From assembly GCA_017557525.1 (NCBI GenBank), contig JAFYYN010000043.1, positions 62,001-126,000 on the forward strand: a DNA stretch of 64,000 nucleotides, written 5' to 3'. The notes under the pieces were generated by a model. That model did not search any database, was not told where the DNA came from, and worked only from the letters and a program-made list of their open reading frames with translations. The DNA comes from Lachnospiraceae bacterium (GTDB lineage Bacteria; Bacillota; Clostridia; Lachnospirales; Lachnospiraceae). The position numbers and the translations under genes were made by a program. Position 1 is the first letter of the stretch; every line of letters begins with the position of its first letter. This document shows, piece by piece, positions 1 through 64,000 of this stretch.

Positions 1-50
1 TATTTATTTAATATTTCTATCGTTTTTTTAGGGTCACCAAGTGTCGCCAT
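1..50 (-). CDS. rsmA: 16S rRNA dimethyladenosine transferase, N-terminal fragment (partial)
   Basis: Only the first 16 codons are inside the window. They read MATLGDPKKTIEILNK from an ATG with a GAAAGG ribosome site 10 bases upstream. This is the usual N-terminus of clostridial RsmA (KsgA), which dimethylates two adenines near the 3' end of 16S rRNA during 30S maturation. The gene continues off the left edge. It lies about 30 bases downstream of tatD on the same strand, and tatD-rsmA adjacency is common in Firmicutes. The call rests on a short match plus this context. Confidence 0.62.
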   Translation of the reverse strand, partial: MATLGDPKKTIEILNK

Positions 51-80
51 ATTTGTAATACCTTTCTATATTACATCTCA

Positions 81-1010
81 TCAGTCGGTTATGCCGAAGA
101 ATTTCTCGGCATTTTCCCAGGTCCTGTCATAGACTGTCTTTAAATCCACACCCTTGATCTCGGCTATCTTTTCTGCAACATAAGTAAGATATCCGGAATG
201 ATTGCGCTTACCTCTGAACGGATCGGGTGCCATATAAGGGCAGTCCGTTTCCAGCAATATACGGTCTAACGGCAGCAAATCAACAACTTCCTTAAGTTTC
301 TTTGCGTTCTTAAAGGTTACCACTCCGCCTATGCCAAACATGAGTCCCATTTTCAGATACTCTTCCGCATGCTCTGGACTATAGGAGTAGCAGTGCATGA
401 CTGCATGCATTTCCTTTGCAAAGTTGTCACAGGAGAGTTCTTTACTATCAATAATATTAACAACATCATTTATACAGTTGTTGGGTTTTAATGCTCTGTA
501 AAAGTCTTTAACTATGTTAAGCGTATCTTCTGCGGCATCTCTGGAATGAATAATAACCGGTAGATTAAATTCCCTAGCCAATTCCCACTGCCACTTAAAA
601 GCCTGCTTCTGAATTTCTCTCGGCCAGATATCCCAGTGATAATCCAGCCCAATCTCACCTATCGCCACAACCTTTTGCTTAGTTGCTAAGTCTCGAAGTA
701 ACTCCCTGTTAAGCTCTCCAGCGGAATCCGGATGCACGCCTACGGCAGCATATATATAATCATACTTACCGGCAAGCTTTAAGGTGGTTTGTGAGGATTC
801 CATATCTGCACCCACATTAATTATCCTGCCTACAGATGCCCTTTCTGACATCCTCTCACACTTAATATTTTTGTCAGAATCACCATTTTCTTCTGTCAGC
901 AGATTAATATTCCCCGATCCTTTTTCTTCGTGAATATTTCTTAATACTTCATCCCTGTCATCATTAAACTGTCTTGAGTCATAGTGGGCATGTGTATCAA
1001 AAATTCTCAT
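81..1010 (-). CDS. tatD: TatD family metal-dependent DNase/hydrolase with inserted loops
   Basis: Cytoplasmic TIM-barrel hydrolase of the TatD family; members act as Mg-dependent 3'-5' exonucleases or DNA/RNA quality-control nucleases. Metal-site motifs are intact and in order: DTHAHYD near the N-terminus, EIGLDYHWD, HSRDA, HCYSYS and LETDCPYMAP. At 309 residues it is about 50 longer than typical. The excess is mostly a polar insertion at about residues 27-58, plus a second after the HSRDA motif; neither touches a metal motif. The start overlaps the dacF stop by four bases (ATGA), so the two are translationally coupled. The family call is firm; the biological substrate is not determined. Confidence 0.9.
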   Translation of the reverse strand: MRIFDTHAHYDSRQFNDDRDEVLRNIHEEKGSGNINLLTEENGDSDKNIKCERMSERASVGRIINVGADMESSQTTLKLAGKYDYIYAAVGVHPDSAGELNRELLRDLATKQKVVAIGEIGLDYHWDIWPREIQKQAFKWQWELAREFNLPVIIHSRDAAEDTLNIVKDFYRALKPNNCINDVVNIIDSKELSCDNFAKEMHAVMHCYSYSPEHAEEYLKMGLMFGIGGVVTFKNAKKLKEVVDLLPLDRILLETDCPYMAPDPFRGKRNHSGYLTYVAEKIAEIKGVDLKTVYDRTWENAEKFFGITD

Positions 1011-2389
1011 CTTCTCCTACGCTTTCTTTTAATCACAGCTACTATACCACCTACAATAAAGATAACTATGCCCGTTCCGATTCCTATTGCTATAGCATTT
1101 TCCTTAAGGAACTGCTGCCGTTCTTTGCTTTTATCCTTTTCACTTACCTGATTAAGCTTTGCCGGATCAACTCCCTCAAATGCAGTCTCAATCGGGATCA
1201 TATATGATGGCCAGCGTTCATCAAAGGCTTTTCCTGTTATGGGATAATCGCTGTTATAAACAATAATATCCGCAGCACCGATCACCCTTGAACCTGTTGT
1301 GTATTCTATGGAGCCTATCACATTTCTGCCATGTTCAAGCTCGAGATCAGTATTGTATACAATTTCCTTTTTGGCCTTAGAAATATCAAAACCCTCGGGA
1401 ACCATGATACTACCGGCACCTGATATCGAAATAAACGGATCCTCAAGAGCCATAAAAGAGTCAAAGGTGTCAAAGCACGAAGGGAAATCAACCGTACTTT
1501 CCCCTAAATCCTCCATTTGGTAGGAAACATAATTATCAAAACAGTAGTCAAGCAGCCTCTTTGAATCTGCATATACATCCGCCCATGTAGGCGCATGCAT
1601 AACAACACTTATCAGATTCTTTCCGTCTTTTCTTGCGTAGGTAACCAGAGCGTATCCCGCCTGAGTGGTAGCACCTGTTTTTCCGCCTATACAGTACTCA
1701 TATTTCTGAGTACCGTTTAAAAACCAGTGATGGTTAGTTAAGATCTTAGCATCATGTTTATTGGTTGCCGGCATATTGTAAAAAGCGGTACCGGTAATCT
1801 TCATGAAATCTTCGTTTTTATATGCAGCCCGTGCTATAAGAGACATATCATAGCAGCAGGTATAATGATCTTCGTCATGTAAACCGTGTGAATTGGCAAA
1901 ATGCGAACGTTCGCACCCCAAAGCCTTGGCTTTCTTATTCATAAGCTTAATAAAGCCTGCTATGGATTTTCCGACATGCTCGCCCACCGCATAGGTAGCC
2001 TCATTTCCTGACTCAAGCATAATACCGTAAAGCGCCTGCTCCACGGTTACCTGCTCGCCCTCGGCAAGACCCATACGTGAGCTTGTTTTTGAAACATAAT
2101 TATCTGCGGCATACGAAACTGTAAGTACATCATCCAGCCTGCCGTTTTCCAGAGCAACCAATGTGGTAAGGATCTTCGTAGTACTTGCCGGATAAAACTT
2201 CTCATAAATATTCTTCTCATAAAGAATATTGCCGGTTTCCGCATCCACAACTATTGCACCGTCACCCTTAACCTCAGGTCCCTCCGGCCAGCCGTCATCT
2301 TCGGCGGCATGCAGTGAAACTGGACTAACGATCAATGTTTGAAATATTAATATAAATGATAGAAAGATCCAAAGTTTCTTACAATTCAT
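1007..2389 (-). CDS. D-alanyl-D-alanine carboxypeptidase (DacF/PBP5-like, S11)
   Basis: Penicillin-binding protein of peptidase family S11 that trims the terminal D-Ala from peptidoglycan stem peptides. An N-terminal signal peptide (about residues 1-29, ending SLHAAE) is followed by the three catalytic motifs: STTK at 69-72 (Ser nucleophile and Lys), SGN at 127-129 and KTG at 237-239. A later beta-rich domain leads to a C-terminal membrane helix (about 430-452) and a KRKRRRR stop-transfer tail, so the protein is membrane-anchored outside the cell. 460 residues is normal for the family. It is probably co-transcribed with tatD. Which DacF/DacB paralogue it represents cannot be decided from sequence alone. 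Confidence 0.92.
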   Translation of the reverse strand: MNCKKLWIFLSFILIFQTLIVSPVSLHAAEDDGWPEGPEVKGDGAIVVDAETGNILYEKNIYEKFYPASTTKILTTLVALENGRLDDVLTVSYAADNYVSKTSSRMGLAEGEQVTVEQALYGIMLESGNEATYAVGEHVGKSIAGFIKLMNKKAKALGCERSHFANSHGLHDEDHYTCCYDMSLIARAAYKNEDFMKITGTAFYNMPATNKHDAKILTNHHWFLNGTQKYEYCIGGKTGATTQAGYALVTYARKDGKNLISVVMHAPTWADVYADSKRLLDYCFDNYVSYQMEDLGESTVDFPSCFDTFDSFMALEDPFISISGAGSIMVPEGFDISKAKKEIVYNTDLELEHGRNVIGSIEYTTGSRVIGAADIIVYNSDYPITGKAFDERWPSYMIPIETAFEGVDPAKLNQVSEKDKSKERQQFLKENAIAIGIGTGIVIFIVGGIVAVIKRKRRRR

Positions 2390-2466
2390 TCCGAATATAT
2401 TACCTCATTCCACAAAATAAATCTAAAAAATAATGCTTTTATATTAATTGCGACAGCTTTGTCACC

Positions 2467-2578
2467 GTATTTTTCCTTAGTTAATCGTGCAACCGAAATG
2501 GCCGTGCAGGACAAAACCATAAAGTGAGCACCGGATATGCTTCGGTTGCACTCACAAAGGAACCCAACCCCCTAATAC
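2467..2578. ncRNA. Candidate structured RNA element of unknown class
   Basis: This gene-free interval contains a nested set of complementary segments. GTATT (2467-2471) pairs with AATAC (2574-2578), TTCCTT (2473-2478) with AAGGAA (2557-2562), and an 11-base arm GTGCAACCGAA (2487-2497) is the exact reverse complement of 2541-2551. An inner CCG/GTGC-type stem closes a loop. The result is a long rod with asymmetric bulges. I see no clear promoter or U-tail on either strand, so the transcribed strand is unknown. It does not match any riboswitch consensus I know. It could also be the 5' leader of dacF or a degraded palindromic repeat. Confidence 0.4.
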
Positions 2579-2585
2579 TAAAACA

Positions 2586-2624
2586 CGCCCATCATGCCCG
2601 GTTCAAGCCAGGCACAGATGGGCG
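2586..2624 (-). terminator. Hairpin, probable terminator of the DUF4870-like gene
   Basis: CGCCCATC (2586-2593) pairs with GATGGGCG (2617-2624), with further GCC/GGC and GG/CC pairs inside. It lies 20 bases past the stop of the gene at 2644-3024. On the minus strand the stem is followed by GTGTTTTAG, a weak U-tract, so termination efficiency is doubtful. Confidence 0.5.
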
Positions 2625-2643
2625 GTCAAAGTTCGTATTACGA

Positions 2644-3024
2644 TTACTGAAGCTTAATAATCTTGATCTTTCCTAAAACAGGGAGTTCTTTTGCCTGTCC
2701 GTTAGCTGAATTGATAATACCGATGATCATAAGAACAAACAGTGCTAATCCAACTAAACCGAAAAGAAGACTGAATATCCAACCTACAAAAGGAATAAAA
2801 CCGAAAATAATAGATAAAAACGCAATTATGTGAGCACCTATACAAAGAGTTATACCCTGCTCAGCGTGGAACATAGCGAATTTCGACTCTCTTGCGGTAA
2901 AGATAGGAACCAGAACAAGAATACCGATATATGAAAGAATACCCATGGGCTTGTTAGCGCTGATATCCTGGATATCATAATTCTTGGTAAGATCCTCAGA
3001 CTTCATTAATTCATTTACATCCAT
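2644..3024 (-). CDS. DUF4870-like small membrane protein
   Basis: A 126-residue integral membrane protein. After a polar N-terminus come hydrophobic segments at about residues 28-42, 58-75 and 76-108. The segment FTARESKFAMFHAEQG resembles the conserved loop of DUF4870/TIC20-like proteins (KFHAxQ motif). The function of that family in bacteria is unknown. The start has a good ribosome site (AAAGGAGATATTTTAAAATG), and a sigma-A promoter lies at 3058-3086, so it is probably a separate transcription unit from the ABC genes upstream. Confidence 0.75.
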   Translation of the reverse strand: MDVNELMKSEDLTKNYDIQDISANKPMGILSYIGILVLVPIFTARESKFAMFHAEQGITLCIGAHIIAFLSIIFGFIPFVGWIFSLLFGLVGLALFVLMIIGIINSANGQAKELPVLGKIKIIKLQ

Positions 3025-3057
3025 TTTAAAATATCTCCTTTCTCGAGGTTAAGACCC

Positions 3058-3086
3058 ATTATATACCAAATCACTGAAAAAGTAAA
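3058..3086 (-). promoter_or_regulatory. Sigma-A promoter for the DUF4870-like gene
   Basis: TTTACT, 17-base spacer, TATAAT on the minus strand, about 35 bases upstream of the ATG at 3024. Confidence 0.6.
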
Positions 3087-3122
3087 GAATTTCTTAAAAT
3101 TTTATAAAATGCGGTCATGCCT

Positions 3123-5057
3123 TTATCCTGCAATCTGATTTCCTGTATAGAGCTGATAATACTTGCCCTTCTCTTCTATCAGCTGATCATGTGTACCGCG
3201 CTCAATTATGCGGCCCTGTTCAAGAACCATGATACAGTCACTGTTCTTAACGGTTGAAAGCCTGTGGGCGATAACGAATGTAGTCCTGCCCTTCATCAGC
3301 TTATCCATACCTTCCTGTACCAGCTTCTCTGTACGTGTATCGATGGAAGATGTAGCCTCATCCAGGATAAGTACGGGAGGATCTGCTATAGCAGCACGAG
3401 CGATGGCGAGCAGCTGACGCTGACCCTGTGAAAGGTTCGCGCCGTCGCCGGTAAGCATAGTGTTGTAACCGTCAGGAAGCCTTCTTATAAAGCTGTCGGC
3501 ATTAGCAAGCTTAGCTGCTGCCTTAACCTCATCATCAGTAGCATCGAGCTTACCATAACGGATATTCTCCATAACGGTTCCGGTAAACAGGTGTGTCTCC
3601 TGAAGAACGATACCGAGTGAATGACGAAGATCTGCCTTCTTTATCTTGTTTACATTAATACCATCATAACGGATCTTACCATCCTGAATATCGTAGAAAC
3701 GGTTGATCAGGTTAGTAATAGTGGTCTTTCCTGCACCGGTAGAACCTACGAATGCAATCTTCTGACCGGGTGTTGCAAAAAGCTTGATATCATGAAGAAC
3801 CATCTTCTCCTCGGTGTAACCAAAGTCAACATCATCAAATACAACATCACCCTGTAACTCCTTGTAGGTGGTTGTTCCGTCTGCCTTATGATAATGCTTC
3901 CAAGCCCATACACCTGTACGCTCATCGGTTTCCTCGATGGTATATTCCTTGTTTTCGCTACCGGGCTTGTAAACCTTCTTAGCGTTGACAAGAGTAACAT
4001 AGCCTTCATCTGTCTCAGGCTTCTCATCCATAAGCTGGAAGATTCTGTCGCCACCTGCAAGAGCCATGATGATTGAGTTAACCTGCATACTTATCTGGTT
4101 GATAGGCATATTGAGCTGACGGTTAAAGGTCAGGTAACTGATAAGAGCACCAAGCTCAAGCCCGCCGACTCCGTTTATAGCCATCATACCGCCCACTATG
4201 GCAAGTACAACGTAGCTTACGTTACCAAGCTGGGCATTTATAGGCATGATAATGTTTGCAAAACGGTTTGCGTTATTAGCGCTGTCAAATAATTCATTAT
4301 TGAGCTTGTCGAAATCCTCAATATTCTTATCCTCATGACAGAAAACCTTAACAACCTTCTGTCCTGACATCATTTCCTCAACAAAGCCGTTAAGAGCACC
4401 GACAGCCTTCTGCTGCTTTACGAAATACTTTCCGCTCTTTCCGGAAATCTTCTTTGTTGTGATAAGCATGATCGCTATCATGACAACCGAAACTATCATA
4501 AGTAACGGACTTAAGATTATCATGCTTATAGAAACGCTTACGATAGTTATGATACTGTTCAAAAACTGAGGAATACTCTGGGAAACCATCTGTCTCATGG
4601 TATCTACGTCGTTTGTATAAAGCGACATGATATCACCATGTGAATGAGTATCAAAATACTTGATAGGAAGCGATTCCATATGCTCAAACATATCATCTCT
4701 CAGCTTTCTCTGGAAGCCCTGAGTGATACGGACCATGATCCTGGCCTGTACGAAGCTTGAAATAATACCTACAAGTATGAATGATGCTGTAACAAAAATC
4801 TCGTTTGCCAGATCCTGGAAGGTTTTGGTCCCAGCCTGAATACCGGGAATATAAACATCCAGAAGTTGTCTTGTAAAGAGGGTTCCCTTTACTGTCATGC
4901 AAAATACTGTGATACCAATACATGCACATACGCAAATCCATAAAGCGAGGTTATCTAACACCATATATTTTATAAGCCTTTTAAGGATCTTTCCCGGATT
5001 CTTAACAGTAGGCTTCATTCCTCTGGGCATTGGCCCACGTCCCATAGGTCCCGGCAT
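3123..5057 (-). CDS. ABC exporter half-transporter, catalytically canonical subunit
   Basis: A 644-residue fused permease/ATPase with six predicted membrane helices in the first ~330 residues. The nucleotide-binding domain has a complete set of motifs: Walker A GSTGAGKTT, Q-loop LQETHLF, signature NLSQGQRQ, Walker B LILDEATSSID with catalytic Glu, and H-loop AHRLS. About 50 extra residues between the permease and ATPase domains (segment from TLVNAKKVYKP to KELQGDVVFDD) are polar and unusual. The ATG overlaps the preceding stop as TAATG, so it is coupled to the partner at 5057-6883. Together they look like a heterodimeric drug or peptide exporter (LmrCD/BmrCD class). Substrate unknown; the MarR gene upstream suggests induction by a small toxic compound. 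Confidence 0.9.
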   Translation of the reverse strand: MPGPMGRGPMPRGMKPTVKNPGKILKRLIKYMVLDNLALWICVCACIGITVFCMTVKGTLFTRQLLDVYIPGIQAGTKTFQDLANEIFVTASFILVGIISSFVQARIMVRITQGFQRKLRDDMFEHMESLPIKYFDTHSHGDIMSLYTNDVDTMRQMVSQSIPQFLNSIITIVSVSISMIILSPLLMIVSVVMIAIMLITTKKISGKSGKYFVKQQKAVGALNGFVEEMMSGQKVVKVFCHEDKNIEDFDKLNNELFDSANNANRFANIIMPINAQLGNVSYVVLAIVGGMMAINGVGGLELGALISYLTFNRQLNMPINQISMQVNSIIMALAGGDRIFQLMDEKPETDEGYVTLVNAKKVYKPGSENKEYTIEETDERTGVWAWKHYHKADGTTTYKELQGDVVFDDVDFGYTEEKMVLHDIKLFATPGQKIAFVGSTGAGKTTITNLINRFYDIQDGKIRYDGINVNKIKKADLRHSLGIVLQETHLFTGTVMENIRYGKLDATDDEVKAAAKLANADSFIRRLPDGYNTMLTGDGANLSQGQRQLLAIARAAIADPPVLILDEATSSIDTRTEKLVQEGMDKLMKGRTTFVIAHRLSTVKNSDCIMVLEQGRIIERGTHDQLIEEKGKYYQLYTGNQIAG

Positions 5058-6883
5058 TAGTGTTCACCTCCTTCATCAAAGTCTCCGTTACCGCCTGTCT
5101 GTGATTCATAGACATCACGGTAGATTTCATTACTCTTAAGCAATTCATCATGTGTACCGAAGCCGTTTATCTTACCGTCTTCCATAACGATGATCCTGTC
5201 GGCGTTCATAACGCTTGAGATACGCTGAGCTATGATAAGCTTGGTCGTACCGGGTATCTCCTCTGCAAACGCCTTGCGGATCTTGGCATCCGTTGCTGTA
5301 TCAACCGCACTTGTACTGTCATCAAGAATAAGTATCTTAGGCTTTTTAACAAGAGCTCTCGCGATACAGAGTCTCTGTTTCTGGCCACCGGATACATTTG
5401 TTCCGCCCTGCTCGATATAAGTCTCATACTTATCCGGCATTCTCTCGATAAATTCATCCGCACATGCTAACTTACATGCTCTAATACACTCAGCCTCAAT
5501 TTCGGCCTTCTCCTGGGGTGTTTCAGGCTGGTTTGCACCATCCTTTTTCTTTCTAACACCCCAGCGAAGGTTATCCATAATAGTTCCTGAGAAAAGGACA
5601 TTTTTTTGGAGAACTACGCTTACCTCGTCACGAAGTACTTCGAGATCGTATTCTCTTACATCTTTGCCGCCTACTAAAACAGCTCCGTCATTAACATCAT
5701 AAAGACGGCTTATCAGGTTAACGAGAGTGGATTTAGCACTACCCGTTCCGCCTATGATACCGATCGTTTCACCGGATTCGATATTGATATTGATGTTGCT
5801 TAATACATTTTCCTTTCCGTCTTTGTTATAACGGAAATTAACATTCTTAAATACAATGCTGCCATCCTTTACTTCCATTATAGGATTTTCAGGATTAACA
5901 ATGTCGGGCTCCTCTGCAAGTACTTCATTGATACGTCTTACGCTTGCTGCACTCATGGTAAGCATGATGAAAATCATAGAGAACATCATAAGACTCATCA
6001 ATATGCTCATACAGTATGAAAGAAGAGCTGTAAGATCACCAAGGTTTAAGTCAACCTCGAAGGTATTGATGATCATCTTGGCTCCGAGCCAGCTGATAAG
6101 AAGAATACAGGTATATACTGTAATGCTCATCGCAGGTCCGTTGAAGGTTGTAAGTTTCTCTGCTGCCGAGAAAATCTTGTAGATATTGTTGCTTGCAGTC
6201 TTAAACTTCTTCTTCTCGTGATCCTCACGGACATATGCCTTAACAACTCTTATCGCATTTACATTTTCCTGCACGCTAGCATTCAGCTCATCATACTTGG
6301 GGAATGCCTGCTCAAAAGCCTTCATAGCCTTTGAGATTATGAATGCCAGGATACATCCGAGAATTATAACAGCAATAAGATAAATAAGAGCAAGACTCGG
6401 CTTGATCGTAAATGACATTACCAAAGCTATAACGAATGTCATAGGAGATCTCATACACATTCTTAAGATCATCTGGTATGCATTCTGAACGTTATTTACA
6501 TCAGTGGTAAGACGGGTTACAAGTCCGGCTGTACTGAATTTGTCGATATTCTTAAATGAAAAGGTCTGGATCCTGTCAAACATACCTTTTCTTAAGTTTT
6601 TGGCAAATCCGGTAGATGCCTTTGCACCAAATACACCGCCCATAATACCGCCGGCTAAGCCTATAAGTGCAGCAACAATCATAAATACACCAATAAGAAT
6701 AATATGCTGCATGTCTCCGACTACTTCACCGGCTTCATTCCTTGCATTTATGCCGTCATTAACAAGTGATGCCATAAGCATCGGCACAACCATCTCCATA
6801 GCTACTTCGATGATCATGCTCAAAGGAGTAAGAATTGACTCTTTTTTATACTCCTTAACATAAGATAATAACCGCCTGATCAA
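5057..6883 (-). CDS. ABC exporter half-transporter, degenerate-site subunit
   Basis: A 608-residue fused permease/ATPase, partner of the next gene. The start is TTG at 6883, chosen because GGAGGAAATAACT sits just upstream and no ATG fits. Walker A is GGTGSAKST and the signature is NVSGGQKQ. The Walker B region reads LILDDSTSAVD, with Asp in place of the catalytic Glu, and the switch His is replaced (AQRIS instead of AHRLS). This is the established signature of the degenerate nucleotide site in asymmetric heterodimeric exporters such as TM287/288, so ATP hydrolysis is expected mainly at the site built by the other subunit. Transcribed with the MarR gene upstream (31-base gap). Confidence 0.9.
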   Translation of the reverse strand: MIRRLLSYVKEYKKESILTPLSMIIEVAMEMVVPMLMASLVNDGINARNEAGEVVGDMQHIILIGVFMIVAALIGLAGGIMGGVFGAKASTGFAKNLRKGMFDRIQTFSFKNIDKFSTAGLVTRLTTDVNNVQNAYQMILRMCMRSPMTFVIALVMSFTIKPSLALIYLIAVIILGCILAFIISKAMKAFEQAFPKYDELNASVQENVNAIRVVKAYVREDHEKKKFKTASNNIYKIFSAAEKLTTFNGPAMSITVYTCILLISWLGAKMIINTFEVDLNLGDLTALLSYCMSILMSLMMFSMIFIMLTMSAASVRRINEVLAEEPDIVNPENPIMEVKDGSIVFKNVNFRYNKDGKENVLSNININIESGETIGIIGGTGSAKSTLVNLISRLYDVNDGAVLVGGKDVREYDLEVLRDEVSVVLQKNVLFSGTIMDNLRWGVRKKKDGANQPETPQEKAEIEAECIRACKLACADEFIERMPDKYETYIEQGGTNVSGGQKQRLCIARALVKKPKILILDDSTSAVDTATDAKIRKAFAEEIPGTTKLIIAQRISSVMNADRIIVMEDGKINGFGTHDELLKSNEIYRDVYESQTGGNGDFDEGGEH

Positions 6884-6914
6884 AGTTATTTCCTCCGATA
6901 TGATAATTTATATT

Positions 6915-7367
6915 TTAATTTTCAAAACCGCTCTGTTTCATATTTGCCGTCAATGTTTCAAATACATTTCTAATGGTCTGTCTCTCTTCATCAGAGATAC
7001 CGCTTTCAAGCTTTTGATTAATATCAGCTATGCTTTTCATGGTCTCATTGTGGATATCCTGACCTTTTTTTGTCACCAGGATGCGTTTAAGTCTCGTATC
7101 CTTTTCATCGGACTGCCTGGTAATATATCCCATCTGTTCAAACTGCTTCATAACATTAGCAACCGTCGAACGTGGCATGCTGAATCTGGTTTCTATATCT
7201 TTCTGATAGATAACCTTATCTTGCTGGTGGCATAAAAACCCAAGTATCCATCCATGTGTGACTATGATCTCATCAAAGCCTGCTTTTGTAAGCTCTGTAC
7301 CTATAAAGCTGCTTATCGTATTGCTCATACGCTTCATTTCCCAGCCTAAAGCTTCTTTGTGTTCCAT
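6915..7367 (-). CDS. MarR family transcriptional regulator
   Basis: A 150-residue winged-helix repressor-type protein. The recognition region reads KDIETRFSMPRSTVANVMKQFEQMGYITRQSDEKDTR, matching the MarR helix-turn-helix and wing. It is first in an operon with the two ABC exporter subunits, the standard arrangement in which ligand binding by MarR relieves repression of the exporter. The operon has a perfect consensus promoter (7514-7542) and a roughly 140-base leader with a tandem repeat array that may be its operator. The AGGAGG ribosome site sits 12 bases from this ATG, slightly long, so an internal Met is possible. Confidence 0.88.
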   Translation of the reverse strand: MEHKEALGWEMKRMSNTISSFIGTELTKAGFDEIIVTHGWILGFLCHQQDKVIYQKDIETRFSMPRSTVANVMKQFEQMGYITRQSDEKDTRLKRILVTKKGQDIHNETMKSIADINQKLESGISDEERQTIRNVFETLTANMKQSGFEN

Positions 7368-7446
7368 CCTGTCGATCGTCCTCCTTCCTGTTCGCTACAT
7401 TATTCTCATACTTTCCGTAAAGTTATATTAAATTTCAGACAATTCC

Positions 7447-7515
7447 ATTTTAAACTGTTTATTTTCGGATTGTTTAATTTTGGACTGTCCCATTTGGAAC
7501 TGTTCTATTTGGGAT
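7447..7515 (-). repeat. Five degenerate ~15-bp tandem repeats in the marR leader
   Basis: On the plus strand the units read ATTTTAAACTGTTT, ATTTTCGGATTGTTTA, ATTTTGGACTGTCCC, ATTTGGAACTGTTCT and ATTTGGGATTATAT. The period is about 15 bases, and the last unit overlaps the -10 box. They occupy the initially transcribed region of the marR-ABC operon. They may form a multi-site operator or a leader RNA structure. Confidence 0.6.
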
Positions 7516-7542
7516 TATATACCCTCGTTTTCATTTTGTCAA
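7514..7542 (-). promoter_or_regulatory. Consensus sigma-A promoter of the marR-ABC operon
   Basis: TTGACA (7537-7542), a 17-base spacer and TATAAT (7514-7519): a perfect consensus on the minus strand. Such a strong promoter normally needs a repressor, consistent with MarR autoregulation. Confidence 0.85.
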
Positions 7543-7605
7543 GCACATTTTTATAATATTATATTGAAAGCAGCCGCTATATAGGTTAAACTATATTCTC
7601 AAGCT

Positions 7606-7645
7606 ACCCCCTCATCAGTCAGCTTCCCCCCATGGGGAAGCCTTA
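7606..7645. repeat. Partial copy of the dispersed CTCATCAGTCAGC palindromic repeat
   Basis: The sequence CCCCTCATCAGTCAGC is followed by a GCTTCCCC/GGGGAAGC stem. It matches the left part of the full element at 17808-17933. Confidence 0.65.
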
Positions 7646-7676
7646 GCTAAACTAAATTACTTCAGAAAGGGTTCCC

Positions 7677-8411
7677 ATGATAATAATACGAATTCTTCTT
7701 TATATACTGGCTGCAGCCTCGTTCGGTTATGGCTTTATGCTGTATCGTGTGCATTCCGGTTCCTATTTTTTCACGATATGGTGGATACTCGGACTGGGTT
7801 TTATAGCACTCGGCCTCTCCATCAGATTTGAGTTATTTAAGAAGCTGCCCTTATGGCTAAATATCGGTATGGCAGCTATAGCTTTGTTTTTCGTCATACT
7901 GATTGCTTTTGTACTGGTAAAGATTGTTTCGTATTCTGAAAACAAACCCGAAAAGGATCTGGATTATATCATTGTTTTAGGTGCACAGGTGCGAGCAGAC
8001 GGTCCCAGCCGTGTCTTAAGATACAGGCTCGAAGCCGCTTATGATTACTTAAAAAACAACCCCGGTACCCAATGCATCGTATCCGGAGGACAGGGGTCAA
8101 ATGAGATAATGTCAGAGGCCGAGGCCATGAAAAAATACCTGACAGAATCAGGTATTGATGAAAATCGTATTATTATGGAGGATAAATCGACCGACACAAA
8201 TGAAAATATCCAGTTTAGCAGGCAGCTGCTGCCGGAAGGCGCAAGCGTAGGCATAGTAACCAGCAATTTTCACCTGTACCGTGCTGTATTCCTATGCAAA
8301 AAGAACGGACTCAGCAACATATTTCCAATAGCTGCCAAGTCCGAAACCTTCTACGCCCCAAACAATTATTTAAGGGAGGCATTTGCCTACATTAAAGACC
8401 TTATATTCTAA
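7677..8411 (+). CDS. YdcF/SanA-like membrane protein (DUF218)
   Basis: A 244-residue protein with about four N-terminal membrane helices (residues 1-85) followed by a soluble DUF218 domain. Family landmarks are visible: DYIIVLGAQV near residue 97, IVSGGQGSNE, the SEAEAMKKYL segment, EDKSTDTNENI, and VTSNFHLYRA. Relatives include SanA, ElyC and YdcF; ElyC and SanA are linked to envelope integrity and YdcF binds S-adenosylmethionine, but no enzymatic role is agreed. It is a lone plus-strand gene, convergent with the metallopeptidase at 8440, with an AGAAAGGG ribosome site. Confidence 0.85.
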   Translation: MIIIRILLYILAAASFGYGFMLYRVHSGSYFFTIWWILGLGFIALGLSIRFELFKKLPLWLNIGMAAIALFFVILIAFVLVKIVSYSENKPEKDLDYIIVLGAQVRADGPSRVLRYRLEAAYDYLKNNPGTQCIVSGGQGSNEIMSEAEAMKKYLTESGIDENRIIMEDKSTDTNENIQFSRQLLPEGASVGIVTSNFHLYRAVFLCKKNGLSNIFPIAAKSETFYAPNNYLREAFAYIKDLIF

Positions 8412-8439
8412 CAAATCCCGTCATAGTAAAAGTCCGGGT

Positions 8440-10908
8440 TCATCCAACTTTGATCTTGATTTTATCAAAATGTCCGTTTTCTGAAACAGCATAGATGTAG
8501 CAGGTTCCCTTTTTAACACCTGTAACCTTGCCGTTTTTTGAAACCTTTGCCACAGAAGTATTTGTAGAAATGTATCTTATGGCCTTGATCTTTCCGGTAG
8601 CGATATCCGCCTCATCAGCTTCATTAAGCTCTCTTGATACAGAAAGCCTGATCACCTTTCCTTTTTTAAGTGAAACTGTCTCATCGCCTTCTATATTGAC
8701 ACTACAGGTATCTGTTTTCTCCGTATTCTTTGCCCCGGCAACGTAGCATTTAAGGCTCTTATCCAAAATGGTCTCTTTTCCGTTTGAGTCCTTGTCGAAA
8801 GCAACCACATAATATTTATAGGTCTTATTACCCTTTACCTTATGATCAAAGCTTAAGGTCAGCGCATCCACAGTACCAAGCTCCTTGTACTTATTACCGA
8901 TAGCGGCTCCATATACCTTGTATTGCTTTGCGCCCTGTACAGCGTCCCATTTGATCGTATTTTTATCACCTGCAGATGTTGCAGAAACGATAAAGGGATA
9001 TGGTTCAACAGAGAAATTCACAGTTGATGAATTACCAAATGCATCGGTAACCTTCAGAGTATAAGGTGAGTCTGACCCGGCCACTATAAATTTACGGAAA
9101 TCAAGATACTCACTGTTACTGCCATTCGAAAGCAACATGGTAATTTTCGATACATCCTTTAAAGTTATCATCTGTGCATTGTCATAGGTTTTGCCTTCCT
9201 CAACGCCTTCAATGACCGGTGCATCGCTGTCATCGTACAGGTCTATAATTCTGTCCAGAAAGCTGTTCAGATCTTCCTTTTCCCACTTTACAGTAAGTCC
9301 TGCACTTGAAAATGCTTTATCATATGGTCCTGAACCATTTTTTATCAGCTCTATATAAATCTCAAGGGCCTTATCAAAATCCTCATTGGACTTTTCATAT
9401 ATCTCAAGTGCATTTGCGGCTGAAGTCGCATAACTGATATAATAACCCGGATATTCATAAATATGCGGAACTGCAAACCACGTCGTAAATCCCATAGGAA
9501 AATACTTATACTGAATTTTGTCAAGTACCTCTATAAGCTCATCTGCAGATTTATAATCACCTTTGTAAGCAGTGATCTCTATCTCTGCTACCATAACGCA
9601 CTCCAGCATCTCTTCCAGAGTCTTCCCAAGATGCTTCATTTCCGCGGTTTTACTGGCTTCTCCCAAAATCTCAGGATAATAGTGAGAGAAAAGGAACTCC
9701 ATTCCCTGAGAATACGTCTCTTCCAGATCCAAAGTATTCATCATGTTAACGCTGATATTTCTCCAGTAAAAAGCGTCATAATGTCCAAACTCATGCGTAA
9801 GCGTCTCCAATTCCGTCAGCTTATTCATCGATTCGTTCATACATATAAAGGGCATGCCTAAAGATGGTAAAGCACTGGTAAATGAAATGGGCGTATTACC
9901 TGCGGGAATTATATCACAGCTTTCCGTTTCCAGCATATAATCATAGGCTTCCTTAAACTCAGGTGCCATCCTGCTTAAATACTCTCCGAGGACTTCCATG
10001 CTGCCGGCTTTGAGCGCCTCCCCGGATTCAGAGATCAGATAGTCCGCGTCATATGCGTTAAATAATGAGAGATAGGGTGACAGTTTTTTACGTATCTCTT
10101 CGCAAAAAACAAGACCGTCTTCCGGAGTATACTTTCTCATGTATATTACATCATATGCATAATCTATATAATTATCATAGCCCTGTAATCTAGCATACTC
10201 GTTATTATTCTGTACCAGACGGAAATAAACATCCTTTGCCTCACCCTTTATCTCATTTAAAATCTTAGGATAAAGATACATAATTGAAAAATCGGAAATC
10301 TCACCGCCATAATACGCATCGAGCAGAGTATATACGGTATATTCCTTTCCTAAATACTCAATGGTTGGATTGATATCATAGAATTCCTTTACGATTTTTC
10401 TCTGTTTCTGTGAATATGCCAGTTCTTCCTCTGAAGGAACGTGTGACACAAGGATGCTGTTCATCATTGCCTCATCATACCACTCGCTAAAAGCATCCTT
10501 GCAGGGAGAAACGAATGCCTCCTGGAGCACCTCTATATACAATGTACCAAGCCTTTGAATATTGTCGGCACAATAATCGTCTTCTTCCTTCCAATATGGA
10601 TCCTGACTGGTTTTATTGTACATATATGCCGCATAGGATTCCATGTCAGTAAGCTTGTCAAGCTCAGTCTCTACTTTTGCCGCAATCTTTTGGACCTTAT
10701 CCTTATTTGCAGCCAGACTGCATAAAGACCTTATCTCATTGATATTATTCTCAAGTGCTTCAATATCGATATGCTCATATTCAAATTCTGAAAATTTTAT
10801 CCTTGAATGAGGGTAATTTTCCAGACGGTCAGAATCTGCATATACCGGAACATTGATAACCGAAACAGCTATCATAAAAGCTATTATGAAAGCCAAAAAC
10901 CTTTTCAT
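8440..10908 (-). CDS. Secreted M3-like metallopeptidase with C-terminal Ig-like domains
   Basis: An 822-residue exported protein. A signal peptide (residues 1-25, ending VYADS) precedes a long helical region and the zinc motif HEFGH at 372-376. The third ligand is probably Glu 397 in DLEETYSQG, fitting the M3 (oligoendopeptidase F) fold. After about residue 590 come an Ig/fibronectin-like segment (IVSATSAGDKNTIKWDAVQG...) and a C-terminal Big2-type repeat ending VTGVKKGTCYIYAVSENG, typical of Gram-positive surface proteins. M3 enzymes are usually cytoplasmic oligopeptidases without such domains, so this is an extracellular variant that probably binds a wall or surface polymer. No LPXTG sorting motif is seen. 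Transcribed alone. Confidence 0.8.
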   Translation of the reverse strand: MKRFLAFIIAFMIAVSVINVPVYADSDRLENYPHSRIKFSEFEYEHIDIEALENNINEIRSLCSLAANKDKVQKIAAKVETELDKLTDMESYAAYMYNKTSQDPYWKEEDDYCADNIQRLGTLYIEVLQEAFVSPCKDAFSEWYDEAMMNSILVSHVPSEEELAYSQKQRKIVKEFYDINPTIEYLGKEYTVYTLLDAYYGGEISDFSIMYLYPKILNEIKGEAKDVYFRLVQNNNEYARLQGYDNYIDYAYDVIYMRKYTPEDGLVFCEEIRKKLSPYLSLFNAYDADYLISESGEALKAGSMEVLGEYLSRMAPEFKEAYDYMLETESCDIIPAGNTPISFTSALPSLGMPFICMNESMNKLTELETLTHEFGHYDAFYWRNISVNMMNTLDLEETYSQGMEFLFSHYYPEILGEASKTAEMKHLGKTLEEMLECVMVAEIEITAYKGDYKSADELIEVLDKIQYKYFPMGFTTWFAVPHIYEYPGYYISYATSAANALEIYEKSNEDFDKALEIYIELIKNGSGPYDKAFSSAGLTVKWEKEDLNSFLDRIIDLYDDSDAPVIEGVEEGKTYDNAQMITLKDVSKITMLLSNGSNSEYLDFRKFIVAGSDSPYTLKVTDAFGNSSTVNFSVEPYPFIVSATSAGDKNTIKWDAVQGAKQYKVYGAAIGNKYKELGTVDALTLSFDHKVKGNKTYKYYVVAFDKDSNGKETILDKSLKCYVAGAKNTEKTDTCSVNIEGDETVSLKKGKVIRLSVSRELNEADEADIATGKIKAIRYISTNTSVAKVSKNGKVTGVKKGTCYIYAVSENGHFDKIKIKVG

Positions 10909-10952
10909 TTCATTTTCCTTTCAAACACGGTAGGTATTATATAACCTTTACC

Positions 10953-11006
10953 CTAAAAAGAGGTGTCATTAGGATGACAAAGTGCTGTCTTCCGGTAATG
11001 ACACCT
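10953..11006 (-). terminator. Rho-independent terminator of tkt
   Basis: AGGTGTCATTA (10961-10971) is the exact complement of TAATGACACCT (10996-11006), with a 24-base loop. On the minus strand the stem is followed by CTTTTTAG. It lies 40 bases past the tkt stop. Confidence 0.85.
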
Positions 11007-11045
11007 TTTATTTTATGTTTATCTACCTGTCAGTCGACAGCACAA

Positions 11046-13031
11046 TTACTTAATAACTGACTTAACCTTAGCTGCTACATTCTCAGCGGTAAATCCGAAC
11101 TTCTCAAATAAGAGGTTCTGAGGTGCTGAAGCACCAAAGCCTTCCATTGTAAGTGTAGCACCGTCAAGTCCAACATACTTGCCCCAGCCGAAGTCTGAAA
11201 GAGCCTCAACTGCAACTCTTGCACGTACACTCTTGGGAAGTACGCTCTCCTTGTACTCTGCGCTCTGCTCCTCGAACAGATCCATACAAGGCATTGAAAC
11301 TACTCTTACATCGATACCCTCTGCCTTTAAGAGCTCCTTAGCCTTTACAGAAATGCTAACCTCTGAACCTGTAGCGATGATGATCGCATCGGGAGTAGCC
11401 TTCTCTGAATCCTGGATTACATAGCCACCCTTAAGAGCATCCTTAGATGAACCTGCGATCTGAGGAAGATTCTGACGGGTAAGAACAAGTCCGGTAGGAG
11501 TATTCTTTGATGTTACTGCACTGTACCAAGCTGCAAGGGTCTCTGTAGCATCACAGGGCCTGAACATATGGAAGTTAGGAAGTGCACGCCACATAGCTGC
11601 CTGCTCGATAGGCTCATGTGTAGGTCCGTCCTCACCAACACCGATACTGTCATGAGTAAAGATGAAAGCTGTAGGGATCTTCATAAGTGAAGCAAGTCTT
11701 GCCATAGGCTTTGTATAATCTGAGAATACGAAGAAGGTTGCGCCGTATCCACGAAGTCCGTAAAGTGTGATACCGTTAGCTATAGCTGCCATTGACTGCT
11801 CACGAACACCGTAGTGGATATTTCTGCCTGTGCCATCCTCCTTGGAGAAGAAAGGCTCGTTCTTCATATCTGAAATGTTTGAAGGAGCAAGGTCTGCAGA
11901 ACCGCCAAATAATCCGGGAACGTATTCCTTTACGCGGTTAAGAGCCATACCTGAAAGCTTACGTGTAGCCTCGGGCTTGTCCTCGAACTTCCAGTACTCA
12001 TCATTATTGATAAGATCCTTAGCGATATCAAGGTTGAAATCATCCTCGATTGCCTTCTTTAACTCAGGGAACTTAGCGCAGTAATCAGCGTAAAGCTTGT
12101 TCCAAGCCTCCTCAGCCTTAGCGCCGTTCTCAGCAAGTGCAGCATAGTTAGCATAAACCTCATCGGGTACGAAGAAAGGCTCTGTGCTGGGCCAGCCAAT
12201 GTTTTCCTTTAATGCTAATACATTCTCATCACCCAGAGGCTCGCCGTGTGCCTTAGCAGAACCTTCCTTAGCAGGACAGCCCTTACCAATCTTGGTCTTG
12301 AACATAATGAAGCTGGGCTTATCCTCGCAAGCCTTAGCTTCCTTGATAGCCTTCTGGATTGCATCCATATCATGACCGTTCTCAACTACGATTGTCTGGA
12401 ATCCGAATGCTTCAAATCTCTTCTCAACATTCTCTGCGAATGCGATATCGGTTGAACCCTCGATGGTGATATTATTTGAATCATAAAGAACTATGAGCTT
12501 TCCAAGTCCTAAAGTACCTGCAAGTGAGAATGCCTCAGATGAGATACCCTCCATCATACAGCCGTCTCCGCCGAGTACGTATGTATAATGATCAAATACC
12601 TTGTAGCCATCCTTGTTGTACTTAGCAGCCATATGCTTTTCAGCCATAGCCATACCAACTGCCATTGCCATACCCTGTCCAAGAGGTCCTGTTGTAGCCT
12701 CTACACCCTTGGTATGTCTGTACTCGGGATGTCCGGGTGTAAGTGAATCCATCTGTCTAAACTGCATAAGGTCTTCCTTCTTAAGACCATATCCAAACAG
12801 ATGAAGAAGTGAATATAATAATGTTGAACCATGTCCGCCTGAAAGGATGAAACGGTCTCTGTTTCTCCACTCAGGATTCTTAGGATTGTGGTTCATCTCT
12901 TTTCCCCATAAAACATATGCGATATCTGCACAACCTAAAGGAAGTCCGGGATGACCTGACTTAGCCTTCTGAATAGCGTCTGCTGCCAATACTCTTATGG
13001 CATTTGCTGACATAACATCAATATTGCTCAT
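11046..13031 (-). CDS. tkt: Transketolase
   Basis: A 661-residue thiamine diphosphate enzyme of the pentose phosphate pathway that moves two-carbon ketol units and supplies erythrose 4-phosphate. The N-terminal cofactor domain shows GHPGLPLGCADI, the GDGCMMEG metal/cofactor motif near residue 157, and the following DSNNITIEG. The pyrimidine-domain active site has FVFSDYTKPMARL and HDSIGVGEDGPTHEP. Length is typical. It follows the aroC-A-B-tyrA-aroF block, fitting metabolically because DAHP synthase uses erythrose 4-phosphate. It also has its own promoter (13109-13137), AGGAGG ribosome site and terminator, so it can be expressed independently of aromatic demand. Confidence 0.97.
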   Translation of the reverse strand: MSNIDVMSANAIRVLAADAIQKAKSGHPGLPLGCADIAYVLWGKEMNHNPKNPEWRNRDRFILSGGHGSTLLYSLLHLFGYGLKKEDLMQFRQMDSLTPGHPEYRHTKGVEATTGPLGQGMAMAVGMAMAEKHMAAKYNKDGYKVFDHYTYVLGGDGCMMEGISSEAFSLAGTLGLGKLIVLYDSNNITIEGSTDIAFAENVEKRFEAFGFQTIVVENGHDMDAIQKAIKEAKACEDKPSFIMFKTKIGKGCPAKEGSAKAHGEPLGDENVLALKENIGWPSTEPFFVPDEVYANYAALAENGAKAEEAWNKLYADYCAKFPELKKAIEDDFNLDIAKDLINNDEYWKFEDKPEATRKLSGMALNRVKEYVPGLFGGSADLAPSNISDMKNEPFFSKEDGTGRNIHYGVREQSMAAIANGITLYGLRGYGATFFVFSDYTKPMARLASLMKIPTAFIFTHDSIGVGEDGPTHEPIEQAAMWRALPNFHMFRPCDATETLAAWYSAVTSKNTPTGLVLTRQNLPQIAGSSKDALKGGYVIQDSEKATPDAIIIATGSEVSISVKAKELLKAEGIDVRVVSMPCMDLFEEQSAEYKESVLPKSVRARVAVEALSDFGWGKYVGLDGATLTMEGFGASAPQNLLFEKFGFTAENVAAKVKSVIK

Positions 13032-13108
13032 AGTAGCCTCCTGATATTTTTATTTGGCGACCTGCCAGCGATCCGTTCCGCAACAGGCCATACCTCTGAT
13101 TGTACACT

Positions 13109-13137
13109 ATCATAGCACAAAAAAAGATTTTAAGCAA
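13109..13137 (-). promoter_or_regulatory. Probable tkt promoter
   Basis: TTGCTT, 17 bases, TATGAT on the minus strand, in the 129-base gap between aroC and tkt. Confidence 0.6.
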
Positions 13138-13160
13138 ACAAAATTTTATTATGTTTTCCT

Positions 13161-14312
13161 TTACGCGTTTATGATATCATATAATGCCAGGGCTGCTGCT
13201 GCCTCCACAACCGGTACCGCACGCGGTACGATACAGGGGTCGTGCCTGCCGGGTACAACAAGCTTAGCCTCTTGCATAGTACTCAGGTTAATGCTGTCCT
13301 GCTCTTTAGCTATCGAAGGAGTGGGTTTAAAAGCAACCCTGAAGGTTATCGGCATACCGTCAGATATACCGCCGAGAATACCGCCGCAGTTGTTTGTCCT
13401 GGTTTTTACCTGTCCGTTTTCAAGACAGAAAGCATCATTATTCTGACTTCCTGTAAGCCCTGCTGCCTCAAAACCGTTTCCAAATTCAAGACCCTTAACC
13501 GCAGGTATCCCGAATATGATCTGTGCCAGCTTATTTTCAATACCGTCAAACATAGGATCACCTATGCCTGCAGGTACTCCGAAAATCGCACACTCCACTA
13601 TTCCGCCTACAGAGTCACCCTCTGCCTTTTTCTCTGCGATAAGCTCCTGCATTTTCCTGCCGCTTTCCTCGGAAATAGTAGGGAAATCACCCTCTGCACC
13701 CGGGTTTACGATATCTATATGAAAACTTTCTTTGTTTTCTCCATCGCCCATGACCGTTCCAGCATCATCTGCTTTCGTATCAATTCCGCCTCCAAGACAA
13801 TATGCTGTAAGATCACCCTCATCCTTAACGCCCCCGATAGAAGCAATACGGGTGCAGATGCGGATGCCCTTTTCCTCTAAAAGCTGCAAAACTATACCGC
13901 CCGCTATACACATGGGTGCAGTAAGCCTGCCTGAGAAATGACCTCCTCCGGTATAATCACGGTTTTCACCATACCTGATAAACCCTGTATAATCAGCATG
14001 TCCGGGACGAGGTATGTCCTTTAAAATATCATAATCCTGTGATCTTGTATTAGTATTCATGATCACAGCAGCTATGGGCGTACCACAGGTAGTGTCACCA
14101 ACCACGCCACTTAAAAATTCAGGCTTATCAGCTTCCTTTCTGGTAGTAGAAAACGCATTTCTGCCCGGAGCTCTTCTCTCCATAAAGCGATCCAGCTTTT
14201 CAAAATCTATCTTTTTTCCGGCAGGGATCCCTTCAAGAGTCATACCGATCCCTTTGGAGTGTGACTGTCCGAATATCGTAAGTTTTATATTTTTACCGTA
14301 ACTGCTGCTCAT
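13161..14312 (-). CDS. aroC: Chorismate synthase
   Basis: Catalyses the last shikimate-pathway step, the FMN-dependent 1,4-elimination converting EPSP to chorismate. The 383-residue sequence carries the family signatures: FGQSHSKGIGMTLEGIPAG at the N-terminus, the RRAPGRNAFSTTRKEADKPEFLSG segment, RPGHADYTG, GGGHFSGRLTAPMCIAGG, and the C-terminal GRHDPCIVPRAVPVVEA. Start at ATG 14312 with GGGGG five bases upstream. Last biosynthetic gene of the aromatic block; aroA ends 59 bases upstream. Confidence 0.97.
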   Translation of the reverse strand: MSSSYGKNIKLTIFGQSHSKGIGMTLEGIPAGKKIDFEKLDRFMERRAPGRNAFSTTRKEADKPEFLSGVVGDTTCGTPIAAVIMNTNTRSQDYDILKDIPRPGHADYTGFIRYGENRDYTGGGHFSGRLTAPMCIAGGIVLQLLEEKGIRICTRIASIGGVKDEGDLTAYCLGGGIDTKADDAGTVMGDGENKESFHIDIVNPGAEGDFPTISEESGRKMQELIAEKKAEGDSVGGIVECAIFGVPAGIGDPMFDGIENKLAQIIFGIPAVKGLEFGNGFEAAGLTGSQNNDAFCLENGQVKTRTNNCGGILGGISDGMPITFRVAFKPTPSIAKEQDSINLSTMQEAKLVVPGRHDPCIVPRAVPVVEAAAALALYDIINA

Positions 14313-14371
14313 ATGAACCCCCTGTCATAATTTCAAATCTTAAACCTGACCGATCAGCCTTATAGCTGACA

Positions 14372-15760
14372 TTATGCGTGTAAAGAGTCTATAACATCCC
14401 AGAAACCTGGGAATGACTTGTCTGTACACTCTGCGCCATTAACAGTTACTTCACTGCTGCATATACCTGCTGCCACTGCCGCAGACATTGCTATACGGTG
14501 GTCATTAAAGGAATCGACTGTGCCGCCCGAAAGCGCATTTTTACCATGTATCAGGAGCCCGTCCTCTGTTTCCTCGATGTCTGCTCCAAGTGCTTTAAGC
14601 ATTGCGGTGGTAGTAGCTAACCTGTCCGATTCTTTTATACGGAGTCTCTCTGCATGTATTATCCTGGTTTCACCTATAGCCCCTGCTGCCACAACGCTTA
14701 TGACAGGCACAAGATCAGGTATGCGGGAAGCGTCTATTATCTGACCTTCAAGCTTTCCTTTCTTGACAGTTATTGCTGCAAGCTTACCCTTGATTTCTTT
14801 GTCTTTTTCTGCCAAACTTCTATACTCAGCAAGCGTAATCCCGGAAAATAACTCGGATTGAATTCCCTCTTCCATATTTTTATCAGGAAAATATACATTT
14901 ATTTCAGCTCCAAATTTATCCAGGATATTTACAATTTCCTTATCCCCCTGGACAGAGTCCAGGTTAAGTCCGGTAACAGTCATGCCTTCTTGCGAAAAAG
15001 CACCCATACAAAGAGGAAATGCTGCAGAAGACCAGTCCTTTTCAACTGTTAGTTTCCCAGCAACCCTGTATTTCTGGTTGCCCGAGATATAAAATAAATA
15101 ACCCTGACGATTAAAGCGTATACCTGCTGCCTCAACTGCCCTTACAGTCATCTCTATATAATCGCCGGACTCAACCGTACCTGTTACATTAAGCGCGCTG
15201 TTTTCAGGCAGTACCGGCAGCGCCATAAGCAGACCCGATATATACTGTGAGGAAATATTCCCCGGTATATCAAAGTTTCCGCCTTTAAGCTGTCCCCTGC
15301 AATATAATATCTGCCCATCCTTAATAAAGCTCATGCCATGTTCTGAAAGCACGTCTGTTAATGGTCCCAATGGTCTTTCCGAAAGCCTGCCCTCCATATG
15401 AAAAGCTGCATCAATACCCAGGGCACCAGCAATAGGTATCATAAAACGGAGCGTTGACCCGCTTTCTCCACAGGAAAGATGGGCATACATGGCAGAATTA
15501 CCCGAATGATCGATTGTTTTTACCACAGGCTTAACCTTTATTATAGTATTATGCCCGTCCCCATTGGACATGGAGATATTTGCACCCAAAGCATTAAGAC
15601 ATTTCACGGTTGCAGAAATATCCTTTGAGATGCCATCACATATGATATCACATCCATTTTCCGAAAGAGCCGCAGTTATCAGCATCCTGTGCGCCCATGA
15701 TTTCGACGCAGGGACAGTTACACAGCCGCTTTTTTGTCCACAAGGTACCTTTATCGTCAT
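14372..15760 (-). CDS. aroA: 3-phosphoshikimate 1-carboxyvinyltransferase (EPSP synthase)
   Basis: Joins phosphoenolpyruvate to shikimate 3-phosphate to make EPSP, the target of glyphosate. The family motifs are visible: KSWAHRMLITAALSENG at the N-terminus, the GESGSTLRFMIPIAG phosphate-binding loop, RLSERPLGPL, SSQYISGLLMALP, and the C-terminal RIKESDRL and FNDHRIAMSAAVAA. At 462 residues it is longer than the usual ~427, because of an extra segment near residues 275-330 (around FPDKNMEEGIQSELFSG). ATG 15760 follows AAGGAG at good spacing. Part of the aromatic operon, 35 bases after aroB. Confidence 0.95.
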   Translation of the reverse strand: MTIKVPCGQKSGCVTVPASKSWAHRMLITAALSENGCDIICDGISKDISATVKCLNALGANISMSNGDGHNTIIKVKPVVKTIDHSGNSAMYAHLSCGESGSTLRFMIPIAGALGIDAAFHMEGRLSERPLGPLTDVLSEHGMSFIKDGQILYCRGQLKGGNFDIPGNISSQYISGLLMALPVLPENSALNVTGTVESGDYIEMTVRAVEAAGIRFNRQGYLFYISGNQKYRVAGKLTVEKDWSSAAFPLCMGAFSQEGMTVTGLNLDSVQGDKEIVNILDKFGAEINVYFPDKNMEEGIQSELFSGITLAEYRSLAEKDKEIKGKLAAITVKKGKLEGQIIDASRIPDLVPVISVVAAGAIGETRIIHAERLRIKESDRLATTTAMLKALGADIEETEDGLLIHGKNALSGGTVDSFNDHRIAMSAAVAAGICSSEVTVNGAECTDKSFPGFWDVIDSLHA

Positions 15761-15795
15761 ACAAACTCCTTATAAGGCTAAATACATACTCTTTA

Positions 15796-16875
15796 TCAGT
15801 CTTCAACTCCGCCCTCTGCGAGCCAGCCCTTAAGCTTATCTGTCTGGATCTTCATTATCCTGCAATTACCTATGGCTGTCGGAACTATCAGGTTAGTCAC
15901 GCTGCCGGTATTTTTCTTGTCAACCAGCATCGCCTCATACATTTCCTGCACATGGAAAGGAATATCTTTGGGCAGTTCATATCTGTCAAGAAGCTCAAGG
16001 ACTCTTACTGCTGTTTCCCTGGAACACAGCCCCATCTCAGAGGCAGCCCTTGTCACTGCAGCCATACCCATCGCCACTGCCTGTCCGTGCAGGATGCTGT
16101 ACCCGCTGCAGGTTTCTACTGCATGTCCGAAGGTGTGCCCAAGATTAAGCTTCATCCTGAGACCCGTATCAAACTCGTCGTTTTCCACATAATGCTTTTT
16201 TATGGTAACACAGGTCGCTATCACATGCTCATACTGCTCTGAAACAGGCTTCTCCAAAAGCTCATCAAAGAATTCGTCACTCTCTAAGATAGCATACTTT
16301 ATGATTTCTCCGCAACCGCACTCATATTCCTCTTTGGGCAGGGTTTTCAGTGTATCTATATCACAGAGCACAAGTCTTGGCTGGTAAAAGGCACCCACCT
16401 GGTTTTTCCCGCTTTTTAGGTCAACTGCAGTTTTTCCGCCCACGGATGAATCAACTGCGGCTAAAAGCGAAGTCGGTACCTGGATAAAGCTGATACCTCT
16501 CTGATATGAAGCAGCGGCAAAGCCTGACAGATCGCCGACTACTCCGCCTCCTAAAGCCACTATCATATCACTGCGCTTAACCTTAGATTCGCACATAAAC
16601 TCTAACAATTCACCGTATGTGGCAAGACTCTTGCTTTTTTCTCCGTGAGGGAAAACAAATTCCAAGGTCTTAAAGCCCTTGTCATTTAAGGCTTTCTTTA
16701 ATCTTTCACCATATAAAGGAAATACATTGTCATCAGAAACTATCACAGCAGTAATGTTAGAAAATCCCGACTGCAGCTTTAATGCATCTGCTATATAATT
16801 GCCCGCCCTGTCGAGCAGATTGTTACCTATCACCACCTCATAATCAGTGGATGCGTAAATCTGTATTCTCTCCAT
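15796..16875 (-). CDS. aroB: 3-dehydroquinate synthase
   Basis: Second step of the shikimate pathway: NAD- and metal-dependent cyclisation of DAHP to 3-dehydroquinate. Motifs include VSDDNVFPLYG, HGEKSKSL, GGGVVGDLSGFAAASYQRG, VPTSLLAAVDSSVGGKTAV, GEIIKYAI and the metal-ligand region NLGHTFGHAVE. 359 residues is standard. It lies between tyrA (80-base gap) and aroA (35-base gap), all on the minus strand, consistent with one transcript from the attenuated aroF promoter. Confidence 0.97.
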   Translation of the reverse strand: MERIQIYASTDYEVVIGNNLLDRAGNYIADALKLQSGFSNITAVIVSDDNVFPLYGERLKKALNDKGFKTLEFVFPHGEKSKSLATYGELLEFMCESKVKRSDMIVALGGGVVGDLSGFAAASYQRGISFIQVPTSLLAAVDSSVGGKTAVDLKSGKNQVGAFYQPRLVLCDIDTLKTLPKEEYECGCGEIIKYAILESDEFFDELLEKPVSEQYEHVIATCVTIKKHYVENDEFDTGLRMKLNLGHTFGHAVETCSGYSILHGQAVAMGMAAVTRAASEMGLCSRETAVRVLELLDRYELPKDIPFHVQEMYEAMLVDKKNTGSVTNLIVPTAIGNCRIMKIQTDKLKGWLAEGGVED

Positions 16876-16955
16876 ACTCTGTGTTCCTTTCCGTTATAAA
16901 CATGAGCCTCGTATCCTAAAGGATGCGCCCGTCTTAGTATTACTTATCTATTATA

Positions 16956-17786
16956 TCATCCGTCAACTTCTTCCTTGCGTTTCTTACCGTCATCAAGAAG
17001 CTTAATGAGTCCTTCCCTGTCATCCTTTTCTATGGCATCCCTGTATTCCGAAAGATTTCTGATCAAAAGGTCTATCTCGTTTATCAGATAATCTTTGTTG
17101 TCAAGGAAAAGCTCTGCCCACATCTGCGGATTAAGCCAGGCTACTCTTGTCATATCCTTGTAGCTGCCTGCAGAAAAGCCCTTGTGCTTTAAAGCTGTGG
17201 GACTTTTAACATAAGCATTTGATACAACATGTGCCAGCTGGGATGTAAAAGCAATCATTTCATCATGCTTTTCCGCGGTAGTAACAGTAATCTTTCTAAA
17301 GCCCGCTGGAGCTAATAACTCCTTAATCCTGTCCAAAAGGACGATATTATCATACTCCGGAGGTACAATGACCATCGGAGCACCCTTAAACAGGGTTTCC
17401 TTGGCATATTTAAAGCCCGAATACTGAGTACCTGCCATCGGATGCCCACCTATATAAAGGAATCCATATTTTTCAGCTATCTTAACTCCTTCATACATGG
17501 GTACACGCTTAGTACCACAGCAGTCAATAACCACCGGTTTCTTACCTATATAAGGACCCATCTCGGAAAGAAAATCAACGACTGCCTGAGGGTACACACA
17601 TATAAGTATAAGATCGCATTCCCCGATATTCTCTTTCGTAAGTTCCCCATCTACAGCATCGGAAAGCTCCGCAAAACCAAGCACCGATTTATCAAGCTCC
17701 TTAGCCAAAACCTTTTCACCTGCTGCATGATATGCCTTTGCAAACGAGCCTCCTATAAGGCCCAGACCAACTATCCCAGCTACCAT
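16956..17786 (-). CDS. tyrA: Prephenate dehydrogenase
   Basis: Oxidises prephenate to 4-hydroxyphenylpyruvate for tyrosine synthesis. The N-terminal NAD-binding motif GLGLIGGS is at residues 6-13, followed by the conserved VIDCCGTKR, GHPMAGTQYSGF and SQLAHVVSNAYV segments with the catalytic His regions. 276 residues matches a dehydrogenase-only TyrA with no ACT domain and no fused chorismate mutase, so feedback control at the protein level may be absent here and lie upstream. Separated from aroF by the 126-bp palindromic repeat at 17808-17933. Confidence 0.94.
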   Translation of the reverse strand: MVAGIVGLGLIGGSFAKAYHAAGEKVLAKELDKSVLGFAELSDAVDGELTKENIGECDLILICVYPQAVVDFLSEMGPYIGKKPVVIDCCGTKRVPMYEGVKIAEKYGFLYIGGHPMAGTQYSGFKYAKETLFKGAPMVIVPPEYDNIVLLDRIKELLAPAGFRKITVTTAEKHDEMIAFTSQLAHVVSNAYVKSPTALKHKGFSAGSYKDMTRVAWLNPQMWAELFLDNKDYLINEIDLLIRNLSEYRDAIEKDDREGLIKLLDDGKKRKEEVDG

Positions 17787-17807
17787 TTTCTTTTCCCCTC
17801 TCTTTCA

Positions 17808-17933
17808 AAACACCTCATCAGTCAGCCTTACGGCTGACAGCTTCCCCTCAAGGGGAAGCCTGGATTCTCTACTGTTCTAGCCTTCCCCTTGAGGGGAAGG
17901 TGTCACGCCTTTGGCGTAACGGATGAGGTGTTT
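17808..17933. repeat. Full-length dispersed palindromic repeat (MITE-like) between aroF and tyrA
   Basis: Terminal inverted repeats of 12 bases (AAACACCTCATC and GATGAGGTGTTT) enclose four hairpins: GTCAGC/GGCTGAC, GCTTCCCC/GGGGAAGC, CTTCCCC/GGGGAAG, and ACGCC/GGCGT. The element sits inside the aromatic operon, starting 6 bases past the aroF stop. Partial copies occur at 7606, 55420, 59784 and 61204. Confidence 0.8.
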
Positions 17934-17938
17934 CTTCT

Positions 17939-18940
17939 TTATATAACTGCATCTCTTACAGCGTTAACCTTCTTTACGAGCTCTGCGTATTCCTCGGGTT
18001 TAAGTGACTGAGCACCGTCGCAGAGTGCATGTATAGGATCATTATGTACCTCTATGATCAGACCGTCAGCTCCGCATGCTGCTGCCGAAAGTGCCATAGG
18101 AGGTACCATCCTTGCGATACCTGTTGCATGGCTCGGATCAACGATTACAGGCAGATGTGAAAGCTCGTGGAGCATCGGCACAGCTGAAAGATCCAGAGTA
18201 TTTCTCATGTAGTCACTGTATGTACGGATGCCTCTCTCGCAAAGTATAACCTGCTCATTTCCGCTTGCCATGATATACTCTGCGCTCATCAGGAGTTCCT
18301 TTAAAGTATTGGCAAGACCGCGCTTAAGAAGGATGGGCTTTCCGATGTGTCCTAATTCCTTTAGGAGATCAAAATTCTGCATATTTCTTGCGCCGACCTG
18401 CAACACATCAACATCATCAAACAGAGGCAGATCCGAAACACTCATGATTTCGGTAACTATAGGAAGACCGGTCTCTTTTCTTGCTATTCTTAAAAGTTCA
18501 AGACCCTCAGCCTTTAAGCCCTGGAAATCATAGGGGGAAGTACGGGGCTTGAAAGCGCCTCCTCTTAAAAGATTTGCGCCTGCTGCCTTAACAGCCTTTG
18601 CGATACCAACTATCTGATCTTCAGACTCAACCGAGCAGGGACCTGCGATCATGGCAAAATTACCGCCGCCAATCTTAACATCTCCAACATTTACAATAGT
18701 GTCATCGGGATGGAACTGTCTGTTTACACACTTAAAAGTATCGGTAACTCTCTTTACAGAGTCAACTATGTCAAGGCTTCCGATCAGATCAACATCAACC
18801 TTGCTGGTATCTCCGATAAGACCCAAAACTGTCTGGTACTCGCCTACAGAAATATGGATACCGAGACCCATACCCTTAAGCCATTCAATAAGCTGATCCT
18901 GTTTTGCCTTGTTTGCTTCCTTCTTTAATACTACTATCAT
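17939..18940 (-). CDS. aroF: 3-deoxy-7-phosphoheptulonate (DAHP) synthase, type I beta with N-terminal regulatory domain
   Basis: First committed step of aromatic synthesis, condensing phosphoenolpyruvate and erythrose 4-phosphate. Residues 1-~68 form the ferredoxin-like regulatory domain of the Thermotoga-type enzyme, where tyrosine and sometimes phenylalanine bind as feedback inhibitors. The catalytic barrel follows: MIAGPCSVES, LLRGGAFKPRTSPYDFQG, EIMSV, QVGARNMQNF, LLKRGL, CERGIRTY and PVIVDPSHATG. 333 residues is typical. ATG 18940 has GGAAAGGA nine bases upstream. First structural gene after a leader peptide and terminator, so flux appears controlled both allosterically and by attenuation. 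Confidence 0.96.
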   Translation of the reverse strand: MIVVLKKEANKAKQDQLIEWLKGMGLGIHISVGEYQTVLGLIGDTSKVDVDLIGSLDIVDSVKRVTDTFKCVNRQFHPDDTIVNVGDVKIGGGNFAMIAGPCSVESEDQIVGIAKAVKAAGANLLRGGAFKPRTSPYDFQGLKAEGLELLRIARKETGLPIVTEIMSVSDLPLFDDVDVLQVGARNMQNFDLLKELGHIGKPILLKRGLANTLKELLMSAEYIMASGNEQVILCERGIRTYSDYMRNTLDLSAVPMLHELSHLPVIVDPSHATGIARMVPPMALSAAACGADGLIIEVHNDPIHALCDGAQSLKPEEYAELVKKVNAVRDAVI

Positions 18941-19024
18941 TTTATTATCCTTTCCGCAGGGTTTTAGCTACCTGCAATCAACATTTACAAATCTAAAAAC
19001 CCAGACTCTATGATTTTCCACTCC

Positions 19025-19061
19025 AAAAAAATTAAAAGCGGAACAGGTTAACCTGCTCCGC
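19025..19061 (-). terminator. Attenuator terminator upstream of aroF
   Basis: On the minus strand GCGGAGCAGG and CCTGTTCCGC pair over 10 bp (one G-U) around a TTAA loop, directly followed by TTTTAATTTTTTT. It lies about 50 bases after the leader-peptide stop and about 85 bases before the aroF start. Most transcripts from the promoter should therefore end here unless read-through is favoured. Confidence 0.88.
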
Positions 19062-19112
19062 ATCTATTCATGAACTTATTTTCTTCATGTACCTATGCAT
19101 CACAAATTAACC

Positions 19113-19178
19113 TTACCTTGAGAAAGTAAAGTAGTAATAAAAATAATAATATGATGCATTGGTAAATGACTTTTTCAT
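19113..19178 (-). CDS. Tyr/Phe-rich attenuation leader peptide of the aromatic operon
   Basis: A 21-residue peptide, too short for standard gene calling, beginning MKKSFTNAS and continuing YYYFYYYFTFSR. Six Tyr and two Phe codons are contiguous, with two further Phe codons nearby. Start ATG 19178 has GGAG ten bases upstream, and the TAA stop is at 19113-19115. It lies between a consensus promoter (19242-19270) and a strong terminator (19025-19061) ahead of DAHP synthase and tyrA. That is the textbook arrangement of amino-acid attenuation: shortage of charged tRNA-Tyr or tRNA-Phe stalls the ribosome on this run and should favour read-through. The codon run and signals are seen directly; the mechanism is inferred. 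Confidence 0.88.
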   Translation of the reverse strand: MKKSFTNASYYYFYYYFTFSR

Positions 19179-19197
19179 TTGAAATTATCTCCATCCT

Positions 19198-19223
19198 GCA
19201 AAGGCTTTCCACAAAGCATTTGC
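19198..19223 (-). promoter_or_regulatory. 5' hairpin of the aromatic leader RNA
   Basis: On the minus strand GCAAA/TTTGC and GCTTT/AAAGC form a stem with one mismatch and a GTGG loop, between the predicted transcript start and the leader-peptide ribosome site. It may act as a pause or stability hairpin. Confidence 0.5.
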
Positions 19224-19241
19224 CGTTAACTAACGAAAAGA

Positions 19242-19270
19242 AGTATACCCTCCTGCTTTAAATTTGTCAA
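19242..19270 (-). promoter_or_regulatory. Consensus promoter of the aroF-tyrA-aroB-aroA-aroC operon
   Basis: TTGACA (19265-19270), 17 bases, TATACT (19242-19247) on the minus strand. Predicted start near 19235, giving a roughly 295-base leader before aroF. Confidence 0.85.
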
Positions 19271-19287
19271 GAAAATTTTTTATAGGT

Positions 19288-20601
19288 TTAGAAACCATTA
19301 AGCGGGATTTCAAAATAATGCTCAGCTACCTCATGGAAAACATCACTAGCATCGTAATAGTAGTCCATAAAATATAGTATCATCGATTCAAAGCTTTCCG
19401 GAACCTCAAAAGCATATTTTAAATAATTTATCGAATTGTCCTGAATCAGTGTTTCATCATGAGCTAAACCATCCACATGCGATTCTTCATATCCGTATGC
19501 AGGGCTGTAATCGTCATCCCAGAATACGCAGAAATCCTCACTGAACAGGTAAAAATCACCGACATTAAGTCCCACTGTATCAATACACATGCTGACGATT
19601 GCAAATTTATATCCCTCATGTGACTCAGCGTCACCTAGTTTGTCAACTGTTTCAACACCTGTTATTTTCATATTAAAGAAACAGGTTTCTGCCGAAAGGT
19701 CGTCGGACTTATGATAATATGCCGGCACATCTTCATCCGCTGCCTGCGTTACCTCAGGTTTTTCTTCATATGTAACATTTGAAACTGTCCCTGCATTTAT
19801 CTGAGCCAGGAAGCTTTCTGAAGAATGGGCGTACATAATGGAGTTATCCTGGGTTGATGCCATATGGATACCAACCACTTCACCGTATTCATTAACTATT
19901 GGCCCGCCGCTACCACCGGTCGTATCATAGTTTTTGGTTAATTTGAAACTCATTTCTCCGTTCACATCTAAAACGGCAAGGCCTTCATATACGCAATTTT
20001 CATTTAGATTATCACCCTTCCAGAGACTTGCAAGAAGATACAGCTTGTCTCCCATTTTTAAAGTATGGGTAGACAGGGGAAGTGTCTTTAAATTCTCAGA
20101 ATTATAAAGAGTAAATGCCGCAACATCCTTATTAATCTGAGGTACAGCTGCTGCGTCCTCTATCACGATGCAGTTCTTAAGGCTTGCGCCGGTCGTGGTT
20201 TTACTTTTAGCCTCAGTGATGGTACCGCCCTGTACAAAGTTAGGGAGATCCTTTCCCTTAAAAGTCCCCTCTTCCCCGTCAGGTACAAGGTAATGGAAAG
20301 CGGTAACAAGTATCTTCCCGCCAAACTTATCAGAATCCATAATAAAAGATGTGCCTGCAGAAAAATCGCCCTCTGTTGAAGTATACCAGTGAACATTATA
20401 AACATTTTCCGCAGCCAGCTTTTCAATATCACTAAATGAAAGCTTGTTTTCGTCCTGTGTAACTTCTATCGGAGTGGTCGCTGCATCCGTAGTCTTTGGT
20501 TCATCGGCAGGCAATTGCTTAGATGATGAACAGGCTGACATGATCAGCGAAAGGGTTATGAATAAGCCTGTTAATAGTTTTTTACATTTGTTATGTCTCA
20601 T
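19288..20601 (-). CDS. Trypsin-like serine protease domain lipoprotein
   Basis: A 437-residue exported lipoprotein: signal peptide with lipobox LIMSAC, the lipidated Cys being residue 24, then a Ser/Lys/Thr-rich linker. Residues ~70-265 form a chymotrypsin-fold domain with a plausible triad: His 103 in VTAFHYL, Asp 159 in NKDVAAF, and Ser 231 in TTGGSGGPIVN. After residue ~290 comes a beta-rich acidic domain I do not recognise. Cleavage activity is plausible from the intact GGSGGP motif but not proven; it could be a binding module. No partner gene is obvious. Upstream are A/T-rich sequences and, divergently, the DUF362 gene. Confidence 0.75.
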   Translation of the reverse strand: MRHNKCKKLLTGLFITLSLIMSACSSSKQLPADEPKTTDAATTPIEVTQDENKLSFSDIEKLAAENVYNVHWYTSTEGDFSAGTSFIMDSDKFGGKILVTAFHYLVPDGEEGTFKGKDLPNFVQGGTITEAKSKTTTGASLKNCIVIEDAAAVPQINKDVAAFTLYNSENLKTLPLSTHTLKMGDKLYLLASLWKGDNLNENCVYEGLAVLDVNGEMSFKLTKNYDTTGGSGGPIVNEYGEVVGIHMASTQDNSIMYAHSSESFLAQINAGTVSNVTYEEKPEVTQAADEDVPAYYHKSDDLSAETCFFNMKITGVETVDKLGDAESHEGYKFAIVSMCIDTVGLNVGDFYLFSEDFCVFWDDDYSPAYGYEESHVDGLAHDETLIQDNSINYLKYAFEVPESFESMILYFMDYYYDASDVFHEVAEHYFEIPLNGF

Positions 20602-20777
20602 ATCCTGGTAACTCTCCCGTAAGGAGTTCCTTTCTCATTCTTGATTTTTTATTCAAATCGTTTTTAATAAATTCATTTTTAACAAAACCATTTTTAAGGA
20701 AATTTACTTGAATAAAAATATGCCATATTTAAAGAAAATTTTCAAGTGGTCAAATTGGAATTTTGTGATTTTTAAGC

Positions 20778-20806
20778 TTGAAACAGGCGGAATTTTGTGA
20801 TATACA
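20778..20806 (+). promoter_or_regulatory. Probable promoter of the DUF362 gene
   Basis: TTGAAA, 17 bases, TATACA on the plus strand. The 282-base divergent region (20602-20883) otherwise holds A/T-rich sequence and two copies of GGAATTTTGTGAT, at about 20757 and 20789; the second lies within this promoter. Confidence 0.6.
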
Positions 20807-20883
20807 AATTTTAAAGGGTATGCTCTACTTCCTCTTTTGGCACTGATAAACAATGAACCCCATATAGAAATCGGAGAAACAGG

Positions 20884-22053
20884 ATGGCAGATAAAAAATC
20901 AAAGGTCATAGCAATCCCCTGTGACAGCTATGATGAAGAAAAAGTATATAAATGTATAAAGACCGGCTTATCACAGCTTGGCGGTTTTGAAAGCATCGTT
21001 GGGGCTGAAGAAAAGATACTCGTTAAGCCCAATCTGCTGTCTGCGTCAGTACCGGATAAAGCTATAGCCACACATCCGTCCGTGCTCAAGGGTGTGCTGA
21101 GGCTGCTTAACGAACGGGGATGTACAGATGTAAAAATAGGAGATTCTCCCGGACACGGGAGTTGTGAAGGCGCGCTTAAAACACTTGGACTCAAGGAAGA
21201 TGAAATATACGGTGCAAGGTTTACACCTATGTCTGAAAATGTTCATGTAGATTTCCCGGAGGGAGAAACCTGTAAAGAGTTTGATTTCTGTAAAGAAATA
21301 GTTGAGAGTGACGCCATAATAAATGTCTGCAAGATGAAAACCCATGCATTGGAGCGTATTACAGGCGCCGTGAAAAATGTATACGGCTTTGTTTGCGGAT
21401 ACAGGAAAGCTGCAGGGCATGTCAAATTTCCAAATGATACAGTTTTTGCAAGGATGCTTGCCGATATCCACAGATGCACCCATCCGAGGATACATATCAT
21501 GGATGGTATCATGGCCATGGAGGGAAACGGTCCCGGAGCAGGCACACCTACTCCTATGAATATGATACTGATTTCCTTTGACCCTGTGGCGTTAGACACC
21601 GTATTCTGCTATTTAGTAAATCTCAACCCTGAGCTTGTACCCACCAATTCTCAAGGGTACCGTATCGGCATCGGCACGGATAGGGACGACGAGATAGAGA
21701 TCATACTCTGCGATGGTTCAGAAGCTAAGATTATAGAAAAGAATGAGCTTTTTGACCGTTATGGGAACGGAGCTTTTGATGTAGGCAGAGAAAAGCCTAA
21801 GAATACTTTCCTTATGAAATACTCCGGCTTTATGACTAAACTTGCCAGAAGACCGGTTATAGATACGGAGAAGTGTGTAAAATGCGGTATCTGTGTGGAC
21901 CATTGCCCCGTACCCGGTAAAGCAGTAGATTTTAAAAACGGAAAAACATCTCCACCGGTCTATGACTATAAGAAATGTATCCGTTGTTACTGCTGTCAGG
22001 AAATGTGCCCTCAGAAAGCTATCAGTCCCCAAAAAGGATTGCTACGCAGATAA
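20884..22053 (+). CDS. DUF362 domain protein with two 4Fe-4S clusters
   Basis: A 389-residue cytoplasmic iron-sulfur protein. The N-terminal ~300 residues are a DUF362 domain (LVKPNLLS, IGDSPGHGS, CKMKTHALERITGAVKNVYGFV, MDGIMAMEGNGPGAGTP, ISFDPVALDTVFC). The C-terminus carries two ferredoxin motifs, CVKCGICVDHCP and CIRCYCCQEMCP. Such proteins are widespread in anaerobes and presumed redox proteins with no settled substrate. It is a single gene with its own promoter and a bidirectional terminator shared with the alcohol dehydrogenase. Confidence 0.9.
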   Translation: MADKKSKVIAIPCDSYDEEKVYKCIKTGLSQLGGFESIVGAEEKILVKPNLLSASVPDKAIATHPSVLKGVLRLLNERGCTDVKIGDSPGHGSCEGALKTLGLKEDEIYGARFTPMSENVHVDFPEGETCKEFDFCKEIVESDAIINVCKMKTHALERITGAVKNVYGFVCGYRKAAGHVKFPNDTVFARMLADIHRCTHPRIHIMDGIMAMEGNGPGAGTPTPMNMILISFDPVALDTVFCYLVNLNPELVPTNSQGYRIGIGTDRDDEIEIILCDGSEAKIIEKNELFDRYGNGAFDVGREKPKNTFLMKYSGFMTKLARRPVIDTEKCVKCGICVDHCPVPGKAVDFKNGKTSPPVYDYKKCIRCYCCQEMCPQKAISPQKGLLRR

Positions 22054-22112
22054 ATTTTTATTCAAAACGATTTTATAAAAATTATTTGTTACAACATGCG
22101 ATTAAAAACTAA

Positions 22113-22148
22113 GGAGACAGAGAGAAAATCATCCCTCTGTCTCCTTTT
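22113..22148. terminator. Bidirectional terminator between convergent genes
   Basis: GGAGACAGAG (22113-22122) pairs with CTCTGTCTCC (22135-22144). TTTTGTTTG follows on the plus strand, and a TTAGTTTTTAAT tract flanks it on the minus strand. Confidence 0.85.
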
Positions 22149-22159
22149 GTTTGTGATAT

Positions 22160-23338
22160 TTATTTACTTGCCCTATATATAGCCAGCATATCTTCTTCAT
22201 ATAACAGCTTTGCCGAACCCATGGATCCACCAACTCCGACCGCACATTTATGTGCCATTTCCTTTAAGTCGTCTTCTGTTGCATTTACTCCAAGTTCCCT
22301 TAAGTTTGTCGGCATTTTGATCTGGCGATAGAAATCCTCAACTGCCTCGATACCCTTTAAAGCAATCTCCTCATCCGAGCCCTTATTTTCAACGCCCATA
22401 ACATTTAACGCAAACTTTTTAAATCTCGGCAGACAGTTTTTGTATACATATCTTGCCCAGCTGCCCCAGATAGCAGCAAGCCCTGCGCCATGTGCCACGT
22501 CATAAAGACCGCCGAGCTCATGCTCAAGCTTATGTGTCATCCAGTCTCCGCCATCATTTCCACAGCCTGTAAGACCATTGTGAGCGAGGCTGCCTGCCCA
22601 CATAACCTCAGCTCTCGCATCATAGTTCTTTGGATCCTTAGCAAGTATCAGCGCATTTTCCTTTACAGTCCTTAACAACCCTTCAGCCAGTGCGTCGGTT
22701 ATCTCCATGTTTCCGCCGTTTGTAAAATATCTTTCCATGGTATGCATCATGATATCAGTACAGCCGCAGGCAGTCTGGTAATCCGGTAAAGTCATGGTAA
22801 GCTCAGGATTCATAATGGCAAACTTAGGCCTGCAGTAGTCACTGCTGTATCCTCGCTTTATCAAACCTTCTTCCTTTGTGATAACGGAAGAGTCACTCAT
22901 TTCGCTTCCGGTAGCGGCTAATGTAAGGATTACTCCGAGAGGCAGGCATGCGGTAGCTTTTCTCTTGTAATCATAGAAATCCCATACGTCACCTTCGTTT
23001 GTAACTCCGTATCCAATTGCTTTAGCAGAGTCTATTGCGCTGCCTCCACCTACAGCAAGGAGAAAATCAACGCCCTCCTTTTTACACAGCTCGATCCCTT
23101 CATATACAAGGCTTAAGTGCGGGTTTGGTACTGCTCCGCCTAGAGTAACATATGCTATTCCGGCTTCATCTAAAAGATCTGTTATTTTCTTTAAAAGTCC
23201 CGAGCGGATAACGCTGCCTCCGCCATAATGGATAAGTACCTTCTTTCCACCAAATTCCTTTATAAGTTCAGCTGTCTGTAATTCGGTATCTTTACCGAAA
23301 ACTACCTTTGTGGGCGTGTAATACTTGAAATTAAACAT
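22160..23338 (-). CDS. Iron-containing alcohol dehydrogenase (butanol dehydrogenase type)
   Basis: A 392-residue group III alcohol dehydrogenase that reduces aldehydes with NAD(P)H during fermentation. The nucleotide site shows GGGSVIRSG and LAVGGGSAIDSAKA. Metal ligands are in DIMMHTMERYF and HKLEHELGGLYDVAHGAGLA. I place the start at the ATG beginning MFNFKYYTPTKVVFG (23338), because it follows AAAGGAGG and fits the family; an in-frame extension of 22 codons is not supported by a ribosome site. Closest type appears to be BdhA/YqhD; the substrate range is not determinable here. Confidence 0.92.
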   Translation of the reverse strand: MFNFKYYTPTKVVFGKDTELQTAELIKEFGGKKVLIHYGGGSVIRSGLLKKITDLLDEAGIAYVTLGGAVPNPHLSLVYEGIELCKKEGVDFLLAVGGGSAIDSAKAIGYGVTNEGDVWDFYDYKRKATACLPLGVILTLAATGSEMSDSSVITKEEGLIKRGYSSDYCRPKFAIMNPELTMTLPDYQTACGCTDIMMHTMERYFTNGGNMEITDALAEGLLRTVKENALILAKDPKNYDARAEVMWAGSLAHNGLTGCGNDGGDWMTHKLEHELGGLYDVAHGAGLAAIWGSWARYVYKNCLPRFKKFALNVMGVENKGSDEEIALKGIEAVEDFYRQIKMPTNLRELGVNATEDDLKEMAHKCAVGVGGSMGSAKLLYEEDMLAIYRASK

Positions 23339-23449
23339 ATGTCTTTGAACCTCCTTTAAATTTTCTTTAAGGTTATGATACCATAACTGTTTTTGTATTA
23401 TCAATATAGGGGCACTGTATTATCTTGCTACCATGAGTTTACAAATATA

Positions 23450-23478
23450 TAGCATTTTCCACCAAAATATGATAAAAT
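23450..23478 (+). promoter_or_regulatory. TAGCAT-type extended -10 promoter, copy 1
   Basis: TAGCAT (23450-23455), 17 bases, TAAAAT (23473-23478) preceded by TATGA (extended -10 TGn). It shares an exact ~25-base A/T-rich block (23437-23461) with the promoter at 34180-34221. Confidence 0.55.
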
Positions 23479-23502
23479 AAGCATATTGTTGAGGTGGATA
23501 AA

Positions 23503-24303
23503 ATGGCTAAGATAGAAAAATGTATTACAGACAGCTTTGAAATGAGTTATTTCAGGTTTGGGGAAGGCCCTGAAACTCTGGTTATCATCCCCGGGCTGAG
23601 TGCCAAAAGCGTGATGGGCGCGGCGGATGCAATAATTGAAGAATACAAGATTATGAAAGATGACTTCACTGTATACGTAATAGACCGCAGGGAGAGTTTT
23701 CCTCCTGCATATCCTATACACGAGATGGCTGAGGATACCGTAACTGTGCTTAATAAATTGGGTCTCAAAAATATATGCCTTTTCGGGACATCACAAGGCG
23801 GGATGATATCGATGGATATAGCAATTAATCATCCCGGGCTTGTTAAGAAATTGGTGCTCGGTTCTACCTCAGCTCATGTTACTCCCAAGCAGTTGACACT
23901 CATTGATGAATGGATAGATTACGCCAAAAAGGGTGACCGGGAGAATCTGTTCCTGCGTTTTGGAGAAGCTGTCTATAGCCGTAACGTCTTTGAACAATAC
24001 AGAGATTATTTTATTGAAACCAGTAAGACCGTCACAAATGAGGAGTTAAAAAAGTTCATCATCGGCGCGGAAAACATTAGAGATTTTAACCTATCGGACA
24101 GGATCAAGGATATACAATGTCCCACTTTTGTTATAGGGGATTATAATGACGATGTCCTTGATGCCGATGCAACAATGGAAATAGCTGAAAATCTGGATTA
24201 CAGACCCGATTTCAAGATGTATATGTATATTGGGTACGGTCACGCGGCATATGATACTGCACCTGATTACAGAAAGCGTGTCAGGGATTTCCTGGTAGAA
24301 TGA
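23503..24303 (+). CDS. Alpha/beta hydrolase
   Basis: A 266-residue alpha/beta-hydrolase fold protein. The nucleophile elbow GTSQGGM carries the catalytic Ser, the oxyanion region is LVIIPGLSAKS, an acid is likely in GDYNDDVLD, and the His is in YGHAAYDTAPDY. The ATG at 23503 is preferred over an upstream in-frame GTG because GAGGTGG lies at the right distance. Substrate unknown; sequence features resemble general esterases or hydrolases. Single gene with a terminator at its 3' end and a promoter sharing an unusual motif with ybaK and the histidine kinase. Confidence 0.85.
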   Translation: MAKIEKCITDSFEMSYFRFGEGPETLVIIPGLSAKSVMGAADAIIEEYKIMKDDFTVYVIDRRESFPPAYPIHEMAEDTVTVLNKLGLKNICLFGTSQGGMISMDIAINHPGLVKKLVLGSTSAHVTPKQLTLIDEWIDYAKKGDRENLFLRFGEAVYSRNVFEQYRDYFIETSKTVTNEELKKFIIGAENIRDFNLSDRIKDIQCPTFVIGDYNDDVLDADATMEIAENLDYRPDFKMYMYIGYGHAAYDTAPDYRKRVRDFLVE

Positions 24304-24342
24304 ATTTCACCGTGTACCACATTATTAACTCAATCTCCCGAA

Positions 24343-24374
24343 AAAGCCGGGTACATTTAGTTGCACCCGGCTTT
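24343..24374. terminator. Bidirectional terminator between convergent genes
   Basis: AAAGCCGGGT pairs with ACCCGGCTTT around a 12-base loop. CGTTTT follows on plus and a TTTTTCGGG tract on minus. Confidence 0.85.
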
Positions 24375-24378
24375 CGTT

Positions 24379-25572
24379 TTACTCAACCACAGTAATTATC
24401 TCTGAAAGCATATAGTTAAACAACGGATAAGATGTATTCTGGTTCTCGATATATCCTTTGCTTAAATCATAGGTATCAGAGGGATTATCAGGGTTTTCGC
24501 CGATGTAATTGCCCTTAAAAACAAAATCAACTTTACCCTTTTTAAACTGCGCTATTGCGCTGTTAATAGCATTTTCTGTCCCGGGAGCGGCAACCTGCAG
24601 ATTAAGATCAACCATCTCTACCCAGCCTTTATCAAAGCCGGCAGACACGTCCGTACCGTGTATATTTCCTTTTACAACAGACTCTATGCTCTTATCCTTT
24701 TTTACTGCCTCAACTGCAGCAAGTACATACGGTTCCCAGCAAACCCTAGATGTAACTAAGGATGCTGCGGGAGCTACCTCAGACATACTCTGATTGAAAC
24801 CAACAAAGCATACCTCTTTTTTCTGTGAAGCTTCCTCACATGCAATAGCAGGTCCTATTGTATCAGTATGCTGTGAAATGATCACACATCCGTCATCAAT
24901 AAGTTTTTGTGCTGCACTTTTCTCCTGAGCGTAGCTGCTCCAGGTATCTGTATAACAAACCCGCATTGTAGCCTGCGGAACCACAGACCTGATGCCAAGT
25001 ATAAAAGCAGTATAACCTGAGATAACCTCGGAAGTAGGAAATGCAGCCACAAAACCAACCAGAGCCTGATCTTCGGTAATAAGTCCATCGGAGATCATCT
25101 GCTTTATCTTCATACCGGCTGCTATACCACTTACATAACGGCCCTGATAAGCCTCACCCTTAAATGTATGATAATTTTCAGGTACTGTCTTGCCGTTCAT
25201 ATCCATGTAAGAAGTCTGACAAAACTGGACATCAGGATAGCTTGACGCAAGCTGCATTACCAGTTCACTGTAACCGTTAAAGAAGATAATATCGCAACCC
25301 TTAGAAGCCAGATCACGCAGGGGCTCTTCCATCTCATCGTCAAGTACATTACTGCAGGTCAGGATTTCAATGCTTTCACCGTATTTCTTTTCCAGAGCAT
25401 CTTTTGCCAAAGAGAAGTTATAGGTATATGGAGTACTTTCGTCATTGTCATAAATAAAGCCAACCTTCAGATTTTCTTTTCCGCCTGAAAGGTTCAAAAG
25501 TTTTAAGCATCCGATAAAAGCAGCCAGCATGACTACACAGGTCAGTACTGTTGTAATATACACTCTCTTCAC
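24379..25572 (-). CDS. BMP family (PnrA-like) substrate-binding protein
   Basis: A 397-residue exported or membrane-anchored periplasmic-binding-type protein. The N-terminal hydrophobic segment (about 4-24) contains a Cys at 22 but no clean lipobox. The fold signature is that of basic membrane protein/PnrA sensors: VGFIYDNDESTPYTYNFSLAKDALEKKYG, DIIFFNGYSELVMQLA, QTSYMDMNG, YQGRYVSGIAAGMK, VGFVAAFPTSEVISGYTAFILG, DDGCVIISQHTDTIGPA. Relatives bind purine nucleosides. There is no permease or ATPase beside it. Instead its ATG overlaps the stop of the giant HD-GYP sensor by four bases, suggesting it presents a ligand to that sensor rather than feeding a transporter. Confidence 0.85.
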   Translation of the reverse strand: MKRVYITTVLTCVVMLAAFIGCLKLLNLSGGKENLKVGFIYDNDESTPYTYNFSLAKDALEKKYGESIEILTCSNVLDDEMEEPLRDLASKGCDIIFFNGYSELVMQLASSYPDVQFCQTSYMDMNGKTVPENYHTFKGEAYQGRYVSGIAAGMKIKQMISDGLITEDQALVGFVAAFPTSEVISGYTAFILGIRSVVPQATMRVCYTDTWSSYAQEKSAAQKLIDDGCVIISQHTDTIGPAIACEEASQKKEVCFVGFNQSMSEVAPAASLVTSRVCWEPYVLAAVEAVKKDKSIESVVKGNIHGTDVSAGFDKGWVEMVDLNLQVAAPGTENAINSAIAQFKKGKVDFVFKGNYIGENPDNPSDTYDLSKGYIENQNTSYPLFNYMLSEIITVVE

Positions 25573-28500
25573 GCTTCTGCTCCTTTCTTATCCGAAGAAT
25601 CCTTCTTTTCAGTTCCTTTTTCCTCTTCAGATTTACTCTTATCCTCAGTACCTTTTTTCTCTTCTTCCTTCATCTGAGCTTCCTGGATCTTTTTGTCTTC
25701 CTCGACACGTCTCTTAAGCTCAGCCTGTGCCTCCTGATCAGCCTGCTGGATCTCTATCTGCTTTTGAGCATAAAGAGCATCCAGATCGATCACCTTTTTA
25801 TCTATGAGTCGCATAAATGCATCAACAACCTCAGGATCAAACTGTGTGCCACGACCCTTTTTCATTTCATTTATGACATAATCGGTATCCATGCAATTAC
25901 GGTATACACGATTGGAAGTCATTGCATCAAAGGCATCTGCTACACCTATTATACGTCCATAGAGCGGGATCTGATCACCCTTCAGGCCGTCCGGATAACC
26001 ACGTCCGTCAAAACGCTCATGATGGAAACGCGTTCCATCCACAACGTGCTCAACCAGAGTAAAGTCCTTTAATATCTCTGCTCCGCCCAAAACATGGGAT
26101 TTCATTTTAACATATTCTTCGTCAGTCAGTCGGCCAACCTTATTAAGGACATTATCAGGGACACCGATTTTTCCGATATCATGCATCTGTGCAGCTTTTC
26201 TAAGATTTTCAATCTCCTTGTTACGCCTCCACCACTTAAAGCAGTTCATTTCCTTGGCTATAAGAGCGGAATACTCGGCAACACGGGTTGAATGCTGATG
26301 TGTACGGACATCCTTGGCATCGACTGCGTTTGCGATAGCCATAACTGTCTGATTGGCCATATTGATCTTTATCTGCTGTTTGTTGAGCTGCCTTTGAACA
26401 ACAAGCCATGTAAACCAGATCAGGAACAGTGAAAGGATGATGAGCATATATAGGGAGAATCCTGACTGCTCATAAAATTCTCCGGCTTTGGATACTTCAA
26501 ACTTACGTTCCTCGAGTACACGTTCACCGGCACTGTCAAATATCGCCAAATGGAATGTATAAGTCCCTGAAGGGATATTAACATAAATTATATTGTTAAG
26601 GCTGTTCTGCGGAACGATAGTCCACTGTGTATCATAGCCCTCAAGGAAATAACCTACATTAGGCTCCTGTATCGTATAATTTAATATCTCCGGTCCAAGC
26701 TCAACACGGCTTACACCCTGCCCTATTGTAATAGCTCCTGTCCTGTCAAGAGGCTGTAAGACACCATCCAGCTTTACAGAAGCCAACTGCATACGGTAGG
26801 ACCTTACATCACTGTTATATTTCTCAACATCGATCTGATAAACACCCGTATCACAGGGGAGGAACAACTCGTTATTTCCATTGTAATAATTCCATGAGTT
26901 AGCAGTAAGCGAAGTACCAAGACCTCTCCTTGCATCCAAAAGCTCCCATGCAAGCTCGCCTCCTGCAACCAGCTCGTCTCGCTCTACTACGTAAATTCCC
27001 GCGCTGGACATAACAAAGAAAGTGTCCTCGTCCTTAACCCAGATATCATAATTGTTGAAATAGGGGAATTTATCAAGTATACGGATGGATCCTTCAGGCT
27101 CAAGATAGCAAAGGCTGTTGCTGGTAACTAAGAAAACGCCCTCAGATTTAGGATCCTTTATGGTACGCAGAATAACTCCACTGCTAAGCCCGTCATCACG
27201 GGTAAGCATCTTCTCTACTTTTCCGTCCTTAAGTACTGCGATACCGTCACCGTCCGTACCTGCAAGGATTGTTCCGTCACTCTGCTCGGTAATGGTCAGG
27301 ATCATGGAGTTTATCAGGCCGTCTTCATTTCGGATGGTCCTTTCTACTTTATGGTCCCTGATATAGCTTATGCCCGTATCACCTGCTGCCAAAATCGTGC
27401 CGTCTGAAAGACCTGTAACTATACGGGCTCTGTTTCCAAAGCTTCCGTTATCAGCATTATATGACCAGCTTTCCCCTGTGGATGAATATTCCTTAAGTCC
27501 GCTTCCATATGTACAAACCCACAGGTGATCATTTCCGTCCACATACATACAGCGAATACGTTTTCCTGCAAGCTCCTCGGTCAGGTTATTTTCCACCTGG
27601 TTATGACAGGCTTTATCCACCACATCCAGTCCTTTATCGGTACCGATATAATAATTTCCCTGCCAGAAAACTATCGCATTTACAACACGGCGCTCCATAC
27701 CGATGGCACCGTATATATCCTTGAAAGGTGATTTAGCCAGGCGGAGCAGACCAAGCCTTGAGGATGTAAACCACAGATTGCCCTGGTAGTCATAGAGCAT
27801 GTTGTCTATAGAGTTGTTGAAATCATTTGTATTTAAGTGATGATAACCATTAGCATCTATATAGGATACACCACTGTCGGTTGAAATGAAAAGAGTACCG
27901 TCATCTAAGAAATTAATATTGTTGATACTCGTTACATCTTCACAGGTCCTGACTCCGATCTGCCGAAAGCTGTCGGTTGATACATCAAACTGGTAAATAT
28001 AATTGGTAGCGGTACCTACCATAAGTGTTCCGTCAGGTGCAAATGCACAGCAGTTAAACACATCATGTCCGTTATCAAGTTGAAGAGATGCCTTGATCTC
28101 ACCATTTTTGATCAGGAATAAACGTCCGTCAGAAGCAATAGTTGCCACATGACCAACCTCATCCGCAGTAATACTGTCAGCGTAATTGACCTCCGGAAGA
28201 GTGCCTGCTGCCTTAAGTCCGTTATTCATCATAATGATCTGCAGACTGCCGGTAGTACCTACATAATAATATCCGTCAGAAGCACGGGTGATGCAGCGCA
28301 CGGAATTTGAAGGAAGACCGCTATTCATATCAAGTACGTTTACTACCTTTTCACGTATAACGATTGAAAGTCCGTTATCATTGGTACCGATCCACAGACG
28401 TCCTTCTTCATCAACATAAAGACAGTTAACGTTCTTTACGGACTCATAATTATCAATCCATCGAAATTCACGTCCGTTGTATCGGTAAAGACCTGCATAT

Positions 28501-29270
28501 GTACCAATCCAGAGAACTCCGTCATTGGTCTGCGCTATGTCGTTGGCTTCACCACAGGGGAGTCCGTTATTACTGCTGTAAACAGTTTTTACATAATCAT
28601 TATAATCCGGTATTTCAGCCGATGTATCAGCCTTAGCATTTACGGGAGCCATCAGTCCGCATAACATGAAAAGCACGAAAGCCGCACCTGCCACACGGCT
28701 CTGCTCCATAGCCTTTTCATTTTTCCTTGCACGTCTCCAGCGCCTGATAAGTATAGTTAAGTATACTGCGGCAATCGTTAACATCTTGTCAACAAACTCG
28801 ATAGCCAGCTGACCGAGTATTATGCAAAGGAAACGGGGCCAGCCGCTGCCACCAAGATAATCAATGACACCATCACCCCATTTGTTACCGGTATAACCTC
28901 CCGCAAGGATCATATTTACAGGAACGGATACGACCAGTGCAGTCAGCATTGTAATGGATGCTACCTTCATAAAACCATAAAGTCGTTCAAACCAGTGCCG
29001 TTGTGCAGCAATACCGACAATTATTCCCAGTGCAACACTGGTAATTGAATATGCTGCAGACATGGAGCTTACAACACAATATGCGAGGTTTCCCGTAAGC
29101 CCCACCATCGCACCGCAAACAGGCCCCGCCACATAAGCACACAGAACCGTGCCAAAGGAATCCGCCCACATAGGCAGTTCAAGCCATACCGATATCAGCT
29201 TGCCTACTATGTTAAGGCAGATACATATTGCTATAAACAGAACAATCTTCAAGGTTTTCCAGTTTTTCAT
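25569..29270 (-). CDS. Giant membrane sensor: integral membrane domain, two-component-type beta-propeller, HD-GYP phosphodiesterase
   Basis: A 1233-residue protein. Residues ~1-215 hold about six membrane helices with ADSFGTVLCAYVAGPVCGAMVGLTGN, resembling ECF-transporter S components or QueT-like proteins. Residues ~220-900 form a large extracytoplasmic beta-propeller with Reg_prop repeats (for example NDGVLWIGTYAGLYRYNG, EGRLWIGTNDNGLS, NDHLWVCTYGSGLKEYS), then a Y_Y_Y domain (ILNYTIQEPNVGYFLEGYDTQW). A membrane helix precedes an HD-GYP domain with MHDIGKIGVPDNVLNK and HHERFDGRGYPDGLKGD, complete for cyclic-di-GMP hydrolysis. The tail is highly charged coiled coil. Such propellers normally sit on histidine kinases. 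Promoter at 29371-29399. Confidence 0.85.
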   Translation of the reverse strand: MKNWKTLKIVLFIAICICLNIVGKLISVWLELPMWADSFGTVLCAYVAGPVCGAMVGLTGNLAYCVVSSMSAAYSITSVALGIIVGIAAQRHWFERLYGFMKVASITMLTALVVSVPVNMILAGGYTGNKWGDGVIDYLGGSGWPRFLCIILGQLAIEFVDKMLTIAAVYLTILIRRWRRARKNEKAMEQSRVAGAAFVLFMLCGLMAPVNAKADTSAEIPDYNDYVKTVYSSNNGLPCGEANDIAQTNDGVLWIGTYAGLYRYNGREFRWIDNYESVKNVNCLYVDEEGRLWIGTNDNGLSIVIREKVVNVLDMNSGLPSNSVRCITRASDGYYYVGTTGSLQIIMMNNGLKAAGTLPEVNYADSITADEVGHVATIASDGRLFLIKNGEIKASLQLDNGHDVFNCCAFAPDGTLMVGTATNYIYQFDVSTDSFRQIGVRTCEDVTSINNINFLDDGTLFISTDSGVSYIDANGYHHLNTNDFNNSIDNMLYDYQGNLWFTSSRLGLLRLAKSPFKDIYGAIGMERRVVNAIVFWQGNYYIGTDKGLDVVDKACHNQVENNLTEELAGKRIRCMYVDGNDHLWVCTYGSGLKEYSSTGESWSYNADNGSFGNRARIVTGLSDGTILAAGDTGISYIRDHKVERTIRNEDGLINSMILTITEQSDGTILAGTDGDGIAVLKDGKVEKMLTRDDGLSSGVILRTIKDPKSEGVFLVTSNSLCYLEPEGSIRILDKFPYFNNYDIWVKDEDTFFVMSSAGIYVVERDELVAGGELAWELLDARRGLGTSLTANSWNYYNGNNELFLPCDTGVYQIDVEKYNSDVRSYRMQLASVKLDGVLQPLDRTGAITIGQGVSRVELGPEILNYTIQEPNVGYFLEGYDTQWTIVPQNSLNNIIYVNIPSGTYTFHLAIFDSAGERVLEERKFEVSKAGEFYEQSGFSLYMLIILSLFLIWFTWLVVQRQLNKQQIKINMANQTVMAIANAVDAKDVRTHQHSTRVAEYSALIAKEMNCFKWWRRNKEIENLRKAAQMHDIGKIGVPDNVLNKVGRLTDEEYVKMKSHVLGGAEILKDFTLVEHVVDGTRFHHERFDGRGYPDGLKGDQIPLYGRIIGVADAFDAMTSNRVYRNCMDTDYVINEMKKGRGTQFDPEVVDAFMRLIDKKVIDLDALYAQKQIEIQQADQEAQAELKRRVEEDKKIQEAQMKEEEKKGTEDKSKSEEEKGTEKKDSSDKKGAEA

Positions 29271-29370
29271 CCTAATATAGCCTCCCAGTCACTCTAAACT
29301 ATCAGATCCCGCTTTGCTTATGTTTGGTAATTCTCCAAAAGCTTATTTTTTCAATATATCTTAACATTAA

Positions 29371-29399
29371 ATTATATCAAATAAATTTATAGTAGTCAA
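29371..29399 (-). promoter_or_regulatory. Promoter of the HD-GYP sensor/BMP operon
   Basis: TTGACT, 17 bases, TATAAT on the minus strand, 100 bases before the ATG at 29270. Confidence 0.75.
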
Positions 29400-29434
29400 T
29401 TGTTTTAACAATCTTGAAAGGGTTTCTGTTGCTG

Positions 29435-31258
29435 TTAAGATACATTTCTGTAGTATTGTGCCTGAGCCTCATACATTTCGGCATAAATCCCTGAAGGTTT
29501 GTTTACAAGCTCGTCATGGGTACCGTATTCGGCTATCTTACCTCCTGAAAATACTGCTATCCTGTCACAGAATCTGCAGCTTGAAAGCCTGTGCGAAATA
29601 TAGAATGCTGTTTTGTCTCCAACAAGAGTATGAAACTGACGATAAATCTCATACTCCGCAATAGGGTCGAGCGCAGCAGTGGGTTCGTCAAGGATAACTA
29701 CCGGTGACTGTTTATAAAGTGCCCTTGCTATAGCGATTTTCTGCTGTTCACCGCCCGAAGGCTCGATACCCGCTTCGTCAAAGTATTTAAAGATTATCGT
29801 CTTCTTTCCCTTCTCGAGCTTTGATATCATATCCGTCAGATTAACCAGTTTAATGATATTGTCAACCTTTTGGCTGCTTGCAGCATCCGCTGCATCCTCC
29901 TCTTCATCCACCAGAGTGATATTCTCTTCAAAGGGAAATGCAAAAAGCTTGAAATCCTGGAATACGGGAGCAAAAAGCTCCATATACTGCCTGTAATCAT
30001 ACTCCTTGATATTTACGCCGTTTACAAGTATCTCTCCGGAAGCAGGATCATAAAGCCTGCAGAGAAGCTTTATAAATGTTGTTTTGCCTGCCCCGTTAAG
30101 ACCTACGATTGAAAGATGCTCCCCGGCCTTTATCTTAATACTGATATTGTCAAGTATTTTCCTTTCGGTACCCGGATACGCAAAGGATACATTCCTAAAT
30201 TCAATTTCCTTTATCTCTTTATCAACAGGACGGTCACCCTTTTCCATAGCCTCGGGATACTCCATGAACAGTACAAATTCATATGCATAATTACAGCGCT
30301 TTGCAATTTCCTGAGCATTAAATACCAGTCCGCCGAGCTTGTTGTTAAGCTCATCAGCTGCCTGGATCATCTGTACAAGAACGCTTACCGAAAATACTCC
30401 CTCAATCGCAAGGAACCCGGTATACAGATACGAGATTATCATTCTCACTATATTGGCAACATCCCCGATAAGATAATATTTCATACCGGTTTCTGCCTGC
30501 CATTTCCAATGAGCATTGCTTTTCTCGGAATTTCTGTCCCAGCAGTCAACCATCATATTTCGGGCATCGTACAGTCTTATATCCTTACCGTATCTAAAGT
30601 CCACGATATTCCACCCGAAATAACCGAAAAGCCTGTTGATCTTTGAAAGCTTTTTATAAGCTTCCATTCCTATTTTATTGTTCTTTGCGGTGACAAATGC
30701 CATAGTGATCACGTAAACAAGTATCAGCAGCAAAAGTAGTGGCGCATGCATACTGATGATCACAACTAGACCAAACACATTAAACACATTTGCAACAAAT
30801 CCGGCTAACTGCTCAGTGATACCGTATACACCGCCTGAATACCAGTCCATACCGGTCTTTGCCTTTTCTACCTGATCCAGTGCCTTTTTATCCTCTGTAA
30901 GCTGGAAATCCAGCTCCATGGAGTGCTGTCCTGCCAGCATGGTAAAATAGTTATCAAGCCTCTGCTGATATTTTTGCAGGATATTGTTGAGCTTTTCCCA
31001 TATGATGGAAATAAGACATTCTCCGCCTATCAGTATCCCTGCAAGTATGACAAGTGTTTTTATATCCCTGTCAGTGATCAGCTCTTCTATGATCATAGGT
31101 GAAACTATGACCGGAAGCAGTGTGCTTGCTACCATTATAAAAATTTTAAATATCTCGCAAGGAAAAAACCACGGATATTTTTTCGCCGTTATAGGAAATA
31201 ACAGCTTAAATACCGGAATGATCTTATCCTTCGAAGACAATTCCTTCTTCTTTGACAT
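29435..31258 (-). CDS. ABC exporter half-transporter
   Basis: A 607-residue permease/ATPase fusion. The start is the ATG at 31258 (MSKKKELSSKDK), preceded by GAGGAGAG; the upstream in-frame extension lacks a ribosome site. Six predicted membrane helices are followed by Walker A GLNGAGKTT, signature PSGGEQQKIAIARA, Walker B VILDEPTAALDP and H-loop SHRLSS, all canonical. It overlaps the end of the preceding ABC gene by 35 bases, so the two are translationally coupled and probably form a heterodimer. An XRE regulator heads the operon. Substrate unknown; the VPTAAL/ALYKQSP-type sequences resemble exporters found beside peptide antibiotic or quorum systems. Confidence 0.88.
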   Translation of the reverse strand: MSKKKELSSKDKIIPVFKLLFPITAKKYPWFFPCEIFKIFIMVASTLLPVIVSPMIIEELITDRDIKTLVILAGILIGGECLISIIWEKLNNILQKYQQRLDNYFTMLAGQHSMELDFQLTEDKKALDQVEKAKTGMDWYSGGVYGITEQLAGFVANVFNVFGLVVIISMHAPLLLLLILVYVITMAFVTAKNNKIGMEAYKKLSKINRLFGYFGWNIVDFRYGKDIRLYDARNMMVDCWDRNSEKSNAHWKWQAETGMKYYLIGDVANIVRMIISYLYTGFLAIEGVFSVSVLVQMIQAADELNNKLGGLVFNAQEIAKRCNYAYEFVLFMEYPEAMEKGDRPVDKEIKEIEFRNVSFAYPGTERKILDNISIKIKAGEHLSIVGLNGAGKTTFIKLLCRLYDPASGEILVNGVNIKEYDYRQYMELFAPVFQDFKLFAFPFEENITLVDEEEDAADAASSQKVDNIIKLVNLTDMISKLEKGKKTIIFKYFDEAGIEPSGGEQQKIAIARALYKQSPVVILDEPTAALDPIAEYEIYRQFHTLVGDKTAFYISHRLSSCRFCDRIAVFSGGKIAEYGTHDELVNKPSGIYAEMYEAQAQYYRNVS

Positions 31259-33098
31259 CTTTTCTCTCCTCATTATAATACTGCGCCTGGATATTGAACA
31301 TATTTGCATATTCCCCGTTCTTATCCATCAGCTCGTCGAAGCTGCCGTATTCTATCATTTCGCCGTCCTTAAACATGGCTATGCTGTCACAAAATCTGGT
31401 CGAAGCAAGCCTGTGAGAAATGTAGACTGCCGATTTCTTTCCTATCATGCTGTCAAATCTCTCATAGAGCTGCTGTTCGGCTATAGCATCTAAAGCAGAT
31501 GTAGGCTCATCAAGCACCACTATGTCAGCACCCTTGTACAAAGCCCTTGCCAATGCCAGTTTCTGCTTTTCGCCGCCGGATAGGTCTATTCCGTCGTCTT
31601 CAACGATATTTGTTATATAGGTATCTATTCCATTCTTTAAGGTTGCAAGCTTTTCACCGAGACCCGCTTCTTCAAGTGATCTCTTTACTTTTTCCTTATC
31701 GGTATCCTTAACCGGTTTCATTGAAACATTTTCAGATATCGGAAATGCAAAGGTTTCAACATCCTGGAATACGGGAGCAAATAATCTGTAATAATCCTCG
31801 CGTTTGTAGCTTTTAATGTCTACTCCGTTTAATGTAATAACACCCTCCGTTGGGTCATAAAGACGGAGAAGCAGCTTTATCATTGTTGTTTTGCCTGCTC
31901 CGTTAAGGCCTACGACCGCCAGCCTTTCACCTGCGTTTATCTTTAGATTAAGATGCCTTAAAGCATATTTTTCAGCCTTAAGATATTTGTAGCTTACATC
32001 CTTAAACTCGATCACATAGCTGTCAGCTTTTGGCAACGGGATGGTTTCGGTTTTTTCGTACATATCAAGTTCCATAAAGGAACGAAGATCATCCACTCTT
32101 AAGGAACACTTTTTTAAGTCACCGAATCTCTGTAAAAAGTTTAACAGATTCTGTGAGAAGGCCGTTGAAAGAGCCAGGAACATTGTAAAGTCACCGATTG
32201 AAAGATCTTTCTTTATTACTGCATAGAAAAGTACCGCATATATAAGCCCTTTCCCAATCAGAAATATCAGCTGCACAAATACCGCATGCCCAAACCACAT
32301 ATTGCAGTGCAGATCCATCTTTTCGTTTTTCTCATCATATATTTTTTTCTGCTTGCTTAATAAATATTTGGACAGACCAAATAATCGGATATCCTTGGCA
32401 TATTCGAAATCCTGGGTAACCCTCGACATATACCCGATTTTTCTCCAAACGGATGAAAGTTTGTCCCAGACCTCTTCCTTGTCTTTTTTGATTATCCTCT
32501 TGTAATATAAAAACTGTAGCACAGTTAATATCACAAGACACAGTATAAGCCTGAAATCCAGGACCGTCACCGCTACAAGCGTCACTGCAACTGTAAGCAG
32601 GTTTTTCCCAAGCTCGGGCAAAACACGGAGAATTCCTTCAAAACCGTTTTGATTGTCATTAGCTGCTTCTAAGGCACGTTCATGTATATCAAGCACATCC
32701 GGTCTTTCAAGTATCTCATAGTTTAGTCCTAAGACTCTGCTGACTCTTTCGCTGATAACACCCATACGTATTGCGATGTATTTATACCAGGTAAGAGAAT
32801 CTCCCACCGTTTTGCTAAGGATAAGTACTGCAGTTATTATTCCGGCTATTATCAGGAATATTATCAGCTCATGCTTTTTGGTATCAGCGTCAACATCCTT
32901 CTCCATGATATCCAGTACATATTTACCGAATATTCCCCAGAAATACTGGAGTATTGATGCCGAAACCATACTGAGAGCCGCATAGAAAATTGCCGAAGGG
33001 TAATATTTTTTTGCCTTTCCCAGTACATATCTGGTATTGCTCCATAGCCCAAATTCCTTATGGAGCGGATTATCTTTACTCTCTTTATACTCTGCCAT
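31224..33098 (-). CDS. ABC exporter half-transporter, partner of the gene at 29435
   Basis: A 624-residue fused permease/ATPase. Walker A GLNGAGKTT, signature LSGGEKQKLALARA, Walker B VVLDEPTSALDA with catalytic Glu and H-loop SHRLAS are all intact, so unlike the pair at 3123-6883 both nucleotide sites of this pair should be active. Its start overlaps the end of the XRE regulator by 14 bases and its end overlaps the next ABC gene by 35 bases, so the three genes form a tight operon. Confidence 0.88.
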   Translation of the reverse strand: MAEYKESKDNPLHKEFGLWSNTRYVLGKAKKYYPSAIFYAALSMVSASILQYFWGIFGKYVLDIMEKDVDADTKKHELIIFLIIAGIITAVLILSKTVGDSLTWYKYIAIRMGVISERVSRVLGLNYEILERPDVLDIHERALEAANDNQNGFEGILRVLPELGKNLLTVAVTLVAVTVLDFRLILCLVILTVLQFLYYKRIIKKDKEEVWDKLSSVWRKIGYMSRVTQDFEYAKDIRLFGLSKYLLSKQKKIYDEKNEKMDLHCNMWFGHAVFVQLIFLIGKGLIYAVLFYAVIKKDLSIGDFTMFLALSTAFSQNLLNFLQRFGDLKKCSLRVDDLRSFMELDMYEKTETIPLPKADSYVIEFKDVSYKYLKAEKYALRHLNLKINAGERLAVVGLNGAGKTTMIKLLLRLYDPTEGVITLNGVDIKSYKREDYYRLFAPVFQDVETFAFPISENVSMKPVKDTDKEKVKRSLEEAGLGEKLATLKNGIDTYITNIVEDDGIDLSGGEKQKLALARALYKGADIVVLDEPTSALDAIAEQQLYERFDSMIGKKSAVYISHRLASTRFCDSIAMFKDGEMIEYGSFDELMDKNGEYANMFNIQAQYYNEERKDVKEEGIVFEG

Positions 33099-34014
33099 TT
33101 CTAACCTCTTTTATCATCTCGATTACTTTTTCCCTGTCAAACCACGCTTTATCCCTGTTCCCTACCTGCATCGTATATCCGTACGGAGGATTCATAAGAC
33201 TTTCCGTACTTAACAGCAGAGTGATAAAAGGGACTATACCGCTGGGTTCTATAGAGTACGCCTTCTCTACGCCATCTGTCTTTACAACCTTGACGCACTG
33301 TATTACCCTGCCTCCCTTGTCACCTGCTGTCATACGGTCCATTATCAGCTGTACTTTATCGACATCCATTCCTGTGATCTCTGATAAGGTTGAAACTGAC
33401 ACTGCTTCAAACGTCTGCATGCTCAAAAGGAAGAAGAGGATTTCCAGCACTCCGGGCTCTCCGAGTCCTCTGAAAAAGCCCCTCAAGCCTTCCGACAGCT
33501 TAAGATGACTTGAGAAACCGTCTTCAGGTTCCCTTACAAGTGCATAGTACTGTTTTTCAAGATTAAGGTTAAAATACCCGAACCCTGCATCGTCCGATAC
33601 AACCGAAGCGGTACGAACTCCTTCTTCGGGAATCCCTCTTTTGTAATAGTACTTGTTATTTTTCCAGCAGGCTATCTGACCTGACCAGGCAATATCAAGC
33701 AGTTTATCAAAATATTCTTTATGCAAGCTTCCGCTTTTCTCATTCTCTTTCTCATGAATCGTATACAATTCATCGAGAACCGTCTGCTCAAAACTCTTTT
33801 TCTCCGTCTCCTGCCCATAAAGATAAGATATGGAGACCTCGAAATATTCCGATATCTTAGGGAGAAGGTCGCCTTCCGGATAGCTTCCGTTCTCCCACTT
33901 TGATACCGCCTGGGGACTGACTCCCAGATATAAAGCCAGCTGCTCCTGGGTAACTCCCTTTTTCTTTCTTAGTGCCTGTAAATTAGTTGAAAAAACATTT
34001 GTTATCTTTGCCAT
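33085..34014 (-). CDS. XRE family transcriptional regulator
   Basis: A 309-residue regulator with an N-terminal Cro/C1-type helix-turn-helix at residues ~10-62 (LRKKKGVTQEQLALYLGVSPQAVSKWENG). The remaining ~240 residues are not a family I can name; they include a helix-rich segment and a possible second winged-helix (VSTLSEITGMDVDKVQLIMDRM). It is the first gene of an operon with two ABC exporters and probably controls them. A perfect inverted repeat lies between the -35 and -10 boxes of its promoter, a likely autoregulatory operator. Confidence 0.83.
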   Translation of the reverse strand: MAKITNVFSTNLQALRKKKGVTQEQLALYLGVSPQAVSKWENGSYPEGDLLPKISEYFEVSISYLYGQETEKKSFEQTVLDELYTIHEKENEKSGSLHKEYFDKLLDIAWSGQIACWKNNKYYYKRGIPEEGVRTASVVSDDAGFGYFNLNLEKQYYALVREPEDGFSSHLKLSEGLRGFFRGLGEPGVLEILFFLLSMQTFEAVSVSTLSEITGMDVDKVQLIMDRMTAGDKGGRVIQCVKVVKTDGVEKAYSIEPSGIVPFITLLLSTESLMNPPYGYTMQVGNRDKAWFDREKVIEMIKEVRNGRV

Positions 34015-34045
34015 GATATATACCTCCTGTCGGTTGTTTTAAAAA

Positions 34046-34055
34046 TTGAATTCAA
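34046..34055. promoter_or_regulatory. TTGAATTCAA palindrome near the XRE start
   Basis: A perfect 10-bp palindrome 32-41 bases before the XRE ATG, within the transcribed leader. Possible second operator. Confidence 0.35.
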
Positions 34056-34075
34056 CTTTTCTTTGATTTGACCAC

Positions 34076-34104
34076 AGTATAACACAATCTTTAGTTGTGT
34101 GCTA
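34076..34104 (-). promoter_or_regulatory. XRE-ABC operon promoter with operator in the spacer
   Basis: TAGCAC (34099-34104), 17 bases, TATACT (34076-34081) on the minus strand. The spacer contains the inverted repeat ACACAA N7 TTGTGT (34082-34100), which fills it almost exactly. This is typical of steric repression. Confidence 0.55.
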
Positions 34105-34192
34105 TACCCGAAATCAACTATAATTTTATTTTTAATGGAATTTTCTGCATTTTTCTACTTTAAATAGAATTATGGTACTGTTTACAAATATA

Positions 34193-34221
34193 TAGCATTT
34201 TCCATCGGAATATGTTAAAAT
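34193..34221 (+). promoter_or_regulatory. TAGCAT-type extended -10 promoter, copy 2 (ybaK)
   Basis: TAGCAT (34193-34198), 17 bases, TAAAAT (34216-34221), with the same upstream block GTTTACAAATATA as copy 1. It overlaps an in-frame upstream ATG at 34220, so that codon cannot be the ybaK start. Confidence 0.55.
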
Positions 34222-34255
34222 GGGGCATATCGTATTAAAAGTTAGGACTAAAACA

Positions 34256-34735
34256 ATGAAAAAAGAAGAAAAGACGAATGTAATGAGAGTTCTTGAGGGG
34301 AAAAAGATCCCTTACGAGAGCCATTCCTATGAGCCCGACCCTACCATGACCGGTGAAGAGATCGCAGGGATCCTGGGCGAGGAGCCTTCAAATGTATTTA
34401 AGACCCTGGTAACTCAGGGTAAGAGCAACGCTTATTATGTTTTTGTGGTACCTGTCAAGGAAGAGCTTGATCTAAAGAAAGCCGCCAAAGCATCAGGTGA
34501 AAAGGCAATAAGCATGATAAAGCAGAAGGAGCTTTTGCCACTCACCGGCTATGTGCACGGGGGCTGCTCTCCCATAGGCATGAAAAAGCAGTTCCCTACA
34601 TTTCTGCATGAAACTGCTAAAGATCTTGATAAAATATTTGTCAGCGCCGGCAAGGTCGGTTTCCAGATAGAGCTTGACCCGAAGGATCTGATAGAAGTTA
34701 CAAGGTGTAAGCTGGCGGATATTATTTCGGAATAA
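34256..34735 (+). CDS. ybaK: Cys-tRNA(Pro)/aminoacyl-tRNA deacylase, YbaK family
   Basis: A 159-residue trans-editing enzyme that hydrolyses Cys-tRNA(Pro) made in error by prolyl-tRNA synthetase. Family landmarks include NVMRVLEGKKIPYESHSYEP, the KTLVTQGKS segment with the catalytic-region Lys, the VVPVKEELDLKKAAKASGEK stretch, and GYVHGGCSPIGMKKQFPTFLHE. The start at 34256 has AGGA eight bases upstream. It is convergent with the ABC gene at 34748, with only 12 bases between stops and no visible terminator. Confidence 0.92.
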   Translation: MKKEEKTNVMRVLEGKKIPYESHSYEPDPTMTGEEIAGILGEEPSNVFKTLVTQGKSNAYYVFVVPVKEELDLKKAAKASGEKAISMIKQKELLPLTGYVHGGCSPIGMKKQFPTFLHETAKDLDKIFVSAGKVGFQIELDPKDLIEVTRCKLADIISE

Positions 34736-34747
34736 CCATGTTCCTAT

Positions 34748-36463
34748 TTACGCCTGCATTTTATAATAGAATCCCTTTTTAGCCATAAGCTCTGTATGTG
34801 TACCCTCTTCCACGATCTTTCCTTCGTGGATAACGAGGATCTTGTCTGCGTTCATTATGGTTGAAAGTCTGTGTGCTATTGCAATGATGGTACATTTTCC
34901 GGTAAGTTCTGCAATGGCCGACTGTATCTGACGTTCGGTCTGCACATCAACCGATGCTGTTGCCTCATCAAGTATTATGATGGGGCTTTTTCTTAATATG
35001 GCACGGGCAATGGCCACTCTCTGTTTCTGGCCTCCCGAGAGCCTGAGTCCTCTTTCTCCTACCTGAGTCTCATATCCATCAGGCATAAGCAGGATATCTT
35101 CATGGATATTTGCTGCTTTTGCAGCGGCTTCTATTTCTTCTCTTGTTGATTCCGGACGGGCATAGCCTATATTCTCAGCGATTGACCCGTTAAACAGGAA
35201 TGTATCCTGCAACACAGGGGATATGTTATGCCTTAAGGATTCTAAGGTTATATCCCTTACATCCTTTCCATCCACAAGTATCCTTCCGTCTGTTACATCG
35301 TAGAATCTTGAAATCAACTGCGCCGTAGTAGTTTTTCCAACACCGGTGGGGCCGACCAGCGCTACCATCATGCCCGGTTCACACGAAAAGCTGATGTCCT
35401 TGAGCACCGGGATCTTGTTTTCATAATTAAAGGATACATTTTCAAATTTGATGGCACCTTTAACATCTTTAAGCGGCTGAGCATTTTCAGAATCCTGTAT
35501 GGCTGAAGGCGTGTCAAGGATAAGCGTAACTCTTTCTGCTCCGGCAAGTGACTGCTGCAGATTTTCAAGCAGATTGGCCAGACCGGATACAGGTGCATAA
35601 AACAGCGAAAGATAAAGGACAAACGCTACTATATCCGCAATCGATATCTGCTTCTGATATGCGAGATATCCTCCAAAGAATACAACAAGCACTGTTCCTG
35701 CTGAAGAAAGCAGCTCTACGCAGGGATGAAAAATAGCGCTTGCTCTTAATGCCCTTAACATTGCAACTACCTGCTCAAAGCTCTTTTTGCGTACTCTTTC
35801 CCCCTCGTATTTTTCCTGCCCAAATGCCTGTATCTCGTGAAGTCCCGAAAGGCTGTCCTGCAGCTGTGCATTAAGATCACCCATTACCTTCTGTGAGGCT
35901 TTAAAATACGGGCGTACCTTTTTAGCGAATATCACGCCTGAGATAAGTATCAGCGGGATAGGAGCACATGTGATAAGTGCCAGTTTAACATTAATAGTCA
36001 ACAGTATAATGAGTACCCCGATAAATGTAACGAAATTGGTGATAAGATCAGGGATCATATGAGCATAAAGCAGCTCGAAATCTCTGGTATCATTAACAAC
36101 TCGGCTCATAAGATCACCGGTCTGTTTGTCATGGAAAAAGCCAAGATCGAGGCTCTGAAGCTTGTTATACAGGCGGCTTCTTAAATCTCCAACCAGGTAC
36201 CAGGCAGCTCTGTGTGCAAGATAATTACTCAAGAATCGGAACAATACACGGAGCAGATAAAGTCCGAGCAGTACAAGCGCTAGATTCCTTACCGAGCTTA
36301 AACCCTCGTCATCCATGCCCTTTTCCACTATGCCCGTCATGGCTGAAAGCACTTTGGGTGCAGACAGATTCACCACTGTCAGTCCAAAGGTTGACAGGAT
36401 CGCTATAACATATAAGCCCTTATATCGGGCAGCTTCTTTTGTGAGTTTCCAAAGAGTGTTCAT
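34748..36463 (-). CDS. ABC exporter, MsbA-like homodimer type
   Basis: A 571-residue permease/ATPase fusion. I place the start at the ATG beginning MNTLWKLTKEAARYKG (36463), preceded by AGGAAAGGAAA; the 69-codon in-frame extension runs into the promoter region of the divergent kinase gene and is atypical. All motifs are canonical: GPTGVGKTT, LSGGQKQRVAIARA, IILDEATASVD, AHRLST. With no ABC partner beside it, it probably acts as a homodimer exporting lipids or drugs. Substrate unknown. Confidence 0.9.
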   Translation of the reverse strand: MNTLWKLTKEAARYKGLYVIAILSTFGLTVVNLSAPKVLSAMTGIVEKGMDDEGLSSVRNLALVLLGLYLLRVLFRFLSNYLAHRAAWYLVGDLRSRLYNKLQSLDLGFFHDKQTGDLMSRVVNDTRDFELLYAHMIPDLITNFVTFIGVLIILLTINVKLALITCAPIPLILISGVIFAKKVRPYFKASQKVMGDLNAQLQDSLSGLHEIQAFGQEKYEGERVRKKSFEQVVAMLRALRASAIFHPCVELLSSAGTVLVVFFGGYLAYQKQISIADIVAFVLYLSLFYAPVSGLANLLENLQQSLAGAERVTLILDTPSAIQDSENAQPLKDVKGAIKFENVSFNYENKIPVLKDISFSCEPGMMVALVGPTGVGKTTTAQLISRFYDVTDGRILVDGKDVRDITLESLRHNISPVLQDTFLFNGSIAENIGYARPESTREEIEAAAKAANIHEDILLMPDGYETQVGERGLRLSGGQKQRVAIARAILRKSPIIILDEATASVDVQTERQIQSAIAELTGKCTIIAIAHRLSTIMNADKILVIHEGKIVEEGTHTELMAKKGFYYKMQA

Positions 36464-36576
36464 ATGTGCTTTCCTTTCCTGATTATAGTATAATGATACA
36501 AATTTCAGGATATATTTACAACAAAGAATCTTATATTTATAATGTAGTTTTTTGCGAGTTTGGCCACACAAAATTA

Positions 36577-36605
36577 TAGCATTTTTATCAAAGGTATGAT
36601 ACAAT
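36577..36605 (+). promoter_or_regulatory. TAGCAT-type extended -10 promoter, copy 3 (histidine kinase)
   Basis: TAGCAT (36577-36582), 17 bases, TACAAT (36600-36605), preceded by TATGA. Less similar upstream than copies 1 and 2, but with the same ATTATAGCATTTT core. Confidence 0.5.
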
Positions 36606-36648
36606 GAAAAACAACTTTTAAACATTACCTGATTAAGGAATATTTCTT

Positions 36649-39018
36649 GTGAAAAAATCAAATCTTTCAACTAAAATAATATTAATGGTAGAGGCCATCC
36701 TGCTTATATCGAGTATTCTTTTCTGTACAGTTTCTATATACAGGGAACGCACCGCAATAAGAAAGGCTATTCATCAGAGAATGCTGGATATCGCTAACTG
36801 TGCTTCAGGTTCGGTCAACGGAGATATCCTTGGCGCATTAGAGAAAGAGGATAAAGGAAGTGATGCCTACAACACGATATATAACATACTCGCAGTTTTC
36901 CGTGATAATGTAGAAAGTGAGTATGTATACGGTATCCGTGAAGAAGGCGAGGGTCAATTTGTATTTACTGTTGATACCGATATCGAGAACCCCGGTGAAT
37001 TCGGAGAAAGCGTTAAGTATACCGATGCCTTGGCAACAGCTGCAAAGGGAACTGCTGCCGTGGATGAGGTGCCCTATTCTGATGCATGGGGTGAGTTTTA
37101 CAGTGCATACAGCCCCGTTTTTGATTCAAAAGGAAAGGTTGCAGGTATCATAGCTGTAGACTTTTCGGCAGAGTGGTTTGAGGAACAGCTTTCTGCACAG
37201 ATGAGGTCGACAGTTTTAAGCTATCTTGTAATACTCCTTGTAACTTTGCTAGTGGCTTTCCTGCTTGCTTTTAGTACTGTAAGACCATTTGTTAAAATGC
37301 AGGGAGAGCTGCTCGAGGAAAAGGTAAGAGCTGAAAGTGCAAATCTTGCAAAGAGCGATTTTTTAGCTAACATGTCTCATGAGATCAGGACTCCTATAAA
37401 TGCAGTTCTGGGCATGAATGAAATGATCCTTCGCGAGGGACGTAAAACGCAGGAGCTTAAAGACGGCTGTTCACAGGCTGTTAAGGAATCCATAAAGAAT
37501 ATCGTTATCTATGCGGGCGATGTTGAAAATGCAGGTCATAATCTGCTTGCTATTGTAAATGATATATTAGATTTCTCAAAAATCGAAGCCGGGAAAATGG
37601 ACCTCGTCAATGCTCCATACCAGTTAAGCTCTGTACTTGGTGACCTCAGCAATATGTTCCTCCTGAAAGCTCAGGATAAAAAACTGGATTTTGTCATAGA
37701 TGTTGACCGTTCCCTACCTGATGAGCTTTCGGGAGATGAGGTAAGAGTAAGGCAGATCCTCACGAATATCCTTAATAATGCGGTAAAATACACTGAGCAT
37801 GGCAGGGTCAGCCTGACCCTTCGCGGAGATAAAAAGGGGGACGGCACGATCGTCCTGATGGCAAAGATCTCGGATACAGGCATAGGTATCAAACAGGAGG
37901 ATGTCGATAAGCTGTTTACGAAATTCGAGCGACTTGAGATGGAACGCAACAGTACCGTTGAGGGTACAGGACTTGGGCTTACTATCACCCAGCGTTTGCT
38001 TGAGATGATGGGCGGAAGTATAAATGTTGAAAGTGAGTACGGAAAGGGTTCCACATTTACTATCGGAATTCCTCAAAGAATACTTTCCGAGGCTCCGATG
38101 GGTGACTTCCAGGCACGCTTTGAGGCAAATGTGCTGAATACAACAGCATATCATGAGTCCTTCCGTGCGCCGAAAGCACATATCCTTATAGTTGATGATA
38201 CAAGGATCAATCTGACAGTTGTAACCAATCTGCTTAAAAGCACATGCATGCAGATTGATACTGTTACAAGCGGTGCAGAGTCCGTTGAAATGGCCAGGGA
38301 TAATTACTACGACCTTATACTTATGGATCAGCGTATGCCGCAGATGGACGGAACCGAGGCACTGCACCGTATCCGCGCGACAGAAAATGGGAAGAGCAGT
38401 CAGGTACCCATTATATGCCTTACGGCAGATGCGGTTATAGGAGCAAGGGATAGATATCTTGCAGAGGGCTTTTCAGATTATCTTACCAAGCCTGTTGACA
38501 GCTTTGCATTAGAAAAAATGCTAATGAAATATCTTCCCGACGATAAGCTTGAAAGGATACGTGAAGAGAAAAAAGAAGATGTTTCAAAGGATACAGATAA
38601 AACAGGATCAAAGGATTTTGAGATACTTCGTGCCGGAGGTATAGATACAGAAACAGGACTTAAATACAGTCAGAATGACGAGGAGTTTTACAGATCTCTT
38701 CTTGCCGAATATGCTTCCGGAGAAAAAGAAAAGATTGATATACTTACGAAATGTTATGAAACCTCTGACTGGCAAAACTATATGATACATGTACACTCGT
38801 TAAAGAGCAGTTCCAAGACTATAGGAGTTATGGATCTTTTCGAGCAGGCTGCGAGATTAGAAGCCGCAGCCAATGCCACAGATGCTGCTACTATTCATAA
38901 TGAACATGCTGCCATGATAGAGCGTTACAAAGCTGTAAATCAGACCATCAGGTCAGTGATCTCAGGAACTGATATGTCTAACGATGACAGCGAAATACTG
39001 GAGTTCTGGCCTGAGTGA
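36649..39018 (+). CDS. Hybrid sensor histidine kinase with receiver and HPt domains
   Basis: A 789-residue multidomain phosphorelay protein starting at GTG (36649) after AAGGAA. The order is: membrane helix (~9-27), extracellular sensor (~30-185, Cache-like), second helix (~188-212), HisKA domain with phospho-acceptor His 244 in MSHEIRTP, HATPase domain (DTGIGIKQED, GTGLGLTI), receiver domain (ILIVDDTRIN, phospho-acceptor Asp 560 in LILMDQRMP, LTKPVD), and C-terminal HPt domain with His 716 in VHSLKSSSK. The full His-Asp-His chain is present. The final response regulator is not beside it; the neighbour at 39050 is a small helical protein. The signal is unknown. Confidence 0.93.
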   Translation: MKKSNLSTKIILMVEAILLISSILFCTVSIYRERTAIRKAIHQRMLDIANCASGSVNGDILGALEKEDKGSDAYNTIYNILAVFRDNVESEYVYGIREEGEGQFVFTVDTDIENPGEFGESVKYTDALATAAKGTAAVDEVPYSDAWGEFYSAYSPVFDSKGKVAGIIAVDFSAEWFEEQLSAQMRSTVLSYLVILLVTLLVAFLLAFSTVRPFVKMQGELLEEKVRAESANLAKSDFLANMSHEIRTPINAVLGMNEMILREGRKTQELKDGCSQAVKESIKNIVIYAGDVENAGHNLLAIVNDILDFSKIEAGKMDLVNAPYQLSSVLGDLSNMFLLKAQDKKLDFVIDVDRSLPDELSGDEVRVRQILTNILNNAVKYTEHGRVSLTLRGDKKGDGTIVLMAKISDTGIGIKQEDVDKLFTKFERLEMERNSTVEGTGLGLTITQRLLEMMGGSINVESEYGKGSTFTIGIPQRILSEAPMGDFQARFEANVLNTTAYHESFRAPKAHILIVDDTRINLTVVTNLLKSTCMQIDTVTSGAESVEMARDNYYDLILMDQRMPQMDGTEALHRIRATENGKSSQVPIICLTADAVIGARDRYLAEGFSDYLTKPVDSFALEKMLMKYLPDDKLERIREEKKEDVSKDTDKTGSKDFEILRAGGIDTETGLKYSQNDEEFYRSLLAEYASGEKEKIDILTKCYETSDWQNYMIHVHSLKSSSKTIGVMDLFEQAARLEAAANATDAATIHNEHAAMIERYKAVNQTIRSVISGTDMSNDDSEILEFWPE

Positions 39019-39049
39019 TGGTATGATACCCGGAAAGTAAGGAGGTAAA

Positions 39050-39343
39050 ATGACAGAATGGTCTTGGTCTAAGGACAATCTGCTTAGTGAACTTAAAAAT
39101 CTTGGTTTCCCGGAAGAACTAGGAAATGAAATAGCCAAAAACCTCGGCAGCCCAAAGGCCATGGACAGGATGGCAGCATACCTTAGGTATGTAAAACCAA
39201 GGAGTGTAGAGCTTGTGGTTGATGAGATGCTTGCTATCCGCAGTGAGATAGAAAACTGGCACCGCAAAAAAGAAAGCCAGGAGGCAAATGAAAAATATAA
39301 CGAAATGTTATATAACGGTTTTGATGATGAAGATGATGTGTGA
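39050..39343 (+). CDS. Small helical protein of unknown function
   Basis: A 97-residue acidic, all-helical protein with no Cys, membrane segment or recognised domain. It has a strong AAGGAGGTAAA ribosome site, starts 31 bases after the hybrid kinase stop, and ends at a perfect terminator, so it is probably co-transcribed with the kinase. The LGFPEELGNEIAKNLGSPKAMDRM segment suggests a UBA-like or small helical-bundle fold. Function unknown; a role tied to the kinase is only inferred from position. Confidence 0.75.
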   Translation: MTEWSWSKDNLLSELKNLGFPEELGNEIAKNLGSPKAMDRMAAYLRYVKPRSVELVVDEMLAIRSEIENWHRKKESQEANEKYNEMLYNGFDDEDDV

Positions 39344-39346
39344 TAT

Positions 39347-39376
39347 AACTCCTGCCGCGATGGCAGGAGTTTTTTA
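39347..39376 (+). terminator. Terminator after the kinase/small protein operon
   Basis: AACTCCTGCC and GGCAGGAGTT form a perfect stem with a GCGAT loop, followed by TTTTATTTT. Confidence 0.9.
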
Positions 39377-39395
39377 TTTTCGAAGACTTTGACAC

Positions 39396-39418
39396 AAAAA
39401 GGAGCAGTTTCCTGCTCC
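39396..39418 (-). terminator. Terminator of metY-cysK
   Basis: On the minus strand GGAGCAG GAAA CTGCTCC is followed by TTTTTG, 35 bases past the cysK stop. Confidence 0.88.
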
Positions 39419-39452
39419 CCTCTGCCAATCATATATCCAAAGAGTTTTCGAG

Positions 39453-40385
39453 TTAGTCTGTGAATAATGCTGTTGAATAATATCTGTCGCCGCTGTCGGG
39501 AAGAAGTGCAACTATAACCTTGCCCTTGTTCTCGGGTCTCTTTGCAAGCTCTAAAGCTCCATGAAGAGCTGCGCCTGAAGAAATACCTACCGAAATACCT
39601 TCCTTCTTTGCAAGTAACTTAGCTGCTGCGAATGCATCAGCGCCTTCAGCCTTGAAGATCTCATCATAAATTTTTGTGTTAAGGACATCAGGTACAAAGC
39701 CGGCGCCAATACCCTGGATCTTATGAGGGCCTGCCTTGCCTTCTGAAAGGACGGGTGAATCTGAAGGCTCAAGTGCTACTATCTTAACGTTGGGATTCTG
39801 TGACTTTAAGTACTCGCCTGTTCCGGTAAGTGTTCCGCCGGTACCAACGCCCGCGATAAAGATGTCAACCTTTCCGTCTGTATCTCTCCAGATCTCAGGA
39901 CCTGTGGTTGCCTTATGTACTGCAGGGTTAGCGGGATTTACGAACTGTCCGGGGATAAAGCTGTTAGGGATATCCTTAGCAAGCTCTTCTGCCTTGGCAA
40001 TGGCACCCTTCATGCCCTTTGCGCCCTCGGTAAGAACGATCTCAGCACCGTATGCCTTTAAGATGTTTCTTCTCTCAACGCTCATGGTCTCAGGCATGGT
40101 AAGGATGATCCTGTAGCCCTTTGCTGCTGCTATTGAAGCAAGACCGATACCGGTATTTCCACTTGTAGGCTCAATAATTACCGAACCTTCCTTAAGCTGA
40201 CCCTTTGCCTCTGCATCCTCGATCATGGCCTTTGCGATACGATCCTTAACGCTTCCTGCGGGATTGAAATACTCAAGCTTAACAAGTACTGTTGCCTCTA
40301 ATCCCAGTTCCTTTTCAATATTTGTAACCTCTACAAGAGGAGTATTTCCTATAAGACCTAAAGTTCCTTTATAAATGTTTGACAT
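39453..40385 (-). CDS. cysK: Cysteine synthase (O-acetylserine sulfhydrylase)
   Basis: PLP enzyme making cysteine from O-acetylserine and sulfide. In 310 residues the family motifs are clear: IGNTPLVEV, the PLP-lysine segment [10 protein letters not shown], the substrate loop [19 protein letters not shown], the phosphate-binding [27 protein letters not shown] and [10 protein letters not shown]. It is the second gene of the operon after metY, with a 34-base gap, and so under the polycysteine leader attenuator and the Rrf2-type operator upstream of metY. Confidence 0.96.
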
Positions 40386-40419
40386 AACAGTTTACCTTCT
40401 TTCTATATATTTTTTTAAT

Positions 40420-41700
40420 TTATACTGCAGCGAATCCATTCTCTAAATCAGCGATAATATCGTCGATATGCTCTGTACCAATTGAAAGTCTGATCGTGCT
40501 CTGGTTGATGCCCTGATCTAAAAGCTCTTCCTCTGAAAGCTGCGAATGAGTGGTTGTGGCAGGGTGGATAACCAGGCTCTTAACATCTGCAACATTAGCG
40601 AGCAGAGAGAAAATCTTAAGGTTATCAATAAACTTCCAAGCCTCTTCCTTGCCACCCTTGATATCAAATGTGAAGATTGAACCGCCGCCGTTAGGGAAGT
40701 ATTTCTTGTAAAGCTCATGATCGGGATGATCAGGAAGTGAAGGGTGATTAACCTTTGCTACCTTAGGATGGTTCTTTAAGAACTCAACTACCTTCTTTGT
40801 GTTCTCTGCATGTCTGTCAAGTCTTAAGGACAATGTCTCAATGCCCTGAAGAAGAAGGAATGCATTGAAAGGAGAGATTGTAGCACCGGTATCACGAAGA
40901 AGTATTGCTCTGATGAATGTAACAAATGCAGCAGGTCCAACTACATCGTAGAAGGATACTCCATGATAGCTGGGGTTAGGAGCTGCAATGTTCGGATACT
41001 TTCCGCTTGCCTTCCAGTTAAACTTACCCGACTCAACGATTATACCACCAAGTGTGGTGCCATGTCCACCAATAAATTTTGTAGCTGAATGAACTACGAT
41101 GTCAGCACCGTGCTCGAAGGCTCTGAAAAGATAAGGTGTACCAAATGTATTGTCTACTACTACCGGAAGTCCGTACTTGTGAGCGATCTCTGCAATAGCA
41201 TCTACATTGGGGATATCACTGTTGGGATTTCCTAAAGTCTCAAGATAGATGGCTCTGGTGTTATCTTTAATTGCTCCCTCAACCTCTGCAAGGTTATGTG
41301 CATCAACGAAGGTTGTCTCGATACCGTACTGGGGAAGTGTATGTGCAAGCAGGTTGTAGCTGCCGCCGTAAATCGTCTTCTGTGCTACTATATGTCCACC
41401 GTTAGCTGCTAAAGCCTCAATTGTATAGGTGATTGCTGCTGCACCTGATGCAAGTGCCAAAGCAGCGCTGCCGCCCTCAAGAGCCGCTATTCTCTTTTCC
41501 AAAACATCCTGAGTGGTGTTTGTAAGTCTTCCGTAAATGTTGCCTGCATCTGCAAGTCCAAATCTGTCTGCTGCATGCTTGCTGTTATGGAATACATAAG
41601 AAGTTGTCTGGTAAATCGGAACCGCCCTTGAATCTGTAGCGGGATCTGCCTGTTCCTGTCCAACGTGTAACTGTAATGTCTCAAATTTATAATTGCTCAT
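40420..41700 (-). CDS. metY: O-acetylhomoserine/O-acetylserine sulfhydrylase
   Basis: A 426-residue PLP enzyme of the Cys/Met metabolism family that adds sulfide to O-acetylhomoserine, giving homocysteine. Motifs include ALASGAAAITYTIEALAANGGHIV, NPNSDIPNVDAIAEIAHKYG, VVDNTFGTPYLFRAFEHGADIVVHSATKFIGGHG (PLP lysine in SATK), and the C-terminal SLGxxxTLxxHPATTTHSQL-like region. I start at ATG 41700 (MSNYKFETLQLHVGQ, after AAGGAGAAAAAG). A longer in-frame ORF to 41829 would have to be translated through the attenuator terminator and is rejected. Confidence 0.95.
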   Translation of the reverse strand: MSNYKFETLQLHVGQEQADPATDSRAVPIYQTTSYVFHNSKHAADRFGLADAGNIYGRLTNTTQDVLEKRIAALEGGSAALALASGAAAITYTIEALAANGGHIVAQKTIYGGSYNLLAHTLPQYGIETTFVDAHNLAEVEGAIKDNTRAIYLETLGNPNSDIPNVDAIAEIAHKYGLPVVVDNTFGTPYLFRAFEHGADIVVHSATKFIGGHGTTLGGIIVESGKFNWKASGKYPNIAAPNPSYHGVSFYDVVGPAAFVTFIRAILLRDTGATISPFNAFLLLQGIETLSLRLDRHAENTKKVVEFLKNHPKVAKVNHPSLPDHPDHELYKKYFPNGGGSIFTFDIKGGKEEAWKFIDNLKIFSLLANVADVKSLVIHPATTTHSQLSEEELLDQGINQSTIRLSIGTEHIDDIIADLENGFAAV

Positions 41701-41753
41701 AATCTTTTTCTCCTTGGATATATTATTATTGTAAGTTTTTAGGTTTTGACTTT

Positions 41754-41780
41754 GTGACAGAAGAACCGTCCCCCTGTCAC
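41754..41780. repeat. GTGACAG-type palindrome after the cys attenuator
   Basis: GTGACAG (41754-41760) pairs with CTGTCAC (41774-41780) around a loop containing ACCGTCCCC. Sequences of this type recur in intergenic regions of many Clostridia. It lies between the attenuator and the metY ribosome site. Confidence 0.5.
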
Positions 41781-41792
41781 ATTTTTCGGGAC

Positions 41793-41828
41793 AATTAAAA
41801 ATGCCCGAGGCACGACTGCTCCCGGGCA
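41793..41828 (-). terminator. Attenuator terminator upstream of metY-cysK
   Basis: On the minus strand TGCCCGGG (41821-41828) pairs with the complementary arm at 41802-41809 over 8 bp (one G-U), followed by TTTTTAATT. The 5' arm is also perfectly complementary over 10 bases to 41917-41926 in the leader ORF, giving a mutually exclusive antiterminator. Confidence 0.9.
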
Positions 41829-41856
41829 AAATGGCTTGAAGAATGTATTTTATAGT

Positions 41857-41979
41857 TCAACATCGTTCAGTTATGAGGCGCATGAAATACTCATCGAACG
41901 CCCCAGCCATATTACGTGCCCGGGAGTTTTGCATTCGACAACAACACATGACGTAAGTTTTCTTATATGTCTTTGTCAT
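41857..41979 (-). CDS. Polycysteine attenuation leader peptide of metY-cysK
   Basis: A 40-residue ORF in the metY leader, starting at ATG 41979 after AGGAAAGGAG. It begins MTKTYKKTYVMCCCRMQ: three consecutive TGT Cys codons at 41938-41946, and a fourth Cys codon directly before the stop. Immediately after the Cys run the RNA contains CTCCCGGGCA (41917-41926), exactly complementary to the terminator 5' arm at 41819-41828. A ribosome stalled for lack of Cys-tRNA would leave that segment free to form the antiterminator; a ribosome translating through would disrupt it. The sequence elements are seen; cysteine-responsive attenuation is the inference. Confidence 0.87.
   Translation of the reverse strand: MTKTYKKTYVMCCCRMQNSRARNMAGAFDEYFMRLITERC
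41917..41926 (-). promoter_or_regulatory. Antiterminator arm in the cys leader
   Basis: A 10-base segment perfectly complementary to 41819-41828, starting about 12 bases downstream of the third Cys codon. A separate GGGGCG/CGCCTC hairpin (about 41875-41905) lies between it and the terminator. Confidence 0.8.
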
Positions 41980-42139
41980 ATATTCCACGCTCCTTTCCTG
42001 AAATTTATAAAACTTTTTCTTTCTTAATTGTTATGTACCCTATAACCTTTGATCTTAGCGGTACATGACTATTTGTTTATCGGAAGTCTCCTGTTTAGAT
42101 CTGCTCTGTGCGATCGGTCTTGTTTCATCCGATGTGTAT

Positions 42140-42168
42140 GTTATATCATAATTAACCTACTATGTCAA
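42140..42168 (-). promoter_or_regulatory. metY-cysK promoter
   Basis: TTGACA (42163-42168), 17 bases, TATAAC (42140-42145) on the minus strand, about 20 bases past the rrf2 stop. Predicted start near 42133, giving a ~430-base leader. Confidence 0.83.
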
Positions 42169-42174
42169 TAGGTT
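42154..42174. promoter_or_regulatory. Candidate Rrf2 operator over the metY -35 box
   Basis: Perfect inverted repeat AACCTA N9 TAGGTT centred on the -35 hexamer. It aligns with ACCTATTATACC-ATAGG in the rrf2 promoter (42615-42631). Confidence 0.6.
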
Positions 42175-42188
42175 TTTGAAAAATTTTT

Positions 42189-42590
42189 TTATTTTTTTAT
42201 CAGATCCGATAATTTCTTATTATCAAAGAAGTCATGTACGAGCTTGTCAAACTCTTCCCACATAGGTAAAGTCTGGCATCCGTCCTTTCTCGGACATATG
42301 ATATCTTTCCCCGCAACACAGGCTACAGGGGACATTGTACCCTCCATAAGCTCGAGAATCTCTCCTACCGAATACTCCTCCGGCTTTCTGCACAGCTTAT
42401 ATCCGCCGCCTTTTCCGCTGGCACCTACTACCAGCCCTCCGGCAACCATATCCTTTACTATTATCTCAAGATATTTCTTTGAAATCTGCTGCCTCTCGGC
42501 TATATCTTTTAATGGGATATAATTCCCGTCATGATTTTCTGCTAGGTCTATCATTACACGTATGGCATATCTGCCTCTGGTTGAAATCAT
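42189..42590 (-). CDS. Rrf2 family regulator (CymR/IscR-like)
   Basis: A 133-residue winged-helix regulator, start chosen at ATG 42590 (MISTRGRYAIRVM) after TTGGAGGACAAAAG. The HTH region is PLKDIAERQQISKKYLEIIVKDMVAGGLV and the wing is SGKGGGYKLCRKPEEYSVG. Three Cys residues at 91, 99 and 105 (C-x7-C-x5-C) sit where IscR binds its [2Fe-2S] cluster, so an iron-sulfur or thiol-sensing role is plausible; CymR, the cysteine repressor of Bacillus, is the other close type. It lies directly upstream of metY-cysK, and both promoters carry a shared inverted repeat, which supports control of sulfur assimilation. Confidence 0.88.
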   Translation of the reverse strand: MISTRGRYAIRVMIDLAENHDGNYIPLKDIAERQQISKKYLEIIVKDMVAGGLVVGASGKGGGYKLCRKPEEYSVGEILELMEGTMSPVACVAGKDIICPRKDGCQTLPMWEEFDKLVHDFFDNKKLSDLIKK

Positions 42591-42614
42591 ATCTTTTGTC
42601 CTCCAAAAGTTTTT

Positions 42615-42631
42615 ACCTATTATACCATAGG
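42615..42631. promoter_or_regulatory. Candidate autoregulatory Rrf2 operator
   Basis: CCTAT N6 ATAGG overlapping the -10 box of the rrf2 promoter. Its sequence parallels the repeat over the metY -35 box. Confidence 0.55.
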
Positions 42632-42647
42632 GTAAGTAGGTTTTCAA
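42619..42647 (-). promoter_or_regulatory. rrf2 promoter
   Basis: TTGAAA (42642-42647), 17 bases, TATAAT (42619-42624) on the minus strand, about 30 bases before the start codon. Confidence 0.75.
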
Positions 42648-42681
42648 GCTATAAAATAAAAAAGATGTGTCCTGATATGTT

Positions 42682-43155
42682 TCAGATTATCGTCTCCATA
42701 CATACTTTCAAAGGTTTTAGCCCCATTTTCTCATAAAATTTCATGGCTCCGGAATTGCAGTTCCAGACATTTAAGGTGATATTGTAAAAGCCATGTTCTT
42801 TAGCATATTCTAATACGTAATTATACAGTGCCTCTCCGACTCCCTGCCTTCTGTAATTCTCATCGACACAGATATCATCTATATATAATGTCTTAATATC
42901 CGTAAGCACTCTGTCATCTTTTTCCTGCTTGTAAATACAGAAAGCATGCCCGGTTACTTTTCCTTCATCATTTACACATACAAAAACCGGTGCTTCCTTA
43001 TTTAAAAGTATTTCCTCAAGCTGTTCGGCATTGTATTTTGTGGTCGGCCCTTTAAAAATATCGGGGCGGCCGTTATGGTGCACCATATCCACCTGTACAA
43101 GAAGTTTTAAGATTTCCGGAATGTCTTCGGATTTTGCAGTTCTTACTTTAAACAT
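42682..43155 (-). CDS. GNAT family N-acetyltransferase
   Basis: A 157-residue protein with the GNAT fold: N-terminal FKVRTAKSEDIPEILKLLVQVD, motif A region LYIDDICVDENYRRQGVGEALYNYVLEYAKEHG (acetyl-CoA pyrophosphate loop RRQGVG), and motif B NAGxxxFYEKMGL-like (NSGAMKFYEKMGLKPL). The acceptor could be a small amine or a protein N-terminus; nothing in sequence decides. It lies between the P-loop/GNAT gene and rrf2 on the same strand and may be co-transcribed with the former. Confidence 0.88.
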   Translation of the reverse strand: MFKVRTAKSEDIPEILKLLVQVDMVHHNGRPDIFKGPTTKYNAEQLEEILLNKEAPVFVCVNDEGKVTGHAFCIYKQEKDDRVLTDIKTLYIDDICVDENYRRQGVGEALYNYVLEYAKEHGFYNITLNVWNCNSGAMKFYEKMGLKPLKVCMETII

Positions 43156-43193
43156 TGTTAAAATTCCTTTCTTGAGACTTTAGTACCACAGTA

Positions 43194-44246
43194 TTACAGC
43201 TTTAACTCATAATCAATAATTGTCATTTTATCATTTATCACAGTTTCCTCGCCGACACGCACAAATCCGCATTTTTCATACAGATGGCAGTTTGCGGGTT
43301 CCTGAAGTATGGTATCAAGCTTCCAGGTGGTTACTTCGGGCAAAAGTTCAAACGCCTTCTGTATTGCAACATACCCTATTCCTCTGTTCTGGAACTCAGG
43401 CAGGATAAATATCGGGCTGATGTACGCCACATTTTTCTCATTTGGATCTTTAGAGCCTATATTTATTGCGCCTACACGTGCGCCATCCTTCATGATAAAA
43501 TAATATGTTCTGCCTTCTGCTGCAAATCTTCTCTCTACCCGCTCTAAGGACTCTATGGCAGGAGAACCCTCGTCATGATATTTCTCATACAAGGGCATAA
43601 AGCTTTTAACCTGCATTTCGTGCAGTTCAGGGATTTCCTCTTCAGTAACTTCCTTTAGCTTTATCCTTCTCATAAGCTCTCTTTTGCTGCGGTCAGGGAG
43701 ATTGAAATGTTCTTTGATCATGCCTGCAACAGCATCAGGCTGCAGATTAGTATTATCTATCTTTATATAATTTTTGAAAGGAATCTCACCGTCATTGCTT
43801 ACTAAGCGGTAGTGTGCATCTTCATATTTGAGCCTTTCGTCAGATATCTCAAGATCCCGTTTTGATGCCTTATTAGTCAAGCGGTTTTCAGTTTTATTTC
43901 TCTTAAGCCTTTCTGTCTGATCAGCCACCAGCTCCACATAGTATACAGTGCCTCCTGTTGCCTCAAACTTATCAGAAAGACTTTTTATGTATTCCCATTC
44001 CGACGGCCAGTCAAACGCCATCATATATGTGAAGATCATCCCCTGATAATCTGTTTTCAAAAATTCTTCAAAAATATCCTCACGGAGCTTTGATACGAGA
44101 TTTCCCTGAAAACCTCCGAAAATCTCAATAACAGGCTCTATCATCATATGATTATGAAAAAGCCTGAAATCTGTAATCTTCATCAGTTCCTGTCCTACTG
44201 TCATTTTCCCTACGGCACCGCTGCCGAGTATTAGTATGAGATCCAT
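43194..44246 (-). CDS. P-loop kinase-like domain fused to GNAT acetyltransferase
   Basis: A 350-residue two-domain protein, start at ATG 44246 after AAAAGGAGGACGGA. Residues 1-~175 form a P-loop NTPase resembling nucleotide or antibiotic kinases: LILGSGAVGKMTVGQEL (Walker A), FHNHMMIEP, and the Arg-rich lid-like ERLKRNKTENRL. Residues ~180-350 are a GNAT domain with ISPIFILPEFQNRGIGYVAIQKA and ANCHLYEKCGF. Fusions of this kind occur in drug- or nucleoside-modifying enzymes, but the substrate is unknown. Expression depends on read-through of a terminator just upstream, which follows a small ORF, suggesting inducible control. Confidence 0.8.
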   Translation of the reverse strand: MDLILILGSGAVGKMTVGQELMKITDFRLFHNHMMIEPVIEIFGGFQGNLVSKLREDIFEEFLKTDYQGMIFTYMMAFDWPSEWEYIKSLSDKFEATGGTVYYVELVADQTERLKRNKTENRLTNKASKRDLEISDERLKYEDAHYRLVSNDGEIPFKNYIKIDNTNLQPDAVAGMIKEHFNLPDRSKRELMRRIKLKEVTEEEIPELHEMQVKSFMPLYEKYHDEGSPAIESLERVERRFAAEGRTYYFIMKDGARVGAINIGSKDPNEKNVAYISPIFILPEFQNRGIGYVAIQKAFELLPEVTTWKLDTILQEPANCHLYEKCGFVRVGEETVINDKMTIIDYELKL

Positions 44247-44266
44247 TCCGTCCTCCTTTTTTCTAT

Positions 44267-44298
44267 AAAAAAACCACCTATCCGGAAAAGATAGGTGG
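44267..44298 (-). terminator. Terminator in the leader of the P-loop/GNAT gene
   Basis: On the minus strand CCACCTATC pairs perfectly with GATAGGTGG around CTTTTCCG-type sequence, followed by seven U residues. It ends about 20 bases before the P-loop/GNAT start codon, so it acts as either an attenuator or the end of the small ORF transcript. Confidence 0.9.
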
Positions 44299-44327
44299 TT
44301 AGTATACATTAATACTATACACTTATT

Positions 44328-44435
44328 TTATACTTCTCCGCGATCATGTCCAAAACATACGCATCTAATGCTATACACGTCATAATGCATAGCTTCAAGA
44401 TTTTCGTATGAAGGATTGATCACGAATCTGCTCAT
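44328..44435 (-). CDS. 35-residue small ORF, candidate leader or signalling peptide
   Basis: An ORF with its own promoter (44484-44512) and a GAAAGGA ribosome site, ending just before a strong terminator. The peptide starts MSRFVINPSYENLEAMHYD and contains two Cys as RCVCF near the C-terminus. There is no amino-acid run as in classical attenuators. Options are a drug-sensing leader controlling the acetyltransferase downstream, a modified peptide precursor, or a free-standing small protein. I do not recognise the sequence. Confidence 0.5.
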   Translation of the reverse strand: MSRFVINPSYENLEAMHYDVYSIRCVCFGHDRGEV

Positions 44436-44483
44436 ATAGTATGTCCTTTCTGTAAATTTGCCTGTTTCAAAAATATTGGGTAT

Positions 44484-44512
44484 AGGATACTACTTCTGTT
44501 TTTAATTGTCAA
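44484..44512 (-). promoter_or_regulatory. Promoter of the 35-residue ORF
   Basis: TTGACA (44507-44512), 17 bases, TATCCT (44484-44489) on the minus strand. Confidence 0.75.
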
Positions 44513-44645
44513 CCACTTTTTTAAAAATCATCCCACATCTTTTTAAAGTGTTCCGATTCGAATATTTTAAAAACCGGGTTATACATTTCTTCCCAGGTAG
44601 ATAAGAATTCAACTCTATAAAACTACAAAAATACAAGATAATATA

Positions 44646-44675
44646 TTGCATTAATATAGGCTTGTAAAGTATAAT
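44646..44675 (+). promoter_or_regulatory. Probable promoter of the GH27 gene
   Basis: TTGCAT, 18 bases, TATAAT on the plus strand, about 40 bases before the ATG. Confidence 0.6.
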
Positions 44676-44714
44676 CATATAGGAAACAAAATTTTTTAGA
44701 GAAAGGGTCCAAAA

Positions 44715-45971
44715 ATGGAGAAATGGTTAAACAAGCCACCGATGGGGTGGAACAGCTATGATTACTACAACACATCAGTTACAGAAGCTGATATAAAGGC
44801 TAATGCCGACTTTATGGCGAAGCATCTTAAGGGCTTTGGATGGGAATATATAGTGGTGGATATCGCCTGGTATTATGATGAGGAAGATGAGCGCAGGGAT
44901 ATGTTCCAGTACATACCTTTTGCAAAGGTAGCAATGGATGAATATTCAAGACTTTATCCCGATCCTAAGAAATTCCCTTCATCAAAGGGTGGAAAAGGCT
45001 TTGGTCCGCTTGCAGAATATGTGCATAACTTAGGACTTAAGTTTGGTATCCACATCATGAGAGGAATACCCAGACGCTCCGCATATATGCGTACAAAGAT
45101 CAAGGGAACAAATGTAACTGCAAACAGAATAGCTAATCCGAATTCAATCTGTTTCTGGAACCCTGATATGTACGGTGTAAACCCTAAGGCAGAGGGAGCA
45201 CAGGAATACTATGACTCACTCATGGAGCTCTATGCTTCTTGGGGCATTGATTTTATTAAATGTGATGATATCTGCCGTATGGATGCCGGTTCTTCGAAGG
45301 ACGAGATCAGAATGCTCCATAACGCAATAGAAAAATGTGGCAGGAAGATAGTGCTTAGTCTTTCGCCCGGACCTGCAATCCTTGACGAGCAGGAGTTCTA
45401 CCATGAAAATGCAAATATGTGGCGTATCACCGACGATTTCTGGGATAAATGGAATTTGCTCCTTGATATGTTTGACAGATGCAGAAAGTGGCAGCCTTAT
45501 GTGAAGGAAGGCGGATACCCTGACTGTGATATGCTTCCCATGGGAAAACTCGGGAAAGGCTTTGGCACGGAAAGAGATACTAACTTTACCATTGACGAGC
45601 AGAAAACAATGCTCACGCTTTGGTGTATCTTCCGTTCACCGCTTATGATAGGTGCCGAACTTACAAGACTTGACGCGCCAACAATGGAGTTGCTCACAAA
45701 AGAGCCTCTTTACAGGATGATGAATGAGATAACCGGATCCTCTGAAATCTATAAGGATGATGACTTTATTATCTGGGAAGCAGAGTCACCTTCAAAGAAG
45801 TATGCCGCAATCTTTAATATCACAGATGAAGAAAAGGCTGCACCTCTTGACAAGATAGATAAAACCTATGACGGAGCTCTTGAAATCTGGTCCTGGAAGA
45901 CTGTAAAGAAGGATGAGGGTATTGCTATTCCGGCGCACGGAGCAATACTGCTCAGCAAAGACGTTGAATAA
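44715..45971 (+). CDS. Glycoside hydrolase family 27 protein (alpha-galactosidase-like)
   Basis: A 418-residue cytoplasmic glycosidase with no signal peptide. The GH27 barrel starts with PPMGWNSYDYYNTSV and contains YIVVDIAWYYDEEDERR, KFGIHIMRGIPRRS, the nucleophile segment GIDFIKCDDICRMD (Asp) and the acid/base region RITDDFWDKWN (Asp). GH27 enzymes act on alpha-galactosides or alpha-N-acetylgalactosaminides, some on beta-L-arabinopyranosides; the insertion around PRRSAYMRTKIKGTNVTANRI is unusual for plain galactosidases, so the substrate is open. No transporter lies beside it. It ends 12 bases before rlmD and may be co-transcribed with it. Confidence 0.87.
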   Translation: MEKWLNKPPMGWNSYDYYNTSVTEADIKANADFMAKHLKGFGWEYIVVDIAWYYDEEDERRDMFQYIPFAKVAMDEYSRLYPDPKKFPSSKGGKGFGPLAEYVHNLGLKFGIHIMRGIPRRSAYMRTKIKGTNVTANRIANPNSICFWNPDMYGVNPKAEGAQEYYDSLMELYASWGIDFIKCDDICRMDAGSSKDEIRMLHNAIEKCGRKIVLSLSPGPAILDEQEFYHENANMWRITDDFWDKWNLLLDMFDRCRKWQPYVKEGGYPDCDMLPMGKLGKGFGTERDTNFTIDEQKTMLTLWCIFRSPLMIGAELTRLDAPTMELLTKEPLYRMMNEITGSSEIYKDDDFIIWEAESPSKKYAAIFNITDEEKAAPLDKIDKTYDGALEIWSWKTVKKDEGIAIPAHGAILLSKDVE

Positions 45972-45983
45972 AAAGAAATAACT

Positions 45984-47474
45984 ATGAAAAAGAACGACGA
46001 ATTTGAGATAGACATTACCGATATCGGGAATGAAGGCGAAGGGATCGGAAAGCATGAAGGGATGACCTTATTTGTAAAAGGAGGCCTTCCCGGAGACAGA
46101 ATCCTGGCCGGAGCTACTAAGTTAAAGAAAACATATGGATACGCGAGACTGGTGAAGGTGCTTACACCTTCGCCTTTTCGTGTTACGCCCTTATGTCCTA
46201 TATCTGAAAAATGCGGAGGCTGCCAGATACAAAGCCTTTCCTACGAAAAGCAGCTTGAGCTTAAGGAGCGGAAAATAACAGAAAACCTGATCCGTATAGG
46301 CGGCTTTTCTCCCGAATTCGTTAAAGAGCACATGGATCCGATAGTTGGCATGGAGATACCGTTTCATTACAGAAACAAGGCCCAGTATCCGATAGGGACT
46401 GACAAAAACGGGCAACCCATAGCAGGCTTTTATGCCGGCAGAACCCACAGTATTATCCCTAATACACGCTGTTACCTTGGAGCGGAAGAGAATGAAGAGA
46501 TCCTTAATGCTGTTCTTTCCTATATGAAAGAAAACAATATTCCGGCATACGATGAGACAACAGGGAAAGGTCTTATAAGGCATGTACTTATAAGGAAAGG
46601 ATTCACTACTGGAGAGCTTATGGTGTGCCTGGTAATAAACCATAAAGGCTATAATGTAAAATCAAATACGGACGTGGAAATAAGGAAAAGCAAACAAAAA
46701 TGGCTCCCTGACCAGAAAAAGCTGATAGAAGGTCTTGAGAAGATTGGTGGTATGAAAAGTATATCCGTTAACATTAATACGGAGAATACTAATGTTATAC
46801 TTGGAAAAGACACTTACACAATTTGGGGAGAACCAGCCATATCGGATATCATCCATGTACGTGATATGCAGAGGGACGGATACCCTTTTACGGGAGATGC
46901 ACTTACATTTAATATTTCCCCGCTCTCATTTTATCAGGTAAACCCCTTGCAGACGGAAAAATTATACAGCCTTGCGCTTGAGTATGCAGGGCTTATGGGA
47001 AAAGAAAGTGTTTGGGACCTTTACTGTGGGATAGGGACCATCTCTCTATTTATGGCCCGTAAGGCTAAACAGGTTTACGGAGTAGAAATCGTACCACAGG
47101 CCATAGATGATGCAAGGGAGAACGCCAAAAGAAACGGGATCACAAATGCGGAGTTTTTCGTAGGAAAGGCAGAAGAAGTACTTCCTGAATTTTATGAGAA
47201 AACTAATTCAGCTTCAGATATGCTCCACCCTGATGTCATAGTAGTGGATCCGCCCCGAAAGGGCTGCGATGAAGCCTGCCTTTCCACGATGTTAAAAATG
47301 CAGCCTGACCGCATAGTATATGTAAGCTGTGACAGCGCAACACTGGCCCGTGATCTTAAAACCTTGTGTGAAGGTGGTTATCAGATAAAAAAGATACGCG
47401 GAGTGGATCAGTTTGGACATACAGTACATGTCGAGACGGTATGTCTACTGTCCAAACTCTCTGTAAGGTTATAA
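45984..47474 (+). CDS. rlmD: 23S rRNA (uracil-5-)-methyltransferase RlmD/RumA-like
   Basis: A 496-residue RNA methyltransferase that makes 5-methyluridine in rRNA or tRNA. An N-terminal TRAM domain (DIGNEGEGIGKHEGMTLFVKGGLPGD) is followed by an iron-sulfur cluster motif, CPISEKCGGC plus a further Cys in NTRCYLG. The SAM-binding motif is DLYCGIGTISLFMARKAK, and the catalytic Cys lies in VYVSCDSATLARDL with DPPRKGC nearby. Length and order match the RlmD/RlmCD family of Firmicutes; which uridine is modified is unknown. It shares a bidirectional terminator with rplL. Confidence 0.93.
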   Translation: MKKNDEFEIDITDIGNEGEGIGKHEGMTLFVKGGLPGDRILAGATKLKKTYGYARLVKVLTPSPFRVTPLCPISEKCGGCQIQSLSYEKQLELKERKITENLIRIGGFSPEFVKEHMDPIVGMEIPFHYRNKAQYPIGTDKNGQPIAGFYAGRTHSIIPNTRCYLGAEENEEILNAVLSYMKENNIPAYDETTGKGLIRHVLIRKGFTTGELMVCLVINHKGYNVKSNTDVEIRKSKQKWLPDQKKLIEGLEKIGGMKSISVNINTENTNVILGKDTYTIWGEPAISDIIHVRDMQRDGYPFTGDALTFNISPLSFYQVNPLQTEKLYSLALEYAGLMGKESVWDLYCGIGTISLFMARKAKQVYGVEIVPQAIDDARENAKRNGITNAEFFVGKAEEVLPEFYEKTNSASDMLHPDVIVVDPPRKGCDEACLSTMLKMQPDRIVYVSCDSATLARDLKTLCEGGYQIKKIRGVDQFGHTVHVETVCLLSKLSVRL

Positions 47475-47520
47475 GCTTTACACATACATTTTCATCACTC
47501 CGGGATCACCCAAGTATAAG

Positions 47521-47554
47521 AAAAGCCCTGAAACCACACGGTTTCAAGGCTTTT
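47521..47554. terminator. Bidirectional terminator between rlmD and rplL
   Basis: AAAAGCCCTGAAACC pairs with GGTTTCAAGGCTTTT around CACAC-type loop bases. A/T tracts on both sides are built into the stem ends. Confidence 0.9.
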
Positions 47555-47579
47555 AATGTCATATTTGATTTTAGGAAAA

Positions 47580-47942
47580 TTATTTAAGGGTAACCTTTGC
47601 GCCAACTTCTTCAAGCTGCTTCTTAGCTGCCTCAGCCTCTTCCTTAGAAACGCCTTCCTTAAGTACCTTGGGAGCTGACTCAACAGCTTCCTTAGCTTCC
47701 TTAAGACCAAGACCTGTCATTTCACGAACAACCTTGATAACCTTGATCTTGTCAGCGCCTACTTCGGTAAGCTCTACGTTAAACTCTGTCTTCTCCTCAG
47801 CTGCTGCTGCGGGACCTGCTGCTACTACTGCTACGCCTGCTGCTGCAGATACGCCAAACTCTTCCTCGCAAGCCTTTACTAAATCGTTAAGCTCTAAAAC
47901 GGTCATGCCCTTGATAGCATCGATAAATTCCTGTGTTGTCAT
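47580..47942 (-). CDS. rplL: 50S ribosomal protein L7/L12
   Basis: A 120-residue stalk protein recruiting translation GTPases to the ribosome. The N-terminal dimerisation region ([32 protein letters not shown]) is joined by an Ala-rich hinge to the conserved C-terminal domain ([35 protein letters not shown]). I start at ATG 47942, eight bases after GGAGG; the ORF's upstream Met lacks a site. It follows rplJ in the standard rplJL operon. Confidence 0.97.
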
Positions 47943-48061
47943 TTTAATTTCCTCCATATTTAATTATGTGTTGTTTACAATCTCATCTGCTATTCATTTA
48001 GCAGACTACCACAAATCTTACGCCGTATGTTTGAGGCGTAAAAAACCTTTTGTTACTGTAA

Positions 48062-48553
48062 TTATGCCTCTGCGTTCTTCTCTGCAATCTGCTTGAGTAC
48101 ACGAGCAAGATTTGAGATAGGGGACTTGATGCTGCCAAGCAGCTTGGAGATGAGTACCTCTCTTGAAGGGATGGTAGCGATAACCTTGCATCCGGCTTCA
48201 TCATAGTAGGTGCCATCGATAACGCCTGCCTTGAATGTAAGTGCAGGAACGTCCTTCATTACCTCGGCCAGGATTCTTGCAGGTGCGGTAGCATCGTCAC
48301 TGCTGAAAGCAACTGCGGTAGGTCCGTCAAGAACCTGATCAAGCTGAGCAAAATCACTTCCTTCAAATGCTCTCTTTAAGAAGGTGTTCTTGTATACCTT
48401 GTATACTACGCCTGCTTCTCTGAGCTTCTTACGAAGTGCTGTATCCTGCTCAACAGTGATACCACAGTAATTAACAATAACGGCAGCCTTTGCATCTGAC
48501 ACATGACCCTTAATCTCTTCGATAATGGGGGCCTTAAGTTCAACCTTTGCCAT
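48062..48553 (-). CDS. rplJ: 50S ribosomal protein L10
   Basis: A 163-residue stalk base protein that binds 23S rRNA and anchors L7/L12 dimers. N-terminal MAKVELKAPIIEEIKGHVSDAKAAVIVNYCGITVEQ and the KNTFLKRAFEGSDF segment are family-typical, with the C-terminal L12-binding helix VLKQIAEKNAEA. ATG 48553 follows AAAGGAGG. Upstream is an L10 leader and a terminator, so the operon is expected to be autoregulated. Confidence 0.97.
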   Translation of the reverse strand: MAKVELKAPIIEEIKGHVSDAKAAVIVNYCGITVEQDTALRKKLREAGVVYKVYKNTFLKRAFEGSDFAQLDQVLDGPTAVAFSSDDATAPARILAEVMKDVPALTFKAGVIDGTYYDEAGCKVIATIPSREVLISKLLGSIKSPISNLARVLKQIAEKNAEA

Positions 48554-48595
48554 TTTGTTTTTCCTCCTTTTCCTAAAATCTGAAAGGAAGCTATC

Positions 48596-48628
48596 AAAAA
48601 AGCTTCCCCGACCAAAATCAGGAAAGCT
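48596..48628 (-). terminator. Terminator in the rplJ leader
   Basis: On the minus strand AGCTTTCC pairs with GGGAAGCT (one G-U), followed by TTTTTT. It lies 43 bases before rplJ. Known attenuation of rplJL in Bacillus subtilis uses a terminator in this position. Confidence 0.78.
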
Positions 48629-48649
48629 GTAAATATCATTATTACATCA

Positions 48650-48710
48650 ATCCCTCGGCAGGCGTCTGTATCAGAACTTACACTATAAGTACCTGCTGTC
48701 TTCGGTCATG
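48650..48710 (-). ncRNA. Ribosomal L10 leader
   Basis: The minus strand has CCGAAGACAGCAGG paired across a loop with GCCTGCCGAGG, the hallmark of the Firmicutes L10 leader bound by the L10-L12 complex. It lies between the rplJ promoter (48731-48759) and the leader terminator. Confidence 0.8.
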
Positions 48711-48730
48711 CTGTTTTCACAACAAATGGT

Positions 48731-48759
48731 ATAATATCATATAAGTATTTGGTTGTCAA
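48731..48759 (-). promoter_or_regulatory. rplJL promoter
   Basis: TTGACA (48754-48759), 17 bases, TATTAT (48731-48736) on the minus strand. Confidence 0.8.
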
Positions 48760-48780
48760 CTATTTTTTTTGGAGAATGTT

Positions 48781-48930
48781 AAAGATACTGTTCACGGCTG
48801 TGTTAAATCACTCATAGCCCTTCCGGCTTCGCCGTAAGACGCCACTTACGTGGCTTTGGCTACTCGTGCATTTAGCCCAGCCTTTATGGCAAATCGGCAT
48901 ATATGCCGATTTGCCGTGAATAGTATCTTT
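48781..48930. repeat. 150-bp palindromic element with 18-bp terminal inverted repeats
   Basis: AAAGATACTGTTCACGGC (48781-48798) and its complement at 48913-48930 match at 17 of 18 positions. Inside is a perfect 28-bp palindrome (48888-48915, centred on CATATATG) and smaller hairpins. No ORF. It looks like a non-autonomous MITE or a large REP-like unit, between rplJ and candidate sRNA A. Confidence 0.65.
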
Positions 48931-48935
48931 TTAGG

Positions 48936-49050
48936 AAAAAAAAGAATGACCTTGGGGTGGTCACTCTTTTACGGAGAAGGTATTTTTGCTTAAGTGCCAA
49001 TTGCACTTTTTGGGGTGTAGCAAAAACTATAAATGTATTGGGGTTTACGA
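48936..49050 (-). ncRNA. Candidate small RNA A (twin of 49742-49857)
   Basis: On the minus strand an extended -10 promoter (TGCTATAAT, 49057-49062) is followed by ~115 bases ending in a terminator (GAGTGACC/GGTCATTC, loop ACCCCAA, then eight U). A long internal hairpin (TTTTTGCT/AGCAAAAA and AAGTGC/GCACTT) carries a bulge with CACCCCA. ACCCC occurs in the 5' single-stranded part, the bulge and the terminator loop, plus CTTCTCC before the terminator: four C-rich motifs able to pair with Shine-Dalgarno sequences. Promoter, body and terminator are near-identical in the second copy. Confidence 0.65.
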
Positions 49051-49125
49051 TTATGTATTATAGCACGCTTTCAAAATAAGTGTGCACAAACATTAAGTTT
49101 TTTTACACCCTTTTTTGAACATTTT

Positions 49126-49608
49126 TTACAATATATTAGGGTCCACGCCAACCATAATGTCTAATACCAGGTCCTTAGGATCCTCGGGATCGTTTTGGGG
49201 GATATTATAACCGGTAGTGATCGGACGAAGGTTTCTTACCTGTATATACTTATATAATTCCTTGATACTGTTCTCTAATGAAGCTTCGTTTCCAACATGA
49301 TGAAGCCTTACTGCATTTGCAAGCAGGAATAAAGGCTTAAATCTGTATCCGGGAAGCTTTGCCATTGCAAGCTCATGGGAAATGTCCCTGTCAAGAGGAA
49401 CTAAGATCTCCATATCCATTACCGGTCCATTTGCGGTCTTTTCAACACCGAAAGTAGTTGTAACAGCCGGATGAATGGCATGAACGCCAAGCTTTTTCAT
49501 AATGTCGTCTATTTCTTTTCTCTTTTCCATAAGTGAGTTCTGATCAAATTTTCCTCTTACGGAAAGAACATTTTTCATTTGCAGGTTCTGTTCTGTGGTT
49601 ATTTCCAT
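49126..49608 (-). CDS. Small protein of unknown function, possibly GyrI-like/DUF5085
   Basis: A 160-residue soluble protein starting at ATG 49608 (GGGAGAATAACC upstream). The segment HPAVTTTFGVEKTANGPVMDMEILVPLDRDI resembles the effector-binding (GyrI-like) fold, and the overall layout recalls DUF5085 proteins, but this is a weak match. No signal peptide or membrane helix. It is flanked on both sides by the twin candidate small RNAs and has no other nearby partner. Function unknown. Confidence 0.6.
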   Translation of the reverse strand: MEITTEQNLQMKNVLSVRGKFDQNSLMEKRKEIDDIMKKLGVHAIHPAVTTTFGVEKTANGPVMDMEILVPLDRDISHELAMAKLPGYRFKPLFLLANAVRLHHVGNEASLENSIKELYKYIQVRNLRPITTGYNIPQNDPEDPKDLVLDIMVGVDPNIL

Positions 49609-49741
49609 GGTTATTCTCCCTCATAATTTATTATCCCCCCCTATATTACCGGCGGGTTGCCGGACAAAGCTTATGGGATCAAGCATTCCCAACGCAGTCC
49701 ACCCATCGATTATCTCATTTTTTGGTGAATCTGTCAACAAT

Positions 49742-49857
49742 AAAAAAGGACAACCTGGGGTGGTCATCCTTTTTACGGAGAAGGTATTTTTGCTAAAAGT
49801 GCCAATTGCACTTTTTATGGGGTGTAGCAAAAACTATAAATGTATTGGGGTTTACGA
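49742..49857 (-). ncRNA. Candidate small RNA B (twin of 48936-49050)
   Basis: Second copy. Extended -10 TGCTATAAT (49864-49869); a body with the internal stem TTTTTGCTA/TAGCAAAAA plus AAAAGTGC/GCACTTTT; and a terminator GGATGACC/GGTTGTCC with loop ACCCCA and six U. The same three ACCCC motifs and CTTCTCC are conserved. Differences from copy A include changes that keep stems paired (terminator bases and the inner stem). It ends 133 bases before the gene at 49126-49608. Confidence 0.65.
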
Positions 49858-50112
49858 TTATGTATTATAGCATGGTTTCAAAATAAGTGTGCACAAACAT
49901 TAAACTTTTTTATAATTCTTTTTGAGCATTTTTACTTATCCTAATATGCATCTTCTACAATTTTACTAAATTCCCCACGTTTTTAGTGGCTTTTTTATAT
50001 CTATTAACTAAACTCCCGGGTCATATTTTCTGTTCCTCACAAAGATTTAGGTCAACTCCTCACGGACGATCTTCATAAACATCGGGAAACCCTCGCGAAG
50101 TTTCATTAACCA

Positions 50113-50166
50113 TAAAAAACCACATAGAATCGGTCATTTCTTACAGAAACAGCTATCCTATGTGGT
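50113..50166 (-). terminator. Terminator of ftsH
   Basis: On the minus strand ACCACATAG pairs with CTATGTGGT across a 30-base loop, followed by TTTTTTATG, 10 bases past the ftsH stop. Between this and sRNA B (49870-50112) I see only A/T-rich sequence and very short ORFs. Confidence 0.82.
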
Positions 50167-50175
50167 AATCTTCTT

Positions 50176-52002
50176 TTATGCAGTTACGGTTCTTCCCTCA
50201 AAAAGAGCCTCAAATTCGTCCCTGGTGATCCTTTCCTTTTCAATAAGAAGGGAAGCACACTTATGAAGGACATCCAGATGCTGGTTAATGATCTCCTTGG
50301 CATCTGCATAGCACATCTCAATGATGTTGTGAACCTCTTCATCTATCTTGTTGGCTACATTCTCACTGTAGCTTCTGGTGTGGGCCAGGTCTCTTCCGAT
50401 GAATACCTCATCCTCATCATTTTCGTAGTTTACCATACCGACCGACTCTGAGAAGCCGTACTTTGTAACCATTTTTCTTGCAAGATTAGTTGCAGTCTTT
50501 ATATCCTGCGAAGCTCCGGTCGTGATATCGTCAAATATGATCTCTTCAGCGATCCTGCCGCCTAAGTCAACCATGATATCCTGAAGCATATGACCCTTTG
50601 TATAGAACATCTCATCCTTTTCAGGGAGGGGCATTGTATAACCAGCTGCACCCATACCTGTGGGAATGATGGATACGGTATATACAGGGCCTACATCGGG
50701 CAGCACATGGAACAGTATCGCATGTCCGGACTCGTGATAAGCAGTGATCTTCTTTTCTTCATCAGAAACCACCCTGCTCTTTCGCTCCGTACCTATACCA
50801 ACCTTAATAAAGGATTTCTTTATGTCTTCCTCATTTATAAATCTGCGGTTATCCTTGGCTGCGGCAATGGCTGCCTCATTCATAAGATTTTCAAGATCAG
50901 CACCGGTGAACCCCGCTGTTGTACGCGCGATATCCTCGAGCTTAACCTCATCCGATAAGGGCTTATTCCTTACATGTACCTTAAGGATATCCTCCCTGCC
51001 CTTGATATCGGGACGGCCTACAACTATCTTTCTGTCGAAACGTCCGGGTCTCATGATCGCAGGGTCAAGTATGTCAACACGGTTAGTTGCCGCAAGTACT
51101 ATGATACCCTCATTTACTCCGAAACCATCCATCTCAACGAGCATCTGGTTAAGGGTCTGCTCTCTTTCATCATGTCCGCCACCCATACCGGTTCCACGTC
51201 TTCTGGCTACGGCATCTATCTCATCGATGAATATGATACAGGGGGCATTTCTTTTTGCATCGGCAAAGAGCTCTCTTACTCGGGAAGCTCCGACACCTAC
51301 GAACATTTCTACGAAATCGGAACCTGAGATTGAGAAGAAAGGAACTCCTGCTTCTCCGGCTACTGCTTTGGCAAGCAGTGTTTTTCCTGTTCCGGGAGAA
51401 CCCTCTAATAAAATACCCTTAGGGATCCTGGCACCGACTGCGGTATATTTTGCGGGGTTTCTTAAGAAATCAACGATTTCCTCAAGATCCTCTTTTTCTT
51501 CCTTTAAGCCTGCTACATCCTTAAAGGTTATCTTATTGTCCTTGCCGGTTGTCATGCTGGCCCTGGATTTTCCAAAATTCATCACCTTGGAACCGCTTGT
51601 TGATGAACCCTGTCCGGTCATCATGAACATAAATACAAGTAATACTATACCTATTAATATATAAGGCAAAACGCTTGTTAAAAACCAGCCGGGCTTTTCA
51701 ACCTCTTCCATCGTATACCGTATGTTGGCATCTCTTAAAAGCTGCTCTATTTCAGTAACATCCGAACAGTAAAACTTTGCCTTAGTGTCCTTATCTAAAA
51801 CAAGTCTTACCAAACCTGTAGGAACATCCTCCGAAGGGATCAGTACCACCGAGCTGACTCTGCCGCCTTTTAAGGCACTTACAAAATCCTGATAATTAAT
51901 ATTCGCATAATTCGACTCGGAAATACTCTTTGATAAATAAACCACAAAGATCATAACGATTATCAACGCAAAGTATATCCCGAAACCTTTTGAACTTTTC
52001 AT
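50176..52002 (-). CDS. ftsH: ATP-dependent zinc metalloprotease FtsH
   Basis: A 608-residue membrane AAA+ protease degrading misfolded membrane and short-lived regulatory proteins. N-terminal helix (~8-25), extracytoplasmic domain, second helix (~105-128), AAA domain with Walker [11 protein letters not shown], Walker [40 protein letters not shown], then the zinc protease motif HESGH (in [11 protein letters not shown]) with a third Asp ligand in [11 protein letters not shown]. Four bases separate it from tilS. Order ftsB-tilS-ftsH with hup and rqcP upstream is conserved in Firmicutes. Confidence 0.97.
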
Positions 52003-52006
52003 TACT

Positions 52007-53470
52007 TCACCTTTTCTGATTATTATTCTTTACAATAAGCACCCGTTCCGTGGTATCGGTTACCAGACAGCTTTCATCCTGCCTGTATCCCACAACCCAG
52101 AGTACATGGCTGCCGACAACCAGCAGTGGTATCCTTTCCCTCTCGTGCAACGGGATCTTATTATCTATCATAAAACGGGAAAGGCTTTTTCTGTGTTTTT
52201 CTCTGCCGATGAGCATGTAGTCACCCTCACGGCAGGTCCGAACCATCAGTCCGTCCCCGATTTTTTCATGATCAAACCATTTTATATCCTGACATTTTGG
52301 TATTTCTAATGGAAGCTCCGATCTGTTGCGGATTTCCCAGGTTATTCCGTATATACCGCTCTCACAGCCTCCCTTTTCTCCTGTTATATCCAGTAGCTCT
52401 CCCTTGAAAAAGAAGTTTTTTTCTACAAAAAAACCTGTATTTCCGGATTTTGTCAGGATAATCCTGTCATACTCCCTAAAGGCGGTCACGTCATAAGGCA
52501 GCGACAGCCTTTTTCCGCTTTGCCTGAGCCTTAAAGCATCGATAGCTTCTATATGGGTCTCTTCCACATCTTTAAGCTTACCGGATACCATTTCAAAAGC
52601 GCGGCGCAACAGGTTCTGTCTTATAGCCTGATGCAGTTTTTCCAAAACAGAAATATTTAAGCTTACTCCGGTTTTATTGCCCTGTTCATCAAATATCCGG
52701 CTTATACATGAGGAGCTTTTCTCTGTTTCCTGTTCTATATAATCATACACCAGAGCCGCCTGCCTGCTCAAATTTCCGATGTGCCCGTAAACATTTGAAT
52801 TAATGCTGTCCCTTGCCATCGGCAGGATAATATTCCGCAGTCTGTTTCTGGCATAAGTATCTTCATTGTTAGTTCTGTCGATACAGAAATCCTGACCTGC
52901 TTCCTTTAAGCCTTCCTCAATCTCTGCCCTTGACAGAGAAAGCACCGGACGAATCAGCGTGTATTTCTTTCCGTCTGTGCCGGAAATACTTCTTATAGGA
53001 AGAATCCCTTTAAGTCCCCCTAATCCGCTGCCTCTGAAAATATTAAAAAGCACGGTCTCGGCGTTATCATCGCTGTTATGCGCTACCGCAATCTTTTTCG
53101 CATTATACTTAGAAGCAAGCTCACAGAAATAACTATACCTGAAATTTCTCCCTGCCTCCTCAGCAGTAGTCCCGGTTTCAGCAGCAAGCTTAGGGATATC
53201 GGCATTTACAAGCTCAAATGTTAAACCCTTATCTGCACAAAAATCCCTTACAAAATCCGCATCCCGTTCAGCTTCCTCACCACGTATCCCGTGATTTACA
53301 TGGGCTACTATAATATCAAGATCAAACTCCTGCTTTAGGCCTAAGAGCGTCATCAGCATGCACATGGAATCAGCTCCCCCTGAAACTCCGGCAATAACAC
53401 AATCGTCTGTTTCCAAAAGTTTCAGTTTCTTTATATTATCTGCGGCCTTTTTGAAAGTCTTGATTTCCAT
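52007..53470 (-). CDS. tilS: tRNA(Ile)-lysidine synthase
   Basis: A 487-residue enzyme that converts the wobble C34 of tRNA(Ile2) to lysidine, essential for AUA decoding. The PP-loop SGGADSMCM is at about residue 29-37, followed by HVNHGIRGEEAERDADFVRDFC, GRNFRYSYF and AVAHNSDDNAETVLFNIFRGSGLGGLKGI, then IRPVLSLSRAEIE. The C-terminal TilS domain is recognised by KWFDHEKIGDGLMVRTCREGDYMLIG. Transcribed with ftsB (8-base gap) and ftsH. Confidence 0.96.
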   Translation of the reverse strand: MEIKTFKKAADNIKKLKLLETDDCVIAGVSGGADSMCMLMTLLGLKQEFDLDIIVAHVNHGIRGEEAERDADFVRDFCADKGLTFELVNADIPKLAAETGTTAEEAGRNFRYSYFCELASKYNAKKIAVAHNSDDNAETVLFNIFRGSGLGGLKGILPIRSISGTDGKKYTLIRPVLSLSRAEIEEGLKEAGQDFCIDRTNNEDTYARNRLRNIILPMARDSINSNVYGHIGNLSRQAALVYDYIEQETEKSSSCISRIFDEQGNKTGVSLNISVLEKLHQAIRQNLLRRAFEMVSGKLKDVEETHIEAIDALRLRQSGKRLSLPYDVTAFREYDRIILTKSGNTGFFVEKNFFFKGELLDITGEKGGCESGIYGITWEIRNRSELPLEIPKCQDIKWFDHEKIGDGLMVRTCREGDYMLIGREKHRKSLSRFMIDNKIPLHERERIPLLVVGSHVLWVVGYRQDESCLVTDTTERVLIVKNNNQKR

Positions 53471-53478
53471 ATTCTTAA

Positions 53479-53784
53479 TTATTCATCCGGTTTACCGGGT
53501 TTAAATATTGTCTCATCTTCATCACGAAGACCAAACGTGTCCCTTGCCTGATCTTCTATGTAATCATCAGTCTGACGGTATTTTATTTCGTTTGTTATAG
53601 CCTGATTCTGGCGATTTTCATAATCAATCTGGTCCTGGATCTGAGCGAGCTGATTGTCAAGCTCAGCCTTGTCTTTTTCCAGTTCCCGCGTCCTCCAGAA
53701 AACAAACCCGCAGATAAGCATAACGGCTATCAAAATAACCGCCAGGCCCACTCTGCTCCGTTTCTTTAATTTTATTGCTGCCAT
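53479..53784 (-). CDS. FtsB/DivIC family septum protein
   Basis: A 101-residue bitopic membrane protein: basic N-terminus, one membrane helix (RVGLAVILIAVMLICGFVFW), then a coiled coil (ELEKDKAELDNQLAQIQDQIDYENRQNQ) and the conserved short tail RDTFGLRDEDETIF. This is the FtsB/DivIC architecture of the division complex with FtsL and DivIB. I start at ATG 53784 (MAAIKLKKR) rather than an in-frame TTG six codons upstream, because AAAGG lies 11 bases before the ATG. Classic divIC locus next to rqcP and tilS. Confidence 0.9.
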   Translation of the reverse strand: MAAIKLKKRSRVGLAVILIAVMLICGFVFWRTRELEKDKAELDNQLAQIQDQIDYENRQNQAITNEIKYRQTDDYIEDQARDTFGLRDEDETIFKPGKPDE

Positions 53785-53814
53785 AGATTCACTGCCTTTC
53801 AAAAATGCCTACAA

Positions 53815-54054
53815 TCAGATGTATTTGAAAAGTTCTTTGGCTTCCTCTTTACGGCTGGTATCGGCGATAGCCAGCACCTCTACCTTGACTGTTTTGTTTC
53901 CGAATCCTATTTCAATAATGTCTCCGACCTTTACATTGGCAGAAGGCTTTGCTTCCTTTCCGTTAAGGAGCACTCTCCCCGCATCGGCGGCCTCATTTGC
54001 CACAGTCCTTCTTTTGATCAGTCTCGAAACTTTTAAGTATTTATCAAGTCTCAA
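53815..54054 (-). CDS. rqcP: S4-domain RNA-binding protein RqcP (YabO/HslR family)
   Basis: A 79-residue protein that is essentially one S4 domain (MRLDKYLKVSRLIKRRTVANEAADAGRVLLNGK). In Bacillus the orthologue acts with RqcH in ribosome-associated quality control, adding Ala tails to stalled nascent chains. Start is TTG at 54054, supported by GAGG eight bases upstream. It lies between hup and divIC, the conserved position for rqcP. Confidence 0.92.
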   Translation of the reverse strand: MRLDKYLKVSRLIKRRTVANEAADAGRVLLNGKEAKPSANVKVGDIIEIGFGNKTVKVEVLAIADTSRKEEAKELFKYI

Positions 54055-54074
54055 AATAATACCTCTTCTGTTTT

Positions 54075-54102
54075 AAAAAACCCCACGATTGACACCGCGG
54101 GG
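54075..54102. terminator. Terminator of hup
   Basis: CCCCACG and CGCGGGG pair (one G-U on the minus strand) around ATTGACAC, with T/A runs on both sides. Confidence 0.85.
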
Positions 54103-54128
54103 TTTTTAGCTTTTCTACCTAAATGCAA

Positions 54129-54413
54129 TCATTTCTTCTTTGAATTAACAGCATCCTTTAAAGCCTTACCAGCCTTGAACTTAGGTGCATTAGAAGCCTT
54201 GATGGTGATTTCCTTCTTTGTAAGAGGATTTCTGCCCTTTCTAGCTGCACGCTTGCTAACCTCAAATGTACCAAAACCGATGAGCTGAACCTTCTTGCCA
54301 GCCTTAAGCTCTGCAGTAACTGTCTCGATGAAGGCCTTAACAGCCTTCTCTGAATCCTTCTTTGATAACTCAGCCTTTGCAGCAATAGCTGCTACTAACT
54401 CTGTCTTATTCAT
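54129..54413 (-). CDS. hup: DNA-binding protein HU
   Basis: A 94-residue histone-like nucleoid protein. The full HU signature is present: [20 protein letters not shown] at the start, the [30 protein letters not shown]-binding arm and the [20 protein letters not shown]-terminus. Preceded by AGGAGGAAATCACA and a strong promoter at 54484-54512; single-gene unit upstream of the rqcP-divIC-tilS-ftsH cluster. Confidence 0.97.
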
Positions 54414-54483
54414 TGTGATTTCCTCCTATATTTTTGCCCTTTAAGCTTAGGTTTTTTATGGGCAAATTTATTCCACATCTCTA

Positions 54484-54512
54484 TTTATAATATTATTGCT
54501 TTGATTTGTCAA
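54484..54512 (-). promoter_or_regulatory. hup promoter
   Basis: TTGACA, 17 bases, TATAAA on the minus strand, followed by a ~65-base leader. Confidence 0.82.
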
Positions 54513-54583
54513 GCACAAATCCTTGATTTTACGATGTTTTTTAGGGTTTTTTAATGTTTTTGGGGCATTTTTTCATCATTTTT

Positions 54584-55384
54584 CTACTCTAACGCCCACT
54601 TCATACCCTCTTCCAGGTACTTTCTCCAGAAATTAAAATCATGGATGCCGGGGCCGGTCACGAACTCGACCGGAACGTCATTTTCCTTTAAATATGCCAC
54701 AAATGCCCTGTTAGGCTCTATGAGGAAATCTTCTGTACCGCAGGCCATATAAATGTCCGGGAACTCTCCGCCTTCAGCCTTTAATTTCTTTACCAGATAC
54801 TCAGGATTGTTCTCGGAAGTCTCAAAATCCACATTATCCTTGATGCCAAAGGTCCATGCGTAATAATCATAATTTGCCATGGGATTGTCCGGCATATCGG
54901 GAGACAGCTTCTTGATCATGCCCTGAATAAGTGCTGATGAAAGAGCTATAACCTTCGAGAAGGTCTTGTTGAACATAAGACCTGTATGAAGTGCTCCGAA
55001 ACCTCCCATCGAAAGGCCGCCTACAAAGGTATCCTCTTTCTTTTCAGAAAGATTAAAGGTTTTTCTGGTATACTCAACAAATTCCTCGCCAACGTAAGAA
55101 GCATACTTATATCCCGTAGCCTTGTTATCAAGATAAAAACTGTTATCACCATTGGGCATGAAGAAATTTACGTTGTACTTATTTGCGAGATCCCCCAAAG
55201 CTACATTTGCAGGCCAATCGGTATCGCATCCGCTGTATCCGTGAAACAGATAAATATTCTTTGTGGGTCGCTTGAAATTCGGGTTGTTTTCCGAACCAAA
55301 CGCAATGTCATTTGAAAGCACTGCCACAAAGTGGACAGGGCGGGATAATGTCTTGGAGAAGAAAACTCCGTCTAATCTTGCCAT
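54584..55384 (-). CDS. Esterase (EstA/tributyrin esterase family, alpha/beta hydrolase)
   Basis: A 266-residue cytoplasmic esterase of the putative-esterase family (PF00756-like, S-formylglutathione hydrolase/antigen 85 fold). Nucleophile Ser 125 is in VGGLSMGGFGAL, the oxyanion side is LFHGYSGCDTDW, the acid is near CGTEDFLIEPN, and the catalytic His is in GIHDFNFW. Tributyrin esterases of this length act on short-chain acyl esters; in fibre-degrading anaerobes similar enzymes deacetylate xylan. No carbohydrate-binding domain or signal peptide. Single gene. Confidence 0.86.
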   Translation of the reverse strand: MARLDGVFFSKTLSRPVHFVAVLSNDIAFGSENNPNFKRPTKNIYLFHGYSGCDTDWPANVALGDLANKYNVNFFMPNGDNSFYLDNKATGYKYASYVGEEFVEYTRKTFNLSEKKEDTFVGGLSMGGFGALHTGLMFNKTFSKVIALSSALIQGMIKKLSPDMPDNPMANYDYYAWTFGIKDNVDFETSENNPEYLVKKLKAEGGEFPDIYMACGTEDFLIEPNRAFVAYLKENDVPVEFVTGPGIHDFNFWRKYLEEGMKWALE

Positions 55385-55419
55385 AATAAATTCCTTTCAT
55401 TATTATCAATTTTTTACTA

Positions 55420-55460
55420 TAAACCTCATCAGTCAGCTTTGCCTCAAGGAGAAACCTAAG
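55420..55460. repeat. Degenerate copy of the CTCATCAGTCAGC repeat
   Basis: CCTCATCAGTCAGCTTTGCCTCAAGGAGAAACC retains the left end and a decayed stem of the element at 17808. Confidence 0.5.
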
Positions 55461-55478
55461 TTTGACCCTGGCCACGCC

Positions 55479-57272
55479 TTACTTTATGGGTTCAAAATCT
55501 GACGCCGGATGCTTGCACAGAGGACAGATAAAGTCATCGGGAAGCTCATCGCCTTCGTAAATATATCCGCAGATCTTACATACCCAGCCCTTCTTGCCTT
55601 CGGTCTGGGGCTTCGGCTTAACCTTATCCTGATAGTAGGTGTAGGTCATGGTCTCCTTGTCGGACATAACCCTGGCCTCGGTCACCTCACAAATGAACAT
55701 TCCGTGAGTATCAAGGTCCACATACTGCTCAACCTTCAGTGACATAAATGCGTTTATATATCTGTTAAGGAATGCCAGACCGTTATCTGAGCGTAAAACT
55801 TCGGTACCTTCGAATTTATCAACATTTCTTCCGCTTCTAAATCCAAAGGACTCAAATACTGAGAACGGAGCCTCAACTGACAGGCAGTTTACATTCATGA
55901 TACCTGTCTGCTTTATTACATGATGTGAATAATTCTGCTTGTTGATACATACTGCCACCCTGTTAGGAGTGCTGGTAACCTGGGAAACGGTATTAACTAT
56001 ACAGCCGTTATCCTTGCTGCCGTCATTTGAAGTAACAACATAGAGACCATAGCCGATCTTAAACAGAGCGGTAAGATCGTTCTTATTTGCTGTATCGGGA
56101 GCTGCTGCCATATAGTCCATACAGAGTTCATCAGCCAGTTTTTCAATCTGATCCTTACTTACGTCATTAAGAGCTGATGTAATCTTAACGGTTGTATCGG
56201 TAAAGGTAAGATTCTTACAGCCTTCAAGCATTCCCTTCATGGTCTTGGCAGCCATAGGAGCCCAAGAACCGTTCTCGATAAGACCGATAGTCTTGTTCTT
56301 GAAACCACGCTCTGTCAAATGATCTATAAACTGTCTCATGAACGGGAAGATATCTGCATTATAAGTAGTAGTTGCGAGTACGATCCTTCCGTATCTGAAG
56401 GCATCCTCAACAACCTCTGCCATATCGGAACGGGCAAGGTCATTAACCACTACCTTAGGACATCCCTTAGCCTTTAACCTGTCTGCCAAAAGCTCAACGG
56501 CCTTTTTGGTATTTCCGTAAACAGAGGTATAGGCTATCATGATACCATCCGACTCAACACCATAGCTTGACCAGGTATCATAGAGTCCGATATAGTATCC
56601 CAGATTATCAGTAAGCACAGGGCCGTGAAGGGGACAGATTTTCTGTATATCAAGCCCTGCTGCCTTCTTTAAAACTGCCTGTACCTGTGCACCGTACTTA
56701 CCAACGATACCGAAATAGTATCTTCTTGCTTCGCATGCCCAGTCATCGTCTTCTGTGTCTAATGCTCCGAACTTTCCGAAACCGTCAGCAGAAAACAGTA
56801 CCTTGTCAAATGTATCATAGGTCATTATAACCTCAGGCCAGTGAACCATGGGAGCTGCAATAAACTTTAAAACATGCTTTCCTAAAGGAAGCTCATCACC
56901 TTCACCCACGATAAGACGTCTGTCCTCAAACTCCTGCCCGAAGAAGTTCTTCATCATGCCGAAAGCCTTCTGTGAAGAAACTATCGTAGCTTCGGGGTAA
57001 TTCTTCATGAAATTTACGATATTTGCCGAGTGATCCGGCTCCATGTGCTGAACCACAAGGTAATCCGGTTTTTTCCCGCCAAGAGCCTTTGCTACATTGT
57101 CCAGCCACTCATGTGTAAAATTCTTATCCACCGTATCCATAACGGCAATCTTATAATCCTTAACCACATACGAATTATAAGCCATACCTTCCGGTACAAC
57201 ATACTGACCTTCAAACAGATCGATCTGATGGTCATTCACCCCAACATAGATAATATCATCTGTAACCCGCAT
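55479..57272 (-). CDS. Flavodiiron protein (FprA type) fused to flavin reductase and rubredoxin
   Basis: A 597-residue oxygen/nitric-oxide detoxification protein. Residues 1-~245 form a metallo-beta-lactamase-like diiron domain with HMEPDHSAN (H-x-E-x-D-H ligands) and later His ligands in MVHWPEV and CPLHGPV. Residues ~255-390 are flavodoxin (IAYTSVYGNTKKAVELLADRL). Residues ~405-540 are a flavin-reductase domain (LYVVTSNDGSKDNGCIVNTVSQVTS). The C-terminus is rubredoxin (CKICGYIYEGDELPDDFICPLC). The fusion brings the electron chain onto one polypeptide, reducing O2 or NO to water or N2O without separate rubredoxin or reductase partners. Single gene with its own promoter. Confidence 0.93.
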   Translation of the reverse strand: MRVTDDIIYVGVNDHQIDLFEGQYVVPEGMAYNSYVVKDYKIAVMDTVDKNFTHEWLDNVAKALGGKKPDYLVVQHMEPDHSANIVNFMKNYPEATIVSSQKAFGMMKNFFGQEFEDRRLIVGEGDELPLGKHVLKFIAAPMVHWPEVIMTYDTFDKVLFSADGFGKFGALDTEDDDWACEARRYYFGIVGKYGAQVQAVLKKAAGLDIQKICPLHGPVLTDNLGYYIGLYDTWSSYGVESDGIMIAYTSVYGNTKKAVELLADRLKAKGCPKVVVNDLARSDMAEVVEDAFRYGRIVLATTTYNADIFPFMRQFIDHLTERGFKNKTIGLIENGSWAPMAAKTMKGMLEGCKNLTFTDTTVKITSALNDVSKDQIEKLADELCMDYMAAAPDTANKNDLTALFKIGYGLYVVTSNDGSKDNGCIVNTVSQVTSTPNRVAVCINKQNYSHHVIKQTGIMNVNCLSVEAPFSVFESFGFRSGRNVDKFEGTEVLRSDNGLAFLNRYINAFMSLKVEQYVDLDTHGMFICEVTEARVMSDKETMTYTYYQDKVKPKPQTEGKKGWVCKICGYIYEGDELPDDFICPLCKHPASDFEPIK

Positions 57273-57334
57273 CTCTTATTCCTCCGTTCTCCGTTTTTCA
57301 TTATTTCACTTCTATAATCAGTGAATATAAGGGT

Positions 57335-57363
57335 ATGATACCATATTTGACATATTAATACAA
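57335..57363 (-). promoter_or_regulatory. Promoter of the flavodiiron gene
   Basis: TTGTAT, 17 bases, TATCAT on the minus strand, about 60 bases before the ATG. Confidence 0.6.
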
Positions 57364-57420
57364 GTGAAGAATTCTGCGTTATTTTCAGGCATTAAAATAG
57401 GAAAACACGAAATAAAATAC

Positions 57421-57482
57421 GACCGGGCCCTCGCAAAATCCGCTTTTAGCATACGGAGAAATGCGATGGCTCCCGGCCGTCA
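57421..57482 (-). terminator. Structured terminator of the symporter gene
   Basis: On the minus strand ACGGCCGGG pairs with CCCGGTCGT, enclosing smaller hairpins, and is followed by ATTTTATTTCG. Confidence 0.6.
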
Positions 57483-57506
57483 AATATACTATATACTAAC
57501 TATTTA

Positions 57507-59045
57507 TCAGTCACTTGATAACTGTCTGGACTTCTTAACAGTGATATTTACATTGTAACACTCAAAGATATTTTCAACACGATTCTTATCCTTCTGTGAA
57601 TTACTTGTTATAGCAGAAACAATAGGAACAACGATAAGTCCTGCAATCATAGCGCCTGCACCGGCAACGATGGGTGACAGGGAATCAATGAAAAGACTTC
57701 CGACAGTGATACCTACACCGCATAAGAAGCTAACCCATACTGCAGGCCTTGTAACCTTTTTCCAGTATAAACCGTAAAGGAAAGGTGCGAGGAATGAACC
57801 TGCGAGTGCGCCCCACGAAATACCCATAAGCTGTGCAATGGCTGTAGGAGGATCAAGTGCGATAACAACTGATACAACAACGAAGAACACGATCATTATC
57901 CTCATAACAAGGAGCTGCTTCTTCTGATCCATATTCTTTATTACATTGTCCTTTAACAGATCCAGTGTAAGGGTTGAGCTTGATGTGAGCACCAGTGCCG
58001 AAAGAGTTGACATTGAAGCTGAAAGTACAAGCACAACAACCACACCGATAAGGATATCACTTAATGAATTCTGAAGCATTGCAGGAACGATACCGTCATA
58101 TGCAACTGCACCGGTCTCAGCATTGATAAAGCTTGCACCCTCGCCGCCGAACAGTCTTCCGAAACCGCCCATGAAATATGAGCCGCCACCGATGATGATC
58201 GCAAAGAATGTAGAAACGATAGTACCTGTCTTGATGGACCTTTCATCCTTAATAGCATAGAACTTCTGAACCATCTGAGGAAGTCCCCATGTACCAAGAG
58301 ATGTAAGAACAACTACGCTTAAGAGTCCGAAAGGATCGGGACCAAAGAACGAAGCAAATACGCCGGGCTGTTCAACAGTCTCTGCTGCCTGGACATTCGC
58401 GAGAGATTTTATAGCCTCTGTAAATCCGCCCTGTCCTGCAAGGACGCTTGCAATAACTGCGATGATACCAACAAGCATTATCATACCCTGTATGAAATCG
58501 TTCATACTTGAAGCCATGTATCCGCCGAGGATTACATAAACTCCTGTAAGTACCGCCATACCGATAACTACTGCTGCATAAGGGATATCAAAAGCAAGTG
58601 CGAAAAGCTTTGAAAGTCCGTTATAAACAGATGCTGTATAAGGGATAAGGAAAACGAATGCAATTGCTGAAGCTGCAATCTTTAACGCCTTGCTGTCATA
58701 TCTCTTTCCGAAGAAATCAGGCATTGTTGAAGATTTGAGATGGTTTGTCATAACCCTTGTCCTTCTGCCAAGGATTACCCATGCGAGCATGGAACCGATA
58801 AGAGCATTTCCTATACCTATCCAGGTTGATGCTATACCGAATTTCCAACCAAACTGTCCTGCATATCCTACGAAAATAACTGCCGAGAAATAAGATGTAC
58901 CGAAAGAAAATGCAGCCATCCAGGGACCGATCTTTCTTCCGCCAAGTACGAAATCATCTACTCCGGTTACCTTTTTCTTCGCATTCACGCCTACCAGGAT
59001 CATGACTAAAAAGAAAATAACAAGAATCAGTATTTTTACTACCAT
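57507..59045 (-). CDS. Sodium:solute symporter (PutP-like, SSS family)
   Basis: A 512-residue membrane transporter with about 12-13 helices. The N-terminal motif DDFVLGGRKIGPWMAAFSFGTSYFSAVIFVGYAGQFGWKFG and the LSASMSTLSALVLTSSSTLTLDLLK segment (Na2-site Ser/Thr region) are characteristic of sodium/proline and related symporters. Substrate is probably proline or another small amino or organic acid. Single gene with a structured terminator. Confidence 0.9.
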   Translation of the reverse strand: MVVKILILVIFFLVMILVGVNAKKKVTGVDDFVLGGRKIGPWMAAFSFGTSYFSAVIFVGYAGQFGWKFGIASTWIGIGNALIGSMLAWVILGRRTRVMTNHLKSSTMPDFFGKRYDSKALKIAASAIAFVFLIPYTASVYNGLSKLFALAFDIPYAAVVIGMAVLTGVYVILGGYMASSMNDFIQGMIMLVGIIAVIASVLAGQGGFTEAIKSLANVQAAETVEQPGVFASFFGPDPFGLLSVVVLTSLGTWGLPQMVQKFYAIKDERSIKTGTIVSTFFAIIIGGGSYFMGGFGRLFGGEGASFINAETGAVAYDGIVPAMLQNSLSDILIGVVVVLVLSASMSTLSALVLTSSSTLTLDLLKDNVIKNMDQKKQLLVMRIMIVFFVVVSVVIALDPPTAIAQLMGISWGALAGSFLAPFLYGLYWKKVTRPAVWVSFLCGVGITVGSLFIDSLSPIVAGAGAMIAGLIVVPIVSAITSNSQKDKNRVENIFECYNVNITVKKSRQLSSD

Positions 59046-59297
59046 AATGCATTCCTGCTGTCTGCCAGCAGCCTCCTTGTAAAATGATTGCTTTAATGGT
59101 TTAAAGCGTTGTGCTTTAAAGCGTTAAAGTGATGATAGCACCTTTTAAGAGCTTTGTCAACTGTTTTTTAGTTGAATCCTTGACTTTTTTATTTGACTGA
59201 TAGATAATATAGGATATGAAACGTGCTTTTTATGTATATATATGTGATATTAGCGATAATCTAAGCATTTTTGTCAGTTAAACGGATTGGAGGAAAC

Positions 59298-59765
59298 ATG
59301 GCAGAATTACTAATGAAACAGAAAGCACTCTCGATCAGGGAGAGTTATGAAGTATATAATGGAAATGAATTAAAATATATCATACAGAGAAGGAAGCTTT
59401 TAGCCAAGAAGCCGGTATACGATATCTTTGTAGAAAGCGGCGTTGTAGCTACTGCAGAGGTAACAAATACTGCAGCTCCCGTGATCTATAAGCTTACCCT
59501 TAATGAGAAGGACGCAGGTGAAGTACGTTTTGATGAAAAACCCGGTGTCAACAAGCTGGTGTATGCCGATAAGTGTATCGAGGTTGACGGCAACAGTATC
59601 CTGTCCGAATTTTCCATAAAGGATAAGGACAAAAAAATCATAGGCACCATCAAAAAGAAGCTTGTCTCCATGAAGGATACCTATGATATAAAGTTTGATA
59701 ATGAAGATGACGAGCTGCTTGTTGTGATGCTCGCACTGCTCGTAGATGAAACTTTCCACGGGTGA
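59298..59765 (+). CDS. LURP-one-related (Tubby-like C-terminal fold) protein
   Basis: A 155-residue protein starting at ATG 59298, four bases after GGAGG. The sequence shows the alternating beta pattern of LURP-one/YxjI proteins: MKQKALSIRESYEVYNGNELKYIIQRRKLL, KPVYDIFVESGVV, FSIKDKDKKIIGTIKKKLVSMKDTYDIKFDNEDDELLVVMLALLVDETFH. Bacterial members have no settled function; Tubby-like folds often bind phosphoinositide-like or lipid ligands. Single plus-strand gene followed by repeat sequence. Confidence 0.8.
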   Translation: MAELLMKQKALSIRESYEVYNGNELKYIIQRRKLLAKKPVYDIFVESGVVATAEVTNTAAPVIYKLTLNEKDAGEVRFDEKPGVNKLVYADKCIEVDGNSILSEFSIKDKDKKIIGTIKKKLVSMKDTYDIKFDNEDDELLVVMLALLVDETFHG

Positions 59766-59783
59766 GGTGTTCGCCCATAGCAT

Positions 59784-59870
59784 ACCCCTCATCAGTCAGC
59801 TGCGTAGGTCACAAGGTTCCGTCACCTTCGGTGACACCTTATGACATATGACACCTTATGACATATGACA
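59784..59870. repeat. Decayed palindromic repeat plus 17-bp tandem duplication
   Basis: CCCCTCATCAGTCAGC (left end of the dispersed element) is followed by a GTCACC/GGTGAC hairpin. Two exact tandem copies of GACACCTTATGACATAT lie at 59833-59849 and 59850-59866. Confidence 0.6.
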
Positions 59871-59882
59871 GCTTGTCTTCCC

Positions 59883-61154
59883 TTAACTAATGACAGGAGG
59901 ATGGTTCTCTACCGGTCTTGAATAATCGCCGAGTTTGTAGTTTCCGCTTTCCAGCAGTGCCTTAGCCTTAAGCAGCGCATCACCCAGCACACGTGCATTA
60001 CTGCCGCGGCATACGGTGAGTACAAAATTCAGTTCGTCAAAAAATACTGCAGGTGCTACTTCAAATCTTTCGTGTTTCTTTTCAGCATCATTGTCTATCA
60101 GATGGATATATGTACCGTTTTCAACGATCCATGTATCCTTTTTTGATGGAGATGTACATACCTTTCTTATTACTTCAAAGTTAAAAGCATTCTCCTCAGG
60201 CATAAGGAAGGACCAGTCCCCTACCTGCATAGCCTTTCCTTCGGCTATGGGTGCTTCTTTCTTCTTTTTCTTATACAGATAAATAGCAAGGATCGCAACA
60301 GGTATAACAAATATAAGGATCAGGATCACATCGTCTATCAGGTTGTAATTGGGTACCATGGAATAATATTCCCTGGCACTTTTCCCGGTAGGTGTTATTG
60401 AAGTTTCGGCATCGGATCCACCGTGATGATGGCCTCCCCAGTCCTTGTCACATTTCATAAAGTAGGCATAGGAAATCTCATCTACCCCGTTATCATCCCA
60501 GGTTACATCTATGTTATACCACTTGCCCTCATACTGCACGCGGTTCCATGCATGTGCCCCACCAGTTTCTATGGTAACCGGTATCCCCAGTTCACGCATT
60601 ATGGCATAGAAACTGAATGCGTAGCCGCTGCAGGACGATCTGCCTTTACAGAGGGCACTGTAAGCACCGCCCTCAAATGCTACATAGCGGTTGAGTAATA
60701 CAAGATAGTCATGTACTCCCTTTATCTTTTCGTAATCACTTAAGTCCTCAAATTTGGAGGCAATCTTTTTTACCCTGCGCTCTGCCATAAAGCTCGCATA
60801 CATTGAAGGCTCGCTTAAGTGAACATGCACATCATATCCGTTTTTCGAATAAGTATATTCATATCTTAAAGCATAAAGCTCACAGCCGTCATAGCTGCCA
60901 TCCATTGTATTTCTGCGGAGAATATCATCAAAATCAAGGAAATTAGGAGCTATAGCCGATTCAAAATATATCTCTCCCTTGCCTTTTCCGATTGCGGTAT
61001 CGATGAGGTTATTGATTTCTTGTACCGAGGTCGCCACCTTGTCATATTTGTAGGTGTCGCTGAATATTACAAACCTTACAAATACCGCTGCTAAGATCAG
61101 GACAAGTACCACGATCCTGATTATTTTCTTTTTTGCGCTACCACTGCTTTCCAT
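59883..61154 (-). CDS. Membrane protein with extracellular transglutaminase-like domain
   Basis: A 423-residue protein: N-terminal helix (~9-30), an outer domain of ~230 residues with a transglutaminase-like catalytic triad, a second membrane helix (~276-296), and a cytoplasmic C-terminal domain. The Cys is in GRSSCSGYAFSFYAIMRELG, the His in GGAHAWNRVQYEGKWYNIDVTWDD, and the Asp in the latter segment. Bacterial members usually act as cysteine proteases or amidases. The cytoplasmic tail (MQVGDWSFLMPEENAFNFEVIRKV...) is unassigned. The genes at 61230, 62609 and 63316 are on the same strand upstream. Confidence 0.78.
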   Translation of the reverse strand: MESSGSAKKKIIRIVVLVLILAAVFVRFVIFSDTYKYDKVATSVQEINNLIDTAIGKGKGEIYFESAIAPNFLDFDDILRRNTMDGSYDGCELYALRYEYTYSKNGYDVHVHLSEPSMYASFMAERRVKKIASKFEDLSDYEKIKGVHDYLVLLNRYVAFEGGAYSALCKGRSSCSGYAFSFYAIMRELGIPVTIETGGAHAWNRVQYEGKWYNIDVTWDDNGVDEISYAYFMKCDKDWGGHHHGGSDAETSITPTGKSAREYYSMVPNYNLIDDVILILIFVIPVAILAIYLYKKKKKEAPIAEGKAMQVGDWSFLMPEENAFNFEVIRKVCTSPSKKDTWIVENGTYIHLIDNDAEKKHERFEVAPAVFFDELNFVLTVCRGSNARVLGDALLKAKALLESGNYKLGDYSRPVENHPPVIS

Positions 61155-61203
61155 TTTCCTTTTTCTCTCCTTTTTGTACTCTATGAGGTGTTATCAGAAG
61201 TCT

Positions 61204-61220
61204 ACCCCCTCATCAGTCAA
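61204..61220. repeat. Terminal fragment of the dispersed repeat
   Basis: CCCCCTCATCAGTCA alone. A TATGAGGTGTTAT sequence 20 bases to the left resembles the opposite end of the element. Confidence 0.45.
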
Positions 61221-61229
61221 AATACATTT

Positions 61230-62390
61230 TTAATGTAATTGAATTTTAGTCATTTCCTGGTTTTCGGCGTCATTCAGCATCTTCCCGATAACTCCGGAGC
61301 TGAGCCTTGCCTCAAGTACCGTATCATCCATCGCCTTATCGTATTCTATCTTTAAAAGCTTGATCGTCTTGTCCAGGTTTTCAGAAATTATCTGCATGCA
61401 CTCTCTGGTATTCTGCGTATCTATGCCGTCTTCAGAAAGCTTTTTCTGCAACTCAAGAGTTTTCTGTGTCTCAGGCAGATAAAAGAATTTAACCTTAGCC
61501 ATGGCCGTCCTGTTTTCAGTTTTAATAATAGCCTCAATCAGCTTGTTTATCTCGTCAATCTTTGCGGTGACTGCTTCATCGCTGATATCCCCTGCAGATA
61601 AGGAATACTCCGAGCCGTTTTTTTCTGATGAACCTTTCTGAGAATACGTTAACCCATAAACTGAAACCTCTGAATCCTTGACCTTAATTTCCGGCGACTG
61701 TTTCTTCACCATTTTTTCCCTGTATTTCTTTTTGGTGTTTCGTATGCCTTCCTTTATCTTTGATACATTATACTTTCCAAGGATAAATGACATCGCAACC
61801 ACAACAAGCGCAAACATCGAGATAGAAATCGGGCTAAAGGACAGTGTACAGATAACTCCGGCGGCAGCCGCTAAGAAAATGCAGATCACATTAGCAAGAA
61901 AGCTGTATGAAAACTCGCTCTCACTGACATCTGCTTCATCGATATCCGTATTTGAATCTGCTGCCTTAGGTGGATTAAAAGCCTCTTCAGCAGATCTTCT
62001 TTTCATATACTGATGCAAAACATACTTAAGATATGAATCGTTGAAATCAGTCCCGTTATCGTCAAACTTTACCTCTTCAACACACCTGTCGCATACAAGT
62101 ACATCCTCCGAGATGGCGGTCCACTCAAGCCCATACAGGAAAACCTGCTGCCCTTCAGAAAAGACAGCATTCCTTTCTTCATCTTTATCAAATTCTATGA
62201 CGGGACGAAGCCACAGCGATGTGTCAGAGCAGTACGCCCCCTTTTTGTCCAGAACTCCCTCATCATTTACAAAGCCGCACTTCTTAATCCCCAGTTCGGA
62301 TTCGCTTTCTATCCAGAAACGTCTGCCGGGATTGGGAAGTATGTATTTATTTTTCTCGTATTCGGATTCTCTAAGTATTCTGTACTGCAT
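61230..62390 (-). CDS. Membrane protein with XpaC-like C-terminal domain
   Basis: A 386-residue protein. Residues ~1-95 carry a DUF6273-like pattern (RFWIESESELGIKKCGF...YCSDTSLWLRPVIEF). Two membrane helices lie at about 168-200. The C-terminal ~150 residues resemble XpaC/halogen-hydrolase proteins (KIDEINKLIEAIIKTENRTAMAKVKFFYLPETQKTLELQKKL). XpaC and TelA often share an operon; no telA lies here. N-terminal CDRC hints at a zinc-binding pair with another Cys. Function unknown. Same strand as the transglutaminase-like and PglD-like genes, possibly a loose operon. Confidence 0.6.
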   Translation of the reverse strand: MQYRILRESEYEKNKYILPNPGRRFWIESESELGIKKCGFVNDEGVLDKKGAYCSDTSLWLRPVIEFDKDEERNAVFSEGQQVFLYGLEWTAISEDVLVCDRCVEEVKFDDNGTDFNDSYLKYVLHQYMKRRSAEEAFNPPKAADSNTDIDEADVSESEFSYSFLANVICIFLAAAAGVICTLSFSPISISMFALVVVAMSFILGKYNVSKIKEGIRNTKKKYREKMVKKQSPEIKVKDSEVSVYGLTYSQKGSSEKNGSEYSLSAGDISDEAVTAKIDEINKLIEAIIKTENRTAMAKVKFFYLPETQKTLELQKKLSEDGIDTQNTRECMQIISENLDKTIKLLKIEYDKAMDDTVLEARLSSGVIGKMLNDAENQEMTKIQLH

Positions 62391-62539
62391 TTTTCATACC
62401 TTGCCGCAGGCACAGTCGGATATCGGTAACAGCCTGCCTTTGTCACCGAAGAAAGTCTGACGGTTCACCTTCAAACTTCCACCTTATAATACAATTATAA
62501 GCACTCTTGTAACTAAATAAACCTTAATATAAGCAAAAT

Positions 62540-62566
62540 GACGCAGTCTATTTCGCAGACTGCGTC
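62540..62566 (-). terminator. Terminator after the PglD-like gene
   Basis: GACGCAGTCT and AGACTGCGTC pair perfectly around ATTTCGC; ATTTTGCTT follows on the minus strand. Confidence 0.75.
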
Positions 62567-62608
62567 TTCATATTTCATAACGGTCTTGCGCCGTCCTGTT
62601 TAATTTTA

Positions 62609-63235
62609 TTATGTTAATGTCAGATGTGTGTACTCCACAATCTTTTCCCCGGAGTGGACCACAACATCAGGATCTATAATGCAGAAATTTCCTATCTCGG
62701 CGCCCTCTTCTACTACTGCTCCGGGAAGTACTATCGAACCTTCCCCTATCTTAGTACCCCGTGCCACCTTAGCCCCGGGAGAAATGATCTTGGGAAGGAT
62801 AAAGTTTTTCTCCCATAAAAATTCCGCATAGCGCTTTCGTATCTTATTATTTCCAATCGCTATAAATGCACAGGGATACTCATTTAAGAAATCTACAGCT
62901 TCGTAGCATCTTCCGATTATCCTGTCGCTCGTAACGGAATCATCGAGCAGGCTTACCTTTTGAAACGTACCCAGCTCTTCCGCAATATCCATAACCTGCC
63001 TGCCATGCGAGCCTGCACCGAGTATCAGCAGGTTCAGCTGTTTGTGGTTAATGCCCGCCAGTCTTTCTCCCAAAGTAGGCTTTGCTGTTATTGCAGCCCT
63101 TTTCGCCTCCGCTTCATCACGGGTCCGACCGTAAACTGAGGCATAAACAGCTTTCCCGTCAGATGATATACCCTTTCTGTATCGGGCTTCAAAGCGCCCA
63201 TCCTTTCGTTCATAAATACCGGCACCTATTCTCAT
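62609..63235 (-). CDS. Integrase-type AP2-like N-terminal domain fused to a short PglD/NeuD-like domain
   Basis: A 208-residue protein, start at ATG 63235 after AAAAGAGG. Residues 1-~47 (RIGAGIYERKDGRFEARY, then KAVYASVYGRTRDEAEAKRAA) match the arm-binding, AP2-like N-terminal domain of Tn916-type integrases. Residues ~62-208 resemble PglD/NeuD sugar acyltransferases: LLILGAGSHGRQVMDIAEEL, GNNKIRKRYAEFL, and left-handed beta-helix repeats ISPGAKVARGTKIGEGSIVLPGAVVEEGAEIG. The helix is short and the catalytic His-Asp-Cys segment is not seen, so acetyl transfer is doubtful. Terminator at 62540-62566. Confidence 0.72.
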   Translation of the reverse strand: MRIGAGIYERKDGRFEARYRKGISSDGKAVYASVYGRTRDEAEAKRAAITAKPTLGERLAGINHKQLNLLILGAGSHGRQVMDIAEELGTFQKVSLLDDSVTSDRIIGRCYEAVDFLNEYPCAFIAIGNNKIRKRYAEFLWEKNFILPKIISPGAKVARGTKIGEGSIVLPGAVVEEGAEIGNFCIIDPDVVVHSGEKIVEYTHLTLT

Positions 63236-63315
63236 AGTATCCTCTTTTCCTGTTGCCAATATCAAATACTATCAATACCCAGACGCAAGATAATGCACAA
63301 AACTTTTGCTTTCTA

Positions 63316-64000
63316 TTACAGACCGAAAATCCGGTACAGGATATACCCGGCGATGAGCACAAGGATAAGTACTATGGCCAAAGGAAGAACCTTTTTCCAG
63401 GTATTGGGCTTCTCCTTAGGAGCAGTATCAAACGAACCTTTTGAATAGGGAGTAGCGTATGTCTGCTGTACGTATGAGCTTTCCTGATTTGACCTGTACT
63501 GCTCATAATGATTGTTTACCGTGTTGCTGAACATCTTGGTCTTTTGCACATCATCCGAAAGACTCTGTTCCCTCTTTTCCTTAACAGCCTTTGCATCAAG
63601 ACCATACCTCGTGGGAACTATGGTCTGATCAGGCGCCGGTTCGGGTCTCTTTTCTGACATGACCGGAGAGGTTTTTTCAGATTCATCCTCAAATTTGTAT
63701 TTTCTTTCTTTATTATATAGCCCGCTGTTAAGAGGAATCTCATCAATCCTTTTTGTAGCCTGTTCCACGCCATTAGGATCATCAGCCTTCGCAGCAATCT
63801 CCTCGATAACCGTTTCTTTTTCCTGACTTTCAGTATCTGATTTTTCTCCTGCATCCAGAGAATTCTTAAATTCCTTCAGAGCGGCATTGGGATCAAAATC
63901 GTTCATGCTTACGGGCTTTTTCTCTTCTTCAGTGGAATCATCCTTATAAAACTGGATCTTTTTAACAGGTGTATTCTTTTTTATTTCCTCTGCCTCAGAA
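63316..64000 (-). CDS. Tail-anchored membrane protein, 5'-partial
   Basis: The frame is open to the right window edge, so the first visible Met (63906) is not necessarily the start. At least 227 residues are present. The visible part is highly polar and acidic, rich in Lys/Glu/Asp, with the repeated style of disordered or coiled segments (EFKNSLDAGEKSDTESQEKE...). A single C-terminal membrane helix (KVLPLAIVLILVLIAGYILYRIFGL) ends the protein, so it is tail-anchored with a cytoplasmic body. Not recognised. Confidence 0.6.
   Translation of the reverse strand, partial: SEAEEIKKNTPVKKIQFYKDDSTEEEKKPVSMNDFDPNAALKEFKNSLDAGEKSDTESQEKETVIEEIAAKADDPNGVEQATKRIDEIPLNSGLYNKERKYKFEDESEKTSPVMSEKRPEPAPDQTIVPTRYGLDAKAVKEKREQSLSDDVQKTKMFSNTVNNHYEQYRSNQESSYVQQTYATPYSKGSFDTAPKEKPNTWKKVLPLAIVLILVLIAGYILYRIFGL

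Follow-up and report, generated by a model that had tools for sequence, protein, structure and literature searches.

The leader that separates the gene of an Rrf2-family regulator from metY and cysK, on the minus strand of the window (the whole stretch of 64,000 nucleotides of Lachnospiraceae DNA that was analysed), is best read as a ribosome-mediated transcription attenuator that would sense charged Cys-tRNA, a reading to which a probability of about 0.9 can be given. The parts of the attenuator, their conservation, their covariation and their gene context are drawn from sequence, and the switch has been modelled; within this reading we infer the translation of the leader, the stalling of the ribosome by a shortage of Cys-tRNA, the binding of the Rrf2 protein and read-through in vivo. 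The leader is a real, conserved and probably functional cysteine attenuator of a regulon-wide family. Its logic is classical; its setting and its scale appear to be new.

Organization of the metY-cysK leader

A sequence-only reading of this DNA had claimed a 40-codon ORF with a good ribosome site, and such an ORF is borne out at 41860..41979 (minus), where the sequence and the homologous peptides define a leader peptide of 40 codons, MTKTYKKTYVMCCCRMQNSRARNMAGAFDEYFMRLITERC, with the Shine-Dalgarno sequence AAGGAG (41995-41990) 10 nt ahead of the ATG at 41979. The three consecutive TGT codons, taken here as the regulatory Cys codons, lie at 41938..41946 on the same strand, as had been stated. 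The putative 5' arm of the antiterminator, CTCCCGGGCA (41917..41926, minus), starts 11 nt past the last Cys codon, roughly as far as a stalled ribosome would extend. As had also been claimed, it is the exact complement, base by base, of TGCCCGGGAG (41828-41819, minus), which would serve both as the 5' arm of the terminator and as the 3' arm of the antiterminator; its assignment as an antiterminator arm is based on this complementarity and on covariation. When the leader was shuffled 20000 times by mononucleotides, a full 10-nt complement to the terminator arm arose once, and chance complementarity of the arms is ruled out by these shuffles together with permutations of the arms. The U-tailed terminator of the sequence-only reading is likewise present as an intrinsic terminator (41797..41828, minus; -18.9 kcal/mol), with a stem at 41828-41802 and TTTTT at 41801-41797, and it sits, as it would in an attenuator, between the leader ORF and the first gene, metY.

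Two further elements go beyond what had been noted. The first is a predicted pre-antiterminator hairpin (hairpin 1; 41894..41938, minus; -21.2 kcal/mol), whose arms, UCGAAUGC (41938-41931) and GCGUUCGA (41901-41894), enclose the antiterminator arm and would sequester it; UCGAAUGC overlaps the third Cys codon by a single base, with which that codon ends and UCGAAUGC begins. The second is an antiterminator of more than 10 bp, extended on the minus strand by a helix between AUGGCU (41905..41910) and AGCCAU (41831-41836), the latter strand lying directly 5' of the terminator arm in the window, and by a third helix, GGGGCGU (41904-41898) with GCGCCUC (41881-41875), which spans 41875..41904 and is predicted in the window only. 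Other repeats are seen nearby: past the terminator and ahead of metY, at 41754-41780, stands the inverted repeat GTGACAGGGGGACGGTTCTTCTGTCAC, which has the look of a dispersed element, and short inverted repeats (e.g. GTACC...GGGTAC) occupy 42005-42090 (minus), near the 5' end of the leader and ahead of the ORF.

The attenuators of the trp, his and phe operons consist of a leader ORF with control codons and of mutually exclusive pre-antiterminator, antiterminator and terminator structures. The metY-cysK leader has the same leader ORF, antiterminator and terminator, and a predicted pre-antiterminator that is clear in the window and moderately supported by comparison, and in both cases the regulated genes make the amino acid that is sensed; it differs in that the amino acid is cysteine and the setting the Clostridia, in that one homologous module is reused before several operons, and in that the modules stand mostly behind a shared operator-like site instead of forming one operon-specific attenuator. 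With cysteine plentiful, the ribosome would pass the three Cys codons and the hairpin 41938-41894 would form behind it, locking the antiterminator arm, so that the terminator would form and transcription would stop before metY-cysK. With Cys-tRNA short, the ribosome would stall on the Cys codons and cover the 5' strand of hairpin 1 while leaving the arm 11 nt ahead exposed; the freed arm would then pair with the 5' strand of the terminator, and RNA polymerase would read into metY-cysK.

Distribution among relatives

The leader is a member of a homologous family that stands before several sulfur operons across the Clostridia, sometimes with several members per genome. Homologues of the 40-residue peptide of the window occur in genomes of the same family. 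The peptide search gave matches in 94 of 299 genomes when listed at E values up to 1, many of them chance matches, and places with a CC(C)RM/SRA-like pattern were carried forward by eye; this yielded 20 regions, one of them (L038) without a leader; L025 came from the peptide search. A covariance model, R1, was built from 20 leaders, the alignment of which excluded L036 with its large insertion. At E<=0.01, R1 finds 65 places in 50 of 397 genomes of the same family, the own genome included, with up to four copies per genome, and it has matches in 14 of 391 genomes of the same class, of which 12 do not belong to the family. No R1 match was obtained in G134, the second genome of the window's genus. 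The exact core pattern is present in at least 120 stretches of genomes of named species, and the 80 matches listed are mostly rumen or gut records assigned to Lachnospiraceae, Ruminococcaceae, Ruminococcus, Saccharofermentans, Clostridiales or Clostridia. Among the 50 metY places most like that of the window, 10 have an R1 leader just upstream, and the upstream regions of the remaining 40 have no significant R1 match (best E 0.095). The statistics below refer to a set of 83 leaders, from which an 84th match, the reverse strand of L052, was excluded.

Conservation of the Cys run and of the 10-bp complementarity in relatives had been set as a test that could refute the attenuator claim. Both are conserved, and the claim was not refuted. 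A search of metY/cysK leaders in related genomes had been suggested; the Cys codons, the frame, the Shine-Dalgarno sequence and the pairing of antiterminator and terminator are kept, with compensatory changes, in many of the relatives and for the most part in front of sulfur genes, which supports the interpretation of the leader as a Cys peptide attenuator.

The own genome has a second leader (L119; G000:C37, 1335-3198, minus), a weaker R1 match (E=3.2e-9) with the leader peptide MIANNTFYQNTVMCCRMYRFGHIMCPEHSALYCCVPV. Its main arms, read by eye as TTCGGACATA and TATGTCCGGAA, give a duplex of -21.6 kcal/mol, and its hairpin 1 is CGAATGT/ACATTCG (-12.7); the letters have changed relative to the window, yet both pairings are retained. 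Downstream are a JAB/JAMM-domain gene (Pfam Prok-JAB, 3.4e-19) and a gene for a ThiF-rhodanese protein of the MoeB type, the N-terminal part of which looks, by eye, like a sulfur carrier. We take this operon to be reminiscent of the CysO-Mec+ route to cysteine, which uses protein-bound sulfide.

Conservation of the reading frame and of the pairings

The frame of the Cys codons holds an ORF led by a Shine-Dalgarno sequence in 74 of the 83 leaders, as against 3 and 3 for the other two frames, and the distance from start to Cys codons peaks at 36 nt (34 of the 74). At the site of the Cys codons all 74 ORFs have at least one such codon and 65 have at least two, counts that are partly ascertained, since the leaders used to build R1 had Cys codons themselves. 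The nine leaders outside the 74 include L132, in which both the ORF and the Cys codons depart from the frame of R1, and L163, a weak R1 match with an ORF of its own without Cys; the rest have Cys codons in frame but fail the Shine-Dalgarno or the length rule. Another weak match, L148, has a stop shortly after the Cys codons. When the frame of the R1 match is counted instead, Cys codons are present in 82 of 83 leaders, the exception being L132, and codon use is 174 TGT and 28 TGC; past the Cys cluster, Cys accounts for 100 of 1343 codons. In the weaker R1 matches the Cys codons shift, interleave with Met and switch between TGT and TGC (CMCMC, CCCC, CMRM). A leader ORF with control codons for cysteine is present, as in other attenuators, and the conservation of its frame and Shine-Dalgarno sequence suggests that it is translated.

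The pairings are also maintained. Changes on both sides are found in 14 of 15 pairs of the antiterminator (75 cells against 20.4 in shuffled data, 0/500), a count made over 84 rows that include the reverse strand of L052, in an alignment fitted to that structure; in the second helix of the antiterminator all five pairs counted have such changes. The MAFFT alignment of 20 leaders gives 11 cells against 3.3 shuffled (0/500). The duplex of each arm with its own terminator averages -24.2 kcal/mol, against -21.4 kcal/mol when permuted (0/10000; 81 of 83 leaders), and in the 40 leaders that lack the common CCCGGGC the figures are -21.0 and -16.8 kcal/mol (0/10000). An antiterminator that excludes the terminator has been kept, then, by compensatory change. 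Hairpin 1 has moderate comparative support: 66% of the cells of its lower stem are paired, and for the 34 leaders with a changed arm, 59 of 10000 permutations were as good.

One might suppose that the element works independently of translation, as a riboswitch, a T-box or a protein-bound antiterminator, and that the ORF is incidental. The very conserved nucleotides CGAATG, CTCCCGGGCA and TATGGCTGGGGCG could be read in this way, as could the operator-like site in front of the leader, but the conserved nucleotides are largely explained by the two overlapping pairings, the frame and the Shine-Dalgarno sequence are conserved, and the Cys codons of the weaker matches stay Cys even as they move and alternate between TGT and TGC in the patterns given above. 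At the window leader no family of Rfam 15 reaches its threshold, and a search at E values up to 10 returned three chance-like matches. Both a T-box and a SAM (S-box) riboswitch were rejected, there being no Rfam match to either at the window leader or in the 40 related metY upstream regions. Such a translation-independent element is very improbable. The sole match of the window at a gathering threshold of Rfam is the ribosomal protein L10 leader (RF00557) at 48587-48723 (minus). As for known protein families, six leader peptides had no NCBIfam match and the window peptide had no Pfam match.

Modelling of the proposed ribosome-dependent switch

The 101-nt stretch around hairpin 1 does not fold better than its shuffles (z -0.51), so that energy alone says nothing for this hairpin, and the stretches that contain the antiterminator pairing do fold better than shuffles (z -3.24 and z -4.88). 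To model the cysteine attenuator, the ribosome footprint was masked codon by codon and pair probabilities were computed under equilibrium folding. When the A site is placed on each of the window's three Cys codons in turn, the predicted probability of the terminator is 0.02, 0.02 and 0.01; it is 0.07 on the CGA codon after them, then 0.96-0.97 across the next thirteen codons, 0.97 with the ribosome at the stop codon and 0.85 with no ribosome. The probability is also lowered when the ribosome stands 8-10 codons upstream of the first Cys codon or 19-20 codons downstream of it, so the model of the window's switch is not perfectly specific.

Across 79 leaders the median modelled probability of the terminator is 0.01 with the ribosome stalled at Cys and 0.82 with the ribosome at the stop codon. 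A shift of more than 0.3 occurs in the expected direction in 33 of the 79 and in the opposite direction in 3; the terminator keeps a probability above 0.5 despite a ribosome at Cys in 22, and has one below 0.2 with the ribosome at the stop codon in 21. For a sizeable share of the relatives the model does not reproduce the switch. Averaged over some 79 leaders, the probability at codons three, four, five and six of the match is 0.42, 0.53, 0.79 and 0.88, a clear step, and upstream of the Cys codons it is 0.36-0.44, no higher than at the Cys codons themselves; since the positions upstream give the same low-to-middling values as the Cys codons, the downstream edge alone is sharp. The terminators used in these analyses were chosen automatically, which retained 81, 79 and 80 of the 83 leaders for the duplex, stall/stop and per-codon analyses, and some of those chosen are poor, e.g. 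that of L131.

Genes downstream of the leaders

In the window the first gene is metY (40420..41700, minus), for an O-acetylhomoserine/O-acetylserine sulfhydrylase (TIGR01326, 625 bits against a cut-off of 495.1), and the second is cysK (39453..40385, minus), for cysteine synthase A (TIGR01139, 450.9 bits against 350.95). Genes of the amino acid that would be sensed thus lie downstream, as they do in other attenuators. For the whole set, the downstream gene was taken as the longest ORF that starts within 700 nt of the leader, by which rule a small first gene can be missed, as the JAMM gene of L119 was. By BLASTP clusters the 83 downstream genes comprise 41 for MetY and its relatives, 20 for ABC substrate-binding proteins, 5 for permeases, 4 for GST-C proteins, 3 for MetN-like ATPases, 2 for MoeB-type proteins and 8 single ones. 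Representatives were scanned with HMMs (17 by NCBIfam; seven downstream genes and the Rrf2 protein of the window by Pfam). They include binding proteins of the MetQ/NlpA type and of the polar-amino-acid/cystine type and a MetN-like ATPase, all of which score below equivalog or subfamily cut-offs, and also an enzyme of the cystathionine lyase/synthase type and a GCS2 glutamate-cysteine ligase-like protein. The gene downstream of L106 is cysK, by eye from its likeness to the CysK of the window. A minority of the genes (SDR, cyclase, M20 peptidase, LysR) do not obviously belong to sulfur metabolism. The leaders precede mainly enzymes of cysteine and methionine metabolism and transporters of the amino-acid and MetQ types. 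One leader (L047:1199-3661) stands before a gene for (2S)-3-sulfopropanediol dehydratase that scores above its cut-off; it would tie the desulfonation of organosulfonates to cysteine shortage.

Promoter, operator-like site and the Rrf2 gene

Ahead of the leader lies an operator-like palindrome, CCTATTGACATAGTAGG (42156..42172, minus), that contains the -35 sequence TTGACA. Together with TATAAC at 42145-42140 (minus) as the -10 sequence, it makes a promoter, TTGACA-17-TATAAC, that was read by eye; a sigma-70 scan called no promoter here because its rule demands T as the last base of the -10 sequence. The regulator gene upstream (42189..42647, minus, with a true start that may be at about 42590) belongs to the Rrf2 family (Pfam Rrf2, E=1.5e-31), and the Rrf2 superfamily model of NCBIfam is matched above its cut-off. 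The equivalog models of IscR (93.2 against a cut-off of 207.55 bits) and of CymR (87.8 against 195 bits) also match, in both cases below the cut-off.

A search of the own genome for CCTATTGACATAGTAGG with up to two mismatches gave two sites; each is an exact copy and precedes a leader, and the reversed control pattern gave one plus one sites. Before 62 of the 83 leaders a site shares 14 or more of the 17 bases with this palindrome, and in the controls (shuffled upstream regions and downstream DNA) the best sites reach 12 of 17. The leader family stands mostly behind this shared operator-like site, and the site may belong to the adjacent Rrf2 regulator, a probable, if putative, owner. The palindrome, exact or with one mismatch, is also seen before metY genes without a visible Cys leader (L285, L295, L296, L302, L305, L306 and L307). 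Since the operator also precedes such leaderless genes, its gain and loss seem to be independent of those of the attenuator.

It could be argued from the frequency of this site, before 62 of 83 leaders and before leaderless metY genes alike, that a repressor at the promoter is the whole of the control and that the structures of the leader are a relic, but before the other 21 leaders no site reaches 14 of the 17 bases. The compensatory changes in the antiterminator, together with the co-variation of its arms, point to selection on the pairing. There is hardly any likelihood that repression alone accounts for the control.

A second class of Cys-rich leaders

Inspection by eye of the 40 metY upstream regions without an R1 match, made to reduce the bias that R1 brings, revealed seven Cys-rich ORFs of another form, so that some Cys-rich leader is present at 17 of the 50 metY places most like that of the window. 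In six of the seven (L299, L300, L301, L303, L308 and L316) the peptide reads (L/V)RxN(F/Y/C)RxGRM, followed by Cys codons. L315 (G049:C13) has a third Cys-rich form, MMMCCMDGMMCM, about 275 nt before metY, with a terminator of its own and without an R1 match. A profile of the GRM form found 22 places in 20 of 250 genomes of the family, of which 17 were taken as genuine (L324-L337, L340, L344 and L345), in upstream regions, mostly of metY, from same-family genomes; L341 and L342 were rejected on reading, and L338, L339 and L343 were dropped for long or interrupted frames. In 249 genomes of the phylum the same profile gave four weak places, none with the motif.

The codons of this class were analysed in 18 leaders (the 17 genuine ones and L117), chosen by the motif R.N[YFCHW]R.GRM. 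The Arg before Met is CGA in all 18, and the other conserved positions of Arg, Asn and Gly use several synonymous codons. Cys codons follow the Met of GRM in 15 of the 18, and the other three end GRM-UGA without Cys. Terminators were visible by eye in four (L326=L308, L344, L329=L122 and L117), and modelling of the accessibility of the Shine-Dalgarno sequence in 14 leaders of the class gave mixed results. As L117 and L122 also match R1, the GRM class and the R1 class look related.

These leaders bear on the question of whether the peptide itself, as a nascent arrest peptide that senses a sulfur metabolite, rather than hungry Cys codons, could stall the ribosome. The second class has the conserved sequence L(V/L)RxN(F/Y)RxGRM, maintained through synonymous change and in 3 of 18 cases ending in GRM and a stop without Cys, and in the R1 class the Arg-Met pair next to the Cys codons is kept (CGA in 64 and ATG in 71 of 83 leaders). 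In the class of the window, however, the residues before the Cys codons are by eye unconserved, several members have a Cys codon or another one in place of CGA, each of the 74 clear ORFs contains Cys codons, and CGAATG doubles as one strand of hairpin 1. Arrest by the peptide is improbable for the window leader. A broader idea, that one evolutionary family of leaders controls the sulfur genes of Clostridia in two ways, by Cys attenuation and by a metabolite-sensing arrest peptide of the form L(V/L)RxN(F/Y)RxGRM, is speculative and on balance unlikely; it would have attenuation at Cys codons evolve from, or into, the arrest-peptide class.

Comparison with known cysteine leaders

The closest likeness to the cysteine attenuator of the window may be looked for among described Cys leaders. 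In the accessible text of its description (PMC8632094), uORFC-8-2 is found before cysS in Rhodobacterales only and has two prominent stems; like the leader described here, it combines a uORF, two tandem Cys codons (within the first stem) and then a U-tailed terminator. The present leaders are set apart, as far as that description goes, by their position before enzymes, transporters and sulfur carriers and by the covariation of the antiterminator, and the window leader was rejected as a uORFC-8-2 since it precedes metY-cysK in Lachnospiraceae, not cysS in Rhodobacterales. The Cys leader peptides of Actinobacteria (PMC1262725) likewise come from short ORFs that contain Cys codons and precede cysteine operons; by the portion of that paper available, they have no obvious terminators and their Cys runs are near the stop codon, whereas here there are a Shine-Dalgarno sequence, a longer ORF and a terminator. 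The polycysteine sORFs of mycobacteria (Canestrari 2020) form a cysteine-responsive attenuator by the title of the paper and are called leaderless; the window leader was rejected as a member of this type, as it has a Shine-Dalgarno sequence, a 5' untranslated stretch and a terminator.

Within the Firmicutes, His leader peptides before hisS and hisZ have been described in bacilli (PMC2965389, from the accessible part), a case of a regular leader peptide in place of a T-box, but for histidine and in bacilli. In clostridia, cysteine-specific T-boxes have been reported before cysK and transporters, and it was considered that other mechanisms may exist (PMC2940859, as far as its accessible text goes). 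These T-boxes are similar in that Cys-tRNA is sensed by premature termination before cysK and transporters; T-boxes bind the tRNA directly via conserved boxes, unlike the window leader, which has no T-box match. The sequence-only reading had called a Cys peptide attenuator unusual for a Lachnospiraceae-type genome, a view that fits with the reported T-boxes, on the part of PMC2940859 available. Among the papers listed in the literature searched, which was scant on subscription papers, none could be recognized from its title, the opening of its abstract or excerpts as treating a Cys leader peptide in Firmicutes.

Implications for sulfur metabolism in gut and rumen Clostridia

In the wider group the control of cysteine genes has been credited to CymR-type repressors and to T-boxes (PMC2940859, accessible text). 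Control by a repressor and control by the attenuator may act in series at the operons described here. The family would put under the control of cysteine starvation some genes that are not commonly linked with it in this setting: the JAMM/MoeB-type rhodanese operon, the sulfopropanediol dehydratase gene and the glutamate-cysteine ligase-like gene. It is searchable, has no match in Rfam 15, and can be of use in annotation, to mark transporters and enzymes that are under cysteine control. If the reading is true, a regulon-wide attenuator that senses Cys-tRNA would be added to the regulation of sulfur genes in the Clostridia of the gut and the rumen.
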